From assembly GCA_900319645.1 (NCBI GenBank), contig ONPG01000020.1:16310-80309 (forward strand): 64,000 nt of DNA, in the 5' to 3' direction. This stretch comes from an uncultured Bacteroidales bacterium (lineage in GTDB: Bacteria > Bacteroidota > Bacteroidia > Bacteroidales > Paludibacteraceae). Positions 1 through 64,000 of this stretch are shown here, piece after piece; the stretch's first letter is position 1, and the number at the start of each line of letters is the position of its first letter. Made by a program: the position numbers and the translations under genes. Below the pieces are notes generated by a model. The model was given only the letters and a program-made list of their open reading frames with translations. It was not told the origin of the DNA and ran no database searches.

Positions 1-42
1 AACGAAATCAAATTAGCACGATAAAAAACAATTCTTTTCGTT

Positions 43-2997
43 ATGACGTCTTTCAGACATTACGTTATTACGATTTTCGGCACGCTGTGTCTGGCACTTT
101 GCCCGTTGGCCCTTCAGGCTCAGACCACGAAGATGGAGGCGCGTTACAACGCGCTGGCTGAGCGTTTCCCGGCTCGCGACAAACTGCTGCAGCGGGACCT
201 GAAAACCTATTTGCAGGATTTCCCCTACACCACCTTCGCCGACGAGGTGAAGTTCATGCAGGGAGTCCTGCAAACGGAACGCGGACACTACAAACAGGCG
301 ATCAAGATCTTTGAGACCGTGGACATCAACGCCCTCGGACGCGACCACAGCAACGACTATTCGTTCTACCGCGGCTATTCCTATCTCATGCTGCAGGACT
401 ACGAGCGCGCGGCTCTCTATTTCAGTTACCTTGCCAAATCGCCGAACCGCTACGCCACGCGTGCGGACTATTACTACGCCTACTGCATGTACAAACTGGA
501 GCGCTACGACAAAGCGCTCCCGGCGCTCATGCGTCTGGAGCAGCAGCCTGAGTTCGCACGTACAGTCCCCTATTTCATTGCGCAGATCGACTTCGCCCAG
601 GGTCGTTACGACGAGGCGGAGGAGCGTGCAGTGATGCTGCTCCGCACGCAGCCCGACAGTGAGCACTCCGGCGAACTCCACCGGATGCTCGGCGAGATAC
701 GCTACCGCAACGGCCAATACGAAGAGGCGGCGGAGCAACTTCTCCAGTACGAGGCGATAGCCGTGGAGCGCAAAGAGGAACTGAGGCGCGAGGATATGTA
801 CCTGCTCGGTCACGCCGAGTACCGGCTCAACCGCAACGAGGACGCGGTGCGCCATCTCAAGATGGTGAAGCAGAAAGCCGACACCCTCAGCGAATCGGCG
901 TGCCTCACACTCGGTAACGCCTATATCCGGCTCAACCAGCCCGAGCAGGCGAAAGTGTGGTATCAGGCAGCAGCCAACTACCGCCTCACGCCGTCTATCA
1001 CCGAGGAAGCGGCGTACAACTACACCCTCTGCGCCTACCGCTCTTCGTCCGCTCTGGGCGAGTCCGTCCGCGCTTTCAACGATTTCCTGCACGCCTTCCC
1101 CAACTCGAAATACGAGAGCAGTGTCTATAGCCTCCTCACCAACGCCCTCATGGAGAGCAAGAACTACGCCGCTGCTATCTCTACCCTCGACTCTATCCCC
1201 AACCCGACGCCGAAGATGCTGGACACCAAGCAGTACCTCCGCTACCAGCTCGCTGCCGACGGGTTCCTCCAGGGCAAGATGCAGCAGGCAGTCAACTGGG
1301 CAGGCGAAGTGATGAGCCATAGCGCCGAATCCGACCGCTACACCACCGAGGTCCTTTATATCCGTGCCGAAGCCGAATACCGTCTGCACGACTACGCTTC
1401 CTGCGAGAGCGACCTCCGGACCTTCTTCGCCCGGCCCGACGCCCCGCAGTCGGCCAACTACTCCGTGGCGCGATACCTCCAGGGCTACTGCGCTTTCTCG
1501 CAAGGCCGTTACGACGAGGCACGCCAGGCGTTCACCGCCTTTATCGACGGAGCCGACGCCGAACAGCCCACCTACGCCGACGCACTCAACCGAATCGGCG
1601 ACTGCTATTTCAACGCACGCGATTTCAAGCAGGCGATTGCCTACTACACCCAGGTCAGCAACCTCCAGACCTCCGGAGCCGACTATGCGCTCTTCCAGCG
1701 CGGCTACGCATTGGGTCTGCAACGCCAGTACAACGAGAAGATCTCGGTGCTCCGTACCCTCGTCAGCCGCTATCCCAAATCCGACTACGCCGACGACGGA
1801 GTCTATGAGACCGCCCGTGCGCAACTCCAGAAGAACGACGAGCGCGGAGCTATCGTCACCTACGAGCAGCTCCTCAAGTCCTATCCCCACTCGGCACTGG
1901 CACGCAAAGCTTCGCTCGAACGGGCGATGCTCTACCGCAACCTCGGCCAGACCAACGAGGCGATCGATGCCTACCGCCGCACGATAGAGAAATACCCGGC
2001 TACCGAGGAGGCCTACACCGCCCTCGAGACCCTGCAGGCACTCTACGTCGAACAGGGACGCGTGGACGAGTATATGGCTTACACCAAGAACCTCGTCAAA
2101 CTCAATATGACCGTCACCACCCACGAGGACAGTCTGCTCTTCGCCGCAGCCGAGATGCAGTATATGCAGGCGTCCTACCACAAGGCGGCGGAGTCCCTCA
2201 CTGAGTATATCAACCGCTACTGCGCCGGAGGACGTTATTGCACCACCGCCCTCTATTACCTGGCGGACTCCTATTACCGCCAGGGTAAGTTCACCGAGGC
2301 GCTGGAGCGCTACGGCCAGTTGGCGGACATCTCTGCCAACCCCTATCAGGAAGAGGCGGCGATGCGTATGGCGGAGATCTATTACGACCATCAGGATTAC
2401 AACGCTGCCCTCGGTGCTTTCTATCGTCTGAACGCACTGGCTTCCACCACCGAGAACGCCAACATTGCACGCCTCGGTATCCTGCGCTGCTCCTCGCTGC
2501 TCGGACGCCATACAGCTACCATCGACATCGCCAACCAGCTCCTCAGCGAGCAACCGGCGGATGAGGCGGTACGCAACGAGGCACTTTACTGCCGAGCCAA
2601 AGCGCTGGCGGCACAGGGCGACTGGACCAAAGCACAACCCGACCTCATCACCCTCGCCGCCGAAGTGCGCACTGCGCAGGGAGCAGAAGCCAAATACCTG
2701 CTCGCCCAGAGCTATTTCGAGCAGGGACGTATCGACGAGGCGGAGACCGAGATTATGGATTTTACCCGGATGACCACCAGCCAGCAGTACTGGCTTGCAC
2801 GTGCGCTCATCCTGCTCAGCGACATCTACACCCGTCGCGGCGAGAATTTCCAGGCACGCCAGTACCTGCTCGCCCTCAAGCAGAACTACACCCTCACCGG
2901 AGACGACATCCCTGCTCTCATCAGCCAGCGCATCGCCGCTCTCGACGAATTGGAGAAACAATCAGAAACTAAGGAGGAGAATGAAGATGAAGAATAA
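43..2997 (+). CDS. Large secreted tetratricopeptide-repeat protein
   Basis: 984 residues. Residues 1-27 form a signal peptide (hydrophobic core followed by LALQAQ), so the protein is exported, probably to the periplasm. The rest is a nearly unbroken series of degenerate TPR helical pairs, seen as recurring patterns such as GRYDEAEERA, GQYEEAAEQL and QGRYDEARQAF, and it ends in an acidic tail rich in Glu. TPR arrays are protein-binding scaffolds; no enzymatic motif is visible. The stop overlaps the start of the next gene, an outer-membrane barrel, so the two are translationally coupled. I infer a periplasmic partner or assembly role for that barrel. No promoter is visible in the 42 bases before the ATG, so the operon may begin upstream of the window. 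Confidence 0.88.
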   Translation: MTSFRHYVITIFGTLCLALCPLALQAQTTKMEARYNALAERFPARDKLLQRDLKTYLQDFPYTTFADEVKFMQGVLQTERGHYKQAIKIFETVDINALGRDHSNDYSFYRGYSYLMLQDYERAALYFSYLAKSPNRYATRADYYYAYCMYKLERYDKALPALMRLEQQPEFARTVPYFIAQIDFAQGRYDEAEERAVMLLRTQPDSEHSGELHRMLGEIRYRNGQYEEAAEQLLQYEAIAVERKEELRREDMYLLGHAEYRLNRNEDAVRHLKMVKQKADTLSESACLTLGNAYIRLNQPEQAKVWYQAAANYRLTPSITEEAAYNYTLCAYRSSSALGESVRAFNDFLHAFPNSKYESSVYSLLTNALMESKNYAAAISTLDSIPNPTPKMLDTKQYLRYQLAADGFLQGKMQQAVNWAGEVMSHSAESDRYTTEVLYIRAEAEYRLHDYASCESDLRTFFARPDAPQSANYSVARYLQGYCAFSQGRYDEARQAFTAFIDGADAEQPTYADALNRIGDCYFNARDFKQAIAYYTQVSNLQTSGADYALFQRGYALGLQRQYNEKISVLRTLVSRYPKSDYADDGVYETARAQLQKNDERGAIVTYEQLLKSYPHSALARKASLERAMLYRNLGQTNEAIDAYRRTIEKYPATEEAYTALETLQALYVEQGRVDEYMAYTKNLVKLNMTVTTHEDSLLFAAAEMQYMQASYHKAAESLTEYINRYCAGGRYCTTALYYLADSYYRQGKFTEALERYGQLADISANPYQEEAAMRMAEIYYDHQDYNAALGAFYRLNALASTTENANIARLGILRCSSLLGRHTATIDIANQLLSEQPADEAVRNEALYCRAKALAAQGDWTKAQPDLITLAAEVRTAQGAEAKYLLAQSYFEQGRIDEAETEIMDFTRMTTSQQYWLARALILLSDIYTRRGENFQARQYLLALKQNYTLTGDDIPALISQRIAALDELEKQSETKEENEDEE

Positions 2998-4903
2998 TTC
3001 AATCGTGATTACGTGGTCACGTGGTCTCGTGATCTCGACAGCGCTGATCCTGAGCGCCTCCCTTTCCGCCCAGCAGGACACCGCGCTCAACCGCTCCGTC
3101 ACCGTGGAGCGTGATTTCCAGCCTGTCATTCAAGCTGCCGGCAAAGTGGCAACCAAACCTGCGGTCGTAGAGACGGAGATAGAGCCTATCGAGGTCAGCT
3201 ATTCCGACTACACGGTGGAAGTCAATCCCGAGGTACAGATGCAGCCGCTGCTCTCCCAGCCTACCCGTTTCGGCGAGGGACACAACTACAACGGCTACGT
3301 CCGCGGAGGACTGGGACACACCAATACGCTCTTCGATTTCGGCTATCACCTCAACGACGGCAAGAGCTCGATCCTCGACGTCTATGCCCACCACCGTGCC
3401 CAATGGGGTCTGCGCGCGTTGAGCAAGACCAAACTGGGGCTGGATTTCACCCACCCCTTCTCCAGATGCAGCCTCTATTTCGGCCTCAACGGAGGGAATA
3501 TCTACTACCATAAGTACGGTCATTTCTACGACTATTCGCACGGCGACGCCGGTGCCTGGGAGCGCACCAAAACGCTCTATCCCGAGCCGCGTACGCTGAG
3601 CCCAGCCGACAAGACCACCCTTTGGACCGCCGAGGCGTATATAGGCGTCAAGGCAAACGCCAAGGAGGAGTTTCAGTACCGCGTTCAAACGGGCTACCTG
3701 CTCTTCGCCAAACCCAATGCGATAGCCGAGCACCAACTGCGCACGCACGCCTCCTTTGAGTGGAACGGCGACGCCCATCGTGTGGGAGCCAAACTCTATG
3801 TCCAGAACAATTTCATGACGCTGAGCGGCAACCTCGGTGCCACGATACCCGCAGACATGTACAACAGCCGCCACAACATCCGCCTGGAGCCGTACTACGC
3901 CTACAGCGGCAACCGGGTACAACTACACCTGGGTGTTAACCTTGATATGAACATCGGCCGCGGCAAGAACGACCTCTCCGGCGTGGACAACCTCTCTTTT
4001 GCTCCGTCGCCGCATGTGCACCTCGAGGCGCAGATAGCCAAGCAGTGGCTCACCTTCTATGCCGACGCTACCGGTTTGCACGGAATGGGTACTGTCCAGG
4101 CGTTCATGGAAGCCAACCGCTACCGCGTTATCCACGCAGGTATTATCTCGATGCACCCGGCCAACCATACGCCGGTGGACGCCGAGGCGGGATTTCACAT
4201 CCGTCCCCATCGTGACCTGCTCATCGAGCTCCACGGAGGCTACGCGCTCTATCTGAACACCACGACGCTCATCGCCGTGACCGACAGCGCGCGCTACAAC
4301 AAAGTGCTCAACGTGCCACTGCGCGGCGGCGATCTCAGCTACACTTACAGCGACTACAGCCGCGGTAAGATAGGCGGACAGGTCAACTACCACTACCGCG
4401 ACTACGTGCGCGTCAACCTCAATGCCGACTATTTCTTCTGGCGCGCCTTGCGCAATGAGAGCAACGGGTATAACTACGCCTCTGTGTGCACCGAACTGAC
4501 GGACTTGCTGAACAACACCTCTAAAACGGTCTATGACCGCGCTAACTGGCAGTTAGGCCTGCGCGTGGACGGCAAGATCGACAAGCACTGGTCGGTCTAT
4601 TCCGACAACCATTTCGCCGGCAGCCGTCTCGCCCTGGCTAACGACGGCGAGCACAAGCTCAAGCCGACTGTCGAACTCAACCTCGGTTGCCAGTACAATA
4701 TGTGGGTAGGCAAAGCATCGTCCGCACATGGCAAGGCCGGACAGTCCCAGATGACCAACGAGCTCCCGCTCCGCCCGGAGACCAAGCCCAACCTCACCCT
4801 CTTTGCCCAAGTGAACAATTTCATTCACTATAAGAACGACCTCTATTACGGCTACACCTCCGAGGGCATCAATTTCCTCGTCGGCGCCACTTTCCGATTC
4901 TAA
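2987..4903 (+). CDS. Outer-membrane beta-barrel protein (TonB-receptor/porin-like)
   Basis: 638 residues from the ATG at 2987; an in-frame ATG at 2981 is less likely because AAGGAGGAGA (2971-2980) lies 9 bases before 2987 and directly abuts 2981. A signal peptide ends near SASLSAQ. Then comes a short linker with the phrase VTVERDFQP, known to me from Bacteroidales outer-membrane proteins partnered with TPR proteins. The remainder alternates aromatic and polar residues in amphipathic strands and ends in FRF, as expected for a beta-barrel. The start overlaps the TPR gene by 11 bases. Substrate and exact family cannot be read from the sequence. The signal-peptide region is written in a tandem GTGGTCACGTGGTC-like repeat that resembles intergenic spacers elsewhere in the window. 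Confidence 0.75.
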   Translation: MKNNSIVITWSRGLVISTALILSASLSAQQDTALNRSVTVERDFQPVIQAAGKVATKPAVVETEIEPIEVSYSDYTVEVNPEVQMQPLLSQPTRFGEGHNYNGYVRGGLGHTNTLFDFGYHLNDGKSSILDVYAHHRAQWGLRALSKTKLGLDFTHPFSRCSLYFGLNGGNIYYHKYGHFYDYSHGDAGAWERTKTLYPEPRTLSPADKTTLWTAEAYIGVKANAKEEFQYRVQTGYLLFAKPNAIAEHQLRTHASFEWNGDAHRVGAKLYVQNNFMTLSGNLGATIPADMYNSRHNIRLEPYYAYSGNRVQLHLGVNLDMNIGRGKNDLSGVDNLSFAPSPHVHLEAQIAKQWLTFYADATGLHGMGTVQAFMEANRYRVIHAGIISMHPANHTPVDAEAGFHIRPHRDLLIELHGGYALYLNTTTLIAVTDSARYNKVLNVPLRGGDLSYTYSDYSRGKIGGQVNYHYRDYVRVNLNADYFFWRALRNESNGYNYASVCTELTDLLNNTSKTVYDRANWQLGLRVDGKIDKHWSVYSDNHFAGSRLALANDGEHKLKPTVELNLGCQYNMWVGKASSAHGKAGQSQMTNELPLRPETKPNLTLFAQVNNFIHYKNDLYYGYTSEGINFLVGATFRF

Positions 4904-4909
4904 AAAGCA

Positions 4910-6400
4910 ATGAGAAAAACAGCTATCGTATATGGTCTGGCATTGGCAGCCCTCGCCGGTTGCACCCGTCCGCAGCCGGAGTGCTACAGCCGCGAGATGA
5001 TCAACGCGCGTATGTCCGCGTGGTATAACAAGGACAACTGCATCGGGTTTGACAACGCCAACTCCACCAACGGCATCACCACGCCCGAACACTACGCCAC
5101 CTGGGACTACGTGCCCGGCGTGGTAGCCAAGGGTATTCTGGATGTATGGCAGGTCTATCAGGACTCCGCCTGGGCGGATGCGTGGTATATAGGTCTGGCG
5201 GACTGGGCGGACCGTCTGGATCCCAAGGAACTGGACGAATTGGTCAAAGGCGGTATATTGGATGACCTCAACTGCGCCAAGGTCTTTATGGGGCTCTACG
5301 AGGGCGCCAAACCCGGAGGACGGTTTGAGAACCCCGAACGCGCCGCCTACTATATGCAGCAGATGCAACGCGCTGCGCGCGGGTTGGAGGAACATGCGGA
5401 CAAGTACTCTATCCACACCGGTGTGGGCGGAGACGGCGAGACCTTGCAGCCCGAGGTGGAGAACGGCTGGATGCACAAAGCCACCGACAACCCCGAGAAA
5501 AGCTACTGGGGACAGATGTGGTGCGACGGAGCGTATATGGGGCCCGCACTTTTGGCACAATTATTGCAATATAAGGCTTGTGAAGGCACGAGGCTGGGTT
5601 GGAATGATGTAGTGAAACAGTTTACAGCCTCGTGGCCTTACCTTTGGGACGAAGACAAGCAACTACTCTACCACGTCCTTTTCACCGATATTTCCGTCAA
5701 CAAGAACGCCAGGTCTATTTATGAGACCGGGCACGCTTATCTGTGTAAGCACGCTACGGATTATCCCGTCTATCACTCCGAGGAGTCTTGGGGACGGGCT
5801 GCCGGATGGTATATCCTCGCGCTGGTGGACGTGATGGAGGCGTATATGTTGAACCAGCAAGGGGACAACCGGCAAGCCACCGACGCACTGCCGCAGGCGG
5901 CTGATTTCGAGACCCTGCACACCTATCTGACCATGCTGGCGGACGGACTCATTGCCCGGCAGGACCCGGAGACGGGTTGCTGGTACCAGTTGCTCCAATA
6001 CGGTCCGGAGAAATGTGCGACTCAGGGAGTGGATGACACGGGTTCCAAGAAGTTTACCAACGTGCCCGAAGGCGGTACGCAGTGCAACTATCTGGAGTCC
6101 TCCGCCTCTTGTCTGATCACCGCGGCTCTCCTGAAAGCCACTCGCCTGGGCTTCGGTGACTATGCCGCTGCCGGCAAACGTGGTTTTGAGGGTATCCAGA
6201 AGCAGTTTGTCCGCACGGAGAACGGTCTATTGACTATCACAGGCAGTTGTCAGTCCGCCGGACTGAGCCACGACCGCAACGGCACGGCTGCCTACTACCT
6301 GATCGGCAAGGACGTCCCCATCCAGGACAACACCGAAGGGAAAGTCCTCGGCGCCTATCTCATGGCTGCCGTAGAATACGAAAGAGCCTGTCGTCATTGA
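4910..6400 (+). CDS. Glycoside hydrolase family 105/88 lipoprotein (unsaturated uronyl hydrolase-like)
   Basis: 496 residues. The N-terminus is a lipoprotein signal (hydrophobic stretch then LAGC, Cys 18 region). The body has hallmarks of the (alpha/alpha)6 GH88/GH105 fold: MWCDGAYMGP, where Asp206 matches the catalytic Asp of the MW-DG motif, and SWGRAAGWY near residue 293. Known members remove unsaturated uronic residues left by polysaccharide lyases, so a role in trimming pectin-type or glycosaminoglycan fragments at the cell surface or in the periplasm is likely; the exact sugar is not readable. It begins 6 bases after the barrel gene and closes the three-gene operon. Its last codons lie within the terminator hairpin. 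Confidence 0.87.
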   Translation: MRKTAIVYGLALAALAGCTRPQPECYSREMINARMSAWYNKDNCIGFDNANSTNGITTPEHYATWDYVPGVVAKGILDVWQVYQDSAWADAWYIGLADWADRLDPKELDELVKGGILDDLNCAKVFMGLYEGAKPGGRFENPERAAYYMQQMQRAARGLEEHADKYSIHTGVGGDGETLQPEVENGWMHKATDNPEKSYWGQMWCDGAYMGPALLAQLLQYKACEGTRLGWNDVVKQFTASWPYLWDEDKQLLYHVLFTDISVNKNARSIYETGHAYLCKHATDYPVYHSEESWGRAAGWYILALVDVMEAYMLNQQGDNRQATDALPQAADFETLHTYLTMLADGLIARQDPETGCWYQLLQYGPEKCATQGVDDTGSKKFTNVPEGGTQCNYLESSASCLITAALLKATRLGFGDYAAAGKRGFEGIQKQFVRTENGLLTITGSCQSAGLSHDRNGTAAYYLIGKDVPIQDNTEGKVLGAYLMAAVEYERACRH

Positions 6401-6410
6401 CAGGCTCTTT
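6381..6410. terminator. Bidirectional terminator hairpin overlapping the end of the GH105 gene
   Basis: A perfect 12-bp stem (AAAGAGCCTGTC at 6381-6392, GACAGGCTCTTT at 6399-6410, 6-base loop). The left arm encodes the last residues and the stop codon TGA (6398-6400) lies at the start of the right arm. It sits between convergent genes, so it can serve both. Confidence 0.8.
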
Positions 6411-6432
6411 CTGTATCGTTTCTTTTTCTCTC

Positions 6433-6837
6433 TTATTCTCCCAGCCATTCTCCGGCTGTCATAACAGGAATGTGTGCATTAGCAAAATCCTTGCCATTAC
6501 GTGTTATAATAGCCTCCGCTTTGATAGTAAGTGCTGAATAATATTGCAGAGCATCCTCAAAATCCGTAAATTGGGATGAGAGTGCATCATCAATGGTGCG
6601 TTCATCCGTAGTAGCTATTCTCACTAATTGTCTGAGTCCGGAAAGCAGTTTCCGCTCCTCGGCTGCATTATGTTTGGATAACACATACGAAGCAGTAGTA
6701 AATGTCACAGGGGAAACAAAAAGTTCTACTTTCTTCTCATGAGCAAGAGTAAACAAACGCACGGCATCATCACAAAAGGGCTTGCGTTCTGCCAACAAAT
6801 CAAGCACGATATTTGTATCTAAGAACAAGCGAATCAT
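6433..6837 (-). CDS. PIN-domain ribonuclease toxin (VapC-like)
   Basis: 134 residues. The N-terminal LFLDTNIVLD carries the first PIN acidic residue (Asp7), TDFEDALQYYSA supplies the central acidic pair (Asp92/Asp95), and ITRNGKDF near residues 111-118 supplies the C-terminal acidic site. Family knowledge: PIN toxins cleave RNA (tRNA or rRNA) with Mg2+ and are held inactive by a small DNA-binding antitoxin. The start ATG overlaps the stop of the upstream antitoxin gene by 4 bases (ATGA). It converges on the GH105 gene, sharing its terminator. Confidence 0.9.
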   Translation of the reverse strand: MIRLFLDTNIVLDLLAERKPFCDDAVRLFTLAHEKKVELFVSPVTFTTASYVLSKHNAAEERKLLSGLRQLVRIATTDERTIDDALSSQFTDFEDALQYYSALTIKAEAIITRNGKDFANAHIPVMTAGEWLGE

Positions 6838-7079
6838 TGATGTTTCTCTTCTAAATAACGCATATAGGCTTTACGGCCGTTTATATCATCTTCTTCAAGG
6901 GGTTTGCCTGCACCCAATAGATTGGCTACTACATCCGGCACCGCATCCTGGCTCGCTTCATGATCACGACTGATCAACAAAAGCAAATAGCGTTCTATAA
7001 GAGCATTCAAATCTTGCCCTTTTTGCTCAGCATATGCTTGTGCTTGAGAATAAATATAACTGTCAATAGCTACTTGCAT
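6834..7079 (-). CDS. Antitoxin partner of the PIN toxin (ribbon-helix-helix-like, DUF6364 type)
   Basis: 81 residues from the ATG at 7079, chosen because GGAGGT lies 5 bases upstream and a promoter lies just before it; in-frame ATGs further upstream (7091, 7109) fall at or before the likely transcription start. MQVAIDSYIYSQAQAYAEQ followed by GQDLNALIERYL looks like the strand-helix-helix of short DUF6364-like antitoxins; the C-terminal part, rich in Asp and Glu, would contact the toxin. The family assignment is from pattern only. First gene of the TA operon; the toxin overlaps its stop. Confidence 0.75.
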   Translation of the reverse strand: MQVAIDSYIYSQAQAYAEQKGQDLNALIERYLLLLISRDHEASQDAVPDVVANLLGAGKPLEEDDINGRKAYMRYLEEKHQ

Positions 7080-7106
7080 AATGACCTCCATTTCTGATTT
7101 TCGGTG

Positions 7107-7138
7107 CAAAGGTACAATAAAATTTTGATATAAACAAA
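7107..7138 (-). promoter_or_regulatory. Promoter of the PIN toxin-antitoxin operon
   Basis: On the minus strand TTTG (7135-7138), 20 bases, TACCTTTG (7107-7114). This is the Bacteroidota primary-sigma form. Transcription should start about 7-10 bases further on. Confidence 0.75.
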
Positions 7139-7496
7139 TGTTATACGAATTTATTTGTTCCTATTTTTAATTTGTAAACAATAAAACAATATTTTTTTCT
7201 AATTTTTGATAATTTTTGACCAATCCCCCACACCCGCGTAGCGTCCTTTCACCTTTCAATTTTCAGTTTTCAACTTTCTACTGAATATCGGTCCATAGTC
7301 GGACCATTATCGGGCCATTATCGGGATAGGCCCCCCTTTTTGGGCGCATTTCTACCCCTCTTCGCACATTGACCTAAACAATTTTTGGTCCATTTTTGGT
7401 CATTTTTGGCCAACAGAAACATCCGCCTCACGAAAAATTAGTTTAATTCGCTAAATTCGCAGTTTTTTTGTTTCCCAACCTCCGCGTAGCGTCCTT
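7139..7496. other. AT-rich intergenic region with short repeats
   Basis: No gene seen. It holds two copies of the 17-mer CGCGTAGCGTCCTTTCA (7235-7251 and 7483-7499), each followed by TTTTCA(G/A)-type tandem repeats; a GGTCC/GGACC hairpin followed by CATTATCGGG repeats (about 7288-7330); and a run of TTTTTGG(T/C)CA units (about 7381-7412). TAATTTTTGATAATTTTTGA occurs here (about 7198) and again near 8147. Confidence 0.6.
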
Positions 7497-8096
7497 TCAG
7501 TTTTCAGTTTTCAGTTTCCTCCGTTTCACGCCGTAGCCTATTGCCAGGAGCAGCAGGGGCAGGAGGGCGTCGCCGACAGGCAGCTGGATCTCTCCTTCGC
7601 CAGGCGTACCGGGGTTAGCGGCTTCGCGCAGAAATCCTCTCCGGCTCTCGGTAGCAGCCGCTACTGCTAAGTCTGCGGCGTTCTGCCGCGAGACGTTCAA
7701 TGCAGGCAGCGACACAGACGTGCCGCCGTACTGGATACCGCGGCTACCTCGTGAGCCCGAGCCTTGCGAACCGGACCCTTGCACGCTGCTGGTCATCGCT
7801 CCGGCGATAAACACCGTGCCCGGCTGGGTGAACACGTTCGCGCTGAAAACTCGCGCGTTACCGCCTCCTTGGTTACCTCCGTACAACTTTCGTACGTCGT
7901 ACGTCGTCCCTTTGTACGTCACTAGCCCTGTCTGGTTGACACGGGTAGTGACGAATCCGTTCTGTGCACCTTTGGCGTGCATGCTCGTAGAGTAGAAATG
8001 GTACTGCGGTGCGGTGGCTGCCTCTGCCGTCAGGCAGAGACATACACCTGTCACCAGACTCATTACTTTCTTGGCTATATTCATTGCGTTTTTCAT
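7497..8096 (-). CDS. Small secreted protein with C-terminal membrane anchor and basic tail
   Basis: 199 residues. A signal peptide (residues about 1-27, ending AEAAT), a mature region of unknown fold, a low-complexity Gly-Ser-Arg segment in the middle, and at the C-terminus PVGDALLPLLLLAIGYGV followed by KRRK. The Pro-Val-Gly-Asp plus hydrophobic helix plus basic tail has the layout of a C-terminal sorting or anchor signal, common in small Bacteroidales secreted proteins. The final residues LKTEN and the stop are written in a TTTTCAG tandem repeat, so the reading frame appears to run into an intergenic microsatellite. No function can be assigned. It lies downstream of the giant secreted gene in the same orientation. 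Confidence 0.7.
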   Translation of the reverse strand: MKNAMNIAKKVMSLVTGVCLCLTAEAATAPQYHFYSTSMHAKGAQNGFVTTRVNQTGLVTYKGTTYDVRKLYGGNQGGGNARVFSANVFTQPGTVFIAGAMTSSVQGSGSQGSGSRGSRGIQYGGTSVSLPALNVSRQNAADLAVAAATESRRGFLREAANPGTPGEGEIQLPVGDALLPLLLLAIGYGVKRRKLKTEN

Positions 8097-8255
8097 TTTA
8101 TTTTACTGTCCACAGATTAACCAAATTAAACAGATAATTTTTCTTAATTTTTGATAATTTTTGACTTACTAAAAAATGTTTTTTGTGTTTTTTTCTTAAA
8201 TCAAAGATCACCAATCACCTATCAGCAATTATCAATTCTCAATTACCTTCTTTCC

Positions 8256-8393
8256 TGTTCCGTCGTAGAGCACGCCGTTACGCAGGATATAGAGTTTGTC
8301 GTTCTCGATGAACTTCACGGCCTTGTTCCGTCGTAGAGCACGCCGTTACGCAGGATATAGAGTTTGTCGTTCTCGATGAACTTCACGGCCTTG
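8256..8393. repeat. 68-bp tandem duplication at the 3' end of the giant gene
   Basis: Bases 8256-8325 and 8324-8393 are identical (70 bases, period 68). Read on the minus strand each copy encodes the tail phrase KFIENDKLYILRNGVLYDGT. Because 68 is not a multiple of three, the gene ends after the first copy with Arg-Pro-stop, while the second copy, out of frame, still carries what looks like the original ending GKKVIEN and stop at about 8226. Confidence 0.95.
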
Positions 8394-11300
8394 CCTTGTC
8401 CGTTGTCACCTTGTGCCTCCTCCACGTCGGTCGTTATCTGCGGAGCGCGGTAGCGCGTGAGCGCGAAGCGCTTGTGATCCGCCTTGTCGGTGGTGACGAA
8501 GGTGTAGCTGCCGCCTGTCACTACGCGCGTGTATGCGTTATTAGTAAGGTCAAGCAGGTAGAGCGGCTCGGCGTCCTCGGTCTCGTAGTCGAAATAGAGG
8601 GTATATTGGTCGTCGGTGCTTGCCGCACGGAATTTGATGAGTGTTCCCTCCAGGTCAGGCAGGGCAGCTACGGCATCTGCCGTACCGTCCTCACGAGTAG
8701 TCGTGATCCGCGGCGAAGTAGCCACATCGCCTATCTTCTCACCGTCGTGACCGGCGTCGTAACCGGTGGTGAAGTCCTCACGCTCCAGCAGGATCAGACG
8801 GTCGTCGTACTGGCTGCCGCTCACTTTCATCTTCAGCACCGCCGGACGGTCGGTCTCGTCTGCCACACGCTTCGGTGCGTGCATAGCGCCGTTGACTACG
8901 CTGTTGCCGCCCGAAGGACGTACATGCTTGCTGTAGCTCAGACTCAGAGTTCCTGCCGAACCGCTGTTGTTCTTGACGAAGAAGCCTTGTAGCGAACTGA
9001 CTTTCGTCACACCCACCGTTGCGGTCTCCGCTATAGGAACAGGAACATACGTGCCTGCTGCATAGCGGTCTTCCTCATTCGTTCCGGCTGTGCCGCTCTC
9101 GTCGTTACCGGTGTTGTAGAGATAAACCGTCTGATCTACGTTCGTAAAGTCTTCGGCTGTCATCTGGCTGATCTGGATAGGTGCCGTCCAGCTGTTGCCA
9201 ATCACCATCGACTTGCCTGCCTGAACCGTGATGCTTTGCTCCGTCGTCGGAGCGAGAGCACCGTCCATCACATATTTGTAGTTTGCAGCCGGGTAGGAGA
9301 TACAATATCCTGCGAACATCTCCAGTTCGTCGGATTTCTGAACAGCCGTCCAGCCGTTGTTCCACTTGTAGAGGTAAGCGCCGTAGTAGGTAGCCTGTGC
9401 GTTCGCGCCATCAAACGGCACGCCGATATACTGCCATTTCCATCCGTCGGTCGAGCCGATACTATACATCTCCACGGTAGCGGCATTGTCGTCGTTCTCA
9501 AAGATCAGCGTACCATTGCCATCTGCCGACGAACCGATTGCCAGATCTGCTGCTGTTGTCGGAACAAACGCACTGCCGTTCCATTTCTGGATGGTTCCGG
9601 CTACCACGAGTGCTTGTCCGGCATTGATAGTCAGCGTACCACCTGCTTCTTGGTCAAGGATAATCTCTTTGGCTTGTGCTGTAGTCACATCCACAGTCAT
9701 GTTATTGGTAATCACTACGCGGTCTTTGTTTGTCGGCGTCTTGCCTCCTGCCCAGTTAGCACCATCGTTCCAGTTGGAATCCTCTCCGCCACCGGTAAAC
9801 TCGGCAATATTTCCAGTACAACTTGCACGTTTGAGATACATTCCTTCCATGTGCGGATTTTGATTAAATTGTCCTTCTGATGGATTATCTTTAATACGTA
9901 CCACAACGACTTTCTTAGAGGTATTCAATGCTGTAATATTGTCACTTGTCACCTCAATATCCACATCTATAGTTGCAGAAGCTGCCAAGGTTGTTGAATA
10001 TATCAAGTTTGCAGCCGAAGCAGTTTCGCTGGAATATACCGCAAAGGTAGTCTCTGTAGGACTAGAATCCATTGTTCCCTTTATATTGATAACATCGCCT
10101 ACTTGGAACGAACCGGTTATTTGCATACCGAATTTAGCGCCATTTCCATTTAATTTATATCCAGGACTTGATGCTTGCAAATTATTTGCTATTAAGGTAG
10201 CATTTGTTTCATCAGCGGTCGTTGCTCCTGTCAAAGTAACCCCAGCAATCTCCGAATAGCTGCAACCTGCTACGTTCACATCACAAGCAGCACTACCTGC
10301 GGCATAGCCACCACTGGCGGCGATAGTAACGGTAATGGTCGCCGTACCGACAGCCACTGCCGTTACCAAACCAGTCTCTGCATCAACCGTTACCACTTCC
10401 GTGTTGCTAGAAGAATAAGAACATTTTCCGCTTCCGGTGTTACCTGTCACAGTCGGCGTTGCAGTAGTAGCCACGGGCTCTGCATACAAGGTCGTGGAAC
10501 TATAGGTCAGTGTAGGATCTATCGGAGTATATACATTCACTGTTACTACACGCGAGTCGATGTCATCGCCGCAGGCATTGCCAATCGTACAGATGTAGTA
10601 GTAAACACCCACTTCTGCTTTTGTATCAGTCAATGTAGCATCTGTCTTGTCCAACAACAAGGATTTAGAGCCGCCAATACTGTTGCAGCTATACCATTGA
10701 TAGCCGGTGGCATTGGTTACTGTCAAGCCACTAATTGTGAAACTCTCATTGGCAGCAGCTGTTACATTAGCCGGTTCACCAGTCTTCTCGGCTGCGGTGT
10801 TCAGCGTAGCGGTCAAAGCGCTACTTGTGACGGCGGTGTTTTTCTGACCGGCTTTGCTGACAGTCACCGTTACGGTATATGTACCGGCAGCTTCTGCTTG
10901 ATACGTTGCCGTAGTAGCTACTTCCACATCGCTGCTGTTCTTCCACGAATAGGCAACACTCTCGCCTGCGGCACTAATAGCGCTGGCATTGGTCGGAGTG
11001 GCATTCCATGTGGTGAAGTCGTCGGCATCGCACTCTTCCGTATCACTCAGCGAAGGTAGAACCGGTGTTGTACTTGCAGGCAGTTCTATCCATTTGGCGT
11101 AGATAGTGGTATTGCCTGTAATCGTAGTGTTCGCAAAGACAAACGGTGTCGATCCACCCGAAGTGGTTACCCAGCCATTGAAACTATAACCATCTGCTGT
11201 CGGAGTCTCTAATGGTGTCGCAATCTTCTTGCCGCTCGGCACACCAACGATATTAGCAGGCATACCCGTTGCACCGTCTTGTCCGCCCTTGTCGAAGGTT

Positions 11301-14300
11301 ACCGTGTAGCCGACATTTTCTTTGGTCGTAATAGAAATGTCATCTACATAAATATCGTAATCACCACTACCACTTGGAGCTGTATTTGTAATAGTTATTA
11401 TACCACTTAAATTGGACAAATTATTGAAAGAATATAGTGTATATTCCGAAGTAGATGCTTCACTTAAATCAATCTCAGAGGTTACAGATGTTCCTCCTAT
11501 AGAAATACTAATTGTTGTTAATTTTTTGCGCAATTTAATTTTTAAAGAAATTGCGGTGATGTTAGAAAATGTCGTTGGGGTTCCGCCTGTAGTAGTATTG
11601 TTTGAATAAATTCGCATATACGAATTATATTTTAATTGCAAATCTACATTACTATTAATACCTTTAGTATTGCTATTATTAGTTGTAAGTGTTACTGCAT
11701 TAGCGTCACTAACAGAACCTTTATATCCATAGAAATAATAACCTGCGTCATCAGGTTTATTATTGCTTTTCGAGGATGACGATGTTTGGAAATGTGTCAA
11801 TGTGACCGTCACTCCATTGCTCTCCCACACTGCTGTTAGCGTTGTAGCAGCAGTAATGGTGAAGGACTGACCGGCTTTGTAGATAGTGTTATCTACGCTG
11901 TTGAGCCAGCCGACAAACGTACTACCTGTTTTGGTCGGAACACCTGCTTCGACCGTTACCGTAGAGCCGGAAGTATAACCCGTATCATCCGTTGGAACCG
12001 TACCGCCGGTGTTGCCGTTGCCGGCATAGCTCACACTATAGGTCTGCACGACAAATGTAGCACTTACCGTCACGTCGTAGTCAGGCATCGTGAAGGAGGT
12101 GCTTGCTGTTGCAGCAGCTGGGGTAACCGTTGTTTCGGCATCACCGGTCTTGTAGATCGACCACGCGCTGAACTGGTAGCCGGAAGCCGCTTCGGCAGTG
12201 ATATTTACCGTCGCTCCCTCAAGAGCCTCAGCAGCACCAATTGTGATTGTACCATTAGCCGGATTACCGTTGGTGATGCCGTAAGCCGCGGTGGTGACGA
12301 AGTTAACACTTATATCGTCACTATATTCGGTGCAATAACCTGTTGCCCGATGACGGCGCACACGGAAAGTGTATTCCGTATTTCGTGTCAGACCTGTTGC
12401 ATCACAGATGTTCTCGGTGCACGCTGTCCAGCCGAAAGTGCCTGCGCCGCCGGCGGATTCCAATTTGATTTCGTAATCTTCACTTGTGCCAAGTCCATCC
12501 CACGACAATCTTGCACTATTACGTGTTTGGTTACTACATTGTAATCCGCTCGGTGCGTTCAACGGGTCACACCACTGGGCTGTCAGCGTAATATCGCCGG
12601 CGATATCCTGAATAGTCGCCTCGTCATCAATAAGCGTTCCGGCAGTCACCGTCTCGTCACCAACTTTGACAGCCACATTAGCGATCCAACCTTTGAAGGT
12701 TTTATCGGTTTTCTCATACGCATTCGCCGGAAGAACTTGGTTGCTATTCGGGCAGATACCATTGATCACCGCCATCGTGCCGCCCGTATTACCATTTCCT
12801 GCAAACGTAATGGTGTAAGTGCCAAACTCATGGAAAGCGTCATCATCCATATCGTTGTATTTGCCGGAATAAGTCGCCAAATTGCTAATTGTTATATTAT
12901 TTGATTGACCACTTCCTTCCACCTGGCGGAAGATAACCCGGTTATACCAACTTGGAATAAGCGGTGTATAATAATAGGTATTATTGCAGATAGTGGTTGT
13001 TCTGGTTATCCAAGGTACTGCTTCCCAAGTAGTATAAGAAGAACCTCCTTCATACCACATATACAAACCTACATTCGTCCAGTCCTCCTTATTCATGAAA
13101 TACGCATAGCCTTCAGCCGGGTGAGTTACTTCGGGATAAGCCACCGATACAACAACCTCGGGTGTGCCGTAAGTCACATGATCAATATCTACGGTGAAAG
13201 TATAATCGCCTTCCGGACCGGTAAAGAGAATACAGCTTTCGCTATTATCCGAAGCAAAAGCCCAACTGCTTGTAGGCTCCAGAATACGACCGCTATTGCC
13301 AAACCAAGTGCCAGAATTGTCCGTCACTTTGAACTTATAGACACGTCCGGCTTCCAGATGCACCGTTGCTACACCGGTTGTCCCGCTTGTAACGGTAATA
13401 TCGTTCGAACTAAACTCTCCGTCATCGTACGCACCGTTGAGTGTGTATATTTTCACACCAAATGCGTCACTATTTACCGAACCGCCTGCTTTGCTGACCA
13501 CGCAGTGGTAATTGCCGCAGTCCGCTGTCGTACAACCGGCCTTCGTGTATGTCGAGGAGGTTGCGCCTTCTATATCCGTCCAGACGGAACTGATCTCTTT
13601 CTGCCATTGATAAGTGAAATCACTTGTGCCACCGGTTGTTTCCAACCCCAAGCTGATATCCTGTCCCGGGAAAAGACGCCATGTGCCGCTTACGGTTGCC
13701 GTGCTCGGAACCTCCTGTGTCCATTGTGCATACAGCGTCACGTTTGCAGAAAGGTCACTGATGGTCGCCCCAGCAGCATAAGGTGTTCCACTACCATTTG
13801 CTTCGGTATTCCAGCCATTGAAACTATACCCGGCTTTCACGAGTGTACCGACTCCCAATACCGTTGCATCGTCGCCGCAGGTATAACTATTGTCATCCGT
13901 TGGCACACTGCCACCCGTCGAACCATTGCCATTATAAGTAACACTAAATGTCGGCGCAGAATAAGTGCCGCTTGAGAAAGTTCCTTTATTATCGCTCCAA
14001 CCGGTACACGTGAACATGTCATTGGCGCCAATAGTGATATCTTCCGATTGATTCCAGAACTTGTCACCTGTCCAAACAAGTTCTGTAGAACTGGGAGCTT
14101 GGCGAGTGAATATAACACTTGTGTTATCGGCAGGAATATCTGCATAATAAACACCGTCCGCGCAAGATTCTGACAACTCTACACTATTTGCCGCGGAGCC
14201 TCCCCATGAGTAAGCAAAAAACTTTGGGCTGGCATCGCACCACGTACTTCCACAAACCATGTATATACGCTTGGGAGTTGGAGGTTCAGGCCGAGAAATA

Positions 14301-16234
14301 CTAATGTTGTTGAAATAGGTGCTTGAACCGACTGCTCGATGAATGTACAAAATAGATTTTCCATGATACTCATCACTTGAAGTCACAGTATAGTTAACTA
14401 TATCATCTACAAGACTTGTTGTGGTTGATGTTCCTGAACATGCAGGAGCACTACCAGGACGACTATCAGAAGAAGATACCCATAAACCGATAGGAGCATC
14501 ATTCTTTGTTCCTCCTACACCATCAATAGTAATAATATCACCAGCTTGCAATTCACACTCTAAAACAAGCTTAAATTTAGTACTATTATTCGTCATACAG
14601 AATTTATAGCCACTACTATTTGTAATTAAATTTTTAGCACTACTTTCTCCGTTGATGGCAAATAACTGCCCTCCAGTAATATCCGCCTGAGTAGAAGTAC
14701 TAACCTCAGTCGTTGCACTGGCAGGGAAAGATTGATTTGATGATACCGAACTCTTAACTGCCGCAGAATACAACGTTCCGCTTGTTGGACAAGTTTTCTC
14801 GTCGAAATAGGCTGTTACTGTTGCATCTGCTGTTCCCATCGTCAGCGTTGTCGGGTTAGTAGAAGTAGAAGATAGCGTTGCTCCTGTTCCCGAAACCGTC
14901 CAGTGATCAAATTTATAACCGCTATTTGGAGTTGCCGTAATAGTAGTCGTTCCTCCTTCCGCCACCGTCGCACTTCCTGCTGCTGCCGTTCCATAAGAAC
15001 CATTGTTAGAAGTGACAGTAACAGAGTGTGTGGGTATAGCACCGAAAGTAACGGTTACGGTAGCATCTGCTGTTCCCATTGTAAGAGTAGTAGAATTAGC
15101 ATTGCTTGCGCCGCTCGGACTAATACTTGCACCTGTTCCACTTACAGTCCAGTTAGTTACGCGATAACCGGAAGCCGGAACGGCGGTAATAGTAGTGGTA
15201 CCTCCTTCTGCCACAGAACTTGCTGCTGCACTTACCGTTCCGTAAGTATTTGTTCCCGTACTCGTTACGGCAGAAACGTTGTGCGAAGTTGCGCCTCCGC
15301 CACTTTCAACATCAGCAGTGAAACTGTAGATATATGCTTCGGAGCCAGTACCATCCAATACATAATAACCCGCCGGAAGATCTTCCCAGTTCACAACTAA
15401 ACAACCTTTTGTTGTATAGTTCCACGTCGTTTTATCATTATTTGTTGATACAGCTGATGTTTGTCCTCCTCCCCATGTGGTAGTGGAGTTTGTAGAACTA
15501 AAAGCCTTTTGAGTCTTAGTACTCCAATCTGAAGCAGTAATATCTGATAATGCTTTTGAAGAAGTGAAAGAATACAATCGCATATACCTTTCCCCTGTAG
15601 AATTAGCATTATGTTGTATAGAAAGATCTGTTATTCCATCAAATTTGAAAACTATATATAGTTTACTTCCATCACAACGATAGCCATACTTGTTTGCATT
15701 TGTACTCAAAGCCACACTATTTGTTGCAATAAGTTTGGCCAAACCGCTTCCAACCAACTGCGTATCCCCATTTGTCATGGCCGCAAATGCTATTCCTGCA
15801 TCATTCTTATTTTCTGATATAAATGTCACAGTAGTTTCAGTACCCCACGCCTGTCCAATACACATAATGAGCACGGCAAAAATCATGGCAACGTATTTAG
15901 CCACTCTCGCGCCACTCTCGCGCCATGGTTGGGTTGAGGTGTGATTGGGTTGTGCATAGGAGATGGTCCCGTGATGGTCGTGTGTCAGACCGCACTCTCT
16001 CGGCTCGCCGACCTCTCGGTTTTCGCTCGGTCTTCTCGGCTTTGAGGAGTTCTGTGTTTGCTCTGCGAACTCGCGCGGCGCACTTACTCCTTGACTGTCC
16101 ACTGGACACTCTTCGGTGCGCCTGTTCCGCTTCACGGTCATCTCTCGGTCTTCGCTCGGTGTCCCCGTCCAACCTACCATCGTCCGACGACACGGATGCT
16201 GCATTTGATTTAAGTTAAAGTAAACGTTTTTCAT
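8315..16234 (-). CDS. Giant secreted multidomain surface protein (InlB-type, Ig-like and FN3-like repeats, T9SS-like tail)
   Basis: 2639 residues. Start at 16234 (ATG AAA AAC) is supported by a homologous leader and start at 17613. Residues 12-110 are an unusual Arg- and Glu-rich segment, and the export signal follows (KYVAMIFAVLIMCIGQAWG, about 113-131). If the insert is not translated, a GTG at 15904 would give a normal signal peptide. The mature part has several InlB/Listeria-Bacteroides repeats (pattern GYSFNGWNTEANG), GY-F-W-TVSGTGA modules, an FN3-like segment (SGLQCSNQTRNSARLSW), Ig-like stretches and a bacterial Ig-2-like block (VTVDAETGLVTAVAVGTATI). The end has a sorting-type tail KLYILRNGVLYDGT, altered by a 68-bp duplication. 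Probably a surface-exposed adhesin or matrix protein exported by T9SS. Confidence 0.85.
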   Translation of the reverse strand: MKNVYFNLNQMQHPCRRTMVGWTGTPSEDREMTVKRNRRTEECPVDSQGVSAPREFAEQTQNSSKPRRPSENREVGEPRECGLTHDHHGTISYAQPNHTSTQPWRESGARVAKYVAMIFAVLIMCIGQAWGTETTVTFISENKNDAGIAFAAMTNGDTQLVGSGLAKLIATNSVALSTNANKYGYRCDGSKLYIVFKFDGITDLSIQHNANSTGERYMRLYSFTSSKALSDITASDWSTKTQKAFSSTNSTTTWGGGQTSAVSTNNDKTTWNYTTKGCLVVNWEDLPAGYYVLDGTGSEAYIYSFTADVESGGGATSHNVSAVTSTGTNTYGTVSAAASSVAEGGTTTITAVPASGYRVTNWTVSGTGASISPSGASNANSTTLTMGTADATVTVTFGAIPTHSVTVTSNNGSYGTAAAGSATVAEGGTTTITATPNSGYKFDHWTVSGTGATLSSTSTNPTTLTMGTADATVTAYFDEKTCPTSGTLYSAAVKSSVSSNQSFPASATTEVSTSTQADITGGQLFAINGESSAKNLITNSSGYKFCMTNNSTKFKLVLECELQAGDIITIDGVGGTKNDAPIGLWVSSSDSRPGSAPACSGTSTTTSLVDDIVNYTVTSSDEYHGKSILYIHRAVGSSTYFNNISISRPEPPTPKRIYMVCGSTWCDASPKFFAYSWGGSAANSVELSESCADGVYYADIPADNTSVIFTRQAPSSTELVWTGDKFWNQSEDITIGANDMFTCTGWSDNKGTFSSGTYSAPTFSVTYNGNGSTGGSVPTDDNSYTCGDDATVLGVGTLVKAGYSFNGWNTEANGSGTPYAAGATISDLSANVTLYAQWTQEVPSTATVSGTWRLFPGQDISLGLETTGGTSDFTYQWQKEISSVWTDIEGATSSTYTKAGCTTADCGNYHCVVSKAGGSVNSDAFGVKIYTLNGAYDDGEFSSNDITVTSGTTGVATVHLEAGRVYKFKVTDNSGTWFGNSGRILEPTSSWAFASDNSESCILFTGPEGDYTFTVDIDHVTYGTPEVVVSVAYPEVTHPAEGYAYFMNKEDWTNVGLYMWYEGGSSYTTWEAVPWITRTTTICNNTYYYTPLIPSWYNRVIFRQVEGSGQSNNITISNLATYSGKYNDMDDDAFHEFGTYTITFAGNGNTGGTMAVINGICPNSNQVLPANAYEKTDKTFKGWIANVAVKVGDETVTAGTLIDDEATIQDIAGDITLTAQWCDPLNAPSGLQCSNQTRNSARLSWDGLGTSEDYEIKLESAGGAGTFGWTACTENICDATGLTRNTEYTFRVRRHRATGYCTEYSDDISVNFVTTAAYGITNGNPANGTITIGAAEALEGATVNITAEAASGYQFSAWSIYKTGDAETTVTPAAATASTSFTMPDYDVTVSATFVVQTYSVSYAGNGNTGGTVPTDDTGYTSGSTVTVEAGVPTKTGSTFVGWLNSVDNTIYKAGQSFTITAATTLTAVWESNGVTVTLTHFQTSSSSKSNNKPDDAGYYFYGYKGSVSDANAVTLTTNNSNTKGINSNVDLQLKYNSYMRIYSNNTTTGGTPTTFSNITAISLKIKLRKKLTTISISIGGTSVTSEIDLSEASTSEYTLYSFNNLSNLSGIITITNTAPSGSGDYDIYVDDISITTKENVGYTVTFDKGGQDGATGMPANIVGVPSGKKIATPLETPTADGYSFNGWVTTSGGSTPFVFANTTITGNTTIYAKWIELPASTTPVLPSLSDTEECDADDFTTWNATPTNASAISAAGESVAYSWKNSSDVEVATTATYQAEAAGTYTVTVTVSKAGQKNTAVTSSALTATLNTAAEKTGEPANVTAAANESFTISGLTVTNATGYQWYSCNSIGGSKSLLLDKTDATLTDTKAEVGVYYYICTIGNACGDDIDSRVVTVNVYTPIDPTLTYSSTTLYAEPVATTATPTVTGNTGSGKCSYSSSNTEVVTVDAETGLVTAVAVGTATITVTIAASGGYAAGSAACDVNVAGCSYSEIAGVTLTGATTADETNATLIANNLQASSPGYKLNGNGAKFGMQITGSFQVGDVINIKGTMDSSPTETTFAVYSSETASAANLIYSTTLAASATIDVDIEVTSDNITALNTSKKVVVVRIKDNPSEGQFNQNPHMEGMYLKRASCTGNIAEFTGGGEDSNWNDGANWAGGKTPTNKDRVVITNNMTVDVTTAQAKEIILDQEAGGTLTINAGQALVVAGTIQKWNGSAFVPTTAADLAIGSSADGNGTLIFENDDNAATVEMYSIGSTDGWKWQYIGVPFDGANAQATYYGAYLYKWNNGWTAVQKSDELEMFAGYCISYPAANYKYVMDGALAPTTEQSITVQAGKSMVIGNSWTAPIQISQMTAEDFTNVDQTVYLYNTGNDESGTAGTNEEDRYAAGTYVPVPIAETATVGVTKVSSLQGFFVKNNSGSAGTLSLSYSKHVRPSGGNSVVNGAMHAPKRVADETDRPAVLKMKVSGSQYDDRLILLEREDFTTGYDAGHDGEKIGDVATSPRITTTREDGTADAVAALPDLEGTLIKFRAASTDDQYTLYFDYETEDAEPLYLLDLTNNAYTRVVTGGSYTFVTTDKADHKRFALTRYRAPQITTDVEEAQGDNGQGKAVKFIENDKLYILRNGVLYDGTRP
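15905..16198 (-). other. About 295-bp insert between conserved start and signal peptide of the giant gene
   Basis: The relic at 17515-17613 reaches its signal peptide core about 20 codons after the ATG, while here about 100 codons intervene. The extra DNA contains internal repeats: CTCTCGGTTTTCGCTCGGTC (16012-16031) and CTCTCGGTCTTCGCTCGGTG (about 16143-16162). Its translation is Arg/Glu/Pro-rich and unlike secreted protein. It may be an inserted repeat element, or an untranslated structured leader with the true start downstream. Confidence 0.55.
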
Positions 16235-16265
16235 AATATTGTGTGTTTTTATGTTTATTCTATTT

Positions 16266-17438
16266 TTAGTTGTGTTTTTGCGCTTTGAGATTTTTTATAC
16301 GCTGTTTGATTTGCTCAGATGTCGGCAATAATTCTGTCACCTTGATTCCGCTGTATGTTGCTACTCCTAATGGGGACTGCAACCCTTCAAACGACCAACG
16401 TACTTCCGTTTCATCCATATCACTACAGATGAGCAACCCGACCGTAGGATTGTCTTCTGCTTGGCGCATGAGATTGTTTACCGCACTGACATAGAAATTC
16501 AATTTACTAACAAACTCCGGTTCAAACGGTCGTGCCTTTAGTTCCACCACTACATAGCAATGTGCCCGGATGTGATAAAACAATAGATCTATTTTGCGCG
16601 ATTTACCGGAAACAACCAATTCTTTCTGCCTTCCGATAAATGCAAACCCGTTTCCCATTTCTAATAACATCTGCGTTATATTTTTGGACAAAGCCTCTTC
16701 CAGTTCCAACTCATTGTACGAAGCATGCTCCACTTCCGCCCAACTGAAATCATAGTTGGCTTTCACTATCTCTTGCAGTAAACCGGCTTGCGGCTTAACC
16801 AATGTAGCCGAAAAATTGTTCGCCACAATAGTTTGTTTATGATATATATCAGCGCTTATTGCTCGTTTCAAGCCCTCGCGGCTCCAATTATTCTCTATGG
16901 TTTTTTGCACATAAAACAGTGCCTCATCAATATTTTTGCATTTCTGGATGATGGCAATATGATGGCTCCACCCAATGAATGCAAACAAATTTGGAAATAG
17001 TGAAACAGCCTGTTTCAGTTCTTGCTCCGGCATTGCATAGCTGGTTATCTGACTCAGCGCAAATGTGTGATTTTGCGCATACTTTTCAAAAACTGAAGCA
17101 GCCTGTTTCAGTTTTTGCTCGTGCTCGGGATTAGAATAGAACAAATACCATTGCTTCATCATCCACAAGTTACGAGCCGTAAATCCATCTGTGCTCGGAA
17201 ATTCGTTTTGCAAATCCTTGCTCAATTGCTCAACTATGCCGGTACCCCAACGCTCTTCTGCCTTCTTCACCACTAATTCAGCACCAAGCATCCAGTTGAA
17301 CGCCAATTTCTCCGAGTTGACTTTCACCGCGGCTTTTAACTGAGCATTACGGTAACGGCTTTTCAATTCCGCCAGCCATAATGTGTAATCCTCATCTATG
17401 TGTATGACTTTATTTTCTATTTTGGTTGATTTGTTCAT
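16266..17438 (-). CDS. DUF1016/YhcG-family PD-(D/E)XK nuclease protein
   Basis: 390 residues. The N-terminal half has the DUF1016_N helical domain (WMLGAELVVKKAEERWG, FSARNLWMMKQWY-like text here as FTARNLWMMKQWY). The C-terminal half has the PD-(D/E)XK core: KIDLLFY (Asp284), then VVVELKA (Glu299-x-Lys301), then the typical KLNFYVSAV and NPTVGLLIC. These proteins are found across mobile and defence-type regions; the nuclease role is inferred from the motif. It is inserted between the giant gene and a relic of a similar leader. No clear promoter is visible. Confidence 0.9.
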   Translation of the reverse strand: MNKSTKIENKVIHIDEDYTLWLAELKSRYRNAQLKAAVKVNSEKLAFNWMLGAELVVKKAEERWGTGIVEQLSKDLQNEFPSTDGFTARNLWMMKQWYLFYSNPEHEQKLKQAASVFEKYAQNHTFALSQITSYAMPEQELKQAVSLFPNLFAFIGWSHHIAIIQKCKNIDEALFYVQKTIENNWSREGLKRAISADIYHKQTIVANNFSATLVKPQAGLLQEIVKANYDFSWAEVEHASYNELELEEALSKNITQMLLEMGNGFAFIGRQKELVVSGKSRKIDLLFYHIRAHCYVVVELKARPFEPEFVSKLNFYVSAVNNLMRQAEDNPTVGLLICSDMDETEVRWSFEGLQSPLGVATYSGIKVTELLPTSEQIKQRIKNLKAQKHN

Positions 17439-17514
17439 TTCTCTTTGATTTCGTTTTTATTGTATCATTCGTTAAGGTTCTCTAAAAACACTAAATACTA
17501 AACTTCTACATTCC

Positions 17515-17613
17515 TCACGCCTGTCCGATACTCATCACGAGTACGGCAAAAAGTAGCTGATTTGGGCTACATACTGTCCCAAGTAACTGATTAAGAAATA
17601 AATAGTTTTTCAT
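17515..17613 (-). pseudogene. Relic of the 5' end of a second giant secreted-protein gene
   Basis: ATG at 17613, then 32 codons to TGA at 17515-17517. It begins MKNYLFLNQ (compare MKNVYFNLNQ) and ends LLFAVLVMSIGQA-stop (compare IFAVLIMCIGQAWG): the Trp codon TGG of the intact gene is TGA here. Homology extends upstream of the ATG (AGAATAAACA...ACACAA) in both. Downstream the likeness is lost. Read as a decayed or deleted paralogue. Confidence 0.75.
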
Positions 17614-17651
17614 TGTATTTTTGTGTTGTTTATTCTGTGTTTAGAAATTTA

Positions 17652-17830
17652 TTACTCAAATTCTTCTGTCCACTCTTTGAGTTTTTGCTGTAACTCTTTT
17701 TTGTCCGGTAAATAAAGAGCGTATTCAGAAGCATATATATTCGCATCTTTCGGAAGTGTCAGTTCCACCAATGAGTCTTTTTTTTGACTCATACAAACTC
17801 AAGCTTGTGTCTTTTTCCGGACCGCCACGC
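17652..17830 (-). pseudogene. C-terminal fragment of a second DUF1016-type nuclease gene
   Basis: An open frame from ATG 17792 to TAA 17652 gives 46 residues ending ASEYALYLPDKKELQQKLKE plus WTEEFE, which resembles the tail of DUF1016 nucleases. Upstream, a different frame reads FFVRGGPEKDTSLSLYES and would join it across a run of eight A residues (17778-17787), so a one-base slip appears to separate two halves of one coding remnant. I see no start or catalytic core. Family call rests on the tail pattern only. Confidence 0.45.
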
Positions 17831-17831
17831 A

Positions 17832-17870
17832 CAAAAAAAGCGGTAAGTCCGCATACTGGATTTACCGCTT
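17832..17870 (-). terminator. Rho-independent terminator after the HigBA pair
   Basis: On the minus strand AAGCGGTAAATCC, 7-base loop, GGACTTACCGCTT followed by further T residues; 13-bp stem with one G-U type pair. Confidence 0.8.
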
Positions 17871-17891
17871 GAAAATATCGCTATGCTCTCC

Positions 17892-18203
17892 TTACAAAAG
17901 CGTTACTGCAACTTTTCGTCCCATTCCTGCAAAGATTTGGAAGATTAAAGAGAGAGAAACATTACTATACCCTCGTTCAAGACGCGAAATTGTTTCTGCT
18001 CGAGTACCAACTTGTGCAGCTAATTCTTTCTGGGTTAGCCCGGCTTGCAATCTCTGTTCTTTCAGAAGTTCGCCAATACAAAATGCTTCGGCATCTGCCT
18101 CAAATTTCTCACGCTTTTGGGTGCCACGTTGTCCATATTCCGTGTCTAACAATTGTTCGAAATTTGTACATTGCATCAATTGTTGTTTGTGTTGCGCATT
18201 CAT
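17892..18203 (-). CDS. HigA-like antitoxin, XRE-type helix-turn-helix
   Basis: 103 residues. Residues about 45-100 carry an XRE/Cro helix-turn-helix (LKEQRLQAGLTQKELAAQVG, then AETISRLERG). The N-terminal part (NFEQLLDTEYGQRGTQKREKF) matches the layout of antitoxins encoded after a RelE/HigB toxin. Its ATG overlaps the toxin stop by 4 bases. It should neutralise the toxin and repress the shared promoter at 18572-18603. A paralogous pair lies at 55.6-56.2 kb. Confidence 0.87.
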   Translation of the reverse strand: MNAQHKQQLMQCTNFEQLLDTEYGQRGTQKREKFEADAEAFCIGELLKEQRLQAGLTQKELAAQVGTRAETISRLERGYSNVSLSLIFQIFAGMGRKVAVTLL

Positions 18204-18559
18204 CTTCTTATCTCCTTTTCCTTAAAATATTCTTCTTTTAATCTTTCTGCCCGAGCAATCTGATCAGGCGGCGTCTTTTGGCTCTTTTTCTGGAAACCAT
18301 GGAAGAGAACCACCAGATTGCCTTTATCAAAACAGCAGAAAATTCGGTAGATATTACTCTCCATCTCTACTCGGATTTCAAACAATCCTTCCGCTGTTTC
18401 AATTGGTCTGAAAAATTTCTGCGGTATATGCTCTTGCGTTTCGACAAGTTTCAGCACTTGGTTTATCTTTCGCCGTACAATTTCCGTTTGAGCTGTGTAA
18501 AACTCCATGAAGTATTGTTTGTGAAATATAATCTTTCTAGGTACCGGCATATTTGGCAT
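18200..18559 (-). CDS. RelE/HigB-superfamily toxin (phage Gp49-like)
   Basis: 119 residues from the ATG at 18559, the first ATG after the promoter; 18550 (MPVPRK) is an equally good start and aligns better with the paralogue at 55612 (MRREIF). The conserved patterns are LFEIRVEMESNIYRIFCCFD and VVLFHGFQKKSQKTP, typical of HigB/Gp49 mRNA interferases that act on the ribosome. Toxin-first order is usual for HigBA. Not translated from the longer open frame, because that would start upstream of the promoter. Confidence 0.87.
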   Translation of the reverse strand: MPNMPVPRKIIFHKQYFMEFYTAQTEIVRRKINQVLKLVETQEHIPQKFFRPIETAEGLFEIRVEMESNIYRIFCCFDKGNLVVLFHGFQKKSQKTPPDQIARAERLKEEYFKEKEIRR

Positions 18560-18571
18560 TGATTTTCGCTG

Positions 18572-18603
18572 CAAAAGTACAGTTTTTTTCCGACATACGC
18601 AAG
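18572..18603 (-). promoter_or_regulatory. Promoter of the HigBA operon
   Basis: Minus strand: CTTG (18600-18603), 20 bases, TACTTTTG (18572-18579). Expected start of transcription is near 18565, giving a very short 5' leader. Confidence 0.7.
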
Positions 18604-18721
18604 TTTTTTGTGCAAAAAGTGCAAACTTTCTGCATTTTTGCGGTAAATCCACTATGTCAAAGATCTTTTCTATCCAATTTGTAGTACCGATAGGAGTACT
18701 GTTTCTCTGTTTCTGATTAAG

Positions 18722-19603
18722 CTATTTCTCGTTTTTCTCATCAAATGGCAGTTCATCTGCCTTTCCTTCCTCTATCGGATGAATGTAGTCGCTCGCCTTA
18801 ATCGGCGATACAACGCTTTCTCCAATTGTTGCCTCCAACTGATTGCGTGCTGCTTTCGCTACGTTTCCTCCTTCTGTGGCTATCTGCATATTTTGCTGCA
18901 TCGTACTCGGATTCTTTCGCTTCGATATCTCCGTTGTAGAAGCCTCAGCCAAAGTATTCAACGCCAACTCTATCGTGGACATATTATCCCGCAAGTTCTC
19001 TTTTGTCAATCCCTTGAATTTCTTATATTCTTTAGTGGTCTTTCCACTCCATGCTTTCGTTATCAAGTCTGTCAAGATAGCAAAATCACGTCCTTCCTGT
19101 AGCCCGGAGCGCTTCCACTCATTCGTCAACTCATTACGGGCATCAATTGATTTAACGCGATTTGCAATCCATTTGTCTGAATATCCTTGTTTCTTATAAT
19201 CCTCAACTGCCTGCTGTATCGTCAACTCCGGATCTATCATTTGTTGAATACGCTGACTCCCGACTTCTGCTAACCAGCGTTTCAATGGTTCTGCTTTTTT
19301 ACTCGGTATAGACTGAATAATACGCAGAATCTGCACTAAATCAGCAGCATCTGTAAGACGCATTTTACCATCCGGAGCAGGCATTTTCAACTGCTTACAA
19401 CCTGTAAGCATTTCATTTGCTCCTTCTTCGTTTAAGCGTTTTTTAACAACCGCCCAATACGTACTGGCACCACGCGGAGTGGTTTGCTCGGTTAAAACGC
19501 CGATAACATCAACCACCGAGAAATAATATTTCTCCGCCTCATCGTCCCACACAACGCGAATTTTTGCGTTCCCGAATAATTGTATGCTTGTTTCTTGGCT
19601 CAT
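18722..19603 (-). CDS. BRO-N domain protein (DinD/phage antirepressor-like)
   Basis: 293 residues from the ATG at 19603 (MSQETSIQLFGN); longer open frame upstream crosses the promoter and is rejected. The N-terminus has a BRO domain (IRVVWDDEAEKYYFSVVDVI, then YWAVVKKRL), and the C-terminal part (NELTNEWKRSGLQEGRDFA, ITKAWSGKTTKEYKKFKGL, NLRDNMSTIELALNTLAE) is typical of DNA-damage-inducible protein D relatives. Such proteins occur in phages and as stand-alone accessory genes; DinD inhibits RecA filaments in E. coli, but here the role is unproven. It is alone, with its own promoter. Confidence 0.85.
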   Translation of the reverse strand: MSQETSIQLFGNAKIRVVWDDEAEKYYFSVVDVIGVLTEQTTPRGASTYWAVVKKRLNEEGANEMLTGCKQLKMPAPDGKMRLTDAADLVQILRIIQSIPSKKAEPLKRWLAEVGSQRIQQMIDPELTIQQAVEDYKKQGYSDKWIANRVKSIDARNELTNEWKRSGLQEGRDFAILTDLITKAWSGKTTKEYKKFKGLTKENLRDNMSTIELALNTLAEASTTEISKRKNPSTMQQNMQIATEGGNVAKAARNQLEATIGESVVSPIKASDYIHPIEEGKADELPFDEKNEK

Positions 19604-19732
19604 AGATTTTCGTTTATTAGTTGCTATGGTATTTTTTGTGAGTCTATATTCTCCTGTTATCTGGCTTTCGGATTGGCGGAGAGGAAGTAGAGAAACAATA
19701 CATAAAATAGTTTCTTTTTCCAAAATTGCGTG

Positions 19733-19740
19733 CAAAGATA
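19733..19740 (-). promoter_or_regulatory. Probable -7 element of the BRO-domain gene
   Basis: Minus strand TATCTTTG. The nearest TTTG (19765-19768) is 24 bases away instead of the 20 seen elsewhere. The 5' leader would be about 120 bases. Confidence 0.55.
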
Positions 19741-19858
19741 CTATATTTTTTATGATTTTATGTGCAAAAATTGACGGAATTAGTGATTTTGCTATATTTA
19801 GTTTACAAAAAGGCGAAAATAATCAGCTTGAAGACAAAACGACCTATCCGAATCCATC

Positions 19859-19885
19859 AAAAAAGACCTCCCGAAACGGAAGGCC
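19859..19885 (-). terminator. Terminator of the zinc-ribbon operon
   Basis: Minus strand GGCCTTCCG, loop TTT, CGGGAGGTC, then TTTTTT; 9-bp stem with two G-U pairs. Confidence 0.65.
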
Positions 19886-19962
19886 TTGAAGAGAGGGGTT
19901 ACGGAGGTTGCCAAGCGGCTCACCGAACCATCAGAGTGAAAAGAGGGACTAAATTGCGAAAA

Positions 19963-19987
19963 CTCTCGATTTCATCGGGATTTTTTT
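19963..19987 (+). terminator. Terminator-like hairpin abutting the zinc-ribbon stop codon
   Basis: Plus strand TCTCGAT, loop TTC, ATCGGGA, then seven T residues. It points rightward although no rightward gene lies before it; it may act from both sides, or end a short plus-strand RNA from 19890-19960. Confidence 0.45.
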
Positions 19988-20723
19988 ACATCTCCGGATC
20001 CACCAAAATACGTCCGCAGAACTCGCAAACGATGATCTTCTTGCGGGTACGGATATCCAACTGACGCTGTGCAGGAATCTTAGCGTGGCAACCGCCGCAG
20101 GAGTCGCGTTCAATCTTCACCACAGCCAGACCGTTGTGTGCGTTCTTGCGGATACGCTTGAACGCAGAGAGCAGACGCTCGTCAATCTTCTTCTCCAGTT
20201 CACCGGCTTTGAGCACGAGAGCCTCGGTCTCCGCCTTGGTCTCGGCCAGGATCTGATCCAACTCGGAACGCTTCTGGTTGAGGTCAACCGTACGCTCCTC
20301 GATGGTCTTGGTGGTAGTAGCTTTGTCCTGCAGACGCTGCTCGAGTTCGGCAGAGTAATGTTTGATCTTGCGCTGCGAAGCCTCGATCTCCAGTTCCTGA
20401 TACTCGATCTCCTTGTTGAGGTTGTCGAACTCGCGGTTGTTGCGGACGTTGTTCTGCTGCTCTTTGTAGCGGGAGATAGAAGCGTTGGCGTTCTCGGTAC
20501 GCACACGGTGGTCGGAGATCTGTGTCTCGCACTCCTTGATGTCGTTCTCGATATTAGCGAGGCGGGTCTTGAGACCTTCCACCTCGTCCGCCATGTCCTT
20601 TACTTCCTGCGGCAGCTCGCCGGCGAGGGTACGGAGCGAGTCAATCTTGGAATTGACTTGCTGGAGCTGATAGAGCGCACGCAGACGCTCTTCGACTGTC
20701 ATTTCTTTTTCTTGTTTAGCCAT
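19986..20723 (-). CDS. C4-type zinc-ribbon protein with long coiled coil
   Basis: 245 residues from the ATG at 20723 (MAKQEKEMTVEERL). Residues about 10-190 form heptad-rich coiled coil (QQVNSKIDSLRTLAGELPQE onward); the C-terminal 45 residues hold a four-cysteine zinc ribbon (CGGCHAKIP then CEFCGRIL). It belongs to the CT398/YbgI-neighbour type of zinc-ribbon proteins; in Bacteroidota it commonly follows the Nif3 gene, as here. Function is unsettled (proposed nucleic-acid or complex-assembly role). Confidence 0.87.
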   Translation of the reverse strand: MAKQEKEMTVEERLRALYQLQQVNSKIDSLRTLAGELPQEVKDMADEVEGLKTRLANIENDIKECETQISDHRVRTENANASISRYKEQQNNVRNNREFDNLNKEIEYQELEIEASQRKIKHYSAELEQRLQDKATTTKTIEERTVDLNQKRSELDQILAETKAETEALVLKAGELEKKIDERLLSAFKRIRKNAHNGLAVVKIERDSCGGCHAKIPAQRQLDIRTRKKIIVCEFCGRILVDPEM

Positions 20724-20871
20724 GTAGCGCGAACTATCCTTGTGCATAGAATGACTGCCAGGCGGTCATTGGGGCACTCGGATGCTCTCGCTCTTCGGTC
20801 TGCAAAAACTGCGTTTTTACATCCCGAGAAAGGAGAGCGCCTCTTAGCTCGAAAGAGGGATTAGTATGTTA
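20724..20871 (-). other. Structured spacer between nif3 and the zinc-ribbon gene
   Basis: 148 bases without a gene. Two self-complementary sites: AATGAC/GTCATT (20750-20755 with 20765-20770) and the near-palindrome AAAAACTGCGTTTTT (20804-20818). Possible processing or attenuation site inside the operon. Confidence 0.45.
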
Positions 20872-21657
20872 TTAATTATTTAGTATTTGAATCGGTGTAT
20901 GGTCGGCGACGGAGATGTGGCACTCCAAGCCGTGCGGAGCGAGCATATCGCGGAAGATCTCACGCGAGTGATGCTCGGAAACCCAGTGATCGATATCGAC
21001 AAGCCCGATACGTCCGTCCGCGTCCTGGAACTCATGGTACTTGCAATCCGCAGTGAGATAGACGTCTGCGCCTTGGGCTATCGCTTCGCCGATAAACTCC
21101 GCTCCGCTGCCTCCGCAGAGCGCCACGCGGCTTATTTTCCAGTCATCGGGAAGCGCCGTATAGCGCACGTACGTAGCGCCTAATCTCTCGCGCACGCGTT
21201 CAATAAAGGAGTAGTAGCCCACCGGTTCCGGCAGAGAGCCGATAACACCCAGTCCTGTCCCGGCATCCGGACCGGACGGCACCAGAATCCGGTAATCGCT
21301 CACGCCCAGTATATCCGCCAGACGGGTGTTGATGCCTCCCGGAACGGAATCAAGCGAAGTGTGGGCGGAATAGATAGCCACATCGTGCTTGACAGCCAGC
21401 TCCACCACTTGCGCCTGCGGGGTCTGACCGCAGACCTGTTTGAGACCGTGGAACAAAAGCGGATGATGGCTGACAATCAGCTGACATCCAAGCATAATGG
21501 CTTCATTGACCACGGACGGCGTAACGTCTGTGGTCAAGAGAACCGAGTGGATCTCGCGTCCTGTGTCACCTACCTGCATTCCCGAGTTATCCCAGTTCTC
21601 CTGGGCACTCCGTGGCGCTACAGATTCTATGATATCAATAATGGCTCGTAAGAGCAA
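20872..21657 (-). CDS. Nif3-like dinuclear metal-centre protein
   Basis: 261 residues. The canonical start region reads RAIIDIIESVAPRSAQENWD, followed by VSHHPLLFHG (metal-binding His pair), YSAHTSLDS and, at the C-terminus, DIDHWVSEH with further metal ligands. Family members form hexamers or higher toroids with two metal ions per subunit; the biochemical role is debated (GTP cyclohydrolase-like or glutathione-dependent activities reported for some). No ATG is in frame; TTG at 21657, 9 bases after the preceding stop, is the best start. Confidence 0.9.
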   Translation of the reverse strand: MLLRAIIDIIESVAPRSAQENWDNSGMQVGDTGREIHSVLLTTDVTPSVVNEAIMLGCQLIVSHHPLLFHGLKQVCGQTPQAQVVELAVKHDVAIYSAHTSLDSVPGGINTRLADILGVSDYRILVPSGPDAGTGLGVIGSLPEPVGYYSFIERVRERLGATYVRYTALPDDWKISRVALCGGSGAEFIGEAIAQGADVYLTADCKYHEFQDADGRIGLVDIDHWVSEHHSREIFRDMLAPHGLECHISVADHTPIQILNN

Positions 21658-21666
21658 GTGTTCTGA

Positions 21667-22095
21667 TTACTTCTCCTCCTCTGCGGGCTCCTCCTCGTCG
21701 ATCGAGAAGTCGGTGATGCCGGCTTTGACGAGGATGTTGTACCACGAGATGAGTTTGCGGATGTCGGAGGGATAAACACGGTCACGGTCCCAATCCGGCA
21801 GTACCTCGTCAAACCACGCCTGGAGTTCGGCGTTCGAGGCTTTCTTCGGATCCATAGCCACGGGCTTGAGACCCTCCTTTTTGCCCGCCGAAGTGAGCAC
21901 GTCACACAGACGCACATCGTCCGCATTGGTGAACATCGACACGTCGCTCAGCGCCACAATCCGGTCACGCGCATACGTCGGCATACGTTTGCCATCCACC
22001 AGCGACTCCACTATCAGCATGTTGTTGCCGCGACTAACCAATCTGTACAAACCCGGCTTGCCGGTTACAGCGAGTATTTCCGTTAACTTTGTCAT
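21667..22095 (-). CDS. DUF5606-family protein
   Basis: 142 residues. The text LTEILAVTGKPGLYRLVSRG and ESLVDGKRMPTYARDRIVAL matches the Bacteroidota family DUF5606, small cytoplasmic proteins of unknown role. The C-terminus is acidic (EEEPAEEEK). First gene of the operon DUF5606-nif3-zinc ribbon, driven by the leftward promoter at 22147-22178. Confidence 0.85.
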   Translation of the reverse strand: MTKLTEILAVTGKPGLYRLVSRGNNMLIVESLVDGKRMPTYARDRIVALSDVSMFTNADDVRLCDVLTSAGKKEGLKPVAMDPKKASNAELQAWFDEVLPDWDRDRVYPSDIRKLISWYNILVKAGITDFSIDEEEPAEEEK

Positions 22096-22146
22096 TTTTA
22101 ACTTTCAGTTTTCAGTTTTCACCTTTCAATTTTTCAAAATCGGCTA

Positions 22147-22194
22147 CAAAAGTACTACTTTTTTTGCACATATCCAAAAAAAAGTGTATCTTTG
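22147..22194. promoter_or_regulatory. Interlocked divergent promoters (DUF5606 operon and CNNM gene)
   Basis: Leftward: TTTG 22175-22178 and TACTTTTG 22147-22154. Rightward: TTTG 22163-22166 and TATCTTTG 22187-22194. Both have 20-base spacers and each -33 element lies inside the other promoter's spacer, so both cannot be occupied at once. The same geometry occurs at 26496-26543. Confidence 0.8.
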
Positions 22195-22211
22195 CACGAT
22201 TTTTTATAATT

Positions 22212-23363
22212 ATGGAACTACTTTTATTGTATTTAGGCATGGCGATGGGCGTTAGTTTTATCTGCTCGACGCTTGAATCGGTCCTAATGACCACATCGCT
22301 CAGTTACATCAATCTGCGTGCGGAAGAAGGGTACAAACCCGCCAAGATGATGCAGAAATTCAAAGAGAACACCGGCAAGCCTCTGGCTGCTATTCTGTCG
22401 TTGAACACGATAGCCAACACCGTTGGCGCCGCCGGAGTAGGTGCACAGACCATGGTGGTGTTCGGCAACAAATGGTTTGGAGTGGCGTCAGCTGTCACCA
22501 CTATGCTGATTCTCGTTTTCTCGGAGATCATCCCGAAGATAATCGGAACCACCTATTGGCGCCACCTGATGGGTCCGTCCGCCCGACTGATCCAGCTGAT
22601 GATCTATGTGTTATACCCGCTGGTCTTGTTAGTGGAGCTGATCACCCGTCTCTTCCCGGACAACGAAGCAGCCGTCAGCCGTGAGGAAGTGCTGGCTATG
22701 GTGAACGTCGGCGAAGAGGAAGGCGTGGTGAACGAGGACGAGAACAAGATGATTTCCAACCTCATGCGTCTGGACACTATTCATGCCTACGACGTGATGA
22801 CTCCCCGCTCGGTAGCCAAGATTGCGCCGGAGAACCTGACCCTCAAGGAGTATTACGACAACGACGCGTACGACCATTTCTCGCGTATCCTCCTTTTCAA
22901 CCCCACCCAACCCGAGTATATCACCGGCTACGTGCTACGCAACGACGTGCTGGAGGACCTGGCGGAAGACCATTTCCGCAAGCAGGTAGGCTCTATCAAA
23001 CGTACGCTTCCGGCTTTTGACCAGGATCTGACGCTCGGCACTATCTTCGACTCGATGCTCAAGCAGAAATGCCAGATCTCGCAGGTGATTGACGAGTACG
23101 GCTGTTTCGTAGGTATCATCACGCTGGAGGACATCATCGAGACGATCTTCGGTCTGGAGATCATTGACGAGAGCGATGCCGTCATCGACATGCAGCAATA
23201 CGCCCGCGAGCGCTGGGAGAAGCGACAGAAGAAATACACCAAATTAGCGGTTAACTCCGACGGTCAGCCGACGGTCAGCCGACAGTCAACCGATACGCAA
23301 AGCGAAGAAAGCATTGAGACAAAAGAGCAACATACGGATAGAGAACCGGAGAGCAAGGTTTGA
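22212..23363 (+). CDS. CNNM/CBS-domain membrane protein (CorC/HlyC-like ion transporter)
   Basis: 383 residues from the ATG at 22212, about 10 bases after the expected transcription start; the longer frame upstream crosses the promoter. Residues 1-165 form a DUF21/CNNM membrane domain with several hydrophobic helices ([27 protein letters not shown]); then a CBS pair ([33 protein letters not shown]). Relatives move Mg2+ or Na+. The C-terminal tail is hydrophilic and contains an in-frame GGTCAGCCGAC tandem repeat. The end overlaps smpB by 50 bases. Confidence 0.88.
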
Positions 23364-23778
23364 GTATATCATCCTTGACCGCTATACCGCCGGCATCCAA
23401 CTCTTCGGCACGGAGATCAAATCCATCCGCGAGGGCAAAGCTTCGCTGGTGGATTCGTGGTGTCAGGTGGAGCACGGCGAGATGTACGTCAAGCAGATGC
23501 ACATAGCCGAGTACCGTTTCGGCTCCTATGCCAACCACGAGGCCAAACGCGACCGCAAACTGCTGCTGCAACGCAAGGAGATCCGCAAACTGGAGAAAGC
23601 CACCAAAGACACCGGCAAGACCATCGTGCCGCTGATGCTTTTCATCAACGAGAACGGATTGGCAAAAATGGAGATCGCCCTTTGTCAAGGCAAACACAGC
23701 TACGACAAACGTCAGTCGCTCCGCGAAGCCGACGACAAACGCATGGTTGCACAGATGATGAAGGACGCCAGACGGTAA
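23314..23778 (+). CDS. smpB: SsrA-binding protein SmpB
   Basis: 154 residues. [40 protein letters not shown] and the basic tail ([15 protein letters not shown]) are those of SmpB, which binds tmRNA and delivers it to stalled ribosomes. No ATG precedes the conserved N-terminus, so the TTG at 23314 is the best start; it lies 50 bases inside the preceding CNNM gene. No tmRNA gene was found in the window. Confidence 0.93.
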
Positions 23779-23829
23779 ATGTAAATCGAAAATGCGGGCT
23801 TACACCCGTACAAAATGACAAAAATACTT
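23779..23829 (-). repeat. Hairpin repeat element, short copy A (inverted)
   Basis: Minus strand: GTATTTTTGTCATTTTGTA, then the hairpin CGGGTGTAAGCCCG, then CATTTTCGATTTA. The same two borders enclose copies B and C. Confidence 0.8.
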
Positions 23830-23837
23830 AATTGCAT

Positions 23838-24290
23838 ATGCAGGCACACGACAGAGAATGCATACTGATAGTAGAGGAACCCAGACGACAGGAGCTGATA
23901 CAATCATGCTACAGAATCATAGGCTGCATGCACGAAGTACACAAGCAATTAGGCCCAGGATTACCCGAATATATCTATCAGGAAGCATTGACCACCGAAC
24001 TGAGTGCCAATAATTTCACCATTCACAAGGAGCAGGAATTTCACCCTGTGTATCGCGGAAAGGAAATGAAAGCTTATTTGAAAATGGATTTGGTGGTTGA
24101 GAACACAACGGAGAAGATCATTATAGAATGCAAAGCATTGAACAACCTGACAGCTAAAGAACGTTATCAAACTTTCGGGTACTTGCGGGCAACAAGATGG
24201 CCTATAGCCCTATTGGTTAATTTCGGCACCAATCCAAAAGCTCAGATAGAGCGTTATTACAACGACAACGGAATAATAAAAGTTTTTTGA
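23838..24290 (+). CDS. GxxExxY-family protein
   Basis: 150 residues from the ATG at 23838. The family signature is GPGLPEYIYQEAL (G-x-x-E-x-x-Y); further on, VYRGKEMKAYLKMDLVVEN and IIIECKAL suggest a PD-(D/E)XK-like fold (D...E-x-K). Proteins of this family are widespread in Bacteroidota accessory DNA; function unknown. The gene fills almost exactly the space between inverted copies A and B of a hairpin repeat and probably moved as a unit. Confidence 0.87.
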   Translation: MQAHDRECILIVEEPRRQELIQSCYRIIGCMHEVHKQLGPGLPEYIYQEALTTELSANNFTIHKEQEFHPVYRGKEMKAYLKMDLVVENTTEKIIIECKALNNLTAKERYQTFGYLRATRWPIALLVNFGTNPKAQIERYYNDNGIIKVF

Positions 24291-24464
24291 GTATTTTTGT
24301 CATTTTGTAAGCGAAGCGCATTTTTGTAAGGCGGTAGGGCGGCATAAAATATGCCGCACAGGGTTAGGCAGCCTATACAGGGCGTTGAGCTTGCTCAAAA
24401 GACCTATATAGGATGACAGACCCAAGGCACTATCAAGTGCCGCAACCGCCGCATTTTCGATCTA
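24291..24464 (+). repeat. Hairpin repeat element, long copy B
   Basis: Begins GTATTTTTGTCATTTTGTA one base after the GxxExxY stop and ends CCGCATTTTCGAT. Inside: GCGAAGCGC, GCGGCATA/TATGCCGC (24339-24357), GGCACT/AGTGCC (24426-24441), and a long-range AAGGCGGT with ACCGCC. No gene; it separates the GxxExxY gene from gpmI, and may serve as terminator or leader. Confidence 0.8.
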
Positions 24465-24496
24465 ACGTAGAAACAATCTATAACACAATAAATAAT

Positions 24497-26032
24497 ATGA
24501 GTAAAGCATTATTAATGATTTTAGACGGCTGGGGCATCGGCAACAAATCGAAAGCCGATGTCATCAGCGTAACCCCTACGCCCCATTGGGACGCACTACT
24601 CGCCAAATATCCGCACTCGCAACTGCAAGCCAGCGGAGAGAACGTAGGTCTGCCTGACGGTCAGATGGGTAACTCCGAGGTGGGACACCTCAATATAGGT
24701 GCCGGCCGTGTGGTTTATCAGGACCTCGTGAAAATCAACCGTTCTATCCGCGACAACTCGATCATGCAGAACCCCGAGATCATTGCCGCCTACCAGGCTG
24801 CGCAGGCTCAGGGCAAGAAACTGCACCTGATGGGTCTGTGCTCGACCGGAGGCGTACACTCCAGCCTCGACCACCTCTTCAAACTGGTGGAGATAGCCAA
24901 AGAGTACGGCGTGGCGGACAAGACTTTCGTCCACTGCTTCATGGACGGTCGTGACACCGACCCGCGTAGCGGCAAAGGCTTTGTAGCGGACCTCCAGAAC
25001 GTCTGCGACGCCAACGGCGCACATATCGCCTCTATCATCGGCCGTTTCTACGCCATGGACCGTGACAAACGCTGGGAACGTATCAAGGTGGCGTACGACC
25101 AACTGGTGAACGGCGTCGGACGCCAGGAGACCGACATGGTCGCCGCTGTGCAGGGCTGCTACGACCGCCACACCGAGGAACACAAAGACACCGATGAGTT
25201 CATGGAGCCGCTGGTTAACGCTACCTGCGACGGACGTATTGCCGAAGGCGACGTAGTCATTTTCTTCAACTACCGCAACGACCGCGCCAAGGAGATCACC
25301 ATCGCCCTCACCCAGCAGGATATGCCGGAACAAGGCATGCACACCATCCCCGGTCTGCATTACTGCTGCATGACGCCGTACGACAGTTCGTTCACCGGCC
25401 TGCATATCCTCTTCCCAAAAGAGAACGTCGAGAACACCTTAGGCGAAGTGGTCAGCAAACTGGGAATGAAGCAGTTGCGCATCGCCGAGACCGAGAAATT
25501 CGCACACGTTACCTTCTTCTTCAATGGCGGTCGCGAAGCCGAGTATCCTGGCGAGGAGCGTATCCTGATTCCGTCACCCAAAGTGCCGACCTACGACCTC
25601 AAGCCGGAGATGTCCGCTCCCGAGGTGACGGAAGCGCTGGTGGCTGCTATCCAAACGCAGAAGTTCGACTACATCACCCTCAACTTCGCCAACGGCGACA
25701 TGATTGGTCACACGGGTGTGTATCCGGCCATCGAGAAAGCGGTCAAGTGTATTGACGAGTGCTCTCACAAAGTCATCGAGACCGCGCTCGAGAACGGCTA
25801 TGAGATCATTGTCATTGCCGACCACGGCAACTGCGACAATGCCATCAACCCGGACGGCACTCCCAACACCGCCCACTCGCTCAACCCGGTGCCGTTTGTC
25901 TATATCAGCCGCGACCACGTCAACGCCAAGGTGGAGAACGGTATCCTCGCCGACGTAGCTCCTTCGCTCTGCCACATCATGGGCATCGAGCAACCCAAGG
26001 AGATGACCGGACACAATTTGATATGCGATTGA
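24497..26032 (+). CDS. gpmI: 2,3-bisphosphoglycerate-independent phosphoglycerate mutase
   Basis: 511 residues, the usual family length. [12 protein letters not shown] carries the first metal-binding Asp; [17 protein letters not shown] contains the catalytic Ser; [11 protein letters not shown] and [10 protein letters not shown] supply further metal ligands. It interconverts 3- and 2-phosphoglycerate with two Mn2+ ions in glycolysis. The start ATG at 24497 matches the conserved N-terminus; upstream in-frame codons fall in the repeat element. No clear TAnnTTTG promoter is seen before it. Confidence 0.96.
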
Positions 26033-26057
26033 TGATCGGTCATCGCCAACAAACACA

Positions 26058-26086
26058 AAAAAAGCGACCTCGGGTCGCTTTTTTCG
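26058..26086. terminator. Bidirectional terminator between gpmI and the cysteine-rich lipoprotein
   Basis: AAAAAAGCGACC, loop TC, GGGTCGCTTTTTT: a 12-bp stem with A and T tracts on both sides, between convergent genes. Confidence 0.9.
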
Positions 26087-26109
26087 GTTCTGCACCTTAC
26101 AGCAAAGGA

Positions 26110-26352
26110 TTACTTTGCGTGGTCGCAGCACTCTTTTTTCTCTGCACAGCACTTGGTGGTGTCAGCACAGCAAGCCTTCTCATCTTTGCAGCAAGCGTCT
26201 TTGTCTGCACAGCACTTGGCGCTGTCAGCCTGGCAGCAAGCAGCAACACTGTCCTGGCAGCACTCATGCTTGCAGCACTTGTTCTCGCTCTTGTTGCAGC
26301 AGCAGCTGATTGCAGCGAATGCAACTGCTACGATTAACAACATTTTTTTCAT
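26110..26352 (-). CDS. Cysteine-pair-rich small lipoprotein
   Basis: 80 residues. Signal peptide MKKMLLIVAVAFAAISC with a lipobox (AAISC), so it should be lipid-anchored in the envelope. The mature part is a run of Cys-Cys pairs every 6-8 residues (CCC once, then eight CC; 19 Cys in all) separated by Lys, Glu, Asp and Ala. No His-rich or enzyme motif. Such spacing suggests metal binding or thiol buffering, like a metallothionein, but this is inference. It has its own promoter at 26496-26527 and a structured leader of about 135 bases. Confidence 0.8.
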   Translation of the reverse strand: MKKMLLIVAVAFAAISCCCNKSENKCCKHECCQDSVAACCQADSAKCCADKDACCKDEKACCADTTKCCAEKKECCDHAK

Positions 26353-26490
26353 AATAACATTTGTGTTAGGGGATAATAGGTTTTTGCTTCACCGGGTTGC
26401 GTAAACAGACTTACACCCGGCTTGCTCGGACCTTCCTATCCAGTTAATAAAGCTTTAAAAACATAAAATCTCCGCCTAAATGCGAAAATC
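26353..26490 (-). promoter_or_regulatory. Structured 5' leader of the cysteine-pair lipoprotein
   Basis: Read on the minus strand, ATAGG/CCTAT enclose CCGGGT/ACCCGG, which enclose GTAA/TTAC around a TCTG-containing loop. The leader is about 135 bases, long for this genome, and could be a metal- or stress-responsive element. I do not recognise it as a known riboswitch. Confidence 0.5.
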
Positions 26491-26495
26491 GGATG

Positions 26496-26543
26496 CAAAA
26501 GTACTAACTTTTTTGCATATGTCCAAAAAAAATAGTAATTTTG
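26496..26543. promoter_or_regulatory. Interlocked divergent promoters (cysteine-pair lipoprotein and PASTA protein)
   Basis: Leftward TTTG 26524-26527 with TACTTTTG 26496-26503; rightward TTTG 26512-26515 with TAATTTTG 26536-26543; both 20-base spacers. The four elements have exactly the same offsets as at 22147-22194. Confidence 0.78.
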
Positions 26544-26563
26544 CACACTAAATTTTACAAATC

Positions 26564-27385
26564 ATGGACAAAAAGAGTTTTTTTGATAAAAAAGATGCCA
26601 TTTTTGTAGCAGCCAATTTGGTAGCAGCCGTCATCGTTGTGTGCATCGTGCTCACCAGCCTGATTATCTGGCTGCGCAGTTACACCCAGCACGGAGTGGA
26701 GATCACCGTAGCGGATGTCAAGGGAATGACACGCGTCGAGGCCGATTCCGTACTCCACGCACAGGGGCTGCAAACGCAGATTGTGGACAGTACTTATTCC
26801 AACAAAGTACCGTTTGGCACGATTGTTGACCAGGATCCTAAAGGAGACAGCCATGCCAAAGCGGGACGGATGGTCTATCTGACCGTCAACGCCAGCGGAA
26901 AACCCAAAGTAGCAATGCCCAACCTGCAGGATATGAGTTACCGTCAAGCAGAGACCACGCTCCGTAGCATCGGTCTGCAGGTGGATAATGTGTATGAATA
27001 CGAGCCATCCGCTTTCCGTGACCTCGTGCTCGATGTCAAATCCGACGGCAAGAGCATTGCTCCCGGCACCATGATCGAGCAGGGCACCAAGGTGCGTTTG
27101 GTAGTAGGCTTCGGACGCGGAACAGCCAAAGTGGTGGTACCCAGCGTGATCGGCATGACCCTGCAGGACGCTCGGAGCTTGCTCCTCAACCGCAAACTGA
27201 CCGTCGGTGCCACCCACTACGACGAGCCGCCGCAGGACGACATCCCTTCGCTGGTTTATAACCAGGTGCCCGAGGCCGGCAATCAACTCACCGAAGGAGA
27301 GACCGTCACCCTGTATCTCTCTACGGATATCGAAAAAACCGCTACCGGAGGCGGTACGAATAACGAAGATGACAATTGGTTCTGA
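26564..27385 (+). CDS. Membrane-anchored protein with three PASTA domains
   Basis: 273 residues. A single transmembrane helix (about 15-38, NLVAAVIVVCIVLTSLIIWL) follows a short Lys/Asp-rich cytoplasmic end; three PASTA domains follow (about 45-110, 113-185, 190-262), each starting with VADVKGMT, AMPNLQDMS or VPSVIGMT. PASTA domains bind peptidoglycan fragments or penicillin-binding proteins; here there is no kinase or transpeptidase domain. Probably a periplasmic cell-wall sensor or cofactor. rluD follows after 5 bases, so they form an operon. Confidence 0.9.
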   Translation: MDKKSFFDKKDAIFVAANLVAAVIVVCIVLTSLIIWLRSYTQHGVEITVADVKGMTRVEADSVLHAQGLQTQIVDSTYSNKVPFGTIVDQDPKGDSHAKAGRMVYLTVNASGKPKVAMPNLQDMSYRQAETTLRSIGLQVDNVYEYEPSAFRDLVLDVKSDGKSIAPGTMIEQGTKVRLVVGFGRGTAKVVVPSVIGMTLQDARSLLLNRKLTVGATHYDEPPQDDIPSLVYNQVPEAGNQLTEGETVTLYLSTDIEKTATGGGTNNEDDNWF

Positions 27386-27390
27386 CAATA

Positions 27391-28461
27391 ATGACCAGTG
27401 AACAAACTGAAATAAACACGATCGTCGAAGACGAGCTCTGGGAGCGTTGGCGATGCGAGGTGGACAAAGGTCAAGGCAAAGAACGCGTTGACAAATACCT
27501 GGCGGAGCACATGACCAACACCAGCCGCAACCGCATCCAAACGGCTGCTGATGCCGGCAACGTCTGGGTCAACGGCAAACCCGTCGCCAGCAGCTACAAA
27601 GTCAAACCGGGCGACGTAGTGCAAGTGCTCCTCGACCATGAGCCACACGACTTCACCATCACGCCGGAGAACATCCCGCTCGATATCGTCTATGAGGACG
27701 AAGACGTGCTGGTGGTCAACAAGCCAGCAGGGCTGGTGGTTCATCCCGGTCACGGAAACTACGAGCACACCCTGCTCCACGCCTTGGCTTGGCACTTCAG
27801 CCATGAGTCATCAGCCATCACCAACCACCAATCACCAATCGATATCAACGACCCTTCGATTGGTTTGGTACACCGCATTGACAAGGACACCAGCGGCCTG
27901 CTACTGATAGCCAAGACGCCGGAAGCCAAAGCGAACCTCGGCAAGCAGTTTTTCGACCACACCACCGAGCGCACCTACAACGCCCTCGTCTGGGGGACGT
28001 TCCGGGAGGACAGCGGTACGATTGAAGGAGCCTTGGCACGCGACAACAGAGACCGGACTATCTACCGCGTATGGGATCCCGAGGAATGTCCGCAGGCCAA
28101 AGAGGCAGTGACCCACTGGCAGGTGCTCGAACGATTCCCTTACGTCACACTCGTCGAGTGCAAGCTGGAGACCGGACGCACCCACCAGATACGCGTGCAC
28201 ATGAAACATATAGGTCACCCGCTCTTCGCCGACGAGAAATACGGCGGAATGGAGATCCTCAAAGGACTGCGAACCCAGAAATACAAACAATATATCGAAA
28301 ACTGCTTTGCGCTGTGCCCTCGCCAAGTGCTGCATGCGCGCACCTTGGGATTCACCCATCCGCGAACCGGCGAACGGATGCTTTTTGACAGCCAATGGCC
28401 GGAAGATATGACCAACCTGATTAACAAATGGAGGAATTATGAGCCAAATACTTTGGGTTGA
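27391..28461 (+). CDS. rluD: RluD-family 23S rRNA pseudouridine synthase
   Basis: 356 residues from the ATG at 27391. An S4 RNA-binding domain (ERVDKYLAEHM, GNVWVNGKPV, about 30-80) precedes the catalytic domain with VLVVNKPAGLVVHPG and the active-site motif HRIDKDTSGLLLIAK (catalytic Asp). The closing motif is TGRTHQIRVHM. It makes pseudouridines in large-subunit rRNA helix 69 in E. coli. Between the two catalytic motifs lies an odd in-frame insert, FSHESSAITNHQSPIDIN, written in the tandem repeat CCAATCACCAATC-like DNA (27805-27842) seen in spacers. The end overlaps porX by 23 bases. Confidence 0.93.
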   Translation: MTSEQTEINTIVEDELWERWRCEVDKGQGKERVDKYLAEHMTNTSRNRIQTAADAGNVWVNGKPVASSYKVKPGDVVQVLLDHEPHDFTITPENIPLDIVYEDEDVLVVNKPAGLVVHPGHGNYEHTLLHALAWHFSHESSAITNHQSPIDINDPSIGLVHRIDKDTSGLLLIAKTPEAKANLGKQFFDHTTERTYNALVWGTFREDSGTIEGALARDNRDRTIYRVWDPEECPQAKEAVTHWQVLERFPYVTLVECKLETGRTHQIRVHMKHIGHPLFADEKYGGMEILKGLRTQKYKQYIENCFALCPRQVLHARTLGFTHPRTGERMLFDSQWPEDMTNLINKWRNYEPNTLG

Positions 28462-30004
28462 CGACGAAATAGATTTGTTGCAACCGTATATCATCTATCT
28501 GAGTAGCAAAGGGTACAACGTAGTGACCGCCACCAATGGGCAGGACGCTTTGGACCGTTTCAGAAACGCAGAGGGAGAGACTATCGACATCGTCTTTCTC
28601 GATGAGAACATGCCGGGTTTGACAGGACTGGAGACGCTGCAGGAGATCAAACGCCTTCGGCCGGACGTGCCCGTAGTGATGATCACCAAGAGCGAGGAAG
28701 AGCACATCATGGAGCAGGCGATAGGCGAGAAGATTGCCGACTACCTGATCAAACCCGTCAACCCCAACCAGATCCTGCTGTGCCTCAAGAAACATATCCA
28801 CCAGCAGGCTATCGTGAGCGAACACGCACGCGACAACTACCGCCAGGAGTGGAGCGACATCTCCTATATGATCGACACCGCCGCCACACCCGACGAATGG
28901 AAAGCCGTGGAGCGAACCCTCAGCCACTGGGACATCGAACTCGAGAACTCCCCTATGCGCAGCATGCTCGAAGACCAGCGCGCACAAGCCAATGCCGCCT
29001 TCGGCAAATGGGTGCAGAAAAACTATGTGGAGATAGTGGAAAACCGCAAGCCGAAAGCCGAGAGCCAGAGCGAAGTGGTCATGTCGCCGGATGTGATGAA
29101 ACACACGGTCTTCCCACTGCTCGACAAAGGCGAGAAAGTGCTGCTATGCGTCATCGACAACTTCCGCTACGACCAGTGGAAGACCATTCAGCCGCTCCTC
29201 AGCGAGTTCTACACCATCCGTCAGGAAGAGCAGTATTTCTCTATCCTGCCCACCGCTACCCAATACGCCCGCAACGCTATTTTCTCCGGACTGCTCCCGT
29301 TGCAGATTCAGGAGATGTACCCGCAACTGTGGGTGGAGGAAGGCGACGAAGATAGCAAGAACCAATATGAGAAAGAGCTGGTGCAGACCCTTCTCGACCG
29401 TTACCGCCGACGTGAGACCTTCAGCTATTGGAAAGTCAACGAGAGCGATTTCTGCGAGCGCGTAACCGCCCAACTCAAAGGCGCCAAGACACCGCTTAAC
29501 ATCGTGGTTTTCAATTTCATAGACATGCTTTCCCACTCGCGTACCGAGAGCAAGATGATGCGCGAACTGGCGAACGACGAAGCGGCATACCGCAGTCTGA
29601 CCCTCAGCTGGTTCCGCCATTCGCCGACCCATCGTCTCCTCAGCCGGGCTGCCGAACTGGGTTTCACACTCGTCCTCACCACCGACCACGGTACCACACG
29701 CGTCAAGAACGCCGTGCAGATCATTGCCGACAAGAACACCAACACCAATATCCGCTACAAAGTGGGCAAAGCGCTCAACTGCAACAGCAAGAACATCATG
29801 ACTATCGACCAGCCCAAGCGCGTCGGACTGCCCTGCCCAAACGTCAGCAGCAGCTATATGTTCTGCACAGGAAGCGATTTCTTCGCCTACCCCAACCAGT
29901 TCAACTATTACGCCCAGTACTACCGCAACACGTTCCAGCATGGCGGTATCTCGCTGGAGGAGATGATTGTTCCGCTGGTCACCATGGTGCCGAAAGGAAA
30001 TTGA
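28439..30004 (+). CDS. porX: PorX, T9SS response regulator with PglZ phosphodiesterase domain
   Basis: 521 residues; ATG preceded by GGAGGAATT. A receiver domain (1-120) has the acidic pair Asp8/Asp9, phospho-acceptor Asp55 (VFLDENMPG) and Lys in DYLIKPVNP. The C-terminal part is a PglZ/alkaline phosphatase-like domain (CVIDNFRYDQW, LLPLQIQEMYPQLW, TTDHGTTRVKNAVQ, HGGISLEEM). PorX works with the kinase PorY and the ECF sigma factor SigP to control T9SS genes; its presence fits the T9SS-like tails on secreted proteins in the window. It contains a KPKAESQSE insert-like linker near residue 200. Confidence 0.93.
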   Translation: MSQILWVDDEIDLLQPYIIYLSSKGYNVVTATNGQDALDRFRNAEGETIDIVFLDENMPGLTGLETLQEIKRLRPDVPVVMITKSEEEHIMEQAIGEKIADYLIKPVNPNQILLCLKKHIHQQAIVSEHARDNYRQEWSDISYMIDTAATPDEWKAVERTLSHWDIELENSPMRSMLEDQRAQANAAFGKWVQKNYVEIVENRKPKAESQSEVVMSPDVMKHTVFPLLDKGEKVLLCVIDNFRYDQWKTIQPLLSEFYTIRQEEQYFSILPTATQYARNAIFSGLLPLQIQEMYPQLWVEEGDEDSKNQYEKELVQTLLDRYRRRETFSYWKVNESDFCERVTAQLKGAKTPLNIVVFNFIDMLSHSRTESKMMRELANDEAAYRSLTLSWFRHSPTHRLLSRAAELGFTLVLTTDHGTTRVKNAVQIIADKNTNTNIRYKVGKALNCNSKNIMTIDQPKRVGLPCPNVSSSYMFCTGSDFFAYPNQFNYYAQYYRNTFQHGGISLEEMIVPLVTMVPKGN

Positions 30005-30022
30005 CCAAACGACGCATGACCA

Positions 30023-30943
30023 ATGAGCAATAAACCGTCACATAGCTTCTTTCGGTTCGTGGGCTGGCTGATGCTGGCGGCTATCGGCTTGCTGCTGTGG
30101 CTGGCACTCAGCCACGGCACTCCGCCTACGGCGGAAGAACTGGCGGACAAACCCCACCGTCTCACCGTCCTCACGTGGAACACCGCACGCATGGGCAATT
30201 TCGAAAAACCCTCGAAAAACAAAGTCCTGCAATTCCTTCTGGAGCAGGACGCAGACGTGATCTGTTTGCAGGAAGTGGATGTCTATAAGGTCTCGCGCTA
30301 CCTGACCTTGCCGGAAGTGAAAAATGCTCTGGGTGCCAAATACCGCTACTCCTATATCGATTTCTCGGTCTATAACAAATGGCACCAGTTCGGCACGATG
30401 GTGTGGAGCAAGTATCCGCTCATTCATAAGCAAAGTATTCACTACGAGACACGCGGCAACCTCTCCAACCGCTGCGACCTCGTCGTCGGGAGCGATACCA
30501 TCCGCCTTTTCAACAACCATCTGGAATCATATAGTTTCGAGCGGCAGGACTTTCAGGAGGCAGAGACACTGCGCAACTACGAAGGCGTACGATCGTCTGC
30601 CCGCAACCTGGAGGAAAAATGGAAACGTGCCCGTCCGCTCAGACGCGAACAGGCACGTATAGTGCGCAAGGAAATCAAGGCCAGTCCTTATCCCGTAATC
30701 GTGGTGGGTGATTTCAATTCCACGCCCCTCAGCTATGCCTACCAGACTATCCGGTGCGGGCTGCATGACGCATGGGCGGAAACCAGTTGGGGCAGATGGG
30801 GTACGACCTGCAAGAAAGGTCTTCTCGGCGTACACATCGACTATATTCTCTCCTCCCCAACCATCGTCCCTGTCAGTTGTACTATCCGCAGGGATGCAAC
30901 GGGTTCGGATCACTGGCCTGTCGTCGCCACCTTAGCCTGGTAA
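30023..30943 (+). CDS. Membrane-anchored endonuclease/exonuclease/phosphatase-family protein
   Basis: 306 residues. A basic N-terminus and one transmembrane helix (about 11-30, FVGWLMLAAIGLLLWLAL) are followed by the EEP fold: LTVLTWNTAR, ICLQEVD (metal-binding Glu), LFNNHLES, VVGDFNSTPLS and the terminal SDHWPV (catalytic His). The substrate cannot be read: phosphodiester or phospholipid/phosphoprotein targets are all possible. It follows porX by 18 bases and may be co-transcribed. Confidence 0.88.
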   Translation: MSNKPSHSFFRFVGWLMLAAIGLLLWLALSHGTPPTAEELADKPHRLTVLTWNTARMGNFEKPSKNKVLQFLLEQDADVICLQEVDVYKVSRYLTLPEVKNALGAKYRYSYIDFSVYNKWHQFGTMVWSKYPLIHKQSIHYETRGNLSNRCDLVVGSDTIRLFNNHLESYSFERQDFQEAETLRNYEGVRSSARNLEEKWKRARPLRREQARIVRKEIKASPYPVIVVGDFNSTPLSYAYQTIRCGLHDAWAETSWGRWGTTCKKGLLGVHIDYILSSPTIVPVSCTIRRDATGSDHWPVVATLAW

Positions 30944-30998
30944 TTTTCAATTTTCAACTTTCAACTTTCAACTTTCAACTTTCAATTTTCAATTTTCC
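30944..30998. repeat. TTTCAAC heptamer tandem repeat
   Basis: About seven consecutive units of TTTTCAA/CTTTCAA between convergent genes. The same word occurs at 7250-7280, 22098-22135 and, in frame, within the HAD gene (57004-57036). Confidence 0.85.
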
Positions 30999-30999
30999 A

Positions 31000-31770
31000 T
31001 CACCTTTCCCCTTTATGGTAATGGTACCCGCCGAAACGGTCGTTGTCGGTGCTATCAAGGCGTGTGTGGCTGTCCTTGCCTTTGAACAGGCTGCGGAACC
31101 AATCCACTATCTTCGGCTCATGCCAGTCGTGCTTACGCCACCATAAAATCAGCAGCCATCCGAACAACATACCACCCAGATGGGCGAAATGCGCCACATT
31201 GTCCGCCGTGAATCCAGCTACCGAACCCAGACCGGCAAACAACTCAAATGCTGCATAAAATATAACGAACACGCGTGCGCGTATGGGCACAGGTATAAAT
31301 AGGATATACAAGGGCACATCCGGATAGAGCCATCCAAAAGCGAACAGGATACCGAACACGGCACCCGAGGCACCGATGGTATTGATGGCGGCAGCGTATT
31401 GCGCCAAAGCCGCAGCTCCGTAATGGCCGCTCATCTCACTCAGCATGAGCGCCCAGACCGCCTCCTGAACCACCGCTGCACCCAAACCGCAAACCAGGTA
31501 GTAAATCAGAAATCTCCGCTCGCCCCATTCGTTCTCAATCATCGGACCGAACATCCACACCGCAAACATGTTGCAGATGATATGACTCAGGTTCGCGTGA
31601 AGGAACATGTAGCTAAACGGCTGCCACCAATGGAAGGTGGACGCGGACACGAAATGCAAACCGCACAAATAATTCAAATCCACTCCATAACGCTGCATGA
31701 TGTCAGCGAGCAGATAGATTACAAAATTGGCTATCAACAGATAGCGCGTCACTGTAGGTAAATTTCTCAT
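31000..31770 (-). CDS. Rhomboid-family intramembrane serine protease
   Basis: 256 residues from the ATG at 31770 (MRNLPTVTRYLL), since the promoter lies just upstream. Six or so hydrophobic helices; the catalytic Ser is in IGASGAVFGI and the catalytic His in HFAHLGGMLFG; WWQPFSYMFLH and HIICNMFAVWMFG are typical of the family. Cleaves membrane proteins within the bilayer. The hydrophilic tail (WRKHDWHEPKIVDW onward) is cytoplasmic. Convergent with the EEP gene. Confidence 0.92.
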   Translation of the reverse strand: MRNLPTVTRYLLIANFVIYLLADIMQRYGVDLNYLCGLHFVSASTFHWWQPFSYMFLHANLSHIICNMFAVWMFGPMIENEWGERRFLIYYLVCGLGAAVVQEAVWALMLSEMSGHYGAAALAQYAAAINTIGASGAVFGILFAFGWLYPDVPLYILFIPVPIRARVFVIFYAAFELFAGLGSVAGFTADNVAHFAHLGGMLFGWLLILWWRKHDWHEPKIVDWFRSLFKGKDSHTRLDSTDNDRFGGYHYHKGER

Positions 31771-31778
31771 AACGGGTG

Positions 31779-31810
31779 CAAAAGTACTACTTTTCTTTGA
31801 TATAATCATA
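31779..31810 (-). promoter_or_regulatory. Promoter of the rhomboid gene
   Basis: Minus strand TACTTTTG (31779-31786) with a weak -33 match TATG (31807-31810) at the standard 20-base spacing; start codon 9 bases downstream. Confidence 0.6.
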
Positions 31811-31912
31811 CTAAAAATGCACTTTTATACCCAAAAAGCACTATTTTTCAATAAAAAGCGTTTTTTTTTGTAAAAAATGTTTGTAGATTAAAGAAATTTT
31901 TGTAACTTTGCC

Positions 31913-31920
31913 CCGATTTT
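31913..31920 (+). promoter_or_regulatory. -7 element of the HU gene
   Basis: TAACTTTG, 52 bases before the ATG. No TTTG lies at the expected -33 site. Confidence 0.6.
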
Positions 31921-31972
31921 TGGAAGAAACTCCAATCAACTAACTTTTTTAATAATTTCAAAATCCAGGATT

Positions 31973-32236
31973 ATGAACAAGCAAGGACTTATTGAAGCAG
32001 TTGCAGCTAAGGCTCAGGTTAGCAAAGCTGAGGCATCCAAGGTTCTCGACGCAGCTCTTGAGGCTGCTGTTGAGGCAGTAAAAAAAGGTGAGGGCGTACA
32101 GCTCGTTGGCTACCTGACTCTCACTCCGGTTCAGAAACCGGCTCGTCAGGCTAAGAATCCGCGTACCGGTGCAGTAGTTAACGTTCCGGCTAAGCAGGTT
32201 GTTAAGGCTAAACTCGGTGCTAAATTTGCTCTCTAA
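31973..32236 (+). CDS. HU-family DNA-binding protein
   Basis: 87 residues, the usual HU length. MNKQGLIEAVAAKAQVSKAE gives the first helices; VQLVGYLTLTPVQKPARQAKN covers the beta arm region and NPRTGAVVNVPAKQVVKAKL the arm and the last helix. Binds and bends DNA as a dimer. Its usual GFG before the strand is replaced by VGYLTL. Monocistronic: own promoter and terminator. Confidence 0.95.
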   Translation: MNKQGLIEAVAAKAQVSKAEASKVLDAALEAAVEAVKKGEGVQLVGYLTLTPVQKPARQAKNPRTGAVVNVPAKQVVKAKLGAKFAL

Positions 32237-32257
32237 TCAGGCAATTTAATTTCACCA

Positions 32258-32290
32258 ACGAGTTGCTCTGCAAAACGGGCAACTCGTTTT
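32258..32290 (+). terminator. Terminator of the HU gene
   Basis: ACGAGTTGC, 12-base loop, GCAACTCGT then TTT; 9-bp stem. Confidence 0.75.
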
Positions 32291-32352
32291 GCGTCTGTTT
32301 ATTTTAATTGGGACCGGCGTACTCGGTACTGCGTCCCATCGTACATTTATTT

Positions 32353-32919
32353 ATGTTAAACATCATTTTATGCGGTGCCCCGGGAAGCGGCAAAGGCACC
32401 CAATCCGAACTCATTGTTAAGAAATACGGCCTGCAGCACCTCTCTACAGGCGATGTGCTGCGTGCTGAAATTGCCAAAGGCAGCGAACTGGGCAAACAGA
32501 TTGATGCCCTCATCTCACAGGGAAACCTCGTGCCGGACGATATGATGTACGGCGTCATCGAGAACTATATCTCCTCCCTCCCTGCTGACTGCAAAGGTAC
32601 TATCTTCGACGGCTATCCGCGTACCGTGTCGCAAGCCGAGTCGCTGACCCGACTGCTCAAGAAATACGGCATGGAAGCTGTCATGATCGACCTGCTGGTG
32701 GACGAACAGCTCCTTATACAACGCCTCATCGAGCGTGGCAAAGTGAGCGGTCGTGCCGATGACAACCTCAATACGATCCGTCACCGCATTGCCGTCTATC
32801 ACAACCAGACCGAACCTATCGCACATTACTACCTCCACCACGGCAACTACGTCGCTGTCAACGGTAACCACTGCGTGGATGACGTCTTCCTCCAGATTGA
32901 GCGAATCCTGGATAAGTAA
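32353..32919 (+). CDS. adk: Adenylate kinase, short type
   Basis: 188 residues from the ATG at 32353. P-loop GAPGSGKGTQ near residue 8, LSTGDVLR (AMP site), FDGYPRTVSQAE (nucleotide-binding Arg) and GRADDN. The LID is the short form without zinc ligands. Converts ATP + AMP to 2 ADP. In place of the usual DGFPRT it has DGYPRT. It precedes obg by 73 bases, a neighbourhood common in Bacteroidota. Confidence 0.95.
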   Translation: MLNIILCGAPGSGKGTQSELIVKKYGLQHLSTGDVLRAEIAKGSELGKQIDALISQGNLVPDDMMYGVIENYISSLPADCKGTIFDGYPRTVSQAESLTRLLKKYGMEAVMIDLLVDEQLLIQRLIERGKVSGRADDNLNTIRHRIAVYHNQTEPIAHYYLHHGNYVAVNGNHCVDDVFLQIERILDK

Positions 32920-32992
32920 AATTGGCTATTAGCTATTGGCTGTTAGCTAAATAGGGCACTTTAAATTGATAATTTGTAAAATCGGACTTACC

Positions 32993-34177
32993 ATGGCTGG
33001 AAATTTTATCGACTACGTGAAAATCTACTGCCGCTCCGGCAAGGGCGGCGCAGGGTGTATGCACCTCCATCGTGCCAAATATCTGCCGAAAGGCGGACCT
33101 GACGGCGGTGATGGCGGCAAAGGCGGGTCGGTAATCCTCCATGGCAACCGGAACCTTTGGACCCTGCTCCACCTCAAGTACCAGAAACATATCATGGCTA
33201 CCGACGGTGGCAAGGGCGGACAGAGCCGCTCGTTCGGCAAAGATGGCGAGGACAAGATTATCGAAGTGCCTTGCGGTACTGTCGTCTATGACGGCGAGAC
33301 CGGTGAGTTTATCTGCGAGGTCAAGCACCACGACGAACGGGTCGTTCTCCTCAAAGGCGGACGCGGCGGATTGGGCAACTGGCATTTCCGTACGGCTACC
33401 AACCAGGCTCCGCGTTACGCCCAACCGGGCGAACCGGCACAGGAGCGTACGGTGATCATGCAACTCAAGGTGCTGGCGGATGTGGGTCTCGTAGGTTTCC
33501 CCAATGCCGGCAAATCGACACTATTGAGCGTTGTCTCTGCCGCCAAGCCCGAGATAGCCGACTATCCCTTCACCACGTTGACGCCCCAATTGGGTATCGT
33601 CTCCTACCGCGACGGACGGTCGTTCTGTATGGCAGATATACCCGGTATCATCGAGGGTGCCAGCGAAGGCAAAGGACTCGGACTGAGGTTCCTCCGCCAT
33701 ATCGAGCGCAATGCGGTGCTCCTCTTCATGGTGCCGGCTACCAGCCCGGACATCATCGCGGAGTATAACATCCTTCTCCGCGAACTGGAGCAATACAACC
33801 CCGAACTGCTCACCAAGGCACGTATCCTCGCTGTCAGCAAGACCGACATGCCGCGGGTGGACGAAGAGGGCAACCCGATGCCGGCTATTGATTACGACCG
33901 CTTGAGCAAGGAGCTGGACATCCAAGTTCTCCCGATTTCATCGGTAAAAAACGAAGGTATCGATGTCCTCAAAGATGCGCTTTGGGTAGAGCTCAACAAA
34001 GAGCAGAACCAAGTCATCGAGATCTCCCATGCGCCAATCGACATCACGGTCATTGAAAAGGACGAAAATGACCAAATGGTAGATGACCAAATGGTAAATG
34101 AGGAGACCATCTATCTCAACGAGGTAGAGGAAGAATGGGACCTCGACAAATACAAAGGTATCGGTTGGGACGAGTGA
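32993..34177 (+). CDS. obg: Obg-family GTPase (CgtA)
   Basis: 394 residues from the ATG at 32993. Glycine-rich Obg fold (1-158: [28 protein letters not shown]), G domain with G1 [10 protein letters not shown]3 DIPGI and G4-like SKTDM. It acts in 50S ribosome assembly and stress control. The C-terminal tail is acidic, with no OCT domain. Residues about 358-370 ([14 protein letters not shown]) are written in a near-exact tandem repeat of TGACCAAATGGTA (34066-34101), similar to intergenic spacer repeats. Confidence 0.95.
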
Positions 34178-34217
34178 CGGTAATTGATAATTGACAATTG
34201 AGAATGGACAATTGAGG

Positions 34218-35999
34218 ATGAAGTGGTATGACCAACTCATAGAATGGAGAGAGAAACATCTCAGCGAGAAGCACTTGGTGTTGCTCCTCTCGTTTTTTGT
34301 GGGTGTGTTCTCCTCTTTTGCGGCGGCGATACTGAAATCGTTTATCCACCTCATTCAGTGGGTTGTGGAGGAGCAGCTTATCGGCGACGGCAATACATGG
34401 TGGTACCTCATCACTCCCTTCATCGGTATCACGCTGGCGGCGTTGTTTGTCAGGTATGTCGTGCGCGACGACATCAGCCACGGTATCACCAAGATCCTCT
34501 ACGCTATCTCCCAGCGCAAATCGATCATCAAGGCGCACAACATGTGGTCATCTATCATCGGTTCGGGACTGACCATCGGTTTCGGTGGATCGGTCGGAGC
34601 CGAGGCACCTATTGTCCTCACCGGAGCTGCCATCGGTTCTAACCTCGCCAAAGCCTTCCGGCTCAACCAGAAGACCATGATGCTCATGATCGCCTGCGGT
34701 GCCGCGGGTGCCATTGGCGGTATCTTCAAAGCCCCCATCGCCGGACTGGTCTTCACGCTCGAGGTGCTGATGATGGACCTGACCATGACCTCGGTAGCGC
34801 CGCTGCTGATCTCCTCGGTCACCGCCACGGCTATCTCGTATATCCTCACCGGCATGGACCCAATGTTCCCGCTCGACAACTACGAGGATTTTGCGGTCAG
34901 CCGTATCCCCTGGTACTTGATTTTAGGTGCGGTCTGCGGATTTGTCAGCCTCTATTTCACAAGGGGCATGAACCGTCTGGAGAGGTGGTTCAAACATTCC
35001 GTCACCAACATGGGTGCCAAACTGCTCATCGGAGGTGCTACGCTGAGCGTGCTTATCTTCATCTTCCCGCCCCTATACGGTGAAGGCTACGACGTCATCC
35101 GCCAACTCATCAACGGCGATTGTATGTCCGCTCTGGAGAACAGTCCGCTTGAGCACAACGAATGGGCGGCACGCAACGGCTATTGGCTCCTGCTGACCTA
35201 TTTCGGTTTTATCCTCCTGTTCAAGATCGTCGCTTCGGTTGCCACCAACGGAGCCGGAGGTGTAGGAGGTATCTTCGCGCCTTCGCTCTTCATGGGAGCC
35301 GTCACCGGATTCCTCACGGCGCGTATCATGAATATGTCCGGTCTCTCGGTGCCCGAAGCTAACTTCGCCTTGGTCGGCATGGCGGGACTGATGTCCGGCG
35401 TCATGCACGCCCCACTCACCGGCATCTTCCTCATCGCCGAACTGACGGGCGGCTACCACCTTTTCATGCCACTGATGATCGTCAGCGTCATCTCCTATCT
35501 GACCATCATGCTTTTCGAGCCCCACTCGCTCTACGCCATGCGTCTGGCGCAGAAAGGCGAACTGCTCACCCACAACAAAGACCGTAACGTCCTCACTCTC
35601 CTCAAGATGGACAACGTCCTGGAGACCGACCTCACGGTTATCTTCCCCGAGATGACCCTTGGCGAACTGGTCAAAGTGATCTCCGAGAGCAAGCGCAATA
35701 TCTTCCCCGTCATCGACCATGACGGCCGCCTGCGCGGTATCCTGCTGCTGGACGAGGTGCGCAATATCATGTTCCAACCCCGTCTCTACAAACGTTTCAC
35801 GGTGGGTCAGCTCATGACCTCTCCGCCTGCGGTCCTTCGCCATGACCTGCCGATGGAGAAAGTGATGGAGATATTCGAGGACACCGGTGCCTGGAACCTG
35901 CCCGTCGTCGATCAGCACCGCCGATACCTCGGCTTTGTCTCCAAATCCAAGATCTTCAACTCCTACCGCCACGTCCTCGTCCATTTCTCCGAGGAGTGA
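34218..35999 (+). CDS. ClC-type chloride channel/transporter with CBS pair
   Basis: 593 residues from the ATG at 34218; the preceding spacer is an ATTGACAATTGAGAATGG-type repeat, so earlier TTG starts are unlikely. About ten membrane helices (40-430) with GSGLTIGFGGSVGAEAP: the gating Glu is present, in a GAEAP instead of the classical GREGP. GMAGLMSGVMHAPLTGIFL completes the anion site. Two CBS domains follow (about 455-585). Cl-/H+ exchange or F- or Cl- channel function cannot be told apart from sequence. Confidence 0.92.
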   Translation: MKWYDQLIEWREKHLSEKHLVLLLSFFVGVFSSFAAAILKSFIHLIQWVVEEQLIGDGNTWWYLITPFIGITLAALFVRYVVRDDISHGITKILYAISQRKSIIKAHNMWSSIIGSGLTIGFGGSVGAEAPIVLTGAAIGSNLAKAFRLNQKTMMLMIACGAAGAIGGIFKAPIAGLVFTLEVLMMDLTMTSVAPLLISSVTATAISYILTGMDPMFPLDNYEDFAVSRIPWYLILGAVCGFVSLYFTRGMNRLERWFKHSVTNMGAKLLIGGATLSVLIFIFPPLYGEGYDVIRQLINGDCMSALENSPLEHNEWAARNGYWLLLTYFGFILLFKIVASVATNGAGGVGGIFAPSLFMGAVTGFLTARIMNMSGLSVPEANFALVGMAGLMSGVMHAPLTGIFLIAELTGGYHLFMPLMIVSVISYLTIMLFEPHSLYAMRLAQKGELLTHNKDRNVLTLLKMDNVLETDLTVIFPEMTLGELVKVISESKRNIFPVIDHDGRLRGILLLDEVRNIMFQPRLYKRFTVGQLMTSPPAVLRHDLPMEKVMEIFEDTGAWNLPVVDQHRRYLGFVSKSKIFNSYRHVLVHFSEE

Positions 36000-36341
36000 T
36001 TCCGCCTGCCCTCCACTCATCCTTCCTGTCGTTTCCCTGCCCTGTGGGGAGCTTATGTAGGGTATCGTTTGTCTATCTCGATACCACATCGTTACCACTA
36101 CGCAGGGTCATAGTACGATTTAGGATATTGGAATCAGAAAATCCCCCTGTCCCCCCTCAAGAACCGGGGCAATGACATAGACCAGGTGACCACCTGACCA
36201 ACTCTTTTATTAAATCTCACCCACGCACGTATGTGTGTATGTATTTTTAAAAAAAGCTGGTCACCTGGTCACCTGGTCACCCTCTCTCTTTCCGCTTAAT
36301 CACCTGTTTTTCTCATTTTCTCCCCAAAAATACATTTTTTT
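36000..36341. other. Intergenic region with GGTCACCT inverted and tandem repeats
   Basis: No gene. From about 36181 to 36282 it holds CCAGGTGACCACCTGACC and, 60 bases on, three tandem units CTGGTCACCTGGTCACC in the opposite sense, able to pair as a long stem. An alternating GTATGTGTGTATG stretch lies between. Confidence 0.7.
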
Positions 36342-36373
36342 CTTGCACAATTAGAGAAAAAGTTGTATCTTTG
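36342..36373 (+). promoter_or_regulatory. Promoter of the BspA-like/InlB-like gene pair
   Basis: CTTG (36342-36345), 20 bases, TATCTTTG (36366-36373); the ATG follows after 59 bases. Confidence 0.78.
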
Positions 36374-36432
36374 CACCCGCATAGTGAAAATCTATCATAT
36401 TCCCATGAAATAATTTAAACAACAAATATATT

Positions 36433-39400
36433 ATGAAGAACAAAATTTCTACGCTCTTGTTTGCCGTTCTGGCAAGCGTTTGTATGGTGAATGCCGCCAG
36501 TTATTCCAACATCAAGATTGGCGATCTGTACTACACCCTTTATTCCAATAGCAATTGGGATGGTCAACAGTATGTCTATACATATGAAGCTACAGTGACC
36601 AGTAATCCCAACAAGTACTCCGGCAAAGTAGTAGTCCCCGACAGCGTAACTTACCAAGGGCAAAAGTATGCTGTCAAATCCATCGGTAGTAGTGCGTTCC
36701 AAGATTGCAGTAACCTGACCATGGTGGAATTGCCGGTAGGTATTTCTGTTATTAATAACGATGCTTTCCGCAATTGTGGTAGTCTGCTTTCTGTGAATAT
36801 TCCTGAGGGAGTGACACGTATCGGTAACAGCGCTTTCCACAGTTGCACCAGTTTAAGTGCAATCGAGTTACCCAATAGCCTTACAAATATTGATGGGTAT
36901 GCTTTTCGAGATTGCGATAATTTACTTACTATTGTCATCCCGGATAATGTGACTAATATTGAAGGTTACGCTTTCTATAGTTGCGACAAATTATCTTCGG
37001 TAACCATCGGCAAAAGCGTCACCAGCATTGGAAGTTATGCTTTTGCTGACTGCTATAAATTAGGCTCAGTTTATATAACGGATTTAAGCGCTTGGTGTAA
37101 GATTGCATTTGGAAGCGAATCGGCGAACCCCTGCTGCAATGGACACCATCTGTATCTAAACGGTGAAGAAATCACGGCATTAGTTATACCCGAGGACATA
37201 ACCTCTATCAAGCAGTACGCTTTTTATGGTTGCAGCGAAATATCCTCAGTAATCATTCCTAATTCGGTCACCAGCATTGAGACCAGTGCTTTTGGCTCAT
37301 GCTCAAACTTGCAATCCGTGTCGTTGGGTAAGAACATCGCCAATCTCAACAAAGATGCTTTCTCTTCTTGCAACAAACTGAGTTCGGTAGAATGGAACAT
37401 CACCAACTTCATTGATTTTGCTTCGGCTACACTGAGTCCGTTCTACAACTATAGAAACACCATCACATCATTCACGTTTGGTAATAATGTAGAGCACATA
37501 CCGGCTTTCCTTTGCTGCGAAATGAGTAATCTCTCGCGCATCGATATTCCCGCATCAGTAACCAGCGTGGGCGAAGGTGCCTTTGCTTTCTGTAGCCGCC
37601 TAACTGCTATCAATGCAGCAGCAGGTAGCCCGCTCTATAGTTCGGTGGATGGGGTGCTGTTCAACAAGGACAAAACATCTCTCATCATCTACCCTGCCGG
37701 CAAATCTGCGACTACATACACCATCCCCAATACAGTTAAGACCATCGAGGAGAATGCATTCTACGGATGTATAAACCTGTCGTCTGTCACCGTTCCCGCA
37801 AGCGTTACATCTATTAAAGCGGGTAACGCAATTATCCCGATGTGGTATTTCTCCGGCACTACTCCCGCATCAATCGTAGAAAATGTCTTTGCGAACGATG
37901 TTTTCTTGATTGTAGAAAACGCAGATACCTACAAAGCCGCATGGCCTGCCTACGAATCACGCATTTTCCCGCGTATCACAGCCAAACTGACGATGGAGCT
38001 GCAAGCGCTATCCGACAAATCGGCTTTGCACATGGCTGTAGGCGAACCCAATCTGGAGAATGTGATTGACCTGACTATCTCCGGAACAATCAATAGTTAC
38101 GACCTCATGATCATGCGCAACAAGATGATCAACCTGCGTTATCTGGATCTAACCGAAGCCAGCATCGTGGCTAATCCCTACGAATACTACACCGGCATCT
38201 GCTCGCACGCAGACACATTGCTGGCACACTCGTTCCGCAATCTAACTTCTGTCAAACTGCCGCGCACACTGAAATATGCCGAGCAAGCTATGATTGACTG
38301 CCCGGATATCAAATATGCCGAATTTAATGGCGGTGTACTTGGTACAAAAGTTCTGCCATACGACGGAGACGGCGACTTGCAGGTAGTCTGCAACGAAGGT
38401 GTTACGAAAATCATGCCCTATGCGTTTATAGCATCGGATAGAACGCATAGGTATTATACCGGTAACTCATACAACACCAAACTTCGTTCCGTATCACTGC
38501 CGAACTCATTAGGCGTTGTTGAATCCAAACGATTCTGGTATTGCCGCAATCTGCAGGAAGTGTTATTAGGCGACGCGATTACTGAGATTCAAGACTATGC
38601 ATTCTGTGAGTGCCCTACATTGAACGAAATCCGCCTGCCGCAGCAACTCACCAGCATTGGAGACCTTGCATTCCAAGGAACCAATATTGCTGAAATCCTG
38701 ATCCCGCAGAACACGAAACGTATCGGCAACGGCGCATTTTTGGGTTCTTTCACAAGTAATAATGCTTCATACCCTTCTTTTGCAGAGAGATTGGCAACCG
38801 GTATAGGAAGTGTTACTAATAATGGTAGTGAATTATATCATTTCTATGACAATGTGCTAACAGGAAGAAGATTAAGTGAAACTGATACGTACCCATACTA
38901 TTACTATTATTCCAACTCCGCTTCTCTCCAAAAACTCTCTTTTGCACCAAACTGCAAACTGAACGAAATAGGCACGTGTGCATTTGCATTCGCACAGATT
39001 GACTCCATAGCAATGCCGGACAGTGTAGCCACTATCGGCAAATATGCATTCGTGGGTAACAAGAGCCTGAAATCCGTGAAGTTCGGCGAGAACTCCGCAT
39101 TGCGCACGATTGACCGCGGTGTATTCCAGAACTGCGATGCGATGACAGAGGTTGTTCTGCCGGCTGAACTCACGCAGATCGAGGAACTGGCATTCTCTTG
39201 CCATACCGACAAAGATGAACTGAAAGCGATTGGTTTCCCCGCCAAACTGAAAGCGATCAACCGCGCTGCATTCTATGGCCGCAAAGGATTGGAGATTATC
39301 TCCTTCCCGACCTCATTGCAGACCATCGGTGATTTTGCTTTCCAGGGTTGCACAGGATTGGACGAAATACGCGTACCAAGTACACTGCTCAGCGTAGGCG

Positions 39401-40980
39401 ATTATGCCTTTGACGATTGCAGCCACGTAACCAAGGTTTATACCTATACCGTCGAGCCGGTGAATATCGACCAAAATACCTTCTCCTGCTGGCACTCAGC
39501 AGACCTCTACGTGCCGGTGACATCCTACTACACCTATTTCTACAACACCCAATGGTCGCAGTTCCTATCGCTCAAGCCCTTTGATGAAGAGTACTCCTAT
39601 TTCTACATCAACAGCGACTATGAGTTAGGAGGCGACAATGGTACCATTGAGGGAAAACCGGATGCCGACCTTAATCCTAACTCCGGTTTGATCGTGAATG
39701 GCGAAGATCCGCAGGAGGTAGGAACTGTCACGGTCAACGGCGATGACAACAACGCAGCTTCTATCATTGCCTGCGGCGACAACCTGCTGATTGACTCGCT
39801 GGTAATCCGCCTCAATACACGTAAAAACCACTGGAGCTATTTCTGTTTCCCGTTCGATGTCAACCTCAGCCAATTGCATTTCGACTATCAATATGTAATA
39901 CGTGAGTACGACGGCGAGACACGTGCCAAACATGGCGCAGGCGGTTGGGTAAACTTCACCGGCGATGTACTACAGAAAGGTAAAGGCTACATCTTCCAGG
40001 GAGCCAAAACAGCTGAACTGGTTATCAAAATCAAGAATCCGCTCATCAGTTGCGCTGATTTTGAGCAGATTGTAGTCGCTCATAGTTCCGGCAATAGTGT
40101 CAACTCCAACTGGAACTTCATCGGTAACCCCTTCCCGAGTTGGTTCGATATGGCTTCTTTGTTACTCGGAGGTTTCTCATCGCCTGTCTATATCTGGGAC
40201 GGCACAGATTACAAAGTATATCGTCCGGGCGATGACGAGTATCACTTCCATCCGTACGAAGGCTTCTTCACGCAACCGGAGTCAACCCAGGGTATCATCG
40301 TTTGGTTAAGTGAAGGTCGTGAGACCAAAAAACAGGCGGACGAAAAGAGCAGCAAAGCCAATATGCCTGCCCGCCGTGTTCGCCAGGCAGCACAACAACG
40401 CAGCCTGATCAACCTAACTCTGGCTTCGGAAGATTACAGCGACAACACCCGTATCGTCTTCAACAATGCTGCTACGATGGACTACGAAGTAGGCCGTGAT
40501 GCCGTCAAGATGGACGGCGGCAACGGTGCTATTCACCTTTGGTCGATGGAGTACGAGGATGCGGCAACCCGCTATGCCATCAACGAGCGTCCGTTTGGCA
40601 CTATCCAAGTCGGTTTGGGCTACGACGTAGCAGAGGACGGATTCTACACCCTCTCCGCTTCGCGTATGGACACCGCTGTCGTCATCTACGATAACGAGCT
40701 GAACCAAGAGGTGGATCTCGCTAACGACGACTACTATTTCTACACCTCTGCCGGCACCAACACCTCACGTTTCACGATCTGCCGCATCAAACAGGCAACC
40801 GAGACCACTACCGCAATCGACAATGTGGTTGACAATGCCGATCAGATTGTGAATGTCTATACCATTCTGGGTGTTAAACTGCAAAGCAATGTACGCCGCA
40901 GCGATCTCAAACTGGAGAAAGGTCTCTATGTTATAGAAAATACCAATGGAGAGCGTAGCCAACTGATGATTGAGCAATAA
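36433..40980 (+). CDS. BspA-like leucine-rich-repeat surface protein with T9SS type A-like tail
   Basis: 1515 residues. Signal peptide 1-22 (LLFAVLASVCMVNAA). Two large blocks of BspA-type LRR_5 units (about 60-490 and 670-1040) with the repeated pattern IGSSAFQDCSNLTMVELP, each unit a strand plus AF-x-x-C. A non-repeat region holds typical carbohydrate-protein-like beta text (HWSYFCFPFDVNLS, NWNFIGNPFPSWFD). The last 75 residues (VYTILGVKLQSNVRRSDLKL then GLYVIEN) form a T9SS type A-like sorting domain, so it should be carried across the outer membrane and attached to the surface. BspA relatives bind host proteins or other bacteria. The stop overlaps the next start by one base. Confidence 0.92.
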   Translation: MKNKISTLLFAVLASVCMVNAASYSNIKIGDLYYTLYSNSNWDGQQYVYTYEATVTSNPNKYSGKVVVPDSVTYQGQKYAVKSIGSSAFQDCSNLTMVELPVGISVINNDAFRNCGSLLSVNIPEGVTRIGNSAFHSCTSLSAIELPNSLTNIDGYAFRDCDNLLTIVIPDNVTNIEGYAFYSCDKLSSVTIGKSVTSIGSYAFADCYKLGSVYITDLSAWCKIAFGSESANPCCNGHHLYLNGEEITALVIPEDITSIKQYAFYGCSEISSVIIPNSVTSIETSAFGSCSNLQSVSLGKNIANLNKDAFSSCNKLSSVEWNITNFIDFASATLSPFYNYRNTITSFTFGNNVEHIPAFLCCEMSNLSRIDIPASVTSVGEGAFAFCSRLTAINAAAGSPLYSSVDGVLFNKDKTSLIIYPAGKSATTYTIPNTVKTIEENAFYGCINLSSVTVPASVTSIKAGNAIIPMWYFSGTTPASIVENVFANDVFLIVENADTYKAAWPAYESRIFPRITAKLTMELQALSDKSALHMAVGEPNLENVIDLTISGTINSYDLMIMRNKMINLRYLDLTEASIVANPYEYYTGICSHADTLLAHSFRNLTSVKLPRTLKYAEQAMIDCPDIKYAEFNGGVLGTKVLPYDGDGDLQVVCNEGVTKIMPYAFIASDRTHRYYTGNSYNTKLRSVSLPNSLGVVESKRFWYCRNLQEVLLGDAITEIQDYAFCECPTLNEIRLPQQLTSIGDLAFQGTNIAEILIPQNTKRIGNGAFLGSFTSNNASYPSFAERLATGIGSVTNNGSELYHFYDNVLTGRRLSETDTYPYYYYYSNSASLQKLSFAPNCKLNEIGTCAFAFAQIDSIAMPDSVATIGKYAFVGNKSLKSVKFGENSALRTIDRGVFQNCDAMTEVVLPAELTQIEELAFSCHTDKDELKAIGFPAKLKAINRAAFYGRKGLEIISFPTSLQTIGDFAFQGCTGLDEIRVPSTLLSVGDYAFDDCSHVTKVYTYTVEPVNIDQNTFSCWHSADLYVPVTSYYTYFYNTQWSQFLSLKPFDEEYSYFYINSDYELGGDNGTIEGKPDADLNPNSGLIVNGEDPQEVGTVTVNGDDNNAASIIACGDNLLIDSLVIRLNTRKNHWSYFCFPFDVNLSQLHFDYQYVIREYDGETRAKHGAGGWVNFTGDVLQKGKGYIFQGAKTAELVIKIKNPLISCADFEQIVVAHSSGNSVNSNWNFIGNPFPSWFDMASLLLGGFSSPVYIWDGTDYKVYRPGDDEYHFHPYEGFFTQPESTQGIIVWLSEGRETKKQADEKSSKANMPARRVRQAAQQRSLINLTLASEDYSDNTRIVFNNAATMDYEVGRDAVKMDGGNGAIHLWSMEYEDAATRYAINERPFGTIQVGLGYDVAEDGFYTLSASRMDTAVVIYDNELNQEVDLANDDYYFYTSAGTNTSRFTICRIKQATETTTAIDNVVDNADQIVNVYTILGVKLQSNVRRSDLKLEKGLYVIENTNGERSQLMIEQ

Positions 40981-43900
40981 TGAGCAACCTTTCACGACAT
41001 AGTTGGCTGGTCCTGTTGCTGGTTATTTCCAGCACAGGTACGCTATGGGCGGATGAGGAGTTCAACCCCAGCAATCCGCCGGAGCCGATGGTGCAGTATG
41101 TGGTGTCTATCTCAGCGGATCCGGCGGAAGGAGTATCGTCTATCACCAAAGGCGGTGAGTTCTCTATGGGACGCACTATCACGATCAGTGCCACCGTCCA
41201 AAGCGGCTATCGGTTCCTCTACTGGACACTCAACGGCCGCGAATATGCCACCTCGTCGTCCTGCACCTACACGGTAGGAGACAGCACGGTTGTTTTCGTA
41301 GCCCATGTGGCTAAGAACCCCACGGTTACGGTGAGTATTACTCCTGCCGAAGCAGGGCGCGTGTATGGTAGCGGGACCTATTCTCCTGGCAACAGACCGC
41401 GTATTTACACCAACGCCAACAGCGGATACACGTTTCTCTATTGGACGCTCAATGGCGAGCAGTACACTACATCCTCTTCGTTCTATTACACCATAGGCGA
41501 GACTGACTTGGAGTTTGTAGCGGTTTATCAGGCGGATAACCAGCCGGAACCCGAAGATCCGGAAGCGCCATTTGAACCGGAGAGCCCGGCGGAGCCGATG
41601 GTGTTCTATCCCGTGACGATAACTACGAATTTGCCTGCCGGCGTAAAACCTGCCTCCATCAGCCGCGGTGGATCTTATGCACCGGGAAAGGAGATACAGA
41701 TTAGCACCACCGCAAGCACCGACTATGCGTTTCTCTATTGGGCACTCAATGGCCGTCAACATACCACCTCTTCGTCCTTCGCTTATACGGTTGGCGACAG
41801 CGCGGTAACCTTTGTGGCGGTTTTTGAGGCAAAACAGCAGATTACCACCTCTGTTACGCCTGCCGGTGCAGGCACGGTGACCAGCGGAGGATGGTACACA
41901 CAAGGCTCGCAGTTAACCATCAACACTACTGCCAATAGCGGCTACACATTCAAGCATTGGACGCTCAACGGAGAGGAATATGCCGCAACACCCACGTTCC
42001 GCTATTCTGTAGGTAGTGCTTCCGCCGAATTTGTAGCAGTCTATGAGAAGATTGAGGAGCCGGAACCTATACCGGATGAAGACGAACCGTTTATTCCTTC
42101 CAATCCGGGCGAACCACTCGTCGAAAAGACAGCACTGCTGATCACCGTTCTTTCTGCGGACACTACGATGGGTATCGTAAGCGGCCTGCCTACTACGCCT
42201 ATCTTCGAGGGCGATACGATCACACTGACCGCAACGCCTAAACCGGGTTACGCCTTCCGCCGTTGGTCGGACGGCAATACCGCTAATCCGCGGACAATTA
42301 CTCCTACGCGGGATGGTATTTACAAAGCCTACTTCGAGGGAATCAGCCATACCATCACTTTCTACGACTGCGATAGCACAGTGCTTGATAGCCGCCAATG
42401 GGCATATGGAGAAACACCTACCTGTATCAGTCCTGCCAAACCCGAAGATGACAACTATAGCTATCGCTTCAAAGGATGGCAACCGCAGGTAGTTCCCGTC
42501 ACTGCGGATGCCTGCTATTATGCCCGGTACGACACCACCGTCATCACCAAATACCCGGTGTTCTTCCTCGATTGGGACGGCTCCGTTTTATCGCAACAGA
42601 ATGTGATTGAGGGCGGAGCGGCTACAGCTCCTGCCAACCCGGTGCGCGAAGGGTACACTTTCACCGGTTGGGGGTCGGATTTCTCCAATATCACAGCGTT
42701 TACCATTGTTCTGGCGCAATATGAGGAAATTGTGATTGAGGTCTATTCCGTGCGTTTCTATGACTGGGACAACACCTTGCTCAAAACCGATAGTGTTTTG
42801 TATGGGCGCGACGCGCGAGCTCCCTCCAAACCCACACGGGAAGGCTATACCTTCATCGGCTGGGACACTGATTTCCACAATGTGACAATGAGTCTGATTG
42901 TCAATGCGCTCTACCGCATCAACCGCTACTGCGTACGATTCCTGGATTGGAACGGCACAGTGCTCCAAAGCGATAGCATTGACTATCTCGGTGCCGCTAC
43001 TGCGCCTGCGAACCCCACCCGAGAGGGATTCACTTTTATCGGTTGGGACAAGACCTTTGATTCCATTCGCACCCACATGGATATCACCGCTTTGTATGAA
43101 GCCAACCGATACCCCGTCTATTTTGTCGATTGGGATGGTACGGTGCTTTCCGTACAAGAAGCCGGACACGGAGGAAAAGCCACGCCTCCGGCTAATCCTA
43201 CGCGCGAAGGATATACCTTTATGGGCTGGCAGGGCGATTATTCACATGTATATGGGACAACCGTTGTAGTGGCAGACTATACCGCCGGCACACAGATGCA
43301 TACAGTTGTCTCCTGTCAGGACGGATGGGATAATTCCGAAATGAGTACCTCGCCTTTGACCCTCTATCTGCCTCTGGCTCCGGCACATGCCGGATACGCA
43401 GTTTCCGGTTATGATGTATTAAGTTCTCCGCTCGCAGATGGTCTGTCCATCCGTGCGAACTACGTCCCAGTGCCTAATCACAAACCGGCAGCGCAGAATA
43501 GCACACAGGCTGTTTCCTACACCGTCTATTTCCTCGATTGGAACAACACGATCCTGGCTACTCAATCTGTGCCGGCGGGTGGCAAGGCTACTCCGCCTAC
43601 TCCCCCCTCGCGACCGGGATACATATTCACCGGTTGGAGTGCTGATCTTAGCTGTATCACGGCTAACACCTTTGCTATCGCACAATATACCAAGGCGCAA
43701 GCTGGTGTATATGCCGTTCGTTTCGTGGATTGGGATGGCACTATCCTCAAAACCGATAGTGTCACACATGGCGGCACTACTACCGCGCCGGTCAATCCCT
43801 CTCGCGAAGGATACACTTTCATCGGGTGGGACAAGGATTTTCATGTCATTAAAGAAGAAATGACCATTACTGCCCAATATCGCATCAATCCGCGTGTCTG

Positions 43901-44393
43901 TTTCGTAGATTGGGATGGAACCATTTTGGCTGAAAGGATCATTGATTACGAAGCAACGGCTACTGCACCGGCCAATCCATCTCGAGAGGGTTATACCTTC
44001 AGCGGTTGGCAAGGCACCTATACGTCCGTCACCAACGACATGAACTTCGTGGTGGCGCAATATACGCCTCAGCCGAATACCGACGGTTATCCGGTACACT
44101 ATATGGACGGTCTGGACGAAAGCATGTACGCCGTGGGATATATAAACTTCACACTCCCTACCGAGCCCGCTCATACAGGTTTCCTGTTCAGTCATTGGCT
44201 TGTAGTTGAAGGATTTCTGGAGGATGGTATTACTCTCCGCGCTGTGTTTGAGAAACAATCAAGCACCCCTACCGCTATTGATAATGGCTCTTCTATCCAC
44301 GAAGAGGAGGGTAAACTCATCCTCTTAAACGGGCAGATCTTCATCCATAGAGGTGAGCGCATCTACACCCTCACCGGTCAAGCGGTTCTCTAA
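40980..44393 (+). CDS. InlB-repeat surface protein with sorting tail
   Basis: 1137 residues. Signal peptide about 1-24 (WLVLLLVISSTGTLWA). The first half has four to five modules with Y-FLYWTLNG-YTTSSS; the second half has eight InlB/Listeria-Bacteroides units (YPVFFLDWDGSVLS type, followed by REGYTFTGW) between about 450 and 1030. Tail: GKLILLNGQIFIHRGERIYT, then LTGQAVL, like the ends of the giant proteins at 8.3 and 63.7 kb. Probably a T9SS-exported adhesin encoded with the BspA-like gene (TAATG overlap). Confidence 0.88.
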   Translation: MSNLSRHSWLVLLLVISSTGTLWADEEFNPSNPPEPMVQYVVSISADPAEGVSSITKGGEFSMGRTITISATVQSGYRFLYWTLNGREYATSSSCTYTVGDSTVVFVAHVAKNPTVTVSITPAEAGRVYGSGTYSPGNRPRIYTNANSGYTFLYWTLNGEQYTTSSSFYYTIGETDLEFVAVYQADNQPEPEDPEAPFEPESPAEPMVFYPVTITTNLPAGVKPASISRGGSYAPGKEIQISTTASTDYAFLYWALNGRQHTTSSSFAYTVGDSAVTFVAVFEAKQQITTSVTPAGAGTVTSGGWYTQGSQLTINTTANSGYTFKHWTLNGEEYAATPTFRYSVGSASAEFVAVYEKIEEPEPIPDEDEPFIPSNPGEPLVEKTALLITVLSADTTMGIVSGLPTTPIFEGDTITLTATPKPGYAFRRWSDGNTANPRTITPTRDGIYKAYFEGISHTITFYDCDSTVLDSRQWAYGETPTCISPAKPEDDNYSYRFKGWQPQVVPVTADACYYARYDTTVITKYPVFFLDWDGSVLSQQNVIEGGAATAPANPVREGYTFTGWGSDFSNITAFTIVLAQYEEIVIEVYSVRFYDWDNTLLKTDSVLYGRDARAPSKPTREGYTFIGWDTDFHNVTMSLIVNALYRINRYCVRFLDWNGTVLQSDSIDYLGAATAPANPTREGFTFIGWDKTFDSIRTHMDITALYEANRYPVYFVDWDGTVLSVQEAGHGGKATPPANPTREGYTFMGWQGDYSHVYGTTVVVADYTAGTQMHTVVSCQDGWDNSEMSTSPLTLYLPLAPAHAGYAVSGYDVLSSPLADGLSIRANYVPVPNHKPAAQNSTQAVSYTVYFLDWNNTILATQSVPAGGKATPPTPPSRPGYIFTGWSADLSCITANTFAIAQYTKAQAGVYAVRFVDWDGTILKTDSVTHGGTTTAPVNPSREGYTFIGWDKDFHVIKEEMTITAQYRINPRVCFVDWDGTILAERIIDYEATATAPANPSREGYTFSGWQGTYTSVTNDMNFVVAQYTPQPNTDGYPVHYMDGLDESMYAVGYINFTLPTEPAHTGFLFSHWLVVEGFLEDGITLRAVFEKQSSTPTAIDNGSSIHEEEGKLILLNGQIFIHRGERIYTLTGQAVL

Positions 44394-44434
44394 CAAGTTG
44401 CTTCAACAACTCACCACCGAGAGACGAGCGAGAG

Positions 44435-44531
44435 TCCATCAACGGCAATCCGACATATCGGGTTGCCGTTTTTAGTGTAGCGTTTGATAAAAAAACGTTA
44501 GATGGTTGAAAAAAAAGCAAATAAATTTGCA
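44435..44531 (+). repeat. Direct repeat DR1 before ATPase cassette 1
   Basis: 97 bases, about 96% identical to 45942-46037. It contains a terminator for the InlB-repeat gene (AACGGCAATCCG, 6-base loop, CGGGTTGCCGTT, T tract; 44441-44473), then an A-rich stretch, and ends just past a TTTG -33 element. Confidence 0.9.
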
Positions 44532-44557
44532 CATGTCTGCAAAAAGTTGTATCTTTG
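44526..44557 (+). promoter_or_regulatory. Promoter of ATPase gene 1
   Basis: TTTG (44526-44529, last bases of DR1), 20 bases, TATCTTTG (44550-44557). Confidence 0.8.
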
Positions 44558-44602
44558 CAGCGAATTTTGATGCAAAAAGTTTATATATGATGCAATAATT
44601 AC

Positions 44603-45928
44603 ATGCAAAAAGTCACAACGCTTATGCTTAAAAGAAAGATTGTCAATAATTTAGAAGAGTGGCACAAAGACCCCTTGAAGAAGGCACTATTATTAAAAGG
44701 TGCCCGCCAAGTCGGTAAGACGACAACAGTTCGTGAATTTGCCAAAAACAATTACACGTACTTTGTAGAAATCAATTTTGAAAAGTTTCCATTGGCTAAG
44801 CAAGCATTTGACGGTAATTTGGATGCAGAAACAATCATTTCCAAATTGTCATTGATGGGGTTTGGCCCATTTGTAGAACACCAAACCCTTATCTTTTTTG
44901 ATGAGATACAGACCTGTCCCAATGCCAGGACAGCCATCAAGTTTCTGGTGGAAAACGGGCGTTTTGATTATATTGAGTCCGGTTCGCTTCTTGGATTGCA
45001 TTATGCAGATGTCAGTTCCTATCCTGTTGGTTTTGAGTATAGTGTGAATATGTACCCGCTGGATTTTGAAGAGTTCCTATGGGCAAAGGGAGTGGGAAAT
45101 AGTGTCATTGAGTCTATCAAAAAAACATTATGTGCCCGTCAACCTATCGATGAATTCATGCATGAGCAGTTGAGTAAATACTACCGTGAATACTTAATCG
45201 TAGGAGGAATGCCGGAGGTAGTAAATACGTATTTGCAAAATGTGGATTTCTCTAAAACGCTTCAAGTGCAGCGCAGTATCATTGACAGCTACCGTGATGA
45301 TATAGCCAAATATGCCGGACAGGAAAAGGCACGAGCCACATTGTTCTTCGATGCGATCCCCTCAGAATTGAGCAAACAGAAAAAACGGTTTATTATTGCA
45401 GATATCGAGCAAAAGGCTACCGCTCGAAAATATGAAAATGCTGCGCAGTGGCTGACAGATGCGGGTATTGCTTATTTCTCTTACAATACGCATGACTTAC
45501 TCTTGCCGTTTGAGCAATATGAGAACCGGAGTCTCTACAAAGTTTTTTTGTTGGATACAGGTTTGTTGTGTTCCATGTGGCGGGAACCGATTCAGTGGCA
45601 GGTCCTTAATGGAGAGATTGATATCAACGAAGGGGCTTTGACTGAAAATTACGTGGCTGCTGAACTGACAAAGAAAGGTTATCCACTGCACTATTACGAT
45701 CGTAAAAGTCGTCAAGAGTTGGATTTTCTGATTGTTCAAAACAATAAGATTAGCATCATTGAGGTAAAATCAGGCAATGACTACAGGCATCACTCTTCTT
45801 TGGATAATGCATTGGAGAAAACAAATCTCTCATTGGGAGAAGCAATGGTGGTTTGCAAATTCCCTATGCAGAAATCCGGAGAGATACAATATCTCCCGCT
45901 ATATGCATTAGGTTGGATATATGTCTGA
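44603..45928 (+). CDS. AAA_14/DUF4143 ATPase 1
   Basis: 441 residues (an ATG at 44624, MLKRKI, is an alternative start). Walker A KGARQVGKTTT near residue 33, Walker B LIFFDEIQTC, sensor-like GSLLGL, then a DUF4143 domain with a PD-(D/E)XK-like end (RQELDFLIV, IIEVKSG). These proteins are very common in Bacteroidota and archaea as isolated accessory genes; a defence or mobile-element role is suspected, not shown. The gene sits between two 97-base direct repeats and has its own promoter. Confidence 0.92.
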   Translation: MQKVTTLMLKRKIVNNLEEWHKDPLKKALLLKGARQVGKTTTVREFAKNNYTYFVEINFEKFPLAKQAFDGNLDAETIISKLSLMGFGPFVEHQTLIFFDEIQTCPNARTAIKFLVENGRFDYIESGSLLGLHYADVSSYPVGFEYSVNMYPLDFEEFLWAKGVGNSVIESIKKTLCARQPIDEFMHEQLSKYYREYLIVGGMPEVVNTYLQNVDFSKTLQVQRSIIDSYRDDIAKYAGQEKARATLFFDAIPSELSKQKKRFIIADIEQKATARKYENAAQWLTDAGIAYFSYNTHDLLLPFEQYENRSLYKVFLLDTGLLCSMWREPIQWQVLNGEIDINEGALTENYVAAELTKKGYPLHYYDRKSRQELDFLIVQNNKISIIEVKSGNDYRHHSSLDNALEKTNLSLGEAMVVCKFPMQKSGEIQYLPLYALGWIYV

Positions 45929-45941
45929 GCATTCTGTTTAT

Positions 45942-46037
45942 TCCATCAACGGCAATCCGACATATCGGGTTGCCGTTTTTAGTGTCGCGATTGATAAAAA
46001 ACGTTGGATGGTTGAAAAAAAAGCAAATAAATTTGCA
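45942..46037 (+). repeat. Direct repeat DR2 after ATPase cassette 1
   Basis: Second copy of DR1, 14 bases after the ATPase stop: the same terminator (45948-45980), A-rich stretch and TTTG, with three substitutions and one missing base. Confidence 0.9.
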
Positions 46038-46063
46038 TGAATGAAAAATTTATAGTATCTTTG
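46032..46063 (+). promoter_or_regulatory. Promoter of the CsgG/LPP20/peptide operon
   Basis: TTTG (46032-46035, inside DR2), 20 bases, TATCTTTG (46056-46063). Confidence 0.8.
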
Positions 46064-46429
46064 CACCGTGGAATAGAGATTCCGCGCAATCACTTACGCC
46101 GAGCCTGCCGTGTGCAGGAGGGTTTGAGGGTGATTATTACATATTAAAAAAGGCGTTTATTGACGCTTTGTATTTGACGCACAAAAAGCTTAGCACACTT
46201 TTTTCATCAAACCAAAAGTCAAAACAAAGTAAAGCAATCAGACGCCTACGGGTATGACTATTCATACCTGCCTGCTGTTTTTTAGCAGGCGGTTTGTCAT
46301 ATCGGCGTAGGTTTCATTGTTGTTTATTTGACTTTTGGGGGTAAGTGCTAAGACCCTTGTGCATAGATGAGCAATAGCGAAGTCTGCGCTTTTTGGTGTA
46401 TATGCGTGCGTGCAAACAACTTATATATC
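46064..46429 (+). ncRNA. Long structured leader RNA of the CsgG/LPP20/peptide operon
   Basis: About 360 bases between promoter and first start codon. Stem-loops in order: GGAAT/ATTCC; AATCAC (46088-46093) with GTGATT (46130-46135) enclosing CCTGC/GCAGG; then nested stems CTTAGCAC (46189-46196)/GTGCTAAG (46345-46352), CCAAAAGTCAAA (46212-46223)/TTTGACTTTTGG (46327-46338), CAAT/ATTG, GCCTACG (46244-46250)/CGTAGG(T) (46306-46312), ATGAC/GTCAT, GCCTGCT (46270-46276)/AGCAGGC (46284-46290); finally AGCG/CGCT plus T tract near 46375-46396. It could be a cis-regulatory element or a separate RNA ended at that last hairpin. I cannot match it to a named family. Confidence 0.6.
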
Positions 46430-46894
46430 ATGAAGAGAAGTTTATTATTTTTAGGAATGCTTACTGCCGCAATGTTTGTTTGGGCGGATGATATTCCTGT
46501 CGGCTATATCGATTTGGGGTTGCCAAGTGGAACGCATTGGAAAGCAGTTGATGAGCCGGGATATTACACCTATCCTTCGGCGCGATATTATTTTGGCGAT
46601 GCGCTTCCTAATAAAGCACAAGTAGAAGAGTTGCTTTATAATTGCACATGGAAATGGACAGGCAAAGGCTATAAGGTAACCGGACCAAATCAGAACTCCA
46701 TCTATTTCCCGTTTAATGGTTATCAAGACTGTGATGAGGACTTGCATCAATATGGTTCAGCGGCTATGTTATGGACATTGGATAACACAGGTGCTAATTT
46801 TGCGTATTATTATATCCTATCGGATCGGCAACGAACGATTTTAGAGGACTCTAATTGCCGAGGATGTTCCGTCCGTCTTGTTATAAGCAAATAA
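46430..46894 (+). CDS. Small exported protein with Fibrobacter-major-paralogue-like domain
   Basis: 154 residues from the ATG at 46430; an upstream in-frame ATG (46367) lies in the structured leader. Signal peptide 1-19 (LLFLGMLTAAMFVWAD). The mature domain opens YIDLGLPSGTHWKAVDE and ends CSVRLVISK, the layout of the Fib_succ_major/DUF1566-like family common in Bacteroidales secreted proteins. Role unknown. First gene of the long operon. Confidence 0.75.
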   Translation: MKRSLLFLGMLTAAMFVWADDIPVGYIDLGLPSGTHWKAVDEPGYYTYPSARYYFGDALPNKAQVEELLYNCTWKWTGKGYKVTGPNQNSIYFPFNGYQDCDEDLHQYGSAAMLWTLDNTGANFAYYYILSDRQRTILEDSNCRGCSVRLVISK

Positions 46895-46919
46895 AATCAA
46901 ATAAATATCAGCGGAGGTA

Positions 46920-46945
46920 GCCGAAAAGCCAAAAGTGAGTAGGCG
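46920..46945 (+). repeat. 26-base intergenic motif, copy 1
   Basis: GCCGAAAAGCCAAAAGTGAG then TAGGCG, 20 bases before a CsgG-like gene. Copy 2 is at 47527-47552; they differ at two positions. Confidence 0.8.
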
Positions 46946-46965
46946 AAGAACTAAAATCTAAATAA

Positions 46966-47541
46966 ATGAAAAAAATTTTATCACTAATCTCCATTCTTGT
47001 CATCTCCTTACAGATTTATTCGCAAGACATCAAAAAAGTTGCTGTCCTTGAGACCGTTGATAAAGAGGCTAAATTATCTTATGGGCAAAAACTACTTTTG
47101 CGTAGTTGTTTGTCAAAATCCATTACAGATACTAAGGGCTACGAAGCATATGACCGTACTGATATTGACGCGATTTTATCAGAACAGGATTTTCAACGGA
47201 CTGGATTGGTTAATGAGGCAGAAATCAAACACATTGGAGAAATGGCAGGCGTATCTCTCATATTAATTCCGGAAGCAGCGCTCATGGACGAAAAGAATAT
47301 CTTTGTCACGGCAAAAATACTTGACGTGGAAAGTGCTAAAGTAGAATTAACGGAAAACATGATGATGGGATTATCAGCCAAAGAGATGGAGAAAGGCTGC
47401 AAAAGGCTATCTAAAAAATTATTTGGCGCTGAAACTAATGCTAATGCAATAGAGATTATTCAGACACTAGCTTGGCCATATGGTAGCATCAATAAGAAAA
47501 ATAAGGAGAATAAACAAAAGGAGGAAGCCGAAATGCCATAA
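46966..47541 (+). CDS. CsgG/LpoB-like exported protein 1
   Basis: 191 residues. Signal peptide 1-19 (LISILVISLQIYSQ) without lipobox. KKVAVLETVDKEAKLSYGQK, YEAYDRTDIDAILSEQDFQ, LVNEAEIKHIGEMAGVSLIL and FVTAKILDVESAKVELTENM follow the CsgG/LpoB-type alpha-beta fold (TolB-N-like). These domains bind at the outer membrane or work in envelope assembly. Closely related to the next gene; ends in a Lys/Glu tail. The stop lies within repeat copy 2. Confidence 0.8.
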   Translation: MKKILSLISILVISLQIYSQDIKKVAVLETVDKEAKLSYGQKLLLRSCLSKSITDTKGYEAYDRTDIDAILSEQDFQRTGLVNEAEIKHIGEMAGVSLILIPEAALMDEKNIFVTAKILDVESAKVELTENMMMGLSAKEMEKGCKRLSKKLFGAETNANAIEIIQTLAWPYGSINKKNKENKQKEEAEMP

Positions 47542-47552
47542 GTGAGTAGGCG
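47527..47552 (+). repeat. 26-base motif, copy 2
   Basis: GCCGAAATGCCATAAGTGAG then TAGGCG. It supplies the last codons and stop of CsgG-like gene 1 and lies 21 bases before CsgG-like gene 2. Confidence 0.8.
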
Positions 47553-47573
47553 TTAATAAATATTCAAAAAATC

Positions 47574-48755
47574 ATGAAAAAAATCTTTCTTTTTTGTCTT
47601 CTTATGCTGACCGCTTTGGTTTACGCAGATGAGGTGAAAAGAGTAGCCATTCTGGAGGTCGTAGACCGCGAGGGCAAACTATCGTACAGCCAGAAGTTAA
47701 TGCTTCGCAGCAATTTGGCGCGGGCAGTCACAAACACCAAGGGGTTTGAGGCATATGACCGCACGGATATGGATGCTATCTTCAGCGAGCACGATTTCCA
47801 GCGTTCGGGTAATGTGAGCGATTCACAAATCAAGAAATTGGGAGAAATGACTGGTGCCAGTTATATTCTGGTAGCGGAGGGTGTGTTGGCTGAAGCCGGT
47901 AAACTTTTTGTGACAGCAAAGATTCTGAATGTAGAATCTGCAAAAGTGGAAGTTACTGAAAACATGCTAATGGGCACCGCTTCTTCTGCCATGCAATACG
48001 GTTGTCGCGATTTGGCCAAAAAGATGTTTAGTTCGCTGAATAATCCATTTGTTTCTGCCTATAAGAATAAGGAGGACTCAATTGCTGCAGCAAAAAAAGC
48101 AGAACAACGCGCACAAGAGCAACGTATACGCGAAGAACGTGCCGCTGCAGAAGCTAAAGCGCGCAAGGAACGCGAGGATGCCATGTACGCAGTACGGGAA
48201 CAAAAAAGGCTGGAACAGGAACGCAAGAAGGCAGAAGAGGAAGAAAGAGCAAAGTATTATATCACCAGACTTAACAGCAATGAATACTTATACTTAAGTA
48301 ATACCATGAGTAGAAAGGAGTATGAGAACTTCTTAAAGAATAATTGTGCCGAGGCTTTCAGCCAATATCGTAGAGGGAAAAAACATATAATAGCTGGTTG
48401 GACATTATTCGGTGTGGGTTTAGCTGCCGGAGTAAGCGGAATCGTATACGGAACTCTTTCTGGAAACCAAACGACCATATCAAGCAGCCAAAGCACTACT
48501 ACTTCATACGACGGTACTACTTATTCAAGCACCACGTCACAATCTTCTTTTAAATTTAATGTTGTTGGAAGTATTTTGGCGGCAACCGGAAGTGGATTGG
48601 TTATTGCTTCTATTCCTACCTTAGCAGTTGGCTACTCAAAGCGCAACAAAGCATATAAAGTCTATAATAATCAGTGCGCTTCGCCTACTATTTCTCCATT
48701 ATCCCTAAATCTCACAGCCGGGCAAAATGGTTTAGGACTGGCATTGCAATTCTAA
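47574..48755 (+). CDS. CsgG/LpoB-like protein 2 with coiled coil and membrane segment
   Basis: 393 residues. Signal peptide 1-18. Residues 20-155 repeat the fold of gene 1 (KRVAILEVVDREGKLSYSQK, FEAYDRTDMDAIFSEHDFQR, FVTAKILNVESAKVEVTENM). Residues about 160-230 are a charged coiled coil (AEQRAQEQRIREERAAAEAK). Two hydrophobic stretches follow (AGWTLFGVGLAAGVSGIVYG and VVGSILAATGSGLVIASIPT) separated by a Ser/Thr loop. Probably anchored in the inner membrane or exposed at the envelope; function unknown. Confidence 0.8.
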   Translation: MKKIFLFCLLMLTALVYADEVKRVAILEVVDREGKLSYSQKLMLRSNLARAVTNTKGFEAYDRTDMDAIFSEHDFQRSGNVSDSQIKKLGEMTGASYILVAEGVLAEAGKLFVTAKILNVESAKVEVTENMLMGTASSAMQYGCRDLAKKMFSSLNNPFVSAYKNKEDSIAAAKKAEQRAQEQRIREERAAAEAKARKEREDAMYAVREQKRLEQERKKAEEEERAKYYITRLNSNEYLYLSNTMSRKEYENFLKNNCAEAFSQYRRGKKHIIAGWTLFGVGLAAGVSGIVYGTLSGNQTTISSSQSTTTSYDGTTYSSTTSQSSFKFNVVGSILAATGSGLVIASIPTLAVGYSKRNKAYKVYNNQCASPTISPLSLNLTAGQNGLGLALQF

Positions 48756-48791
48756 TACTAATATATTAATCAACTAAAAATTTTTACAACA

Positions 48792-49598
48792 ATGAAAAAG
48801 ATGACGTTTCTGGCTATCGTAATAGCCATGATGGCAGCAATCAGCATGCCGATGCAGGCGCAAAGCCGTAAAGACAAGAAAGCCGCTGCAAAAGCAGAAT
48901 GGGAAATGAAACAACAGCAACAACGCGAAGAGGCTGAACTCCGTCACCAAATGAAGATGGATAGTCTGCGGAATGTGCAACGCCAAAATGAAGAAATTGA
49001 GGCAGAAGCTAAAGCTGAACGTTTACGTACAGAGGCTGAACGCCGTGAGGCAGAGGCCGAGGCAAAAGCCGAAGCTAAACGTCAGGCAGCAGAATTGGCA
49101 GCACAAGAGAAAGATTTTGATGAGCCTTGTATGGAAGCAGGTTCAAGCGATTCCTACATCCGTGCTCGTGGCATTGGTGAGTCCCTCCAACAACAAATGG
49201 CACGAACCAAAGCACAGACCAATGCCGTGCGTGATTTAGGTGCCAAAATCAGTTCTGCGGTACAAGCGCTGATTAAGCATTATGCTAATGAAGAGACCAT
49301 TTCTGTAATGACAGATGATAGTTCGGCTGATGGAATGAGTTTTGAGGAGAAACTTCAAAATATGACAAAGCAGAAAATAGATCAAAACTTGTCGTTCAGT
49401 ACCTCTTGCGAGAAAACTCGTACGTACATGAAGAATAACAAGAAGATTTTCAAATGCTACATGACTATTCAAGCCGGCAAAGATGATCTGCTCAAACCTA
49501 TCTATGATGAACTGCAAAAAGAAGCAGAAAACAAACTGAATATTGACTATCAGAATTTCTCCGAGGAGTTTGATAAGGAGTTCAATAAGGCAGAATAA
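48792..49598 (+). CDS. LPP20-like exported protein 1 with coiled coil
   Basis: 268 residues. Signal peptide 1-24 (AIVIAMMAAISMPMQAQ). A long Ala/Glu/Arg coiled coil (about 28-105) is followed by an LPP20-like domain (IRARGIGESLQQQMARTKAQ, TNAVRDLGAKISSAVQ). LPP20-type domains occur in envelope lipoproteins, often next to CsgG-like proteins, as here. Unknown function. Confidence 0.75.
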   Translation: MKKMTFLAIVIAMMAAISMPMQAQSRKDKKAAAKAEWEMKQQQQREEAELRHQMKMDSLRNVQRQNEEIEAEAKAERLRTEAERREAEAEAKAEAKRQAAELAAQEKDFDEPCMEAGSSDSYIRARGIGESLQQQMARTKAQTNAVRDLGAKISSAVQALIKHYANEETISVMTDDSSADGMSFEEKLQNMTKQKIDQNLSFSTSCEKTRTYMKNNKKIFKCYMTIQAGKDDLLKPIYDELQKEAENKLNIDYQNFSEEFDKEFNKAE

Positions 49599-49624
49599 TA
49601 CTCTTTGTTCCCAAAATCATCGCT

Positions 49625-49649
49625 CCGAGGGAGCTGATACCTCCCTCGG
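49625..49649 (+). other. Strong intra-operon hairpin
   Basis: CCGAGGGAG (49625-49633), 7-base loop, CTCCCTCGG (49641-49649), with no T tract. It lies between the LPP20-like and next CsgG-like genes and may set mRNA stability or processing. Confidence 0.7.
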
Positions 49650-49678
49650 TCGCACAAATTTTAAAATTAACAAACAAT

Positions 49679-50409
49679 ATGAAAAAACTATTAATCCTTT
49701 TGCTTTCAGCCCTCTCGCTGACAGCAGTAGCGCAGCAGAAGAAAGTAGCTGTGTATGTAACAGGTCAACAGACAGGTATTAACAAAGTACTCGGTGATCA
49801 ATTGGTTGCCGCTTTTGCTAAGAGTGGCAAATACATCGCCATAGAGCGCACTGCCAGTTTCTTGGCAGAGTTAGGCAAGGAACAGAACTACCAACGTACA
49901 GGAGCCGTTGATGACAATGAGTTGTCTCGTTTAGGAAAACAATGCAAGAGTTGTTATCAGTAACCGATAAGATAGCTAAAGAATTGACTGCAAAAACGGT
50001 GCAGGAGAAAGCTGCAGAAGCAGCTGCGAAACAACGTGAATATGCAGAGAAAGAAATAACTTTAAAAGGGCAATTAGAACAAGGTTATATTCAGATTGCT
50101 AATTTATATGCAATTATTTCATTTTCTTCAGTTGCCTGGAATCAAACATCATCGATAGCATTAGAATGTCGCATCGGTGGTTTTTCCGAGTGGCGATTGC
50201 CAACCGCTACAGAGGTAAATATGGTAATACGTGGAATTAGGCAATATCAGTCAGAAAGTGAATTCTATCCAAATATTAGATCAATTTTATCTTCAATTGA
50301 AACAAGTGGGTATTTTTGGGCTGCAGACCATACTGCAGGAACCTTTCAAGGTAATAGACAATATTATAACGATAGCAACTTACTCATGCTAGTCCGTGAT
50401 GCTCAATAA
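49679..50409 (+). pseudogene. CsgG-like gene 3, broken by an internal deletion with frameshift
   Basis: The first frame (49679-49963) encodes a signal peptide nearly identical to those at 52713 and 54249 and about 75 residues of the CsgG-like domain, then goes out of frame at LGKQ (about 49937). A second frame (ATG 49942 to 50409) continues with LLSVTDKIAKELTAKTVQEK, coiled coil and a DUF1566/Fib_succ-like C-terminus (SSIALECRIGGFSEWRLPTA). Compared with the paralogue at 52713, about 70 residues are missing at the junction. The second frame might still be made from its own ATG. Its stop is 2 bases from the radical SAM start. Confidence 0.72.
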
Positions 50410-50411
50410 TT

Positions 50412-51619
50412 ATGCAAATAGAAAAGAAATATTTGTCTCTTCCGTTGACGGCGCAATTGGAGATTACGGATTATTGTAATCATCGGTGTGTGCATTGCTA
50501 TAATTTGGATTCGGAAGTACAGAACCGTCCCTCACGGAAAGTGAGCGACGAGACTGTGCTCGCCTGTGTGCAAAAATTGATTGACAATCAGATATTCAGT
50601 GTTATAGTAACCGGCGGTGAACCTTTGATAAAAAAGGAACTGACCAAGAAAGTCATTCTTCTTTTGAAAGAAAATCACACAAAAGTTGCACTTAATACTA
50701 ATCTTACTCTTGCTGATTGACCTCTTGTCCGTCCGGAGAGGAGAGTTCTTTTGCAAAATTGGTCGGCATAGATAACTACAAACTATTTGAAAGCAAAATC
50801 AAGAAATTGGTTGATGTCGGTGTACACTTTACTATTAATATGGTAGTGACTAAAGAGAACTTGCCTGAGATTAGAGTAACTGCCGAAAAAATGAAAGCGT
50901 TAGGCTGCAAGTCTTTTGCAGCAACTCCGATGGGTTTGAATGTCGAATATCCGCGGCTTGACTTATTGCTTAGTGTGGAAGATGTGCGGAAAGTGATTGC
51001 TGATTTGCTGTGGATTGAGGAAAATCTGAAGATGCGGGTAGATATATTAGAAGCACTGCCTAAATGTGTATTCCCAGAAGATGTGTTGAAAGGCAAACAC
51101 TCTTTCTTGAATAGAAAATGCCAAGCCGGAAGAACGGTCATTGCCGTTTCTTGTAATGGCGATGTGCGCCCGTGTGCGCATAATCCATATTCGTATGGAA
51201 ACTTGTTGGAAGAAGACTTGCGGGATATTTGGCAGCAAATGAGTGAATGGCGTTCTGCGAAATATGTGCCTGAAGAATGTAAAGATTGTTCATGGCTCAA
51301 TAGATGCAACGGCGGTTGCCGGACAAGTGCCAGAGTTTATAGTGGGGATTGGGACAAAAAAGATATGTGGTGTACCGGTAAATTAACCATGCCTGCACCG
51401 AGAAACGAGCAACCGGAAATAGAATTGCAGCCGGACACTCAACTGCAAATCGTTGATAACATTAAAATCCGCCATGAGGATGAGGTTAGTTTACAGGAAC
51501 TGCCAATAACTACTTTTGGAGAGTTGTGCTGTAAGTTTGATGTGTTGCCAGAGGACAAATACATCAATGACGCAATAACATTTCTGATAAACAAGAAAAT
51601 CATAAAAATAATCAAATAA
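50412..51619 (+). pseudogene. Radical SAM/SPASM peptide maturase, frameshifted
   Basis: Frame 1 (50412-50720, 102 residues) has the 4Fe-4S motif CNHRCVHC (Cys22, 26, 29) and VIVTGGEPL (SAM site). It stops at TGA after TNLTLAD. Frame 2, shifted by -1 (from about 50717 to 51619), continues with SCPSGEESSFAKLVGIDNYK, the rest of the barrel and a SPASM domain (CQAGRTVIAVSCNGDVRPC, CKDCSWLNRCNGGC). About 15-20 residues usual at this point are missing, so a small deletion, not a programmed shift, is likely; a read error is possible. Such enzymes install thioether or C-C crosslinks in precursor peptides, and two candidates follow directly. Confidence 0.83.
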
Positions 51620-51622
51620 CTG

Positions 51623-51829
51623 ATGCTTATGAAAACAGATTCAAAAGAAATGGTAGCTTATGATTTCAGCAACATAAACTATCAAGAGAGTGGCAGTAGT
51701 AATTGCTTTGCATCGCCTTGTGATGAGCCGGTTTGTGACTGTGACTGTGATTCTGATCATTGTGATGAGTGCGATTGCGATGTGTGTGATTCAGGAGGAT
51801 GTGACACCTGTGATTATTATGAAGAATAA
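51623..51829 (+). CDS. Cys-Asp repeat precursor-like peptide A
   Basis: 68 residues (or 66 from the ATG at 51629). Leader: VAYDFSNINYQESGSSNCF, shared with peptide B. Core: 11 Cys in all; from Cys33 on, each of the ten Cys is followed by Asp (CDCDCDSDHCDECDCDVCD, then two further CD). Ends YYEE. No signal peptide, no lipobox. It lies 3 bases after the radical SAM gene and is most likely its modification substrate (RiPP precursor). Metal binding without modification is the alternative. Confidence 0.78.
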   Translation: MLMKTDSKEMVAYDFSNINYQESGSSNCFASPCDEPVCDCDCDSDHCDECDCDVCDSGGCDTCDYYEE

Positions 51830-51844
51830 ACAACTATAATAAAA

Positions 51845-52006
51845 ATGAAAATAGATTTAACGAAAATCATTGCATTTGATTTTAGCAATTTGAATTTGCA
51901 AGAGAATAGCGTCAACAACTGCTTTGGATGTGATTCTTGCGATTGTAATTGTGACTGTGATGCAGGTGACTGTGACTGCAATAATTATTGCGATAATGAT
52001 TGGTGA
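51845..52006 (+). CDS. Cys-Asp/Asn repeat precursor-like peptide B
   Basis: 53 residues. Leader IIAFDFSNLNLQENSVNNCF matches peptide A. Nine Cys; all eight after the first are followed by Asp (6) or Asn (2), e.g. CDSCDCNCDCD. Ends NDW. Its stop TGA overlaps the ATG of the following membrane protein (TGATG), so the two are translationally coupled. Confidence 0.75.
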   Translation: MKIDLTKIIAFDFSNLNLQENSVNNCFGCDSCDCNCDCDAGDCDCNNYCDNDW

Positions 52007-52716
52007 TGAGAAACAAAATTAAGCAACATACGCTTATAGGTATAGTGGCAGGATTGTGGTTGTTAGGTCTAATATCTTCAATCTTATGGTGTGTACTATC
52101 AGGAAAAGGAAATGGTCCTGATATTATAATCACTGCAGTTAGTGCATTATTTTCTGGAATAGCCTTAATAATTGCCTATTGGGGTATATATCGGCAAAGC
52201 AATGATTTGAATAGGCAAATAGATGTTGATATTTTCACAAGAACAATAGGTGGAATTATAGATTCGCAAAAATTCTACGAAAGTCGTGTTTATATATTTT
52301 CCAATGATTACAATAGAGATATTGAAAAAATTAAAAGACTTCTAGGGAAAGAAGATATTAGTCTTAATGATATAAAAAATTTATGTTATAAGAGAGGGCA
52401 GAAGCATATTAAGATAAAACCCCAAGAAAAAGAAGAATTACGCAAGTCTTATGAGAAAATCCTTCATTTTTGTTCTAAATTAGAATATCTTGGTGTCATT
52501 TATGAATCAGAAGTAGCAGATGAGATCATTATTGACTACTATGGGGCGACTATTACGGAATCCTATCAAATATTAGAATCGTTAATTACTTCGGCTAACA
52601 ATAAGCATATTAGTTTGTACCCTCATTATACACATCTATATAATCGCGCAAGGGTGAGAGAAGAATTATTTCAACAAATAGTACAAACACTATTAAAGAA
52701 AACAATAGAAAAATGA
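52006..52716 (+). CDS. DUF4760-like membrane protein
   Basis: 236 residues from the ATG at 52006. Two membrane helices near the N-terminus (LIGIVAGLWLLGLISSILWC, then IITAVSALFSGIALIIAYWG), followed by a helical cytoplasmic part (NDLNRQIDVDIFTRTIGGII onward) typical of DUF4760. Base composition is clearly AT-richer than neighbours, as for the peptide and maturase genes, suggesting joint transfer. It could serve as immunity or export aid for the peptides, or be unrelated cargo. Overlaps the next gene by 4 bases. Confidence 0.72.
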   Translation: MRNKIKQHTLIGIVAGLWLLGLISSILWCVLSGKGNGPDIIITAVSALFSGIALIIAYWGIYRQSNDLNRQIDVDIFTRTIGGIIDSQKFYESRVYIFSNDYNRDIEKIKRLLGKEDISLNDIKNLCYKRGQKHIKIKPQEKEELRKSYEKILHFCSKLEYLGVIYESEVADEIIIDYYGATITESYQILESLITSANNKHISLYPHYTHLYNRARVREELFQQIVQTLLKKTIEK

Positions 52717-54212
52717 AAAAACTATTAATCATTTTGCTTTCAGCCCTCTCGCTGACGGCAGTAGCGCAACAGAAACCGAAAATCGCTGTTTACATGACAG
52801 GCGATGACCCTGTTAATGAAATTGTGTCTAACCGTTTAGTGGATGACTTTGCGCGTGGTAATGAGTATACTACCGTGGAGCGAACAGCCAGTTTCTTAGC
52901 AGAACTATCCAAAGAACATGCATACGAACGTTCCGGCGAAGTGGATGACGAGCAGATTGCTGCTTTGGGACGGCAATTTAACGTCCAGTATGTCTGCGTC
53001 GTTTCTGTATTAGATGTGTGGAATACAGAAAAATATATTACTGCTCGCATCATAGATACCGAGACCGCAGAAGTGATAGCGTCTTGTAGTTCCAATGGTT
53101 CTATACAGAACAGTTCAGAACTTATTGGTGCACTCAATACTCTTTCAGAGAGTTTCTTCAAGGCAATGCGTTCTTCTAAACAGGATGACGCCAAGAAGGT
53201 AGCAGTATATGTTTCCAAGACAGGCAACCGCGATGTGGATATTGTTCTTGGTGATCAATTGGTATCAGGTTTTGCAAGAAGTGGTCGCTATGTGGCGATA
53301 GAACGTACCAATAGTTTTTTGAAGAAATTGAAAGATGAGCAAGGATATCAACAATCAGGTGCAGTAGCTGATGATGACCTTACGCGTTGGGGACAACAAT
53401 TCGGTGTGCAATATGTGTGCATAGCCAAATCGACCTCATGGGCAGGCGATTATTTTATTACTACCAGAATGGTGGATGTGAAGACGGGTGAAGTGGTAAA
53501 TAGTTACAAGATAGAGGGAAGAAAACTTGGCAACTCAAGGGATGTTGTACAAGTAGCACAAGAAATTGCAGCTGAACTTTCCAAGGGAACACTTGCCGAA
53601 CAAGCAGAGGAAGCACGATTGAAAGAAGAAGCAGAAAAAGCAAGACTTAGAGCTATTGAGGAAGCTCGTTTGAAAGCAGAAACAGAGGAAAGGGCAAGAA
53701 TAGAAGCGGAAGAAAGAGAACAACAAAGGAAAGTTGAGGAAAAGAAAGCAGAATTGAGAGAATTTTTAAGAAAGGGGTATGTGATTATAACCAAAGATAA
53801 CAAAAAATATATGATTTGTTTAAACTTATTGACAAATCTAAAAGGTCGGGATGTAAAAGCGGCAGTAAAAGCAAAAAAAAGATATGCAGTATGCGGGTTC
53901 ACTGATTGGGAAATAGGTTGTTTTATCCTGTATCGCGAACAAATCTCAGAAATAGCATCTGAATACTTGCATTACTTAAACATCACTCTTCCAATATGTA
54001 AATCAGGGCAAGATTTATGGGTGACATGTTTTGATAATGACATTTTTTACATAGTTAGGGAAACGCGGATGGATATTAAACTTAAAGATTATCAATATAT
54101 AGATGGAACAGATAAATTATATGATTTCCGATGGACTCATTATCGAGGGGAATCTGGATCTTCTGTTCAAAGCGAGTATGCAAATGCTATCTTGATAAGA
54201 GAAGTTAGATAA
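52713..54212 (+). CDS. CsgG/LpoB-like protein 4 with duplicated domain
   Basis: 499 residues. Signal peptide 1-19 (LLIILLSALSLTAVAQQ). Two CsgG-like domains in tandem (about 20-150 and 165-285), each with a VERTASFL/IERTNSFL motif and QFNVQYVCV/QFGVQYVCI. Then a Glu/Ala/Arg coiled coil (about 295-355) and a C-terminal domain of about 140 residues (YAVCGFTDWEIGCFILYRE) resembling DUF1566-type ends. Translationally coupled to the DUF4760-like gene. Confidence 0.8.
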   Translation: MKKLLIILLSALSLTAVAQQKPKIAVYMTGDDPVNEIVSNRLVDDFARGNEYTTVERTASFLAELSKEHAYERSGEVDDEQIAALGRQFNVQYVCVVSVLDVWNTEKYITARIIDTETAEVIASCSSNGSIQNSSELIGALNTLSESFFKAMRSSKQDDAKKVAVYVSKTGNRDVDIVLGDQLVSGFARSGRYVAIERTNSFLKKLKDEQGYQQSGAVADDDLTRWGQQFGVQYVCIAKSTSWAGDYFITTRMVDVKTGEVVNSYKIEGRKLGNSRDVVQVAQEIAAELSKGTLAEQAEEARLKEEAEKARLRAIEEARLKAETEERARIEAEEREQQRKVEEKKAELREFLRKGYVIITKDNKKYMICLNLLTNLKGRDVKAAVKAKKRYAVCGFTDWEIGCFILYREQISEIASEYLHYLNITLPICKSGQDLWVTCFDNDIFYIVRETRMDIKLKDYQYIDGTDKLYDFRWTHYRGESGSSVQSEYANAILIREVR

Positions 54213-54248
54213 TTAAAGATAGTTCAAAAAGTACAGATTTATTAGAGT

Positions 54249-55316
54249 ATGCAAAAACTATTAATCCTTTTGCTCTCAGCCCTCTCGCTGACAGCGGTGG
54301 CACAGAAACCCAATTGGGTAGATGATGCTTCACGGGCAACAAACTACACGAAGAACTCGTATTTTACCGGCATTGCCTATGGAGAAGTACGGAGTGGCGA
54401 GGCAGTTGGCGCTGCCATGGAGCGTGTGAAAACAGCGGCTCGGGTTGAGGCGTTGAGCACTATCCGTATTCATGTCCAGAATGAAACAGAAAGCAATACG
54501 CATAGCGAGAGTGTCGAATCCATTGACGAATGGTCGGAGTCTATCAGAGAAACCTTTGATAGTAAAACAAAGACCAAAGTGGATCTGGATATCCCGGGGC
54601 TGCAAGTTGAAGCATGGAAAAATCCCAATAGTAATGAAGTCATCGGATTTGCGTACATCAAAAAATCCACACTCTCTCGCCAAATGGTTAAACAGATTAC
54701 AGCGGGTCTTACACGCATTGAGACCATCTTGGACAATGCGGATCAACAAATAGCGCAAGGCCAGAAAATGGAAGCGCGCAATGCGATAAATAATGCTATT
54801 CCATTGTTTCAACAAGTAGAACAGGCGCAGCATATACTCATTGTCGCTGATCCTACGAGCGATGCAGAAAGCCTGCAATTAGCCGAAACCAAACAATTGG
54901 CGCAACGATTTATACGCATGTCTGCTTCCCTCAAAAACGGAATAAACATCTATTTGGACTGCAAGGCAGATTTGTTTGGCAGCAATTATCCCACATTGAA
55001 AAGTGAGATACAAGGCGCATTGAGTCCAATGGGATGTACTTTTGTGCGTTCTGCCGCAGAGGCGGACTGGATTATAACAGTCTTTGCTAAGGCGCGTGAG
55101 TACAATAAGAGTGATTTCGGGAGCGTAAGTTCGTATTTCGCATATGTAGATGCCAATATCGCCATAGACAAGAATGCTACCAGTCAGCGAATCTATGAAG
55201 ATGCCATCAGTATGAAGGGTGGTCATACTCACAATTTCGAGCAAGCTGCGCGCGATGCGTATAAACAGATTTCACCCAAAATCAGCAAAATCATTAATGA
55301 ACAAATACAACAATAA
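54249..55316 (+). CDS. LPP20-like exported protein 2
   Basis: 355 residues. Signal peptide 1-18, almost the same at DNA level as in genes 49679 and 52713. An LPP20-like domain (about 20-160: YFTGIAYGEVRSGEAVGAAM, VEALSTIRIHVQNETES), a helical middle, then a further alpha-beta domain (INIYLDCKADLFGS, ADWIITVFAKAREY). Last gene of the operon. Confidence 0.78.
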   Translation: MQKLLILLLSALSLTAVAQKPNWVDDASRATNYTKNSYFTGIAYGEVRSGEAVGAAMERVKTAARVEALSTIRIHVQNETESNTHSESVESIDEWSESIRETFDSKTKTKVDLDIPGLQVEAWKNPNSNEVIGFAYIKKSTLSRQMVKQITAGLTRIETILDNADQQIAQGQKMEARNAINNAIPLFQQVEQAQHILIVADPTSDAESLQLAETKQLAQRFIRMSASLKNGINIYLDCKADLFGSNYPTLKSEIQGALSPMGCTFVRSAAEADWIITVFAKAREYNKSDFGSVSSYFAYVDANIAIDKNATSQRIYEDAISMKGGHTHNFEQAARDAYKQISPKISKIINEQIQQ

Positions 55317-55353
55317 TTCTACTTCCACCATGAAACACATGATATGAAAAGAG

Positions 55354-55381
55354 ATCAGGGCACTCGGTTGAGTGCCCTGAT
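55354..55381 (+). terminator. Terminator of the CsgG/LPP20/peptide operon
   Basis: ATCAGGGCACTC, loop GGTT, GAGTGCCCTGAT: 12-bp perfect stem; only a short T-run follows. Confidence 0.8.
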
Positions 55382-55556
55382 TGGTAACCAGCCAATAATC
55401 TGCATATTGTAGGATTTGTAAAAAAAATGCAATTTTGCAGCCTGTTACAAATCCTAATTTTTATCCATAGGAGCAAAAATATCTTTGACACAGAGGGTTG
55501 GATTCTGACATAAATACATTGTTTTTCATAAAAAATTTAAAAAAAACAGGCAAAAA

Positions 55557-55588
55557 GTTGCATGATTGTGAAACTTTTTGTATCTTTG
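55557..55588 (+). promoter_or_regulatory. Promoter of HigBA pair 2
   Basis: GTTG (55557-55560), 20 bases, TATCTTTG (55581-55588). Confidence 0.72.
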
Positions 55589-55611
55589 CACCGGATTTTA
55601 GAAATATTGTT

Positions 55612-55956
55612 ATGAGACGCGAAATTTTTGTCTACAAGAATTATTTTTACGATTTCATAAATCATTTGTCAGAAAAGGTAGTGGATAAGATAGAGTATGC
55701 GTTGACACTATTGGAATCACAAGACAAAGTGAGCAAGAAATTCGTCAAATTCTTACGCGAAGATGTATATGAGTTACGCGCAGAATATGAAAGTAATATC
55801 TATCGTGTGTTCTTTATCTTTGATGATGGAAACATAGTTGTTTTATTCAATGGTTTCCAAAAAAAGAGTCAAAAAACGCCTCAAAAAGAATTAGAAAAAG
55901 CAATAAAACTAAAGGAGGAATATTATGCAAGCAAATCCCAATTTAACCAGTTATAG
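55612..55956 (+). CDS. RelE/HigB-superfamily toxin 2
   Basis: 114 residues from the ATG at 55612, just after the promoter. VYELRAEYESNIYRVFFIFD and IVVLFNGFQKKSQKTPQKEL mirror the toxin at 18200-18559. Same proposed mRNA-interferase role. It overlaps its antitoxin by 32 bases. Confidence 0.87.
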   Translation: MRREIFVYKNYFYDFINHLSEKVVDKIEYALTLLESQDKVSKKFVKFLREDVYELRAEYESNIYRVFFIFDDGNIVVLFNGFQKKSQKTPQKELEKAIKLKEEYYASKSQFNQL

Positions 55957-56227
55957 TGCTGTGTTAGCCCGTAAACACGGAGCTGTGGGCACCCCGGAAC
56001 GTGAGGAATTTGATAATCGTGCACGAACCTACTATATGGGGTTGCTATTACAAGAAGCGCGTAAAGAAGAGCATATTACGCAGGCGGAACTTGCCAAACG
56101 CACAGGAACAAGCAAGAGCTATATCTCTCGCATTGAGAATGGACTGATTGATCCAACTATCTCCAGTTTTATGCGCATCATTGACGCGCTTGGCTTGCGT
56201 TTTGAGCTCACGCGCACGATTGCATAG
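55925..56227 (+). CDS. HigA-like antitoxin 2, XRE-type helix-turn-helix
   Basis: 100 residues; AAAGGAGG lies ahead of the ATG inside the toxin gene. HTH: LLQEARKEEHITQAELAKRT, then SKSYISRIENG. N-terminal GTPEREEFDNRARTY corresponds to GTQKREKFEADAEAF in antitoxin 1. Should repress the pair's promoter together with the toxin. Confidence 0.88.
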   Translation: MQANPNLTSYSAVLARKHGAVGTPEREEFDNRARTYYMGLLLQEARKEEHITQAELAKRTGTSKSYISRIENGLIDPTISSFMRIIDALGLRFELTRTIA

Positions 56228-56250
56228 TTGATACACAACACCTAGAAAAC

Positions 56251-56289
56251 AAAAAACGGTAATCCAATAAAACGGGTTACCGTTTTTTT
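56251..56289. terminator. Bidirectional terminator after HigBA pair 2
   Basis: AAAAACGGTAATCC, 8-base loop, GGGTTACCGTTTTTT, with A/T tracts on both sides. Confidence 0.85.
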
Positions 56290-56453
56290 GTTTCTACACA
56301 TTCGCCATTTTAAGAGAGATAAATACAACAAACAAAAGGAGGCATATAGGTCATTTTGCAGCCGATTACGAATCTTAATTTTAAGTTGAGAATTTTGAAT
56401 GCTCAAATCTTGCACACAAAATGTTCAAATCTCAAAAGTAAAATGCGCAGAAT
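56251..56453 (-). ncRNA. Candidate small RNA on the minus strand
   Basis: A full promoter (CTTG 56488-56491, 20 bases, TACCTTTG 56460-56467) faces left with no gene ahead; the next feature is the bidirectional terminator at 56251-56289. A transcript of about 200 bases would result. No convincing open frame. Could also be the remains of a lost gene's promoter. Confidence 0.4.
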
Positions 56454-56459
56454 CAGTTG

Positions 56460-56491
56460 CAAAGGTACAACATTTTTTTGAAATATGCAAG
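56460..56491 (-). promoter_or_regulatory. Orphan leftward promoter
   Basis: CTTG, 20 bases, TACCTTTG on the minus strand. Confidence 0.65.
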
Positions 56492-56647
56492 AGTTTTGCC
56501 CGAAAATCAACGCCCGAACGGCGATTTTTATTGCTATTTTCGATTTTTGAGCGGCGAATAATGACGTATTTTCTCCGATATTCTTTGATGCAGAGGACAT
56601 TGGACGATGGACAAAGGACGATGGACAAAGGAATTGATCCGCATGGA

Positions 56648-56842
56648 TTTTTGTCATTTTGTAAGCGAAGCGCATTTTTGAAAGGCGGTAGTACGGCCAT
56701 CAAGCCGGACGATGGATAAGCAGACAAAGACGGGTGAGGAAGCAATCGCTCGAGCGTAGCGAGATAAGAACTTGCTCATCAAACGGCTTTGGGCGATTAG
56801 ATAAAGGCTCATCAAGAGCCGAACCGCCGCATTTTCGATTTA
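56648..56842 (+). repeat. Hairpin repeat element, long copy C
   Basis: Starts TTTTTGTCATTTTGTAAGCG like copy B and ends ACCGCCGCATTTTCGATTTA. Its hairpins sit at the same places but differ in sequence (CGGC/GCCG; GGCTC/GAGCC with loop ATCAA). Just before it, GGACGATGGACAAAGG repeats in tandem (about 56602-56632). The rest of 56290-56888 holds no gene. Confidence 0.8.
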
Positions 56843-56888
56843 TCAATAATACAACCGGGAAACTTGAATTTATTAGTACTTGGAGATA

Positions 56889-57575
56889 CTAAATGGGCGA
56901 TGAGGGTTGCAACAGATGCTGCAAGTCGTCCATAGAGGCGCAGGTTTGCCAGCCGACGAATTGGGTGGCGGATTGGCGATTTTCCTCGATATCATCGACA
57001 AAAATAATTGAAGATTGAGAGTTGAAAGTTGAAAGACCGGAGCTGAATGAGCCTTGAGAGGGGGCGTGTTCAAGAGCGGTGTTCATTCGGATCTCCGCGT
57101 CTGCACGGAGGTAAATCTCTTTGCCCGGTTTGGTACAATGCATCTCGTGCGAGAGGAAGCAGCGGTCGAACAAATGCGGCAGCTCCGGATACTCGCTGCA
57201 GGTGTGCTTCCATCTGAGGTCATTATTGTTGGACAACAGATAAAGCCGATAGCCCTGCGCGCGCAGAAGACGCAGATAATCGAGTCTTGACGAAGGAATA
57301 CCTCCGTGGAGTAGGTTCCATGCATGCACGACGGCTAACGGACGGATCCGCTGGTGCGCCATGGCGCATATTTTCCCGATGAAATCGGCACTTTCCACCT
57401 CTCCTCGCTCATATTGAGCCAAAAGCGAAAAGTCGCTTGGGTTGCCCGGGGAACCGATGCCGAGTTGGCGCATCAGTTCACGACCAAGCAGCTGCTCCAT
57501 AGCAGCCAGGTAAGCCGGTGTGTTGTGATTCATCAGCACGCCGCCCAAATCAAAAACAAGTATCGGTTTGTTCAT
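56889..57575 (-). CDS. HAD-superfamily hydrolase
   Basis: 228 residues from the ATG at 57575. Motif I DLGGVLMNHN (an Asp-x-Gly variant: usually DxD, here VFDLGGV), cap region with GEVESADF, motif II LLSNNND, Lys in CTKPGKEIY, motif III IIFVDDIEEN. Similar to small phosphatases of the YihX/epoxide-hydrolase-N type. Just before motif III lies the insert SSGLSTFNSQSS, written in the CTTTCAA tandem repeat (57004-57036). Confidence 0.88.
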   Translation of the reverse strand: MNKPILVFDLGGVLMNHNTPAYLAAMEQLLGRELMRQLGIGSPGNPSDFSLLAQYERGEVESADFIGKICAMAHQRIRPLAVVHAWNLLHGGIPSSRLDYLRLLRAQGYRLYLLSNNNDLRWKHTCSEYPELPHLFDRCFLSHEMHCTKPGKEIYLRADAEIRMNTALEHAPSQGSFSSGLSTFNSQSSIIFVDDIEENRQSATQFVGWQTCASMDDLQHLLQPSSPI

Positions 57576-57583
57576 TTTCGCCG

Positions 57584-57591
57584 CAAAGGTA
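57584..57591 (-). promoter_or_regulatory. -7 element of the HAD gene
   Basis: Minus strand TACCTTTG 9 bases before the ATG; no TTTG at the -33 site. Confidence 0.55.
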
Positions 57592-57629
57592 CAAAAAATA
57601 ATTGAAATTTGAAAATTGAAATTTGAAAA

Positions 57630-57661
57630 TTTGGCATATTCGCAAATTTTTTGTAACTTTG
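57630..57661 (+). promoter_or_regulatory. Promoter of parE
   Basis: TTTG (57630-57633), 20 bases, TAACTTTG (57654-57661); ATG 52 bases further. Confidence 0.78.
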
Positions 57662-57712
57662 CAGCAAATTTCGTATAAGTGATCAATCCAAGCCCCTCAA
57701 CAAGGTATCTTT

Positions 57713-59635
57713 ATGGCAGAGCAAGAAGAACTGAACATGAATGTCGTTTCGTACGGCGACGAGAACATTATCCACCTCGATGACATGGAGCACATCCGGC
57801 GGCGTCCGGGTATGTATATCGGCAAACTGGGTGACGGCAGTCACTCGGACGACGGTATCTATGTGCTCATCAAGGAGTCGATCGACAACTCGATTGACGA
57901 GTTCCGCATGGGCGAAGGCAAAGTGATCGAAGTGACGGTTCAGGACGGTCGTGTACGCGTACGCGACTACGGACGCGGCATACCTTTGGGCAAGCTGGTG
58001 GACGTCGTCTCGATGCTCAACACCGGCGGTAAGTACGACAGCAAAGCCTTCAAGAAATCGGTGGGTCTGAACGGTGTGGGTACGAAAGCCGTGAACGCCC
58101 TCTCGTCGTATTTCTCCGTGCAGTCGTTCCGCGAAGGCAAGACGCGTAAAGCGGAGTTCGCGCAAGGCAAACTGACCTCCGACACGGGTATTCAGGACTA
58201 CAACGGTGCTGAGCGCAGGGGTACGATCATCGAGTTTGTGCCGGACAACAGCAAGGGGCTGTTTGAGAACTACAAGTTCCGCGACGAGACGATAGAGGAA
58301 CTGCTGCGCAACTACGCCTATCTCAACACCGGTCTCACGCTGGTCTATAACGGTCGTAAGTACAACAGCAAGAACGGTCTGCTGGACCTGCTGACGGAGA
58401 ACATGACCGTAGAACCGCTCTACCCGATTATTCACCTGCAGGGCGAGGATATCGAGATAGCCCTCACCCATACCGACCAGAACAGCGATGAGTATTTCTC
58501 GTTCGTCAACGGTCAGCACACCATTCAGGGCGGCACCCACCAGACGGCTTACCGCGAAGCGATAGGACGTACTATCAAGGAGTTTTTCAACAAGAACCAG
58601 GACTTGGCGGACATCCGCAACGGCGTGGTAGGCGCTATTGCCATCAATGTGGAGGAACCGGTGTTCGAGAGCCAGACCAAGGTCAAACTCGGATCCAAAG
58701 ACATGAGTCCGACGGGCGGCGTGTCGGTCAATAAGTTCGTCAACGATTTTGTCAAGCAGCAGTTGGATAACTACCTGCACAAGCACCCGGAGATCACCGA
58801 GGTGATGCTGCAAAAGATCCAGGACAGCGAGAAAGAGCGCAAAGCCATTGCCGGAGTAACCAAGGCTGCCCGCGAGCGGGCGAAGAAGAACCTGGTGAAC
58901 AACCCCAAGTTGCGAGATTGCCAGATCCACCTCAACGACCCCAAGCCCGTCAAATCCGCCAAGGATGCGGACGACGATCTGCGTCTGGAGAGTTGTATCT
59001 TCATCACCGAGGGTCTGTCGGCTTCGGGCTCTATCACCAAGAGCCGTGACGTGCGCACCCAGGCGGTGTTCTCATTACGAGGCAAACCGCTTAACTCGTA
59101 CGGCCTCAGCAAATCCGTAGTGTATGAAAACGAAGAGTTCAACTGCCTGCAATCGGCGCTCAACATAGAGGACGGACTGGATGACCTTAGATACAACAAA
59201 GTGATTATCGCCACCGATGCCGATGTGGACGGAATGCACATCCGGCTGCTGATGCTGACGTTCTTCCTGCAGTTCTTCCCGGATCTGGTCAAGAAAGGGC
59301 ACGTCTATATTCTCCAGACGCCGCTTTTCCGCGTCAAGGACAAGACACAGATACGGTATTGCTACAGCGAGGAGGAGCGCCTGGCGGCAATAGAGGCCAT
59401 CAAGAACCCCGAGATAACCCGATTCAAAGGTCTGGGAGAGATCTCACCCGATGAGTTCAAGGGATTTATAGGCGGCGACATCCGTCTGGATCAGGTCAAA
59501 CTGCGCAAAGAGGACAGCGTGAACGAGTTATTGGCTTTCTATATGGGCAAGAACACCAACGAGCGCCAGAACTTCATCATCGACAACCTCGTTATTGAGG
59601 AAGACGCGGTGGAAGACGAGACGATTGATAATTGA
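57713..59635 (+). CDS. parE: DNA topoisomerase IV subunit B (type IIA topoisomerase ATPase subunit)
   Basis: 640 residues. GHKL ATPase with [33 protein letters not shown]; transducer domain; Toprim with [13 protein letters not shown] and [11 protein letters not shown]-terminal [18 protein letters not shown]. It decatenates daughter chromosomes with ParC. The Toprim motif reads EGLSASG where GyrB has EGDSAGG. It is shorter than GyrB-type proteins, fitting ParE of Bacteroidota. Confidence 0.93.
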
Positions 59636-59647
59636 TAATGGACAATT

Positions 59648-59896
59648 ATGAAAGCATTGATAGCCTTTGCTGTGATGGCGCTCGTGATACTCACGCTGAT
59701 TGAGATCAATGAGCGGATCAAGGCGAAGAGAGGAACCACCTCTCCGGCTCAGCCCGCAAAGGAGGGAGAAAAGCAAGATAAAGAAAAGCACGCAGCCTCC
59801 GAAGAAGCTGCGTGTGACGATCCGGAGGACGAGGATTGCTCTGCCTGCGAACTGATGGCCGTCTGCGAGAAAAAGGACAAAGGCACAAGCAAATAA
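59648..59896 (+). CDS. Small single-helix membrane protein with acidic cysteine-containing tail
   Basis: 82 residues. One N-terminal helix (LIAFAVMALVILTLIEI), a charged linker, then CDDPEDEDCSACELMAVCEK with four Cys. Could bind metal or form a small Fe-S-like site; no family recognised. It starts 12 bases after parE and is probably co-transcribed. Confidence 0.62.
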   Translation: MKALIAFAVMALVILTLIEINERIKAKRGTTSPAQPAKEGEKQDKEKHAASEEAACDDPEDEDCSACELMAVCEKKDKGTSK

Positions 59897-59925
59897 TCAA
59901 TAATCAATCAGCAATAATCAATTCC

Positions 59926-60660
59926 TTATTCCCTTACCGTAATATGGAAGCAACTCTGCTTCCATTCGTATTTCACATAGATCTTACCCGCCCGCTGGTG
60001 GTTGAGCAGCACTTGTCCGAGCACCAGTTTGAGGTTGTCCTCGTGCACGTAATCGCGCGTGCGCGTTACCTTGTCATAATGCATGTAGGCGAGGTCGAAG
60101 GTCGTGCCGAAGCAGTGGCAGGACTGGGTGACGGAGTTGATGTTTCCGCTGCGCTGGAGCGCACGGATGTCTTCCTGTGTGCGGAGGATAGAGGTGACGC
60201 GGAAACGATAGTGCGGCAAGCCGTTGCGCTGCAGGATGTCCGCCCATTCGGCTCCGATAGCATCCAGTTCGCGAGCCGCAGCCGGTATCAGATAGGGCAC
60301 CGAATGGGTCAGGCTATCGACGATATAGTTCTCGGTGGAATGTACGAGCCGCAGGTTCTTTTTCATACTGGCTGCATCCGCTCGGTCTTTGGGCGGACGG
60401 GGCAGACCTATCTGCGACGCCACGGCGTACTGGCGCGCCTGCTGGTCATTGAACTTGGCTTTGTAGTCAAACGTCCTGCCGGGGTACTTGACCATGTGGT
60501 CTTCCACCATCTCCGGTTCGGTCCAATCATCGCTCCCGCCCGAGCATTTGACGCAGCAGACGGCTATCAGCATCACAACAATAAAAATAGCGAGTACCGC
60601 TATTCCGTGCGTTCTGTGTTTCTCTATCAGTTCTCTGAATTGCTCTAATTTCTGAATCAT
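59926..60660 (-). CDS. DUF5715-family membrane-anchored protein (M15 peptidase-like)
   Basis: 244 residues. N-terminal anchor (GIAVLAIFIVVMLIAVCCV, about 19-38). The core FRVTSILRTQEDIRALQRSG, SCHCFGTTFDLAY and LGQVLLNHQ resembles the D-Ala-D-Ala carboxypeptidase M15 fold, with His and Asp at the expected metal positions (CHCFGTTFD). A cell-wall hydrolase or sensor role is likely. Two promoters lie upstream. Confidence 0.82.
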   Translation of the reverse strand: MIQKLEQFRELIEKHRTHGIAVLAIFIVVMLIAVCCVKCSGGSDDWTEPEMVEDHMVKYPGRTFDYKAKFNDQQARQYAVASQIGLPRPPKDRADAASMKKNLRLVHSTENYIVDSLTHSVPYLIPAAARELDAIGAEWADILQRNGLPHYRFRVTSILRTQEDIRALQRSGNINSVTQSCHCFGTTFDLAYMHYDKVTRTRDYVHEDNLKLVLGQVLLNHQRAGKIYVKYEWKQSCFHITVRE

Positions 60661-60664
60661 GGTG

Positions 60665-60733
60665 CAAAGGTACTGCTTTTTTTTGAATTATGCAAATGCT
60701 GCAAAGGTACAAAAAATAGCTGATATATGCAAA
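60665..60733 (-). promoter_or_regulatory. Tandem promoters of the DUF5715 gene
   Basis: P1: TTTG 60693-60696 and TACCTTTG 60665-60672. P2: TTTG 60730-60733 and TACCTTTG 60702-60709. Both have 20-base spacers and lie 37 bases apart. P1 would give an almost leaderless message. Confidence 0.75.
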
Positions 60734-60750
60734 TTTAAGTATCAAAATAT

Positions 60751-60784
60751 GAGTATTTAATGCATTTTTACGGATTAAATACTC
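60751..60784. repeat. Inverted repeat GAGTATTTAAT/ATTAAATACTC
   Basis: 11-bp perfect arms (60751-60761, 60774-60784) around a 12-base centre, between DUF5715 promoter P2 and the ATPase 2 cassette. Possible operator or AT-rich hairpin. Confidence 0.7.
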
Positions 60785-60811
60785 AAATATGGGTAGTTAT
60801 TTCGATAACCT

Positions 60812-60837
60812 CCGGGCGGACTCATTGAGCCGCCCGG
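60812..60837 (+). repeat. Flanking hairpin, copy 1, before ATPase cassette 2
   Basis: CCGGGCGG, ACTCATTGAG, CCGCCCGG. Identical to 62363-62388. Confidence 0.9.
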
Positions 60838-61020
60838 GTTATTAAATCACAAATTTGAAAATTCGCTTGCGTAAAAATCGTGCCCCTCAGGGCTAAGAAT
60901 AATCGTTCGAGCTATGCGAGATAAGAAATCCTCAAATCTCCAATGTGAAACTCGGTTTCACTTGACCTCCTCTCTGCAAAGGATGAAGATATGGCCATAA
61001 AATATTAAAAAGTTCGGAAT
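60838..61020 (+). other. Structured non-coding stretch
   Basis: No gene. Includes the hairpin GTGAAA/TTTCAC (about 60945-60961) and AATCGTTCGAGCTATGCGAG then ATAAGAA (about 60899-60926), which nearly matches AATCGCTCGAGCGTAGCGAG then ATAAGAA within repeat copy C. Confidence 0.6.
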
Positions 61021-61022
61021 TA

Positions 61023-61054
61023 TTTGCATATGTCGCAAAAAAGTAGTACCTTTG
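61023..61054 (+). promoter_or_regulatory. Promoter of ATPase gene 2
   Basis: TTTG (61023-61026), 20 bases, TACCTTTG (61047-61054). Confidence 0.8.
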
Positions 61055-61071
61055 CGCCGGAAAACAAAATA

Positions 61072-61115
61072 ACTCATTCCATTGAGTAAAAATACTAAGT
61101 GTATTGAGTAAAAAT
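61072..61115 (+). promoter_or_regulatory. Repeated ATTGAGTAAAAAT motif in the ATPase 2 leader
   Basis: Two exact copies (61081-61093 and 61103-61115), 22 bases apart, with ACTCA/TGAGT (61072-61076, 61083-61087) forming an inverted repeat. Located right after the transcription start, a place for a repressor or RNA-binding protein. Confidence 0.5.
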
Positions 61116-61122
61116 TTGAAGT

Positions 61123-62310
61123 ATGATGCAACGTACTTATTTTGAAACGATTACGAAGCGTTTAAATGAACCAAGAAAGTTCATTCAAATCATCGAAGGA
61201 CCTCGCCAGGTCGGTAAATCTACGCTTATCAAACAAGTACTAAAGAACCTTTCGATGCCTTGGGTGCATTTCTCTGCAGATAATGTGCCGGCAACTCGTT
61301 CAGCTTGGATCAGCGATTGCTGGGCTACGGCGCGTAATAAACTTCTAATGGACAAACTGCCCGAGCTACTGCTTGTTATTGATGAGGTACAAAAATTGCA
61401 GAACTGGGGTGAAGTCGTAAAGAAAGAGTGGGACGCCGATTCCTTCAATGATGTGCCCATCAAAGTAGTGCTGTTAGGTTCGTCTCGCGTACGTTTGGAA
61501 AAAGGACTAAGCGAAAGCCTTAAAGGACGTTTTGAGACCATTAAAATGCCTAACTGGTCTCTTGCAGAAATGCAAGAAGGTTTTGGGATGACCATCGACG
61601 AATATATCTATTTCGGCGCTTATCCGGGAGCTGCTGATTTGCGTCATGACTTGGATAGATGGCAGGAGTATATCAGTAGTTCCATTGTGGACGCGACGAT
61701 AAACAACGACATTTTGATGGATACGCCTATCGCCAAACCGGCGTTGTTACGTCAGACTTTTGAGTTAAGTAGCGCTTATTCCGGACAAGAAGTGTCACTG
61801 ACCAAGATGATCGGGCAATTGCAAGACGCAGGAAACACCACTACACTCGCTCATTATTTAGATCTTCTCAACCAGAGCGGTATGGTTTGTGGGCTTAGCA
61901 AGTATGCCGTTGATAAAGCACGCCGACGTAACTCTATTCCAAAGTATCAGGTCTATAACAATGCATTGATGAGTCTCTATTGTGAGCATGATTTTGAAGC
62001 GGCAAGGGCGGATCATAAATTATGGGGAAGGCTCTTTGAATCCGCAGTCGGAGCACATATCATGAATTGCGCTTATACCGGACGGTTTAATGTTTATTAT
62101 TGGCGCGATGGAGGAGAAGAAGTAGATTTTGTATTAGTAAAAGATACAAAGGTCGTGGCGATAGAAGTGAAAAGTAATCACGAGAAAGACACTTCCGGTC
62201 TGCATTCTTTCCAAGAGAAATTCCATCCTCATCGATCTGTTCTGGTGGGCGAAGAAGGCATTCCTATTGAGACTTTCTTGAAATCAGACTTAAAAGAATT
62301 ATTTACGTAA
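61123..62310 (+). CDS. AAA_14/DUF4143 ATPase 2
   Basis: 395 residues (ATG 61123 or 61126). Walker A EGPRQVGKSTL near residue 24, Walker B LLLVIDEVQKL, sensor LLGSSRV, then DUF4143 (GRLFESAVGAHIMNC) and an end with EEVDFVLV and VAIEVKSN, a PD-(D/E)XK-like pattern. Paralogous in design to ATPase 1 but of a different subfamily. Own promoter and hairpins at both ends. Confidence 0.92.
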   Translation: MMQRTYFETITKRLNEPRKFIQIIEGPRQVGKSTLIKQVLKNLSMPWVHFSADNVPATRSAWISDCWATARNKLLMDKLPELLLVIDEVQKLQNWGEVVKKEWDADSFNDVPIKVVLLGSSRVRLEKGLSESLKGRFETIKMPNWSLAEMQEGFGMTIDEYIYFGAYPGAADLRHDLDRWQEYISSSIVDATINNDILMDTPIAKPALLRQTFELSSAYSGQEVSLTKMIGQLQDAGNTTTLAHYLDLLNQSGMVCGLSKYAVDKARRRNSIPKYQVYNNALMSLYCEHDFEAARADHKLWGRLFESAVGAHIMNCAYTGRFNVYYWRDGGEEVDFVLVKDTKVVAIEVKSNHEKDTSGLHSFQEKFHPHRSVLVGEEGIPIETFLKSDLKELFT

Positions 62311-62362
62311 TTCAATGATTTGTAGCGCTTTTGCCGTGAAATAGAGCTTACAATCATAACAC

Positions 62363-62388
62363 CCGGGCGGACTCATTGAGCCGCCCGG
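62363..62388 (+). repeat. Flanking hairpin, copy 2, after ATPase cassette 2
   Basis: Same sequence and orientation as 60812-60837; here it can act as the gene's terminator (T-rich DNA follows). The spacer beyond it starts with the ACTTGGTACTTAGTTACTT repeat. Confidence 0.9.
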
Positions 62389-62488
62389 ATGCTTTCTTTT
62401 GTACTTGGTACTTAGTTACTTTGTATTTTAACTGTTCTTTTACCCTTTATTTGATCTTTTGGTAAAGAAAGAGAGGGGGGCGATATAG

Positions 62489-62820
62489 TTAACGTATTTT
62501 CCAGTATGCCATTGGATGATGGAGTATATTCGATAGAATCGTTTCATCTTCAAATAGCAATTCCGGTTGGTATCGCTTTGCGTTGAAAGCCTCAATAAAC
62601 ATCTTCTCGCTGTCGGTAAGTTGCAGCAAGGTTTGTAGGAAAAGCAAAACCTCGGCTTTCGCTATCTCAAAATCAAACGAGTCTCCTTTTTTGAGCATTG
62701 GCAATAATGATGCCCGAATTTGCGCAAAAGTGATTTGACGAATAGGCTCTAAATCATATTCTTTACATGGCATATCACTTCCGCCAACTGCGCAAGGTCA
62801 TTCTTGTTATACGAGTTCAT
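62489..62820 (-). pseudogene. AbiEii-type nucleotidyltransferase toxin, internally deleted
   Basis: The start (ATG 62820, overlapping the AbiEi end by 14 bases) reads MNSYNKNDLAQLAEV and soon hits a stop. A second frame from 62773 to 62489 gives 94 residues ending DSEKMFIEAFNAKRYQPELL and HHPMAYWKIR, the usual end of AbiEii-like toxins. The nucleotidyltransferase core (about 200 residues) is missing. So the toxin is inactive. Confidence 0.68.
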
Positions 62821-63565
62821 CTGCGTTTTGATTATTGATAGTTAACAACTTTTGCGGGGCATATAAACGCCATGTGGCGTGGAATGTGTCACTTGTACCA
62901 TCCGGTGTCAAGAACAGAACACTATCTTTGGCGTATTTCCGACAACCGGCAATAAAATAGTGAGAAACAGGCAGTTGTAGTTGTTCGCACAGAAAACCGA
63001 CTTTCTTATATAGGGCAGTTTTATGATAAGCTTGCAAGATGATTTGTAACTCCTCTTCCCTTACGTACTGCACGCTTCGCAGACAATTAACCAATTCCTC
63101 TATACCGCCACACAGGTCAATACGGTCAATGCAGTCAATTATAGTACGCTCAATGTTAGTTACGCGAATGTGTGTATCCGCTAAAGGTGTCTCAATGCCA
63201 TGGGGAATAGTAGAAAAATGCGGCATATAGTGATAATTGTCAAACTCAAATGCCCTAAATGTTTGTTTGCTGCCGACTACAATGTCGTAATACATCTGAT
63301 GCGCTAAACCATGATATTCCATTGCCGCATGGTAAGCCACAAATGAGGTGGGTGTAATAGCAGAGGCAATCTGGAACTTATTAGCTTCGGGTTGCTGTGT
63401 CGCCATATTATTAACGCAATATAGTCCCCGCCTCACTTGGGAAATATATCCCTGACGCTGGTAACGCCAAAGCATAGTAGCCACGCTGCGCGGATTTCCG
63501 GCTTCCTTCACTATATCTTCCGTGGAGAATAGGAGTTTTTGATGTAAGAGAGGCAATAAATTCAT
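62807..63565 (-). CDS. AbiEi-like antitoxin/transcriptional regulator
   Basis: 252 residues. N-terminal winged helix (LLFSTEDIVKEAGNPRSVAT, YQRQGYISQVRRGLYCV), then the AbiEi-type body (ITPTSFVAYHAAMEYHGLAH, IRVTNIERTIIDCIDRIDLC). In intact type IV systems it represses the operon and counters AbiEii. Here it remains intact next to a deleted toxin. Confidence 0.85.
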   Translation of the reverse strand: MNLLPLLHQKLLFSTEDIVKEAGNPRSVATMLWRYQRQGYISQVRRGLYCVNNMATQQPEANKFQIASAITPTSFVAYHAAMEYHGLAHQMYYDIVVGSKQTFRAFEFDNYHYMPHFSTIPHGIETPLADTHIRVTNIERTIIDCIDRIDLCGGIEELVNCLRSVQYVREEELQIILQAYHKTALYKKVGFLCEQLQLPVSHYFIAGCRKYAKDSVLFLTPDGTSDTFHATWRLYAPQKLLTINNQNADELV

Positions 63566-63586
63566 CTGTTTGTTTCAAATTCGCTG

Positions 63587-63618
63587 CAAAGATACAGCTT
63601 TTTGTTGATATACGCAAG
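63587..63618 (-). promoter_or_regulatory. Promoter of the AbiE operon
   Basis: Minus strand CTTG (63615-63618), 20 bases, TATCTTTG (63587-63594). Confidence 0.72.
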
Positions 63619-63671
63619 CATTTTTGAAACTTTTTGCCATATTTTCATTATTTTCCTGCAAAATAAAGAAA

Positions 63672-63693
63672 GAAGTGCCACTATTGACACTTC
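63672..63693 (-). terminator. Terminator of the partial secreted-protein gene
   Basis: Minus strand GAAGTG, 10-base loop, CACTTC then TTTCTTT. Confidence 0.6.
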
Positions 63694-63732
63694 CATCCTT
63701 TGTTTCTTTGTACTTGGTACTTAGTTACTTGG

Positions 63733-64000
63733 TCACTTTACCAGCGCACCTTGGGCATTATATACCTTGTCGCCGCGGAGGATGAAGATTTGACCGTCAC
63801 GGAGAACTTTTGTACATTGTACTTGGTCACTTGGTACTTGATCCACGCTTGTGGGCACTTCGCCGGTAGTGGTGAACTCTCCGGAATACGATGCAATAGG
63901 CTGATCGTTGGCATCCTTAGTCGTCACGCTATAACCATAGTTGGTGCCACTATTCAGTCCGGTGACAGTGAACTGCAATCCATTAGCGGTCATAAGTGCG
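63733..64000 (-). CDS. C-terminal end of a secreted protein with FN3-like domain and sorting tail (partial)
   Basis: At least 89 codons; the frame stays open to the window edge, so the start lies outside. LQFTVTGLNSGTNYGYSVTT looks like the end of a fibronectin type III-like domain. The tail VLRDGQIFILRGDKVYNAQG then ALVK is the intact form of the sorting end seen at 8.3 kb and 44.4 kb. Between them, SVDQVPSDQVQCT is written in AAGTACCAAGTGACCAAGTA repeats, also present directly after the stop. Confidence 0.8.
   Translation of the reverse strand, partial: ALMTANGLQFTVTGLNSGTNYGYSVTTKDANDQPIASYSGEFTTTGEVPTSVDQVPSDQVQCTKVLRDGQIFILRGDKVYNAQGALVK

Follow-up and report, generated by a model that had tools for sequence, protein, structure and literature searches.

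An apparently unnamed candidate family of radical SAM/SPASM RiPP operons with Cys-Asp/Asn precursor peptides in Bacteroidales

Gene order at the locus and the split maturase

On the plus strand of the window (the whole 64,000-nucleotide stretch of Bacteroidales DNA analysed here), positions 50412-52716 hold a radical SAM/SPASM maturase divided between two open-reading frames, two short peptides, and a DUF4760-like protein, in that order. The features of the locus and its flanks are as follows.

49679..50409, + strand: upstream CsgG-like/Lcl_C-like gene, apparently split into two ORFs (49679-49963 and 49942-50409)
50412..50720, + strand: maturase N-terminal piece, the radical SAM half with the CX3CX2C motif (Pfam Radical_SAM, E 4.9e-14), covering columns 1-102 of the intact homologues
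50717..51619, + strand: maturase C-terminal piece, with the rest of the barrel, the SPASM domain with all seven cysteines (Pfam SPASM, E 8.7e-11), and a remnant of the C-terminal domain
51623..51829, + strand: precursor peptide A, 68 aa, leader plus core (E 5.9e-14 to the 14-row precursor model, of which peptide A is a row)
51845..52006, + strand: precursor peptide B, 53 aa, leader plus core (E 1.1e-22 to the same model, of which peptide B is also a row)
52006..52716, + strand: DUF4760-like protein (Pfam DUF4760, 29.8 bits, gathering score 25; AlphaFold model pLDDT 78)
52713..54212, + strand: CsgG/FlgO-like protein (Pfam CsgG, E 3.9e-8), with a signal-peptide-like start as judged by eye

The first-pass annotation had placed the two short genes directly 3′ of a radical SAM/SPASM maturase and a DUF4760-like protein downstream of them, and Pfam bore out both placements, finding Radical_SAM and SPASM domains immediately upstream and scoring the downstream protein above its gathering threshold. 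The start of the DUF4760-like gene overlaps the peptide B stop by one base, with a TTG start also possible at 52000, and the CsgG/FlgO-like gene, a probable member of the operon, overlaps the DUF4760-like gene by 4 bases. In the upstream split gene, ORF 49679-49963 resembles the gene at 52713-54212 (phmmer E 5.6e-28), and ORF 49942-50409 matches Lcl_C at E 8.6e-6, under the Pfam gathering score.

The window maturase was aligned with the intact copy from the same genus (locus L014). At the 50717/50718 join, 43 bases are absent, which shifts the frame, and a premature stop ends the N-terminal piece after the shift; a further 72 bases are missing from the C-terminal domain, distributed over four adjacent gaps between 51452 and 51465. 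The CX3CX2C motif and the SPASM cysteines are kept, though in two frames. Third codon positions account for most of the differences from L014 (49 of 67, then 120 of 170), and the protein identities are 88% and 84%, indicating that the gene was probably constrained until recently. A working system in the strain of the window was rejected, given a maturase that is split, that lacks part of its C-terminal domain, and that has no second copy in the window's own assembly (84% complete), where only the split copy was found. With its maturase broken, this strain probably makes the peptides and leaves them unmodified. The window copy would be decaying if the assembly is right; an assembly error could also account for the deletions.

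Conservation and distribution of the operon

A scan for two peptide patterns across a collection of 84,980 species genomes found the operon, with an intact maturase of 439-444 aa, in seven other Bacteroidales genomes (loci L010-L016). The MAG titles give the sources as water buffalo, yak (two), sheep, RUG (two), and UBA1253, with ruminant gut origin stated in the record titles for four of the seven; at each of 15 spots compared, the DNA of the UBA1253 locus, L014, is identical to that of G1002, a genome from the same genus as the window. The gene order of maturase, one or two precursors, and DUF4760-like protein holds in all eight loci (the window and L010-L016), and the gap from maturase to precursor ranges from -1 to 11 bases. 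All seven further loci recovered with the peptide patterns carry the maturase. Two outcomes had been set beforehand as counting against the family, namely the absence of any further genome combining the peptides with a maturase, or a broad occurrence of the peptides without one. Neither was observed: seven other genomes pair them, and strong precursor matches in the order sample fall only in genomes that have the maturase.

The maturase was searched in genome samples of the order, family, genus, and phylum that overlap in part. At E <= 1e-25 the order sample of 393 genomes gave three with the maturase, among them that of the window; it was also found in 3 of 104 and 1 of 31 genomes from the families of two carriers, and in 2 of 151 genomes of the window's genus; at E <= 1e-40, a phylum sample of 395 genomes held none other than the window's own. 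Peptide A as the sole query found no relative in 100 nearby genomes. The 14-row precursor model was searched in 393 genomes of the order from 206 genera, a sample of the same size and tallies as that used for the maturase, and strong matches (E <= 6e-14) were restricted to G000, G245, and G278, the same three genomes that have the maturase; the best match per genome lay between E 1.1e-22 and 1.4e-19, their own peptides being rows of the model. The co-occurrence check proposed at the outset therefore placed peptide and maturase in the same 3 of 393 genomes. Ten further genomes gave weak precursor matches (E 6.5e-4 to 0.009), eight of which fall in one conserved protein of about 490 residues; of the other two, L059 combines a leader-like stretch with two C-[DN] pairs and runs antisense to a frame of 391 codons, and L063 is no more than a short leader-like stretch that has no C-[DN] core. 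The maturase model found no match at these ten loci (up to about 1.5 kb either side), and from their sequences the matches look like chance. One pattern scan of viral contigs found no maturase relative, and plasmids gave only distant radical SAM proteins in four records, all below 26% identity. Next to the one from Paenibacillus lie another radical SAM gene and an AsnC regulator.

Maturases are intact in seven of the eight loci and share 70-83% identity. An alignment of the intact copies had been called for in the first-pass annotation, and in 7/7 of them both CX3CX2C and the full seven-cysteine SPASM set are preserved (C251, C269, C304, C307, C313, C317, and C335 in L010 numbering). Two intact maturases scanned against NCBIfam fell below the cut-off of every equivalog among the best 25 of 83 families; the nearest models, GeoRSP, heme b synthase, NirJ2, DynA, and PapB, were all far under their cut-offs. 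The PapB model (NF047865) scored these two at 79 and 90 bits against a cut-off of 340, was the second-best NCBIfam match of the L013 maturase (E 1.6e-25), and gave 76-91 bits for five intact maturases in a six-frame search. The operon maturase is the best PapB-model match in G278, G500, and G1002, at about 80 bits, whereas in G245 and G555 another enzyme lies nearer to the model (about 135 bits versus 91 and 76 for the operon maturase); another enzyme is also the best match in G000, which has the split maturase copy. The PADLOC matches were limited to general radical SAM ones (viperin) and a weak one to CARF.

The AlphaFold model of the maturase is poor overall (pLDDT 56), with a C-terminal domain (residues 357-438) of strands followed by three helices at a block pLDDT of 63-89. 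This domain has no Pfam or NCBIfam match, and a comparison with PDB sequences found no RRE (best E 0.18). Aligned by hhalign with 15 PqqD-domain sequences, it gave a co-linear, full-length match with a score of 20.1 at a probability of only 7.8%, compared to at most 18.9 in 60 column shuffles. Model and alignment together weakly suggest a PqqD-like domain.

A related DUF4760-like gene stands at the same place in all eight loci, with a shorter N-terminus in L011 and L014. Three of the eight proteins were scanned against Pfam DUF4760 (PF15956), and those of the window (29.8 bits) and L013 (37.0) exceed the threshold of 25, with that of L010 (14.4) under it. The protein has two predicted long N-terminal helices and a helical domain, and judged by eye it likely sits in the membrane; its model found nothing in the PDB at E <= 0.001. 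Identity between loci is 27-67%, compared to 70-83% for the intact maturases, and this fast divergence might fit a partner that changes with the product, such as an immunity or receptor protein. Over 28 pairs from the eight loci, identity of the adjacent core and of the DUF4760-like protein correlated at r 0.26, which is not significant (p 0.054), and no co-variation was found with the first precursor (r 0.03) or with the maturase (r -0.13), so that co-variation of core and DUF4760-like protein is suggestive only.

The putative secreted proteins differ between loci. No more than two genes downstream, on the same strand, four of the eight loci (the window, L010, L012, and L014) encode a CsgG-domain protein and L011 and L015 a Lcl_C/Fib_succ-type protein, and downstream in L013 and L016 lies a family with signal-like starts that is present also in L010. 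A six-frame CsgG search of six carrier genomes (E <= 0.001) gave three hits, all in the operon neighbourhood, and is an undercount, since the copies in L010 and L012 were missed; the Lcl_C association is weaker, since Lcl_C is common in some carrier genomes (26 in one). Upstream of the maturase, by 69-138 bases, a short ORF that reads as a helix-turn-helix protein is present in six of the seven loci L010-L016, the one scanned, from L010, being HTH_26 (E 1.9e-6). No such ORF was seen upstream of the maturase in L014 or the window, where CsgG-like genes are found instead. The neighbouring genes inspected, partly by eye, included no recognisable protease or ABC exporter.

Cysteine-Asp/Asn pairs in the precursor cores

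Peptide A has 11 cysteines and peptide B has nine, and, as a recount of the originally reported values confirmed, every cysteine after the first is followed directly by Asp in peptide A (10/10) and by Asp or Asn in peptide B (8/8). The leader claimed to be common to the two is likewise present, as AYDFSNINYQE in A and AFDFSNLNLQE in B, each then followed by NCF, and the family consensus is YDFSNLxLQENSxxNC[FY]. When the cysteines were held fixed and the other core letters were shuffled, the observed count was reached in 0 of 20,000 shuffles for peptide A alone and in 1.0% for peptide B alone, the statistic for B being weaker by itself because its core is so rich in Asp and Asn. Precursors A and B lie below every NCBIfam and Pfam cut-off, the weak matches of peptide B being to TIGR04135 (10.5 bits) and to a Pfam entry (E 0.34), and none of five precursors scanned (A and B of the window, two of L010, and one of L013) passed the cut-off of any listed precursor model.

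Across the 14 precursors, 102 cysteines follow the first, and the next residue is D in 73, N in 22, E in 4, and V, C, or S in one each. D or N thus follows 95/102 and D, N, or E 99/102, compared to 53.5 +/- 3.9 expected for D or N (maximum 69 in 5,000 shuffles within cores with cysteines fixed, the kinship of the 14 peptides being ignored). The rule that every later cysteine is followed by Asp or Asn accordingly holds for the window peptides but is a little looser in the family. For the spacing, described at first as alternating between C-x-C and C-x-x-C, C-x-x-C (53/102) and C-x-C (25/102) predominate family-wide, but gaps range from 1 to 9. The pairs also persist in long gaps, at 19 of the 20 non-first cysteines whose next cysteine is four or more residues away. 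The first cysteine lies within NC[FY] in 14/14 precursors, with the choice of F or Y varying. Codon use varies, with TGT (63) and TGC (39) for Cys and all four Asp/Asn codons represented, which indicates that the pattern is not a simple DNA repeat. A chance or low-complexity origin of the peptides was rejected, as codon variety and the co-occurrence of peptide and maturase speak against it.

The proposal that strict adjacency by itself sets these peptides apart from CX3D ranthipeptides was not supported. D, N, or E lies at +3 or +4 of 93 of the 102 non-last cysteines, and this PapB-type spacing is largely implied by C-[DN] pairs at a spacing of 2-3, since the D/N next to one cysteine is also at +3/+4 of the cysteine before it when most cysteines are two or three residues apart. 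Cores this rich in D/N make CX0, CX2, and CX3 pairings indistinguishable, and strict adjacency leaves the ring topology unsettled, both readings fitting the present data. In gaps of five or more, D, N, or E is at +3/+4 in 14/16 cases compared to 10.4 expected (P 0.027), an enrichment of little weight, as five measures were taken and the sequences are related. An alternative reading of the sequences, in which each D/N would serve the preceding cysteine, would also explain why only the first cysteine is without a D/N of its own. We consider it unlikely that the natural maturase joins each cysteine to the directly adjacent Asp/Asn (CX0[D/N]), which would give up to ten tandem seven-membered thioether rings per peptide. 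To our knowledge, an adjacent Cys-Asp/Asn ring is unknown from nature, its only precedent being an incomplete PapB reaction on a synthetic peptide.

Proposed chemistry and comparison with known systems

The candidate RiPP reading of the first-pass annotation is supported by a precursor with a common leader and a variable core beside the enzyme in 8/8 loci, and the operon appears to represent a genuine, conserved radical SAM/SPASM RiPP family that is apparently unnamed. The explanation that best covers the whole, and that we hold with moderate confidence, is a RiPP operon with a leader-guided maturase, Cys-Asp/Asn links, and a DUF4760-like partner. The leader of about 25 residues (YDFSNLxLQENSxxN) would be recognised by the maturase, probably via its C-terminal PqqD-like domain. 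The acceptor of the link would be the D/N right after the cysteine or, more conservatively, a D/N three or four residues on, a spaced acceptor being mostly the residue that follows the next cysteine. The product would then meet the DUF4760-like membrane protein, a possible immunity or receptor protein, and in many loci also a secreted CsgG-like or Lcl_C/Fib_succ-type protein.

A Cys-to-Asp/Asn thioether (ranthipeptide-like) product is the likeliest by analogy, since PapB links Cys to Asp and NxxcA uses an Asn acceptor. PapB, a SPASM enzyme, is reported to join the Cys of CX3D to the Asp beta-carbon, to accept a spacing of 0-6 residues in synthetic peptides (1-5 reacting completely, 0 and 6 incompletely), and to need Arg372 for activity (PMC9413430); in nested peptides, CX3D is described as favoured over CX0D. 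PapB is further described as binding Cys at one auxiliary cluster (PMC10470005), and Asn as the thioether acceptor in NxxcA (PMC8326336, PMC11002830).

Other chemistry is a lesser but real possibility: the maturase may form alpha-carbon (sactipeptide-type) thioethers, or oxidise or epimerise Asp/Asn or Cys (e.g., Cys to formylglycine), with Cys-Asp/Asn as a mere recognition unit. When PDB sequences were searched with the maturase profile, anaerobic sulfatase-maturating enzymes scored best (E about 2e-10), followed by SkfB (1e-7), PqqE, SuiB, and 5wgg (CteB), and Foldseek ranks SkfB and SuiB first on the poor maturase model, so that sequence points to no single chemistry. However, up to 11 cysteines per peptide, nearly all with D/N, better fit multiple two-residue links than single-residue oxidation, and Asp and Asn are known beta-carbon acceptors from the PapB and NxxcA work. 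It is more doubtful that the peptides are mainly metal-binding (metallothionein-like, with Cys and carboxylate ligands) and that the enzyme modifies few residues, such as the NC[FY] at the leader/core border. The C-x-C and C-x-x-C spacing, the Asp/Asn at nearly all cysteines, and the NC[FY] site in 14/14 precursors would suit metal binding, but the tight coupling to a SPASM enzyme and the variation of the core from locus to locus would be atypical of a metal store, and the adjacent genes inspected (partly by eye) included none recognisable as serving metal resistance or uptake. It is very improbable that this is no RiPP system at all, with spurious or structural short ORFs and a maturase acting on another protein such as a neighbouring secreted one, given conserved leader and spacing, varied codons, and co-occurrence of peptide and maturase, even though a CsgG-like, Lcl_C-like, or third secreted family is close by in 8/8 loci and there is no known product.

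The preferred reading, a RiPP operon with Cys-Asp/Asn links, would give Bacteroidales a radical SAM/SPASM RiPP family that is unnamed and testable, with mostly ruminant-gut carriers, and would tie the little-studied DUF4760 domain and CsgG-like proteins to a peptide system. The peptide family was not found in titles and abstracts of the open literature, a scope mostly without subscription papers that does not establish absence in print, and the available portions of studies on Bacteroidales RiPP mining (PMC10352776) and rumen bacteriocins (PMC13289728) contain no such peptides.

Among known systems, it is GeoRSP (TIGR04303) whose NCBIfam maturase model gives the lowest E-values in the best 25 of 83 families (3e-28 and 1e-29 for the two intact maturases), but the scores of 99-104 bits compare with a cut-off of 400. 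The FibroRumin Cys-rich RiPPs (TIGR04135) are similar in their Cys-rich core, C-x-C spacing, and adjoining radical SAM enzyme. Membership was rejected, as only peptide B of the five precursors scanned matched, at 10.5 bits against a cut-off of 45, and the model had no match at the operon loci of the five genomes searched. A FibroRumin maturase model exists, and it was absent from the best 25 of 83 families for each of the two intact maturases. Elsewhere in one carrier genome, locus L017 is FibroRumin-like, with an alternating CxC core and a sub-threshold score of 22.5 bits. SCIFF/thermocellin and CteB (TIGR03973/TIGR03974) likewise combine a Cys-rich core with a SPASM maturase, but five of the 14 precursors (A and B of the window, two of L010, and one of L013) gave no TIGR03973 match at E <= 1.

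The Cys-Asn beta-thioether of NxxcA from Streptococcus is similar in that Asn accepts the Cys thioether, but NxxcA is reported to have a single link in which Asn precedes Cys (PMC8326336) and to adjoin a quorum-sensing system (PMC11002830). Freyrasin, the PapA-PapB ranthipeptide with Cys-Asp beta-thioethers in CX3D, differs from the present system in that the operon maturase reaches only 79-90 of the 340 bits of the PapB model and apparently has its leader-binding domain at the C-terminus, and in that the operon peptides keep adjacent C-[DN] across variable Cys spacing, use Asn too, and occur in a Bacteroidales host with a DUF4760-like partner. The two systems nevertheless have in common a SPASM enzyme beside a Cys/Asp-rich precursor and repeated Cys and Asp, with CX3D spacing, largely implied by the adjacent pairs, present at many core sites of the operon peptides.

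Genes surrounding the peptide operon

The operon for the Cys-Asp/Asn peptides lies within an array of genes in the window, one of which directly adjoins the maturase:

46367-55316, + strand: the array, with CsgG-like genes, Lcl_C/Fib_succ-type genes and others related to them
49679-50409: CsgG-like gene, apparently divided into two ORFs through a frame shift

A six-frame search of the window's genome (E <= 0.001) placed its sole Pfam CsgG match inside this array. The adjoining maturase is likewise split, and the apparent splitting of the CsgG-like gene may reflect local decay or an assembly problem.

Leader-like and Cys-rich sequences elsewhere

A stretch similar to the precursor leader, FGAINLEDISQPNCF, was present inside a conserved protein of ~490 residues at loci L055-L058, L060-L062 and L064; the resemblance was judged to be due to chance.

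Genome G555 carries, in addition to a C-[DN] operon, a locus (L017, 1471-3029) in which another Cys-rich peptide, with the core STCSCSCNCTCGCNCN, adjoins its own radical SAM enzyme. This peptide matched the FibroRumin model TIGR04135 weakly, at 22.5 bits against a cut-off of 45.
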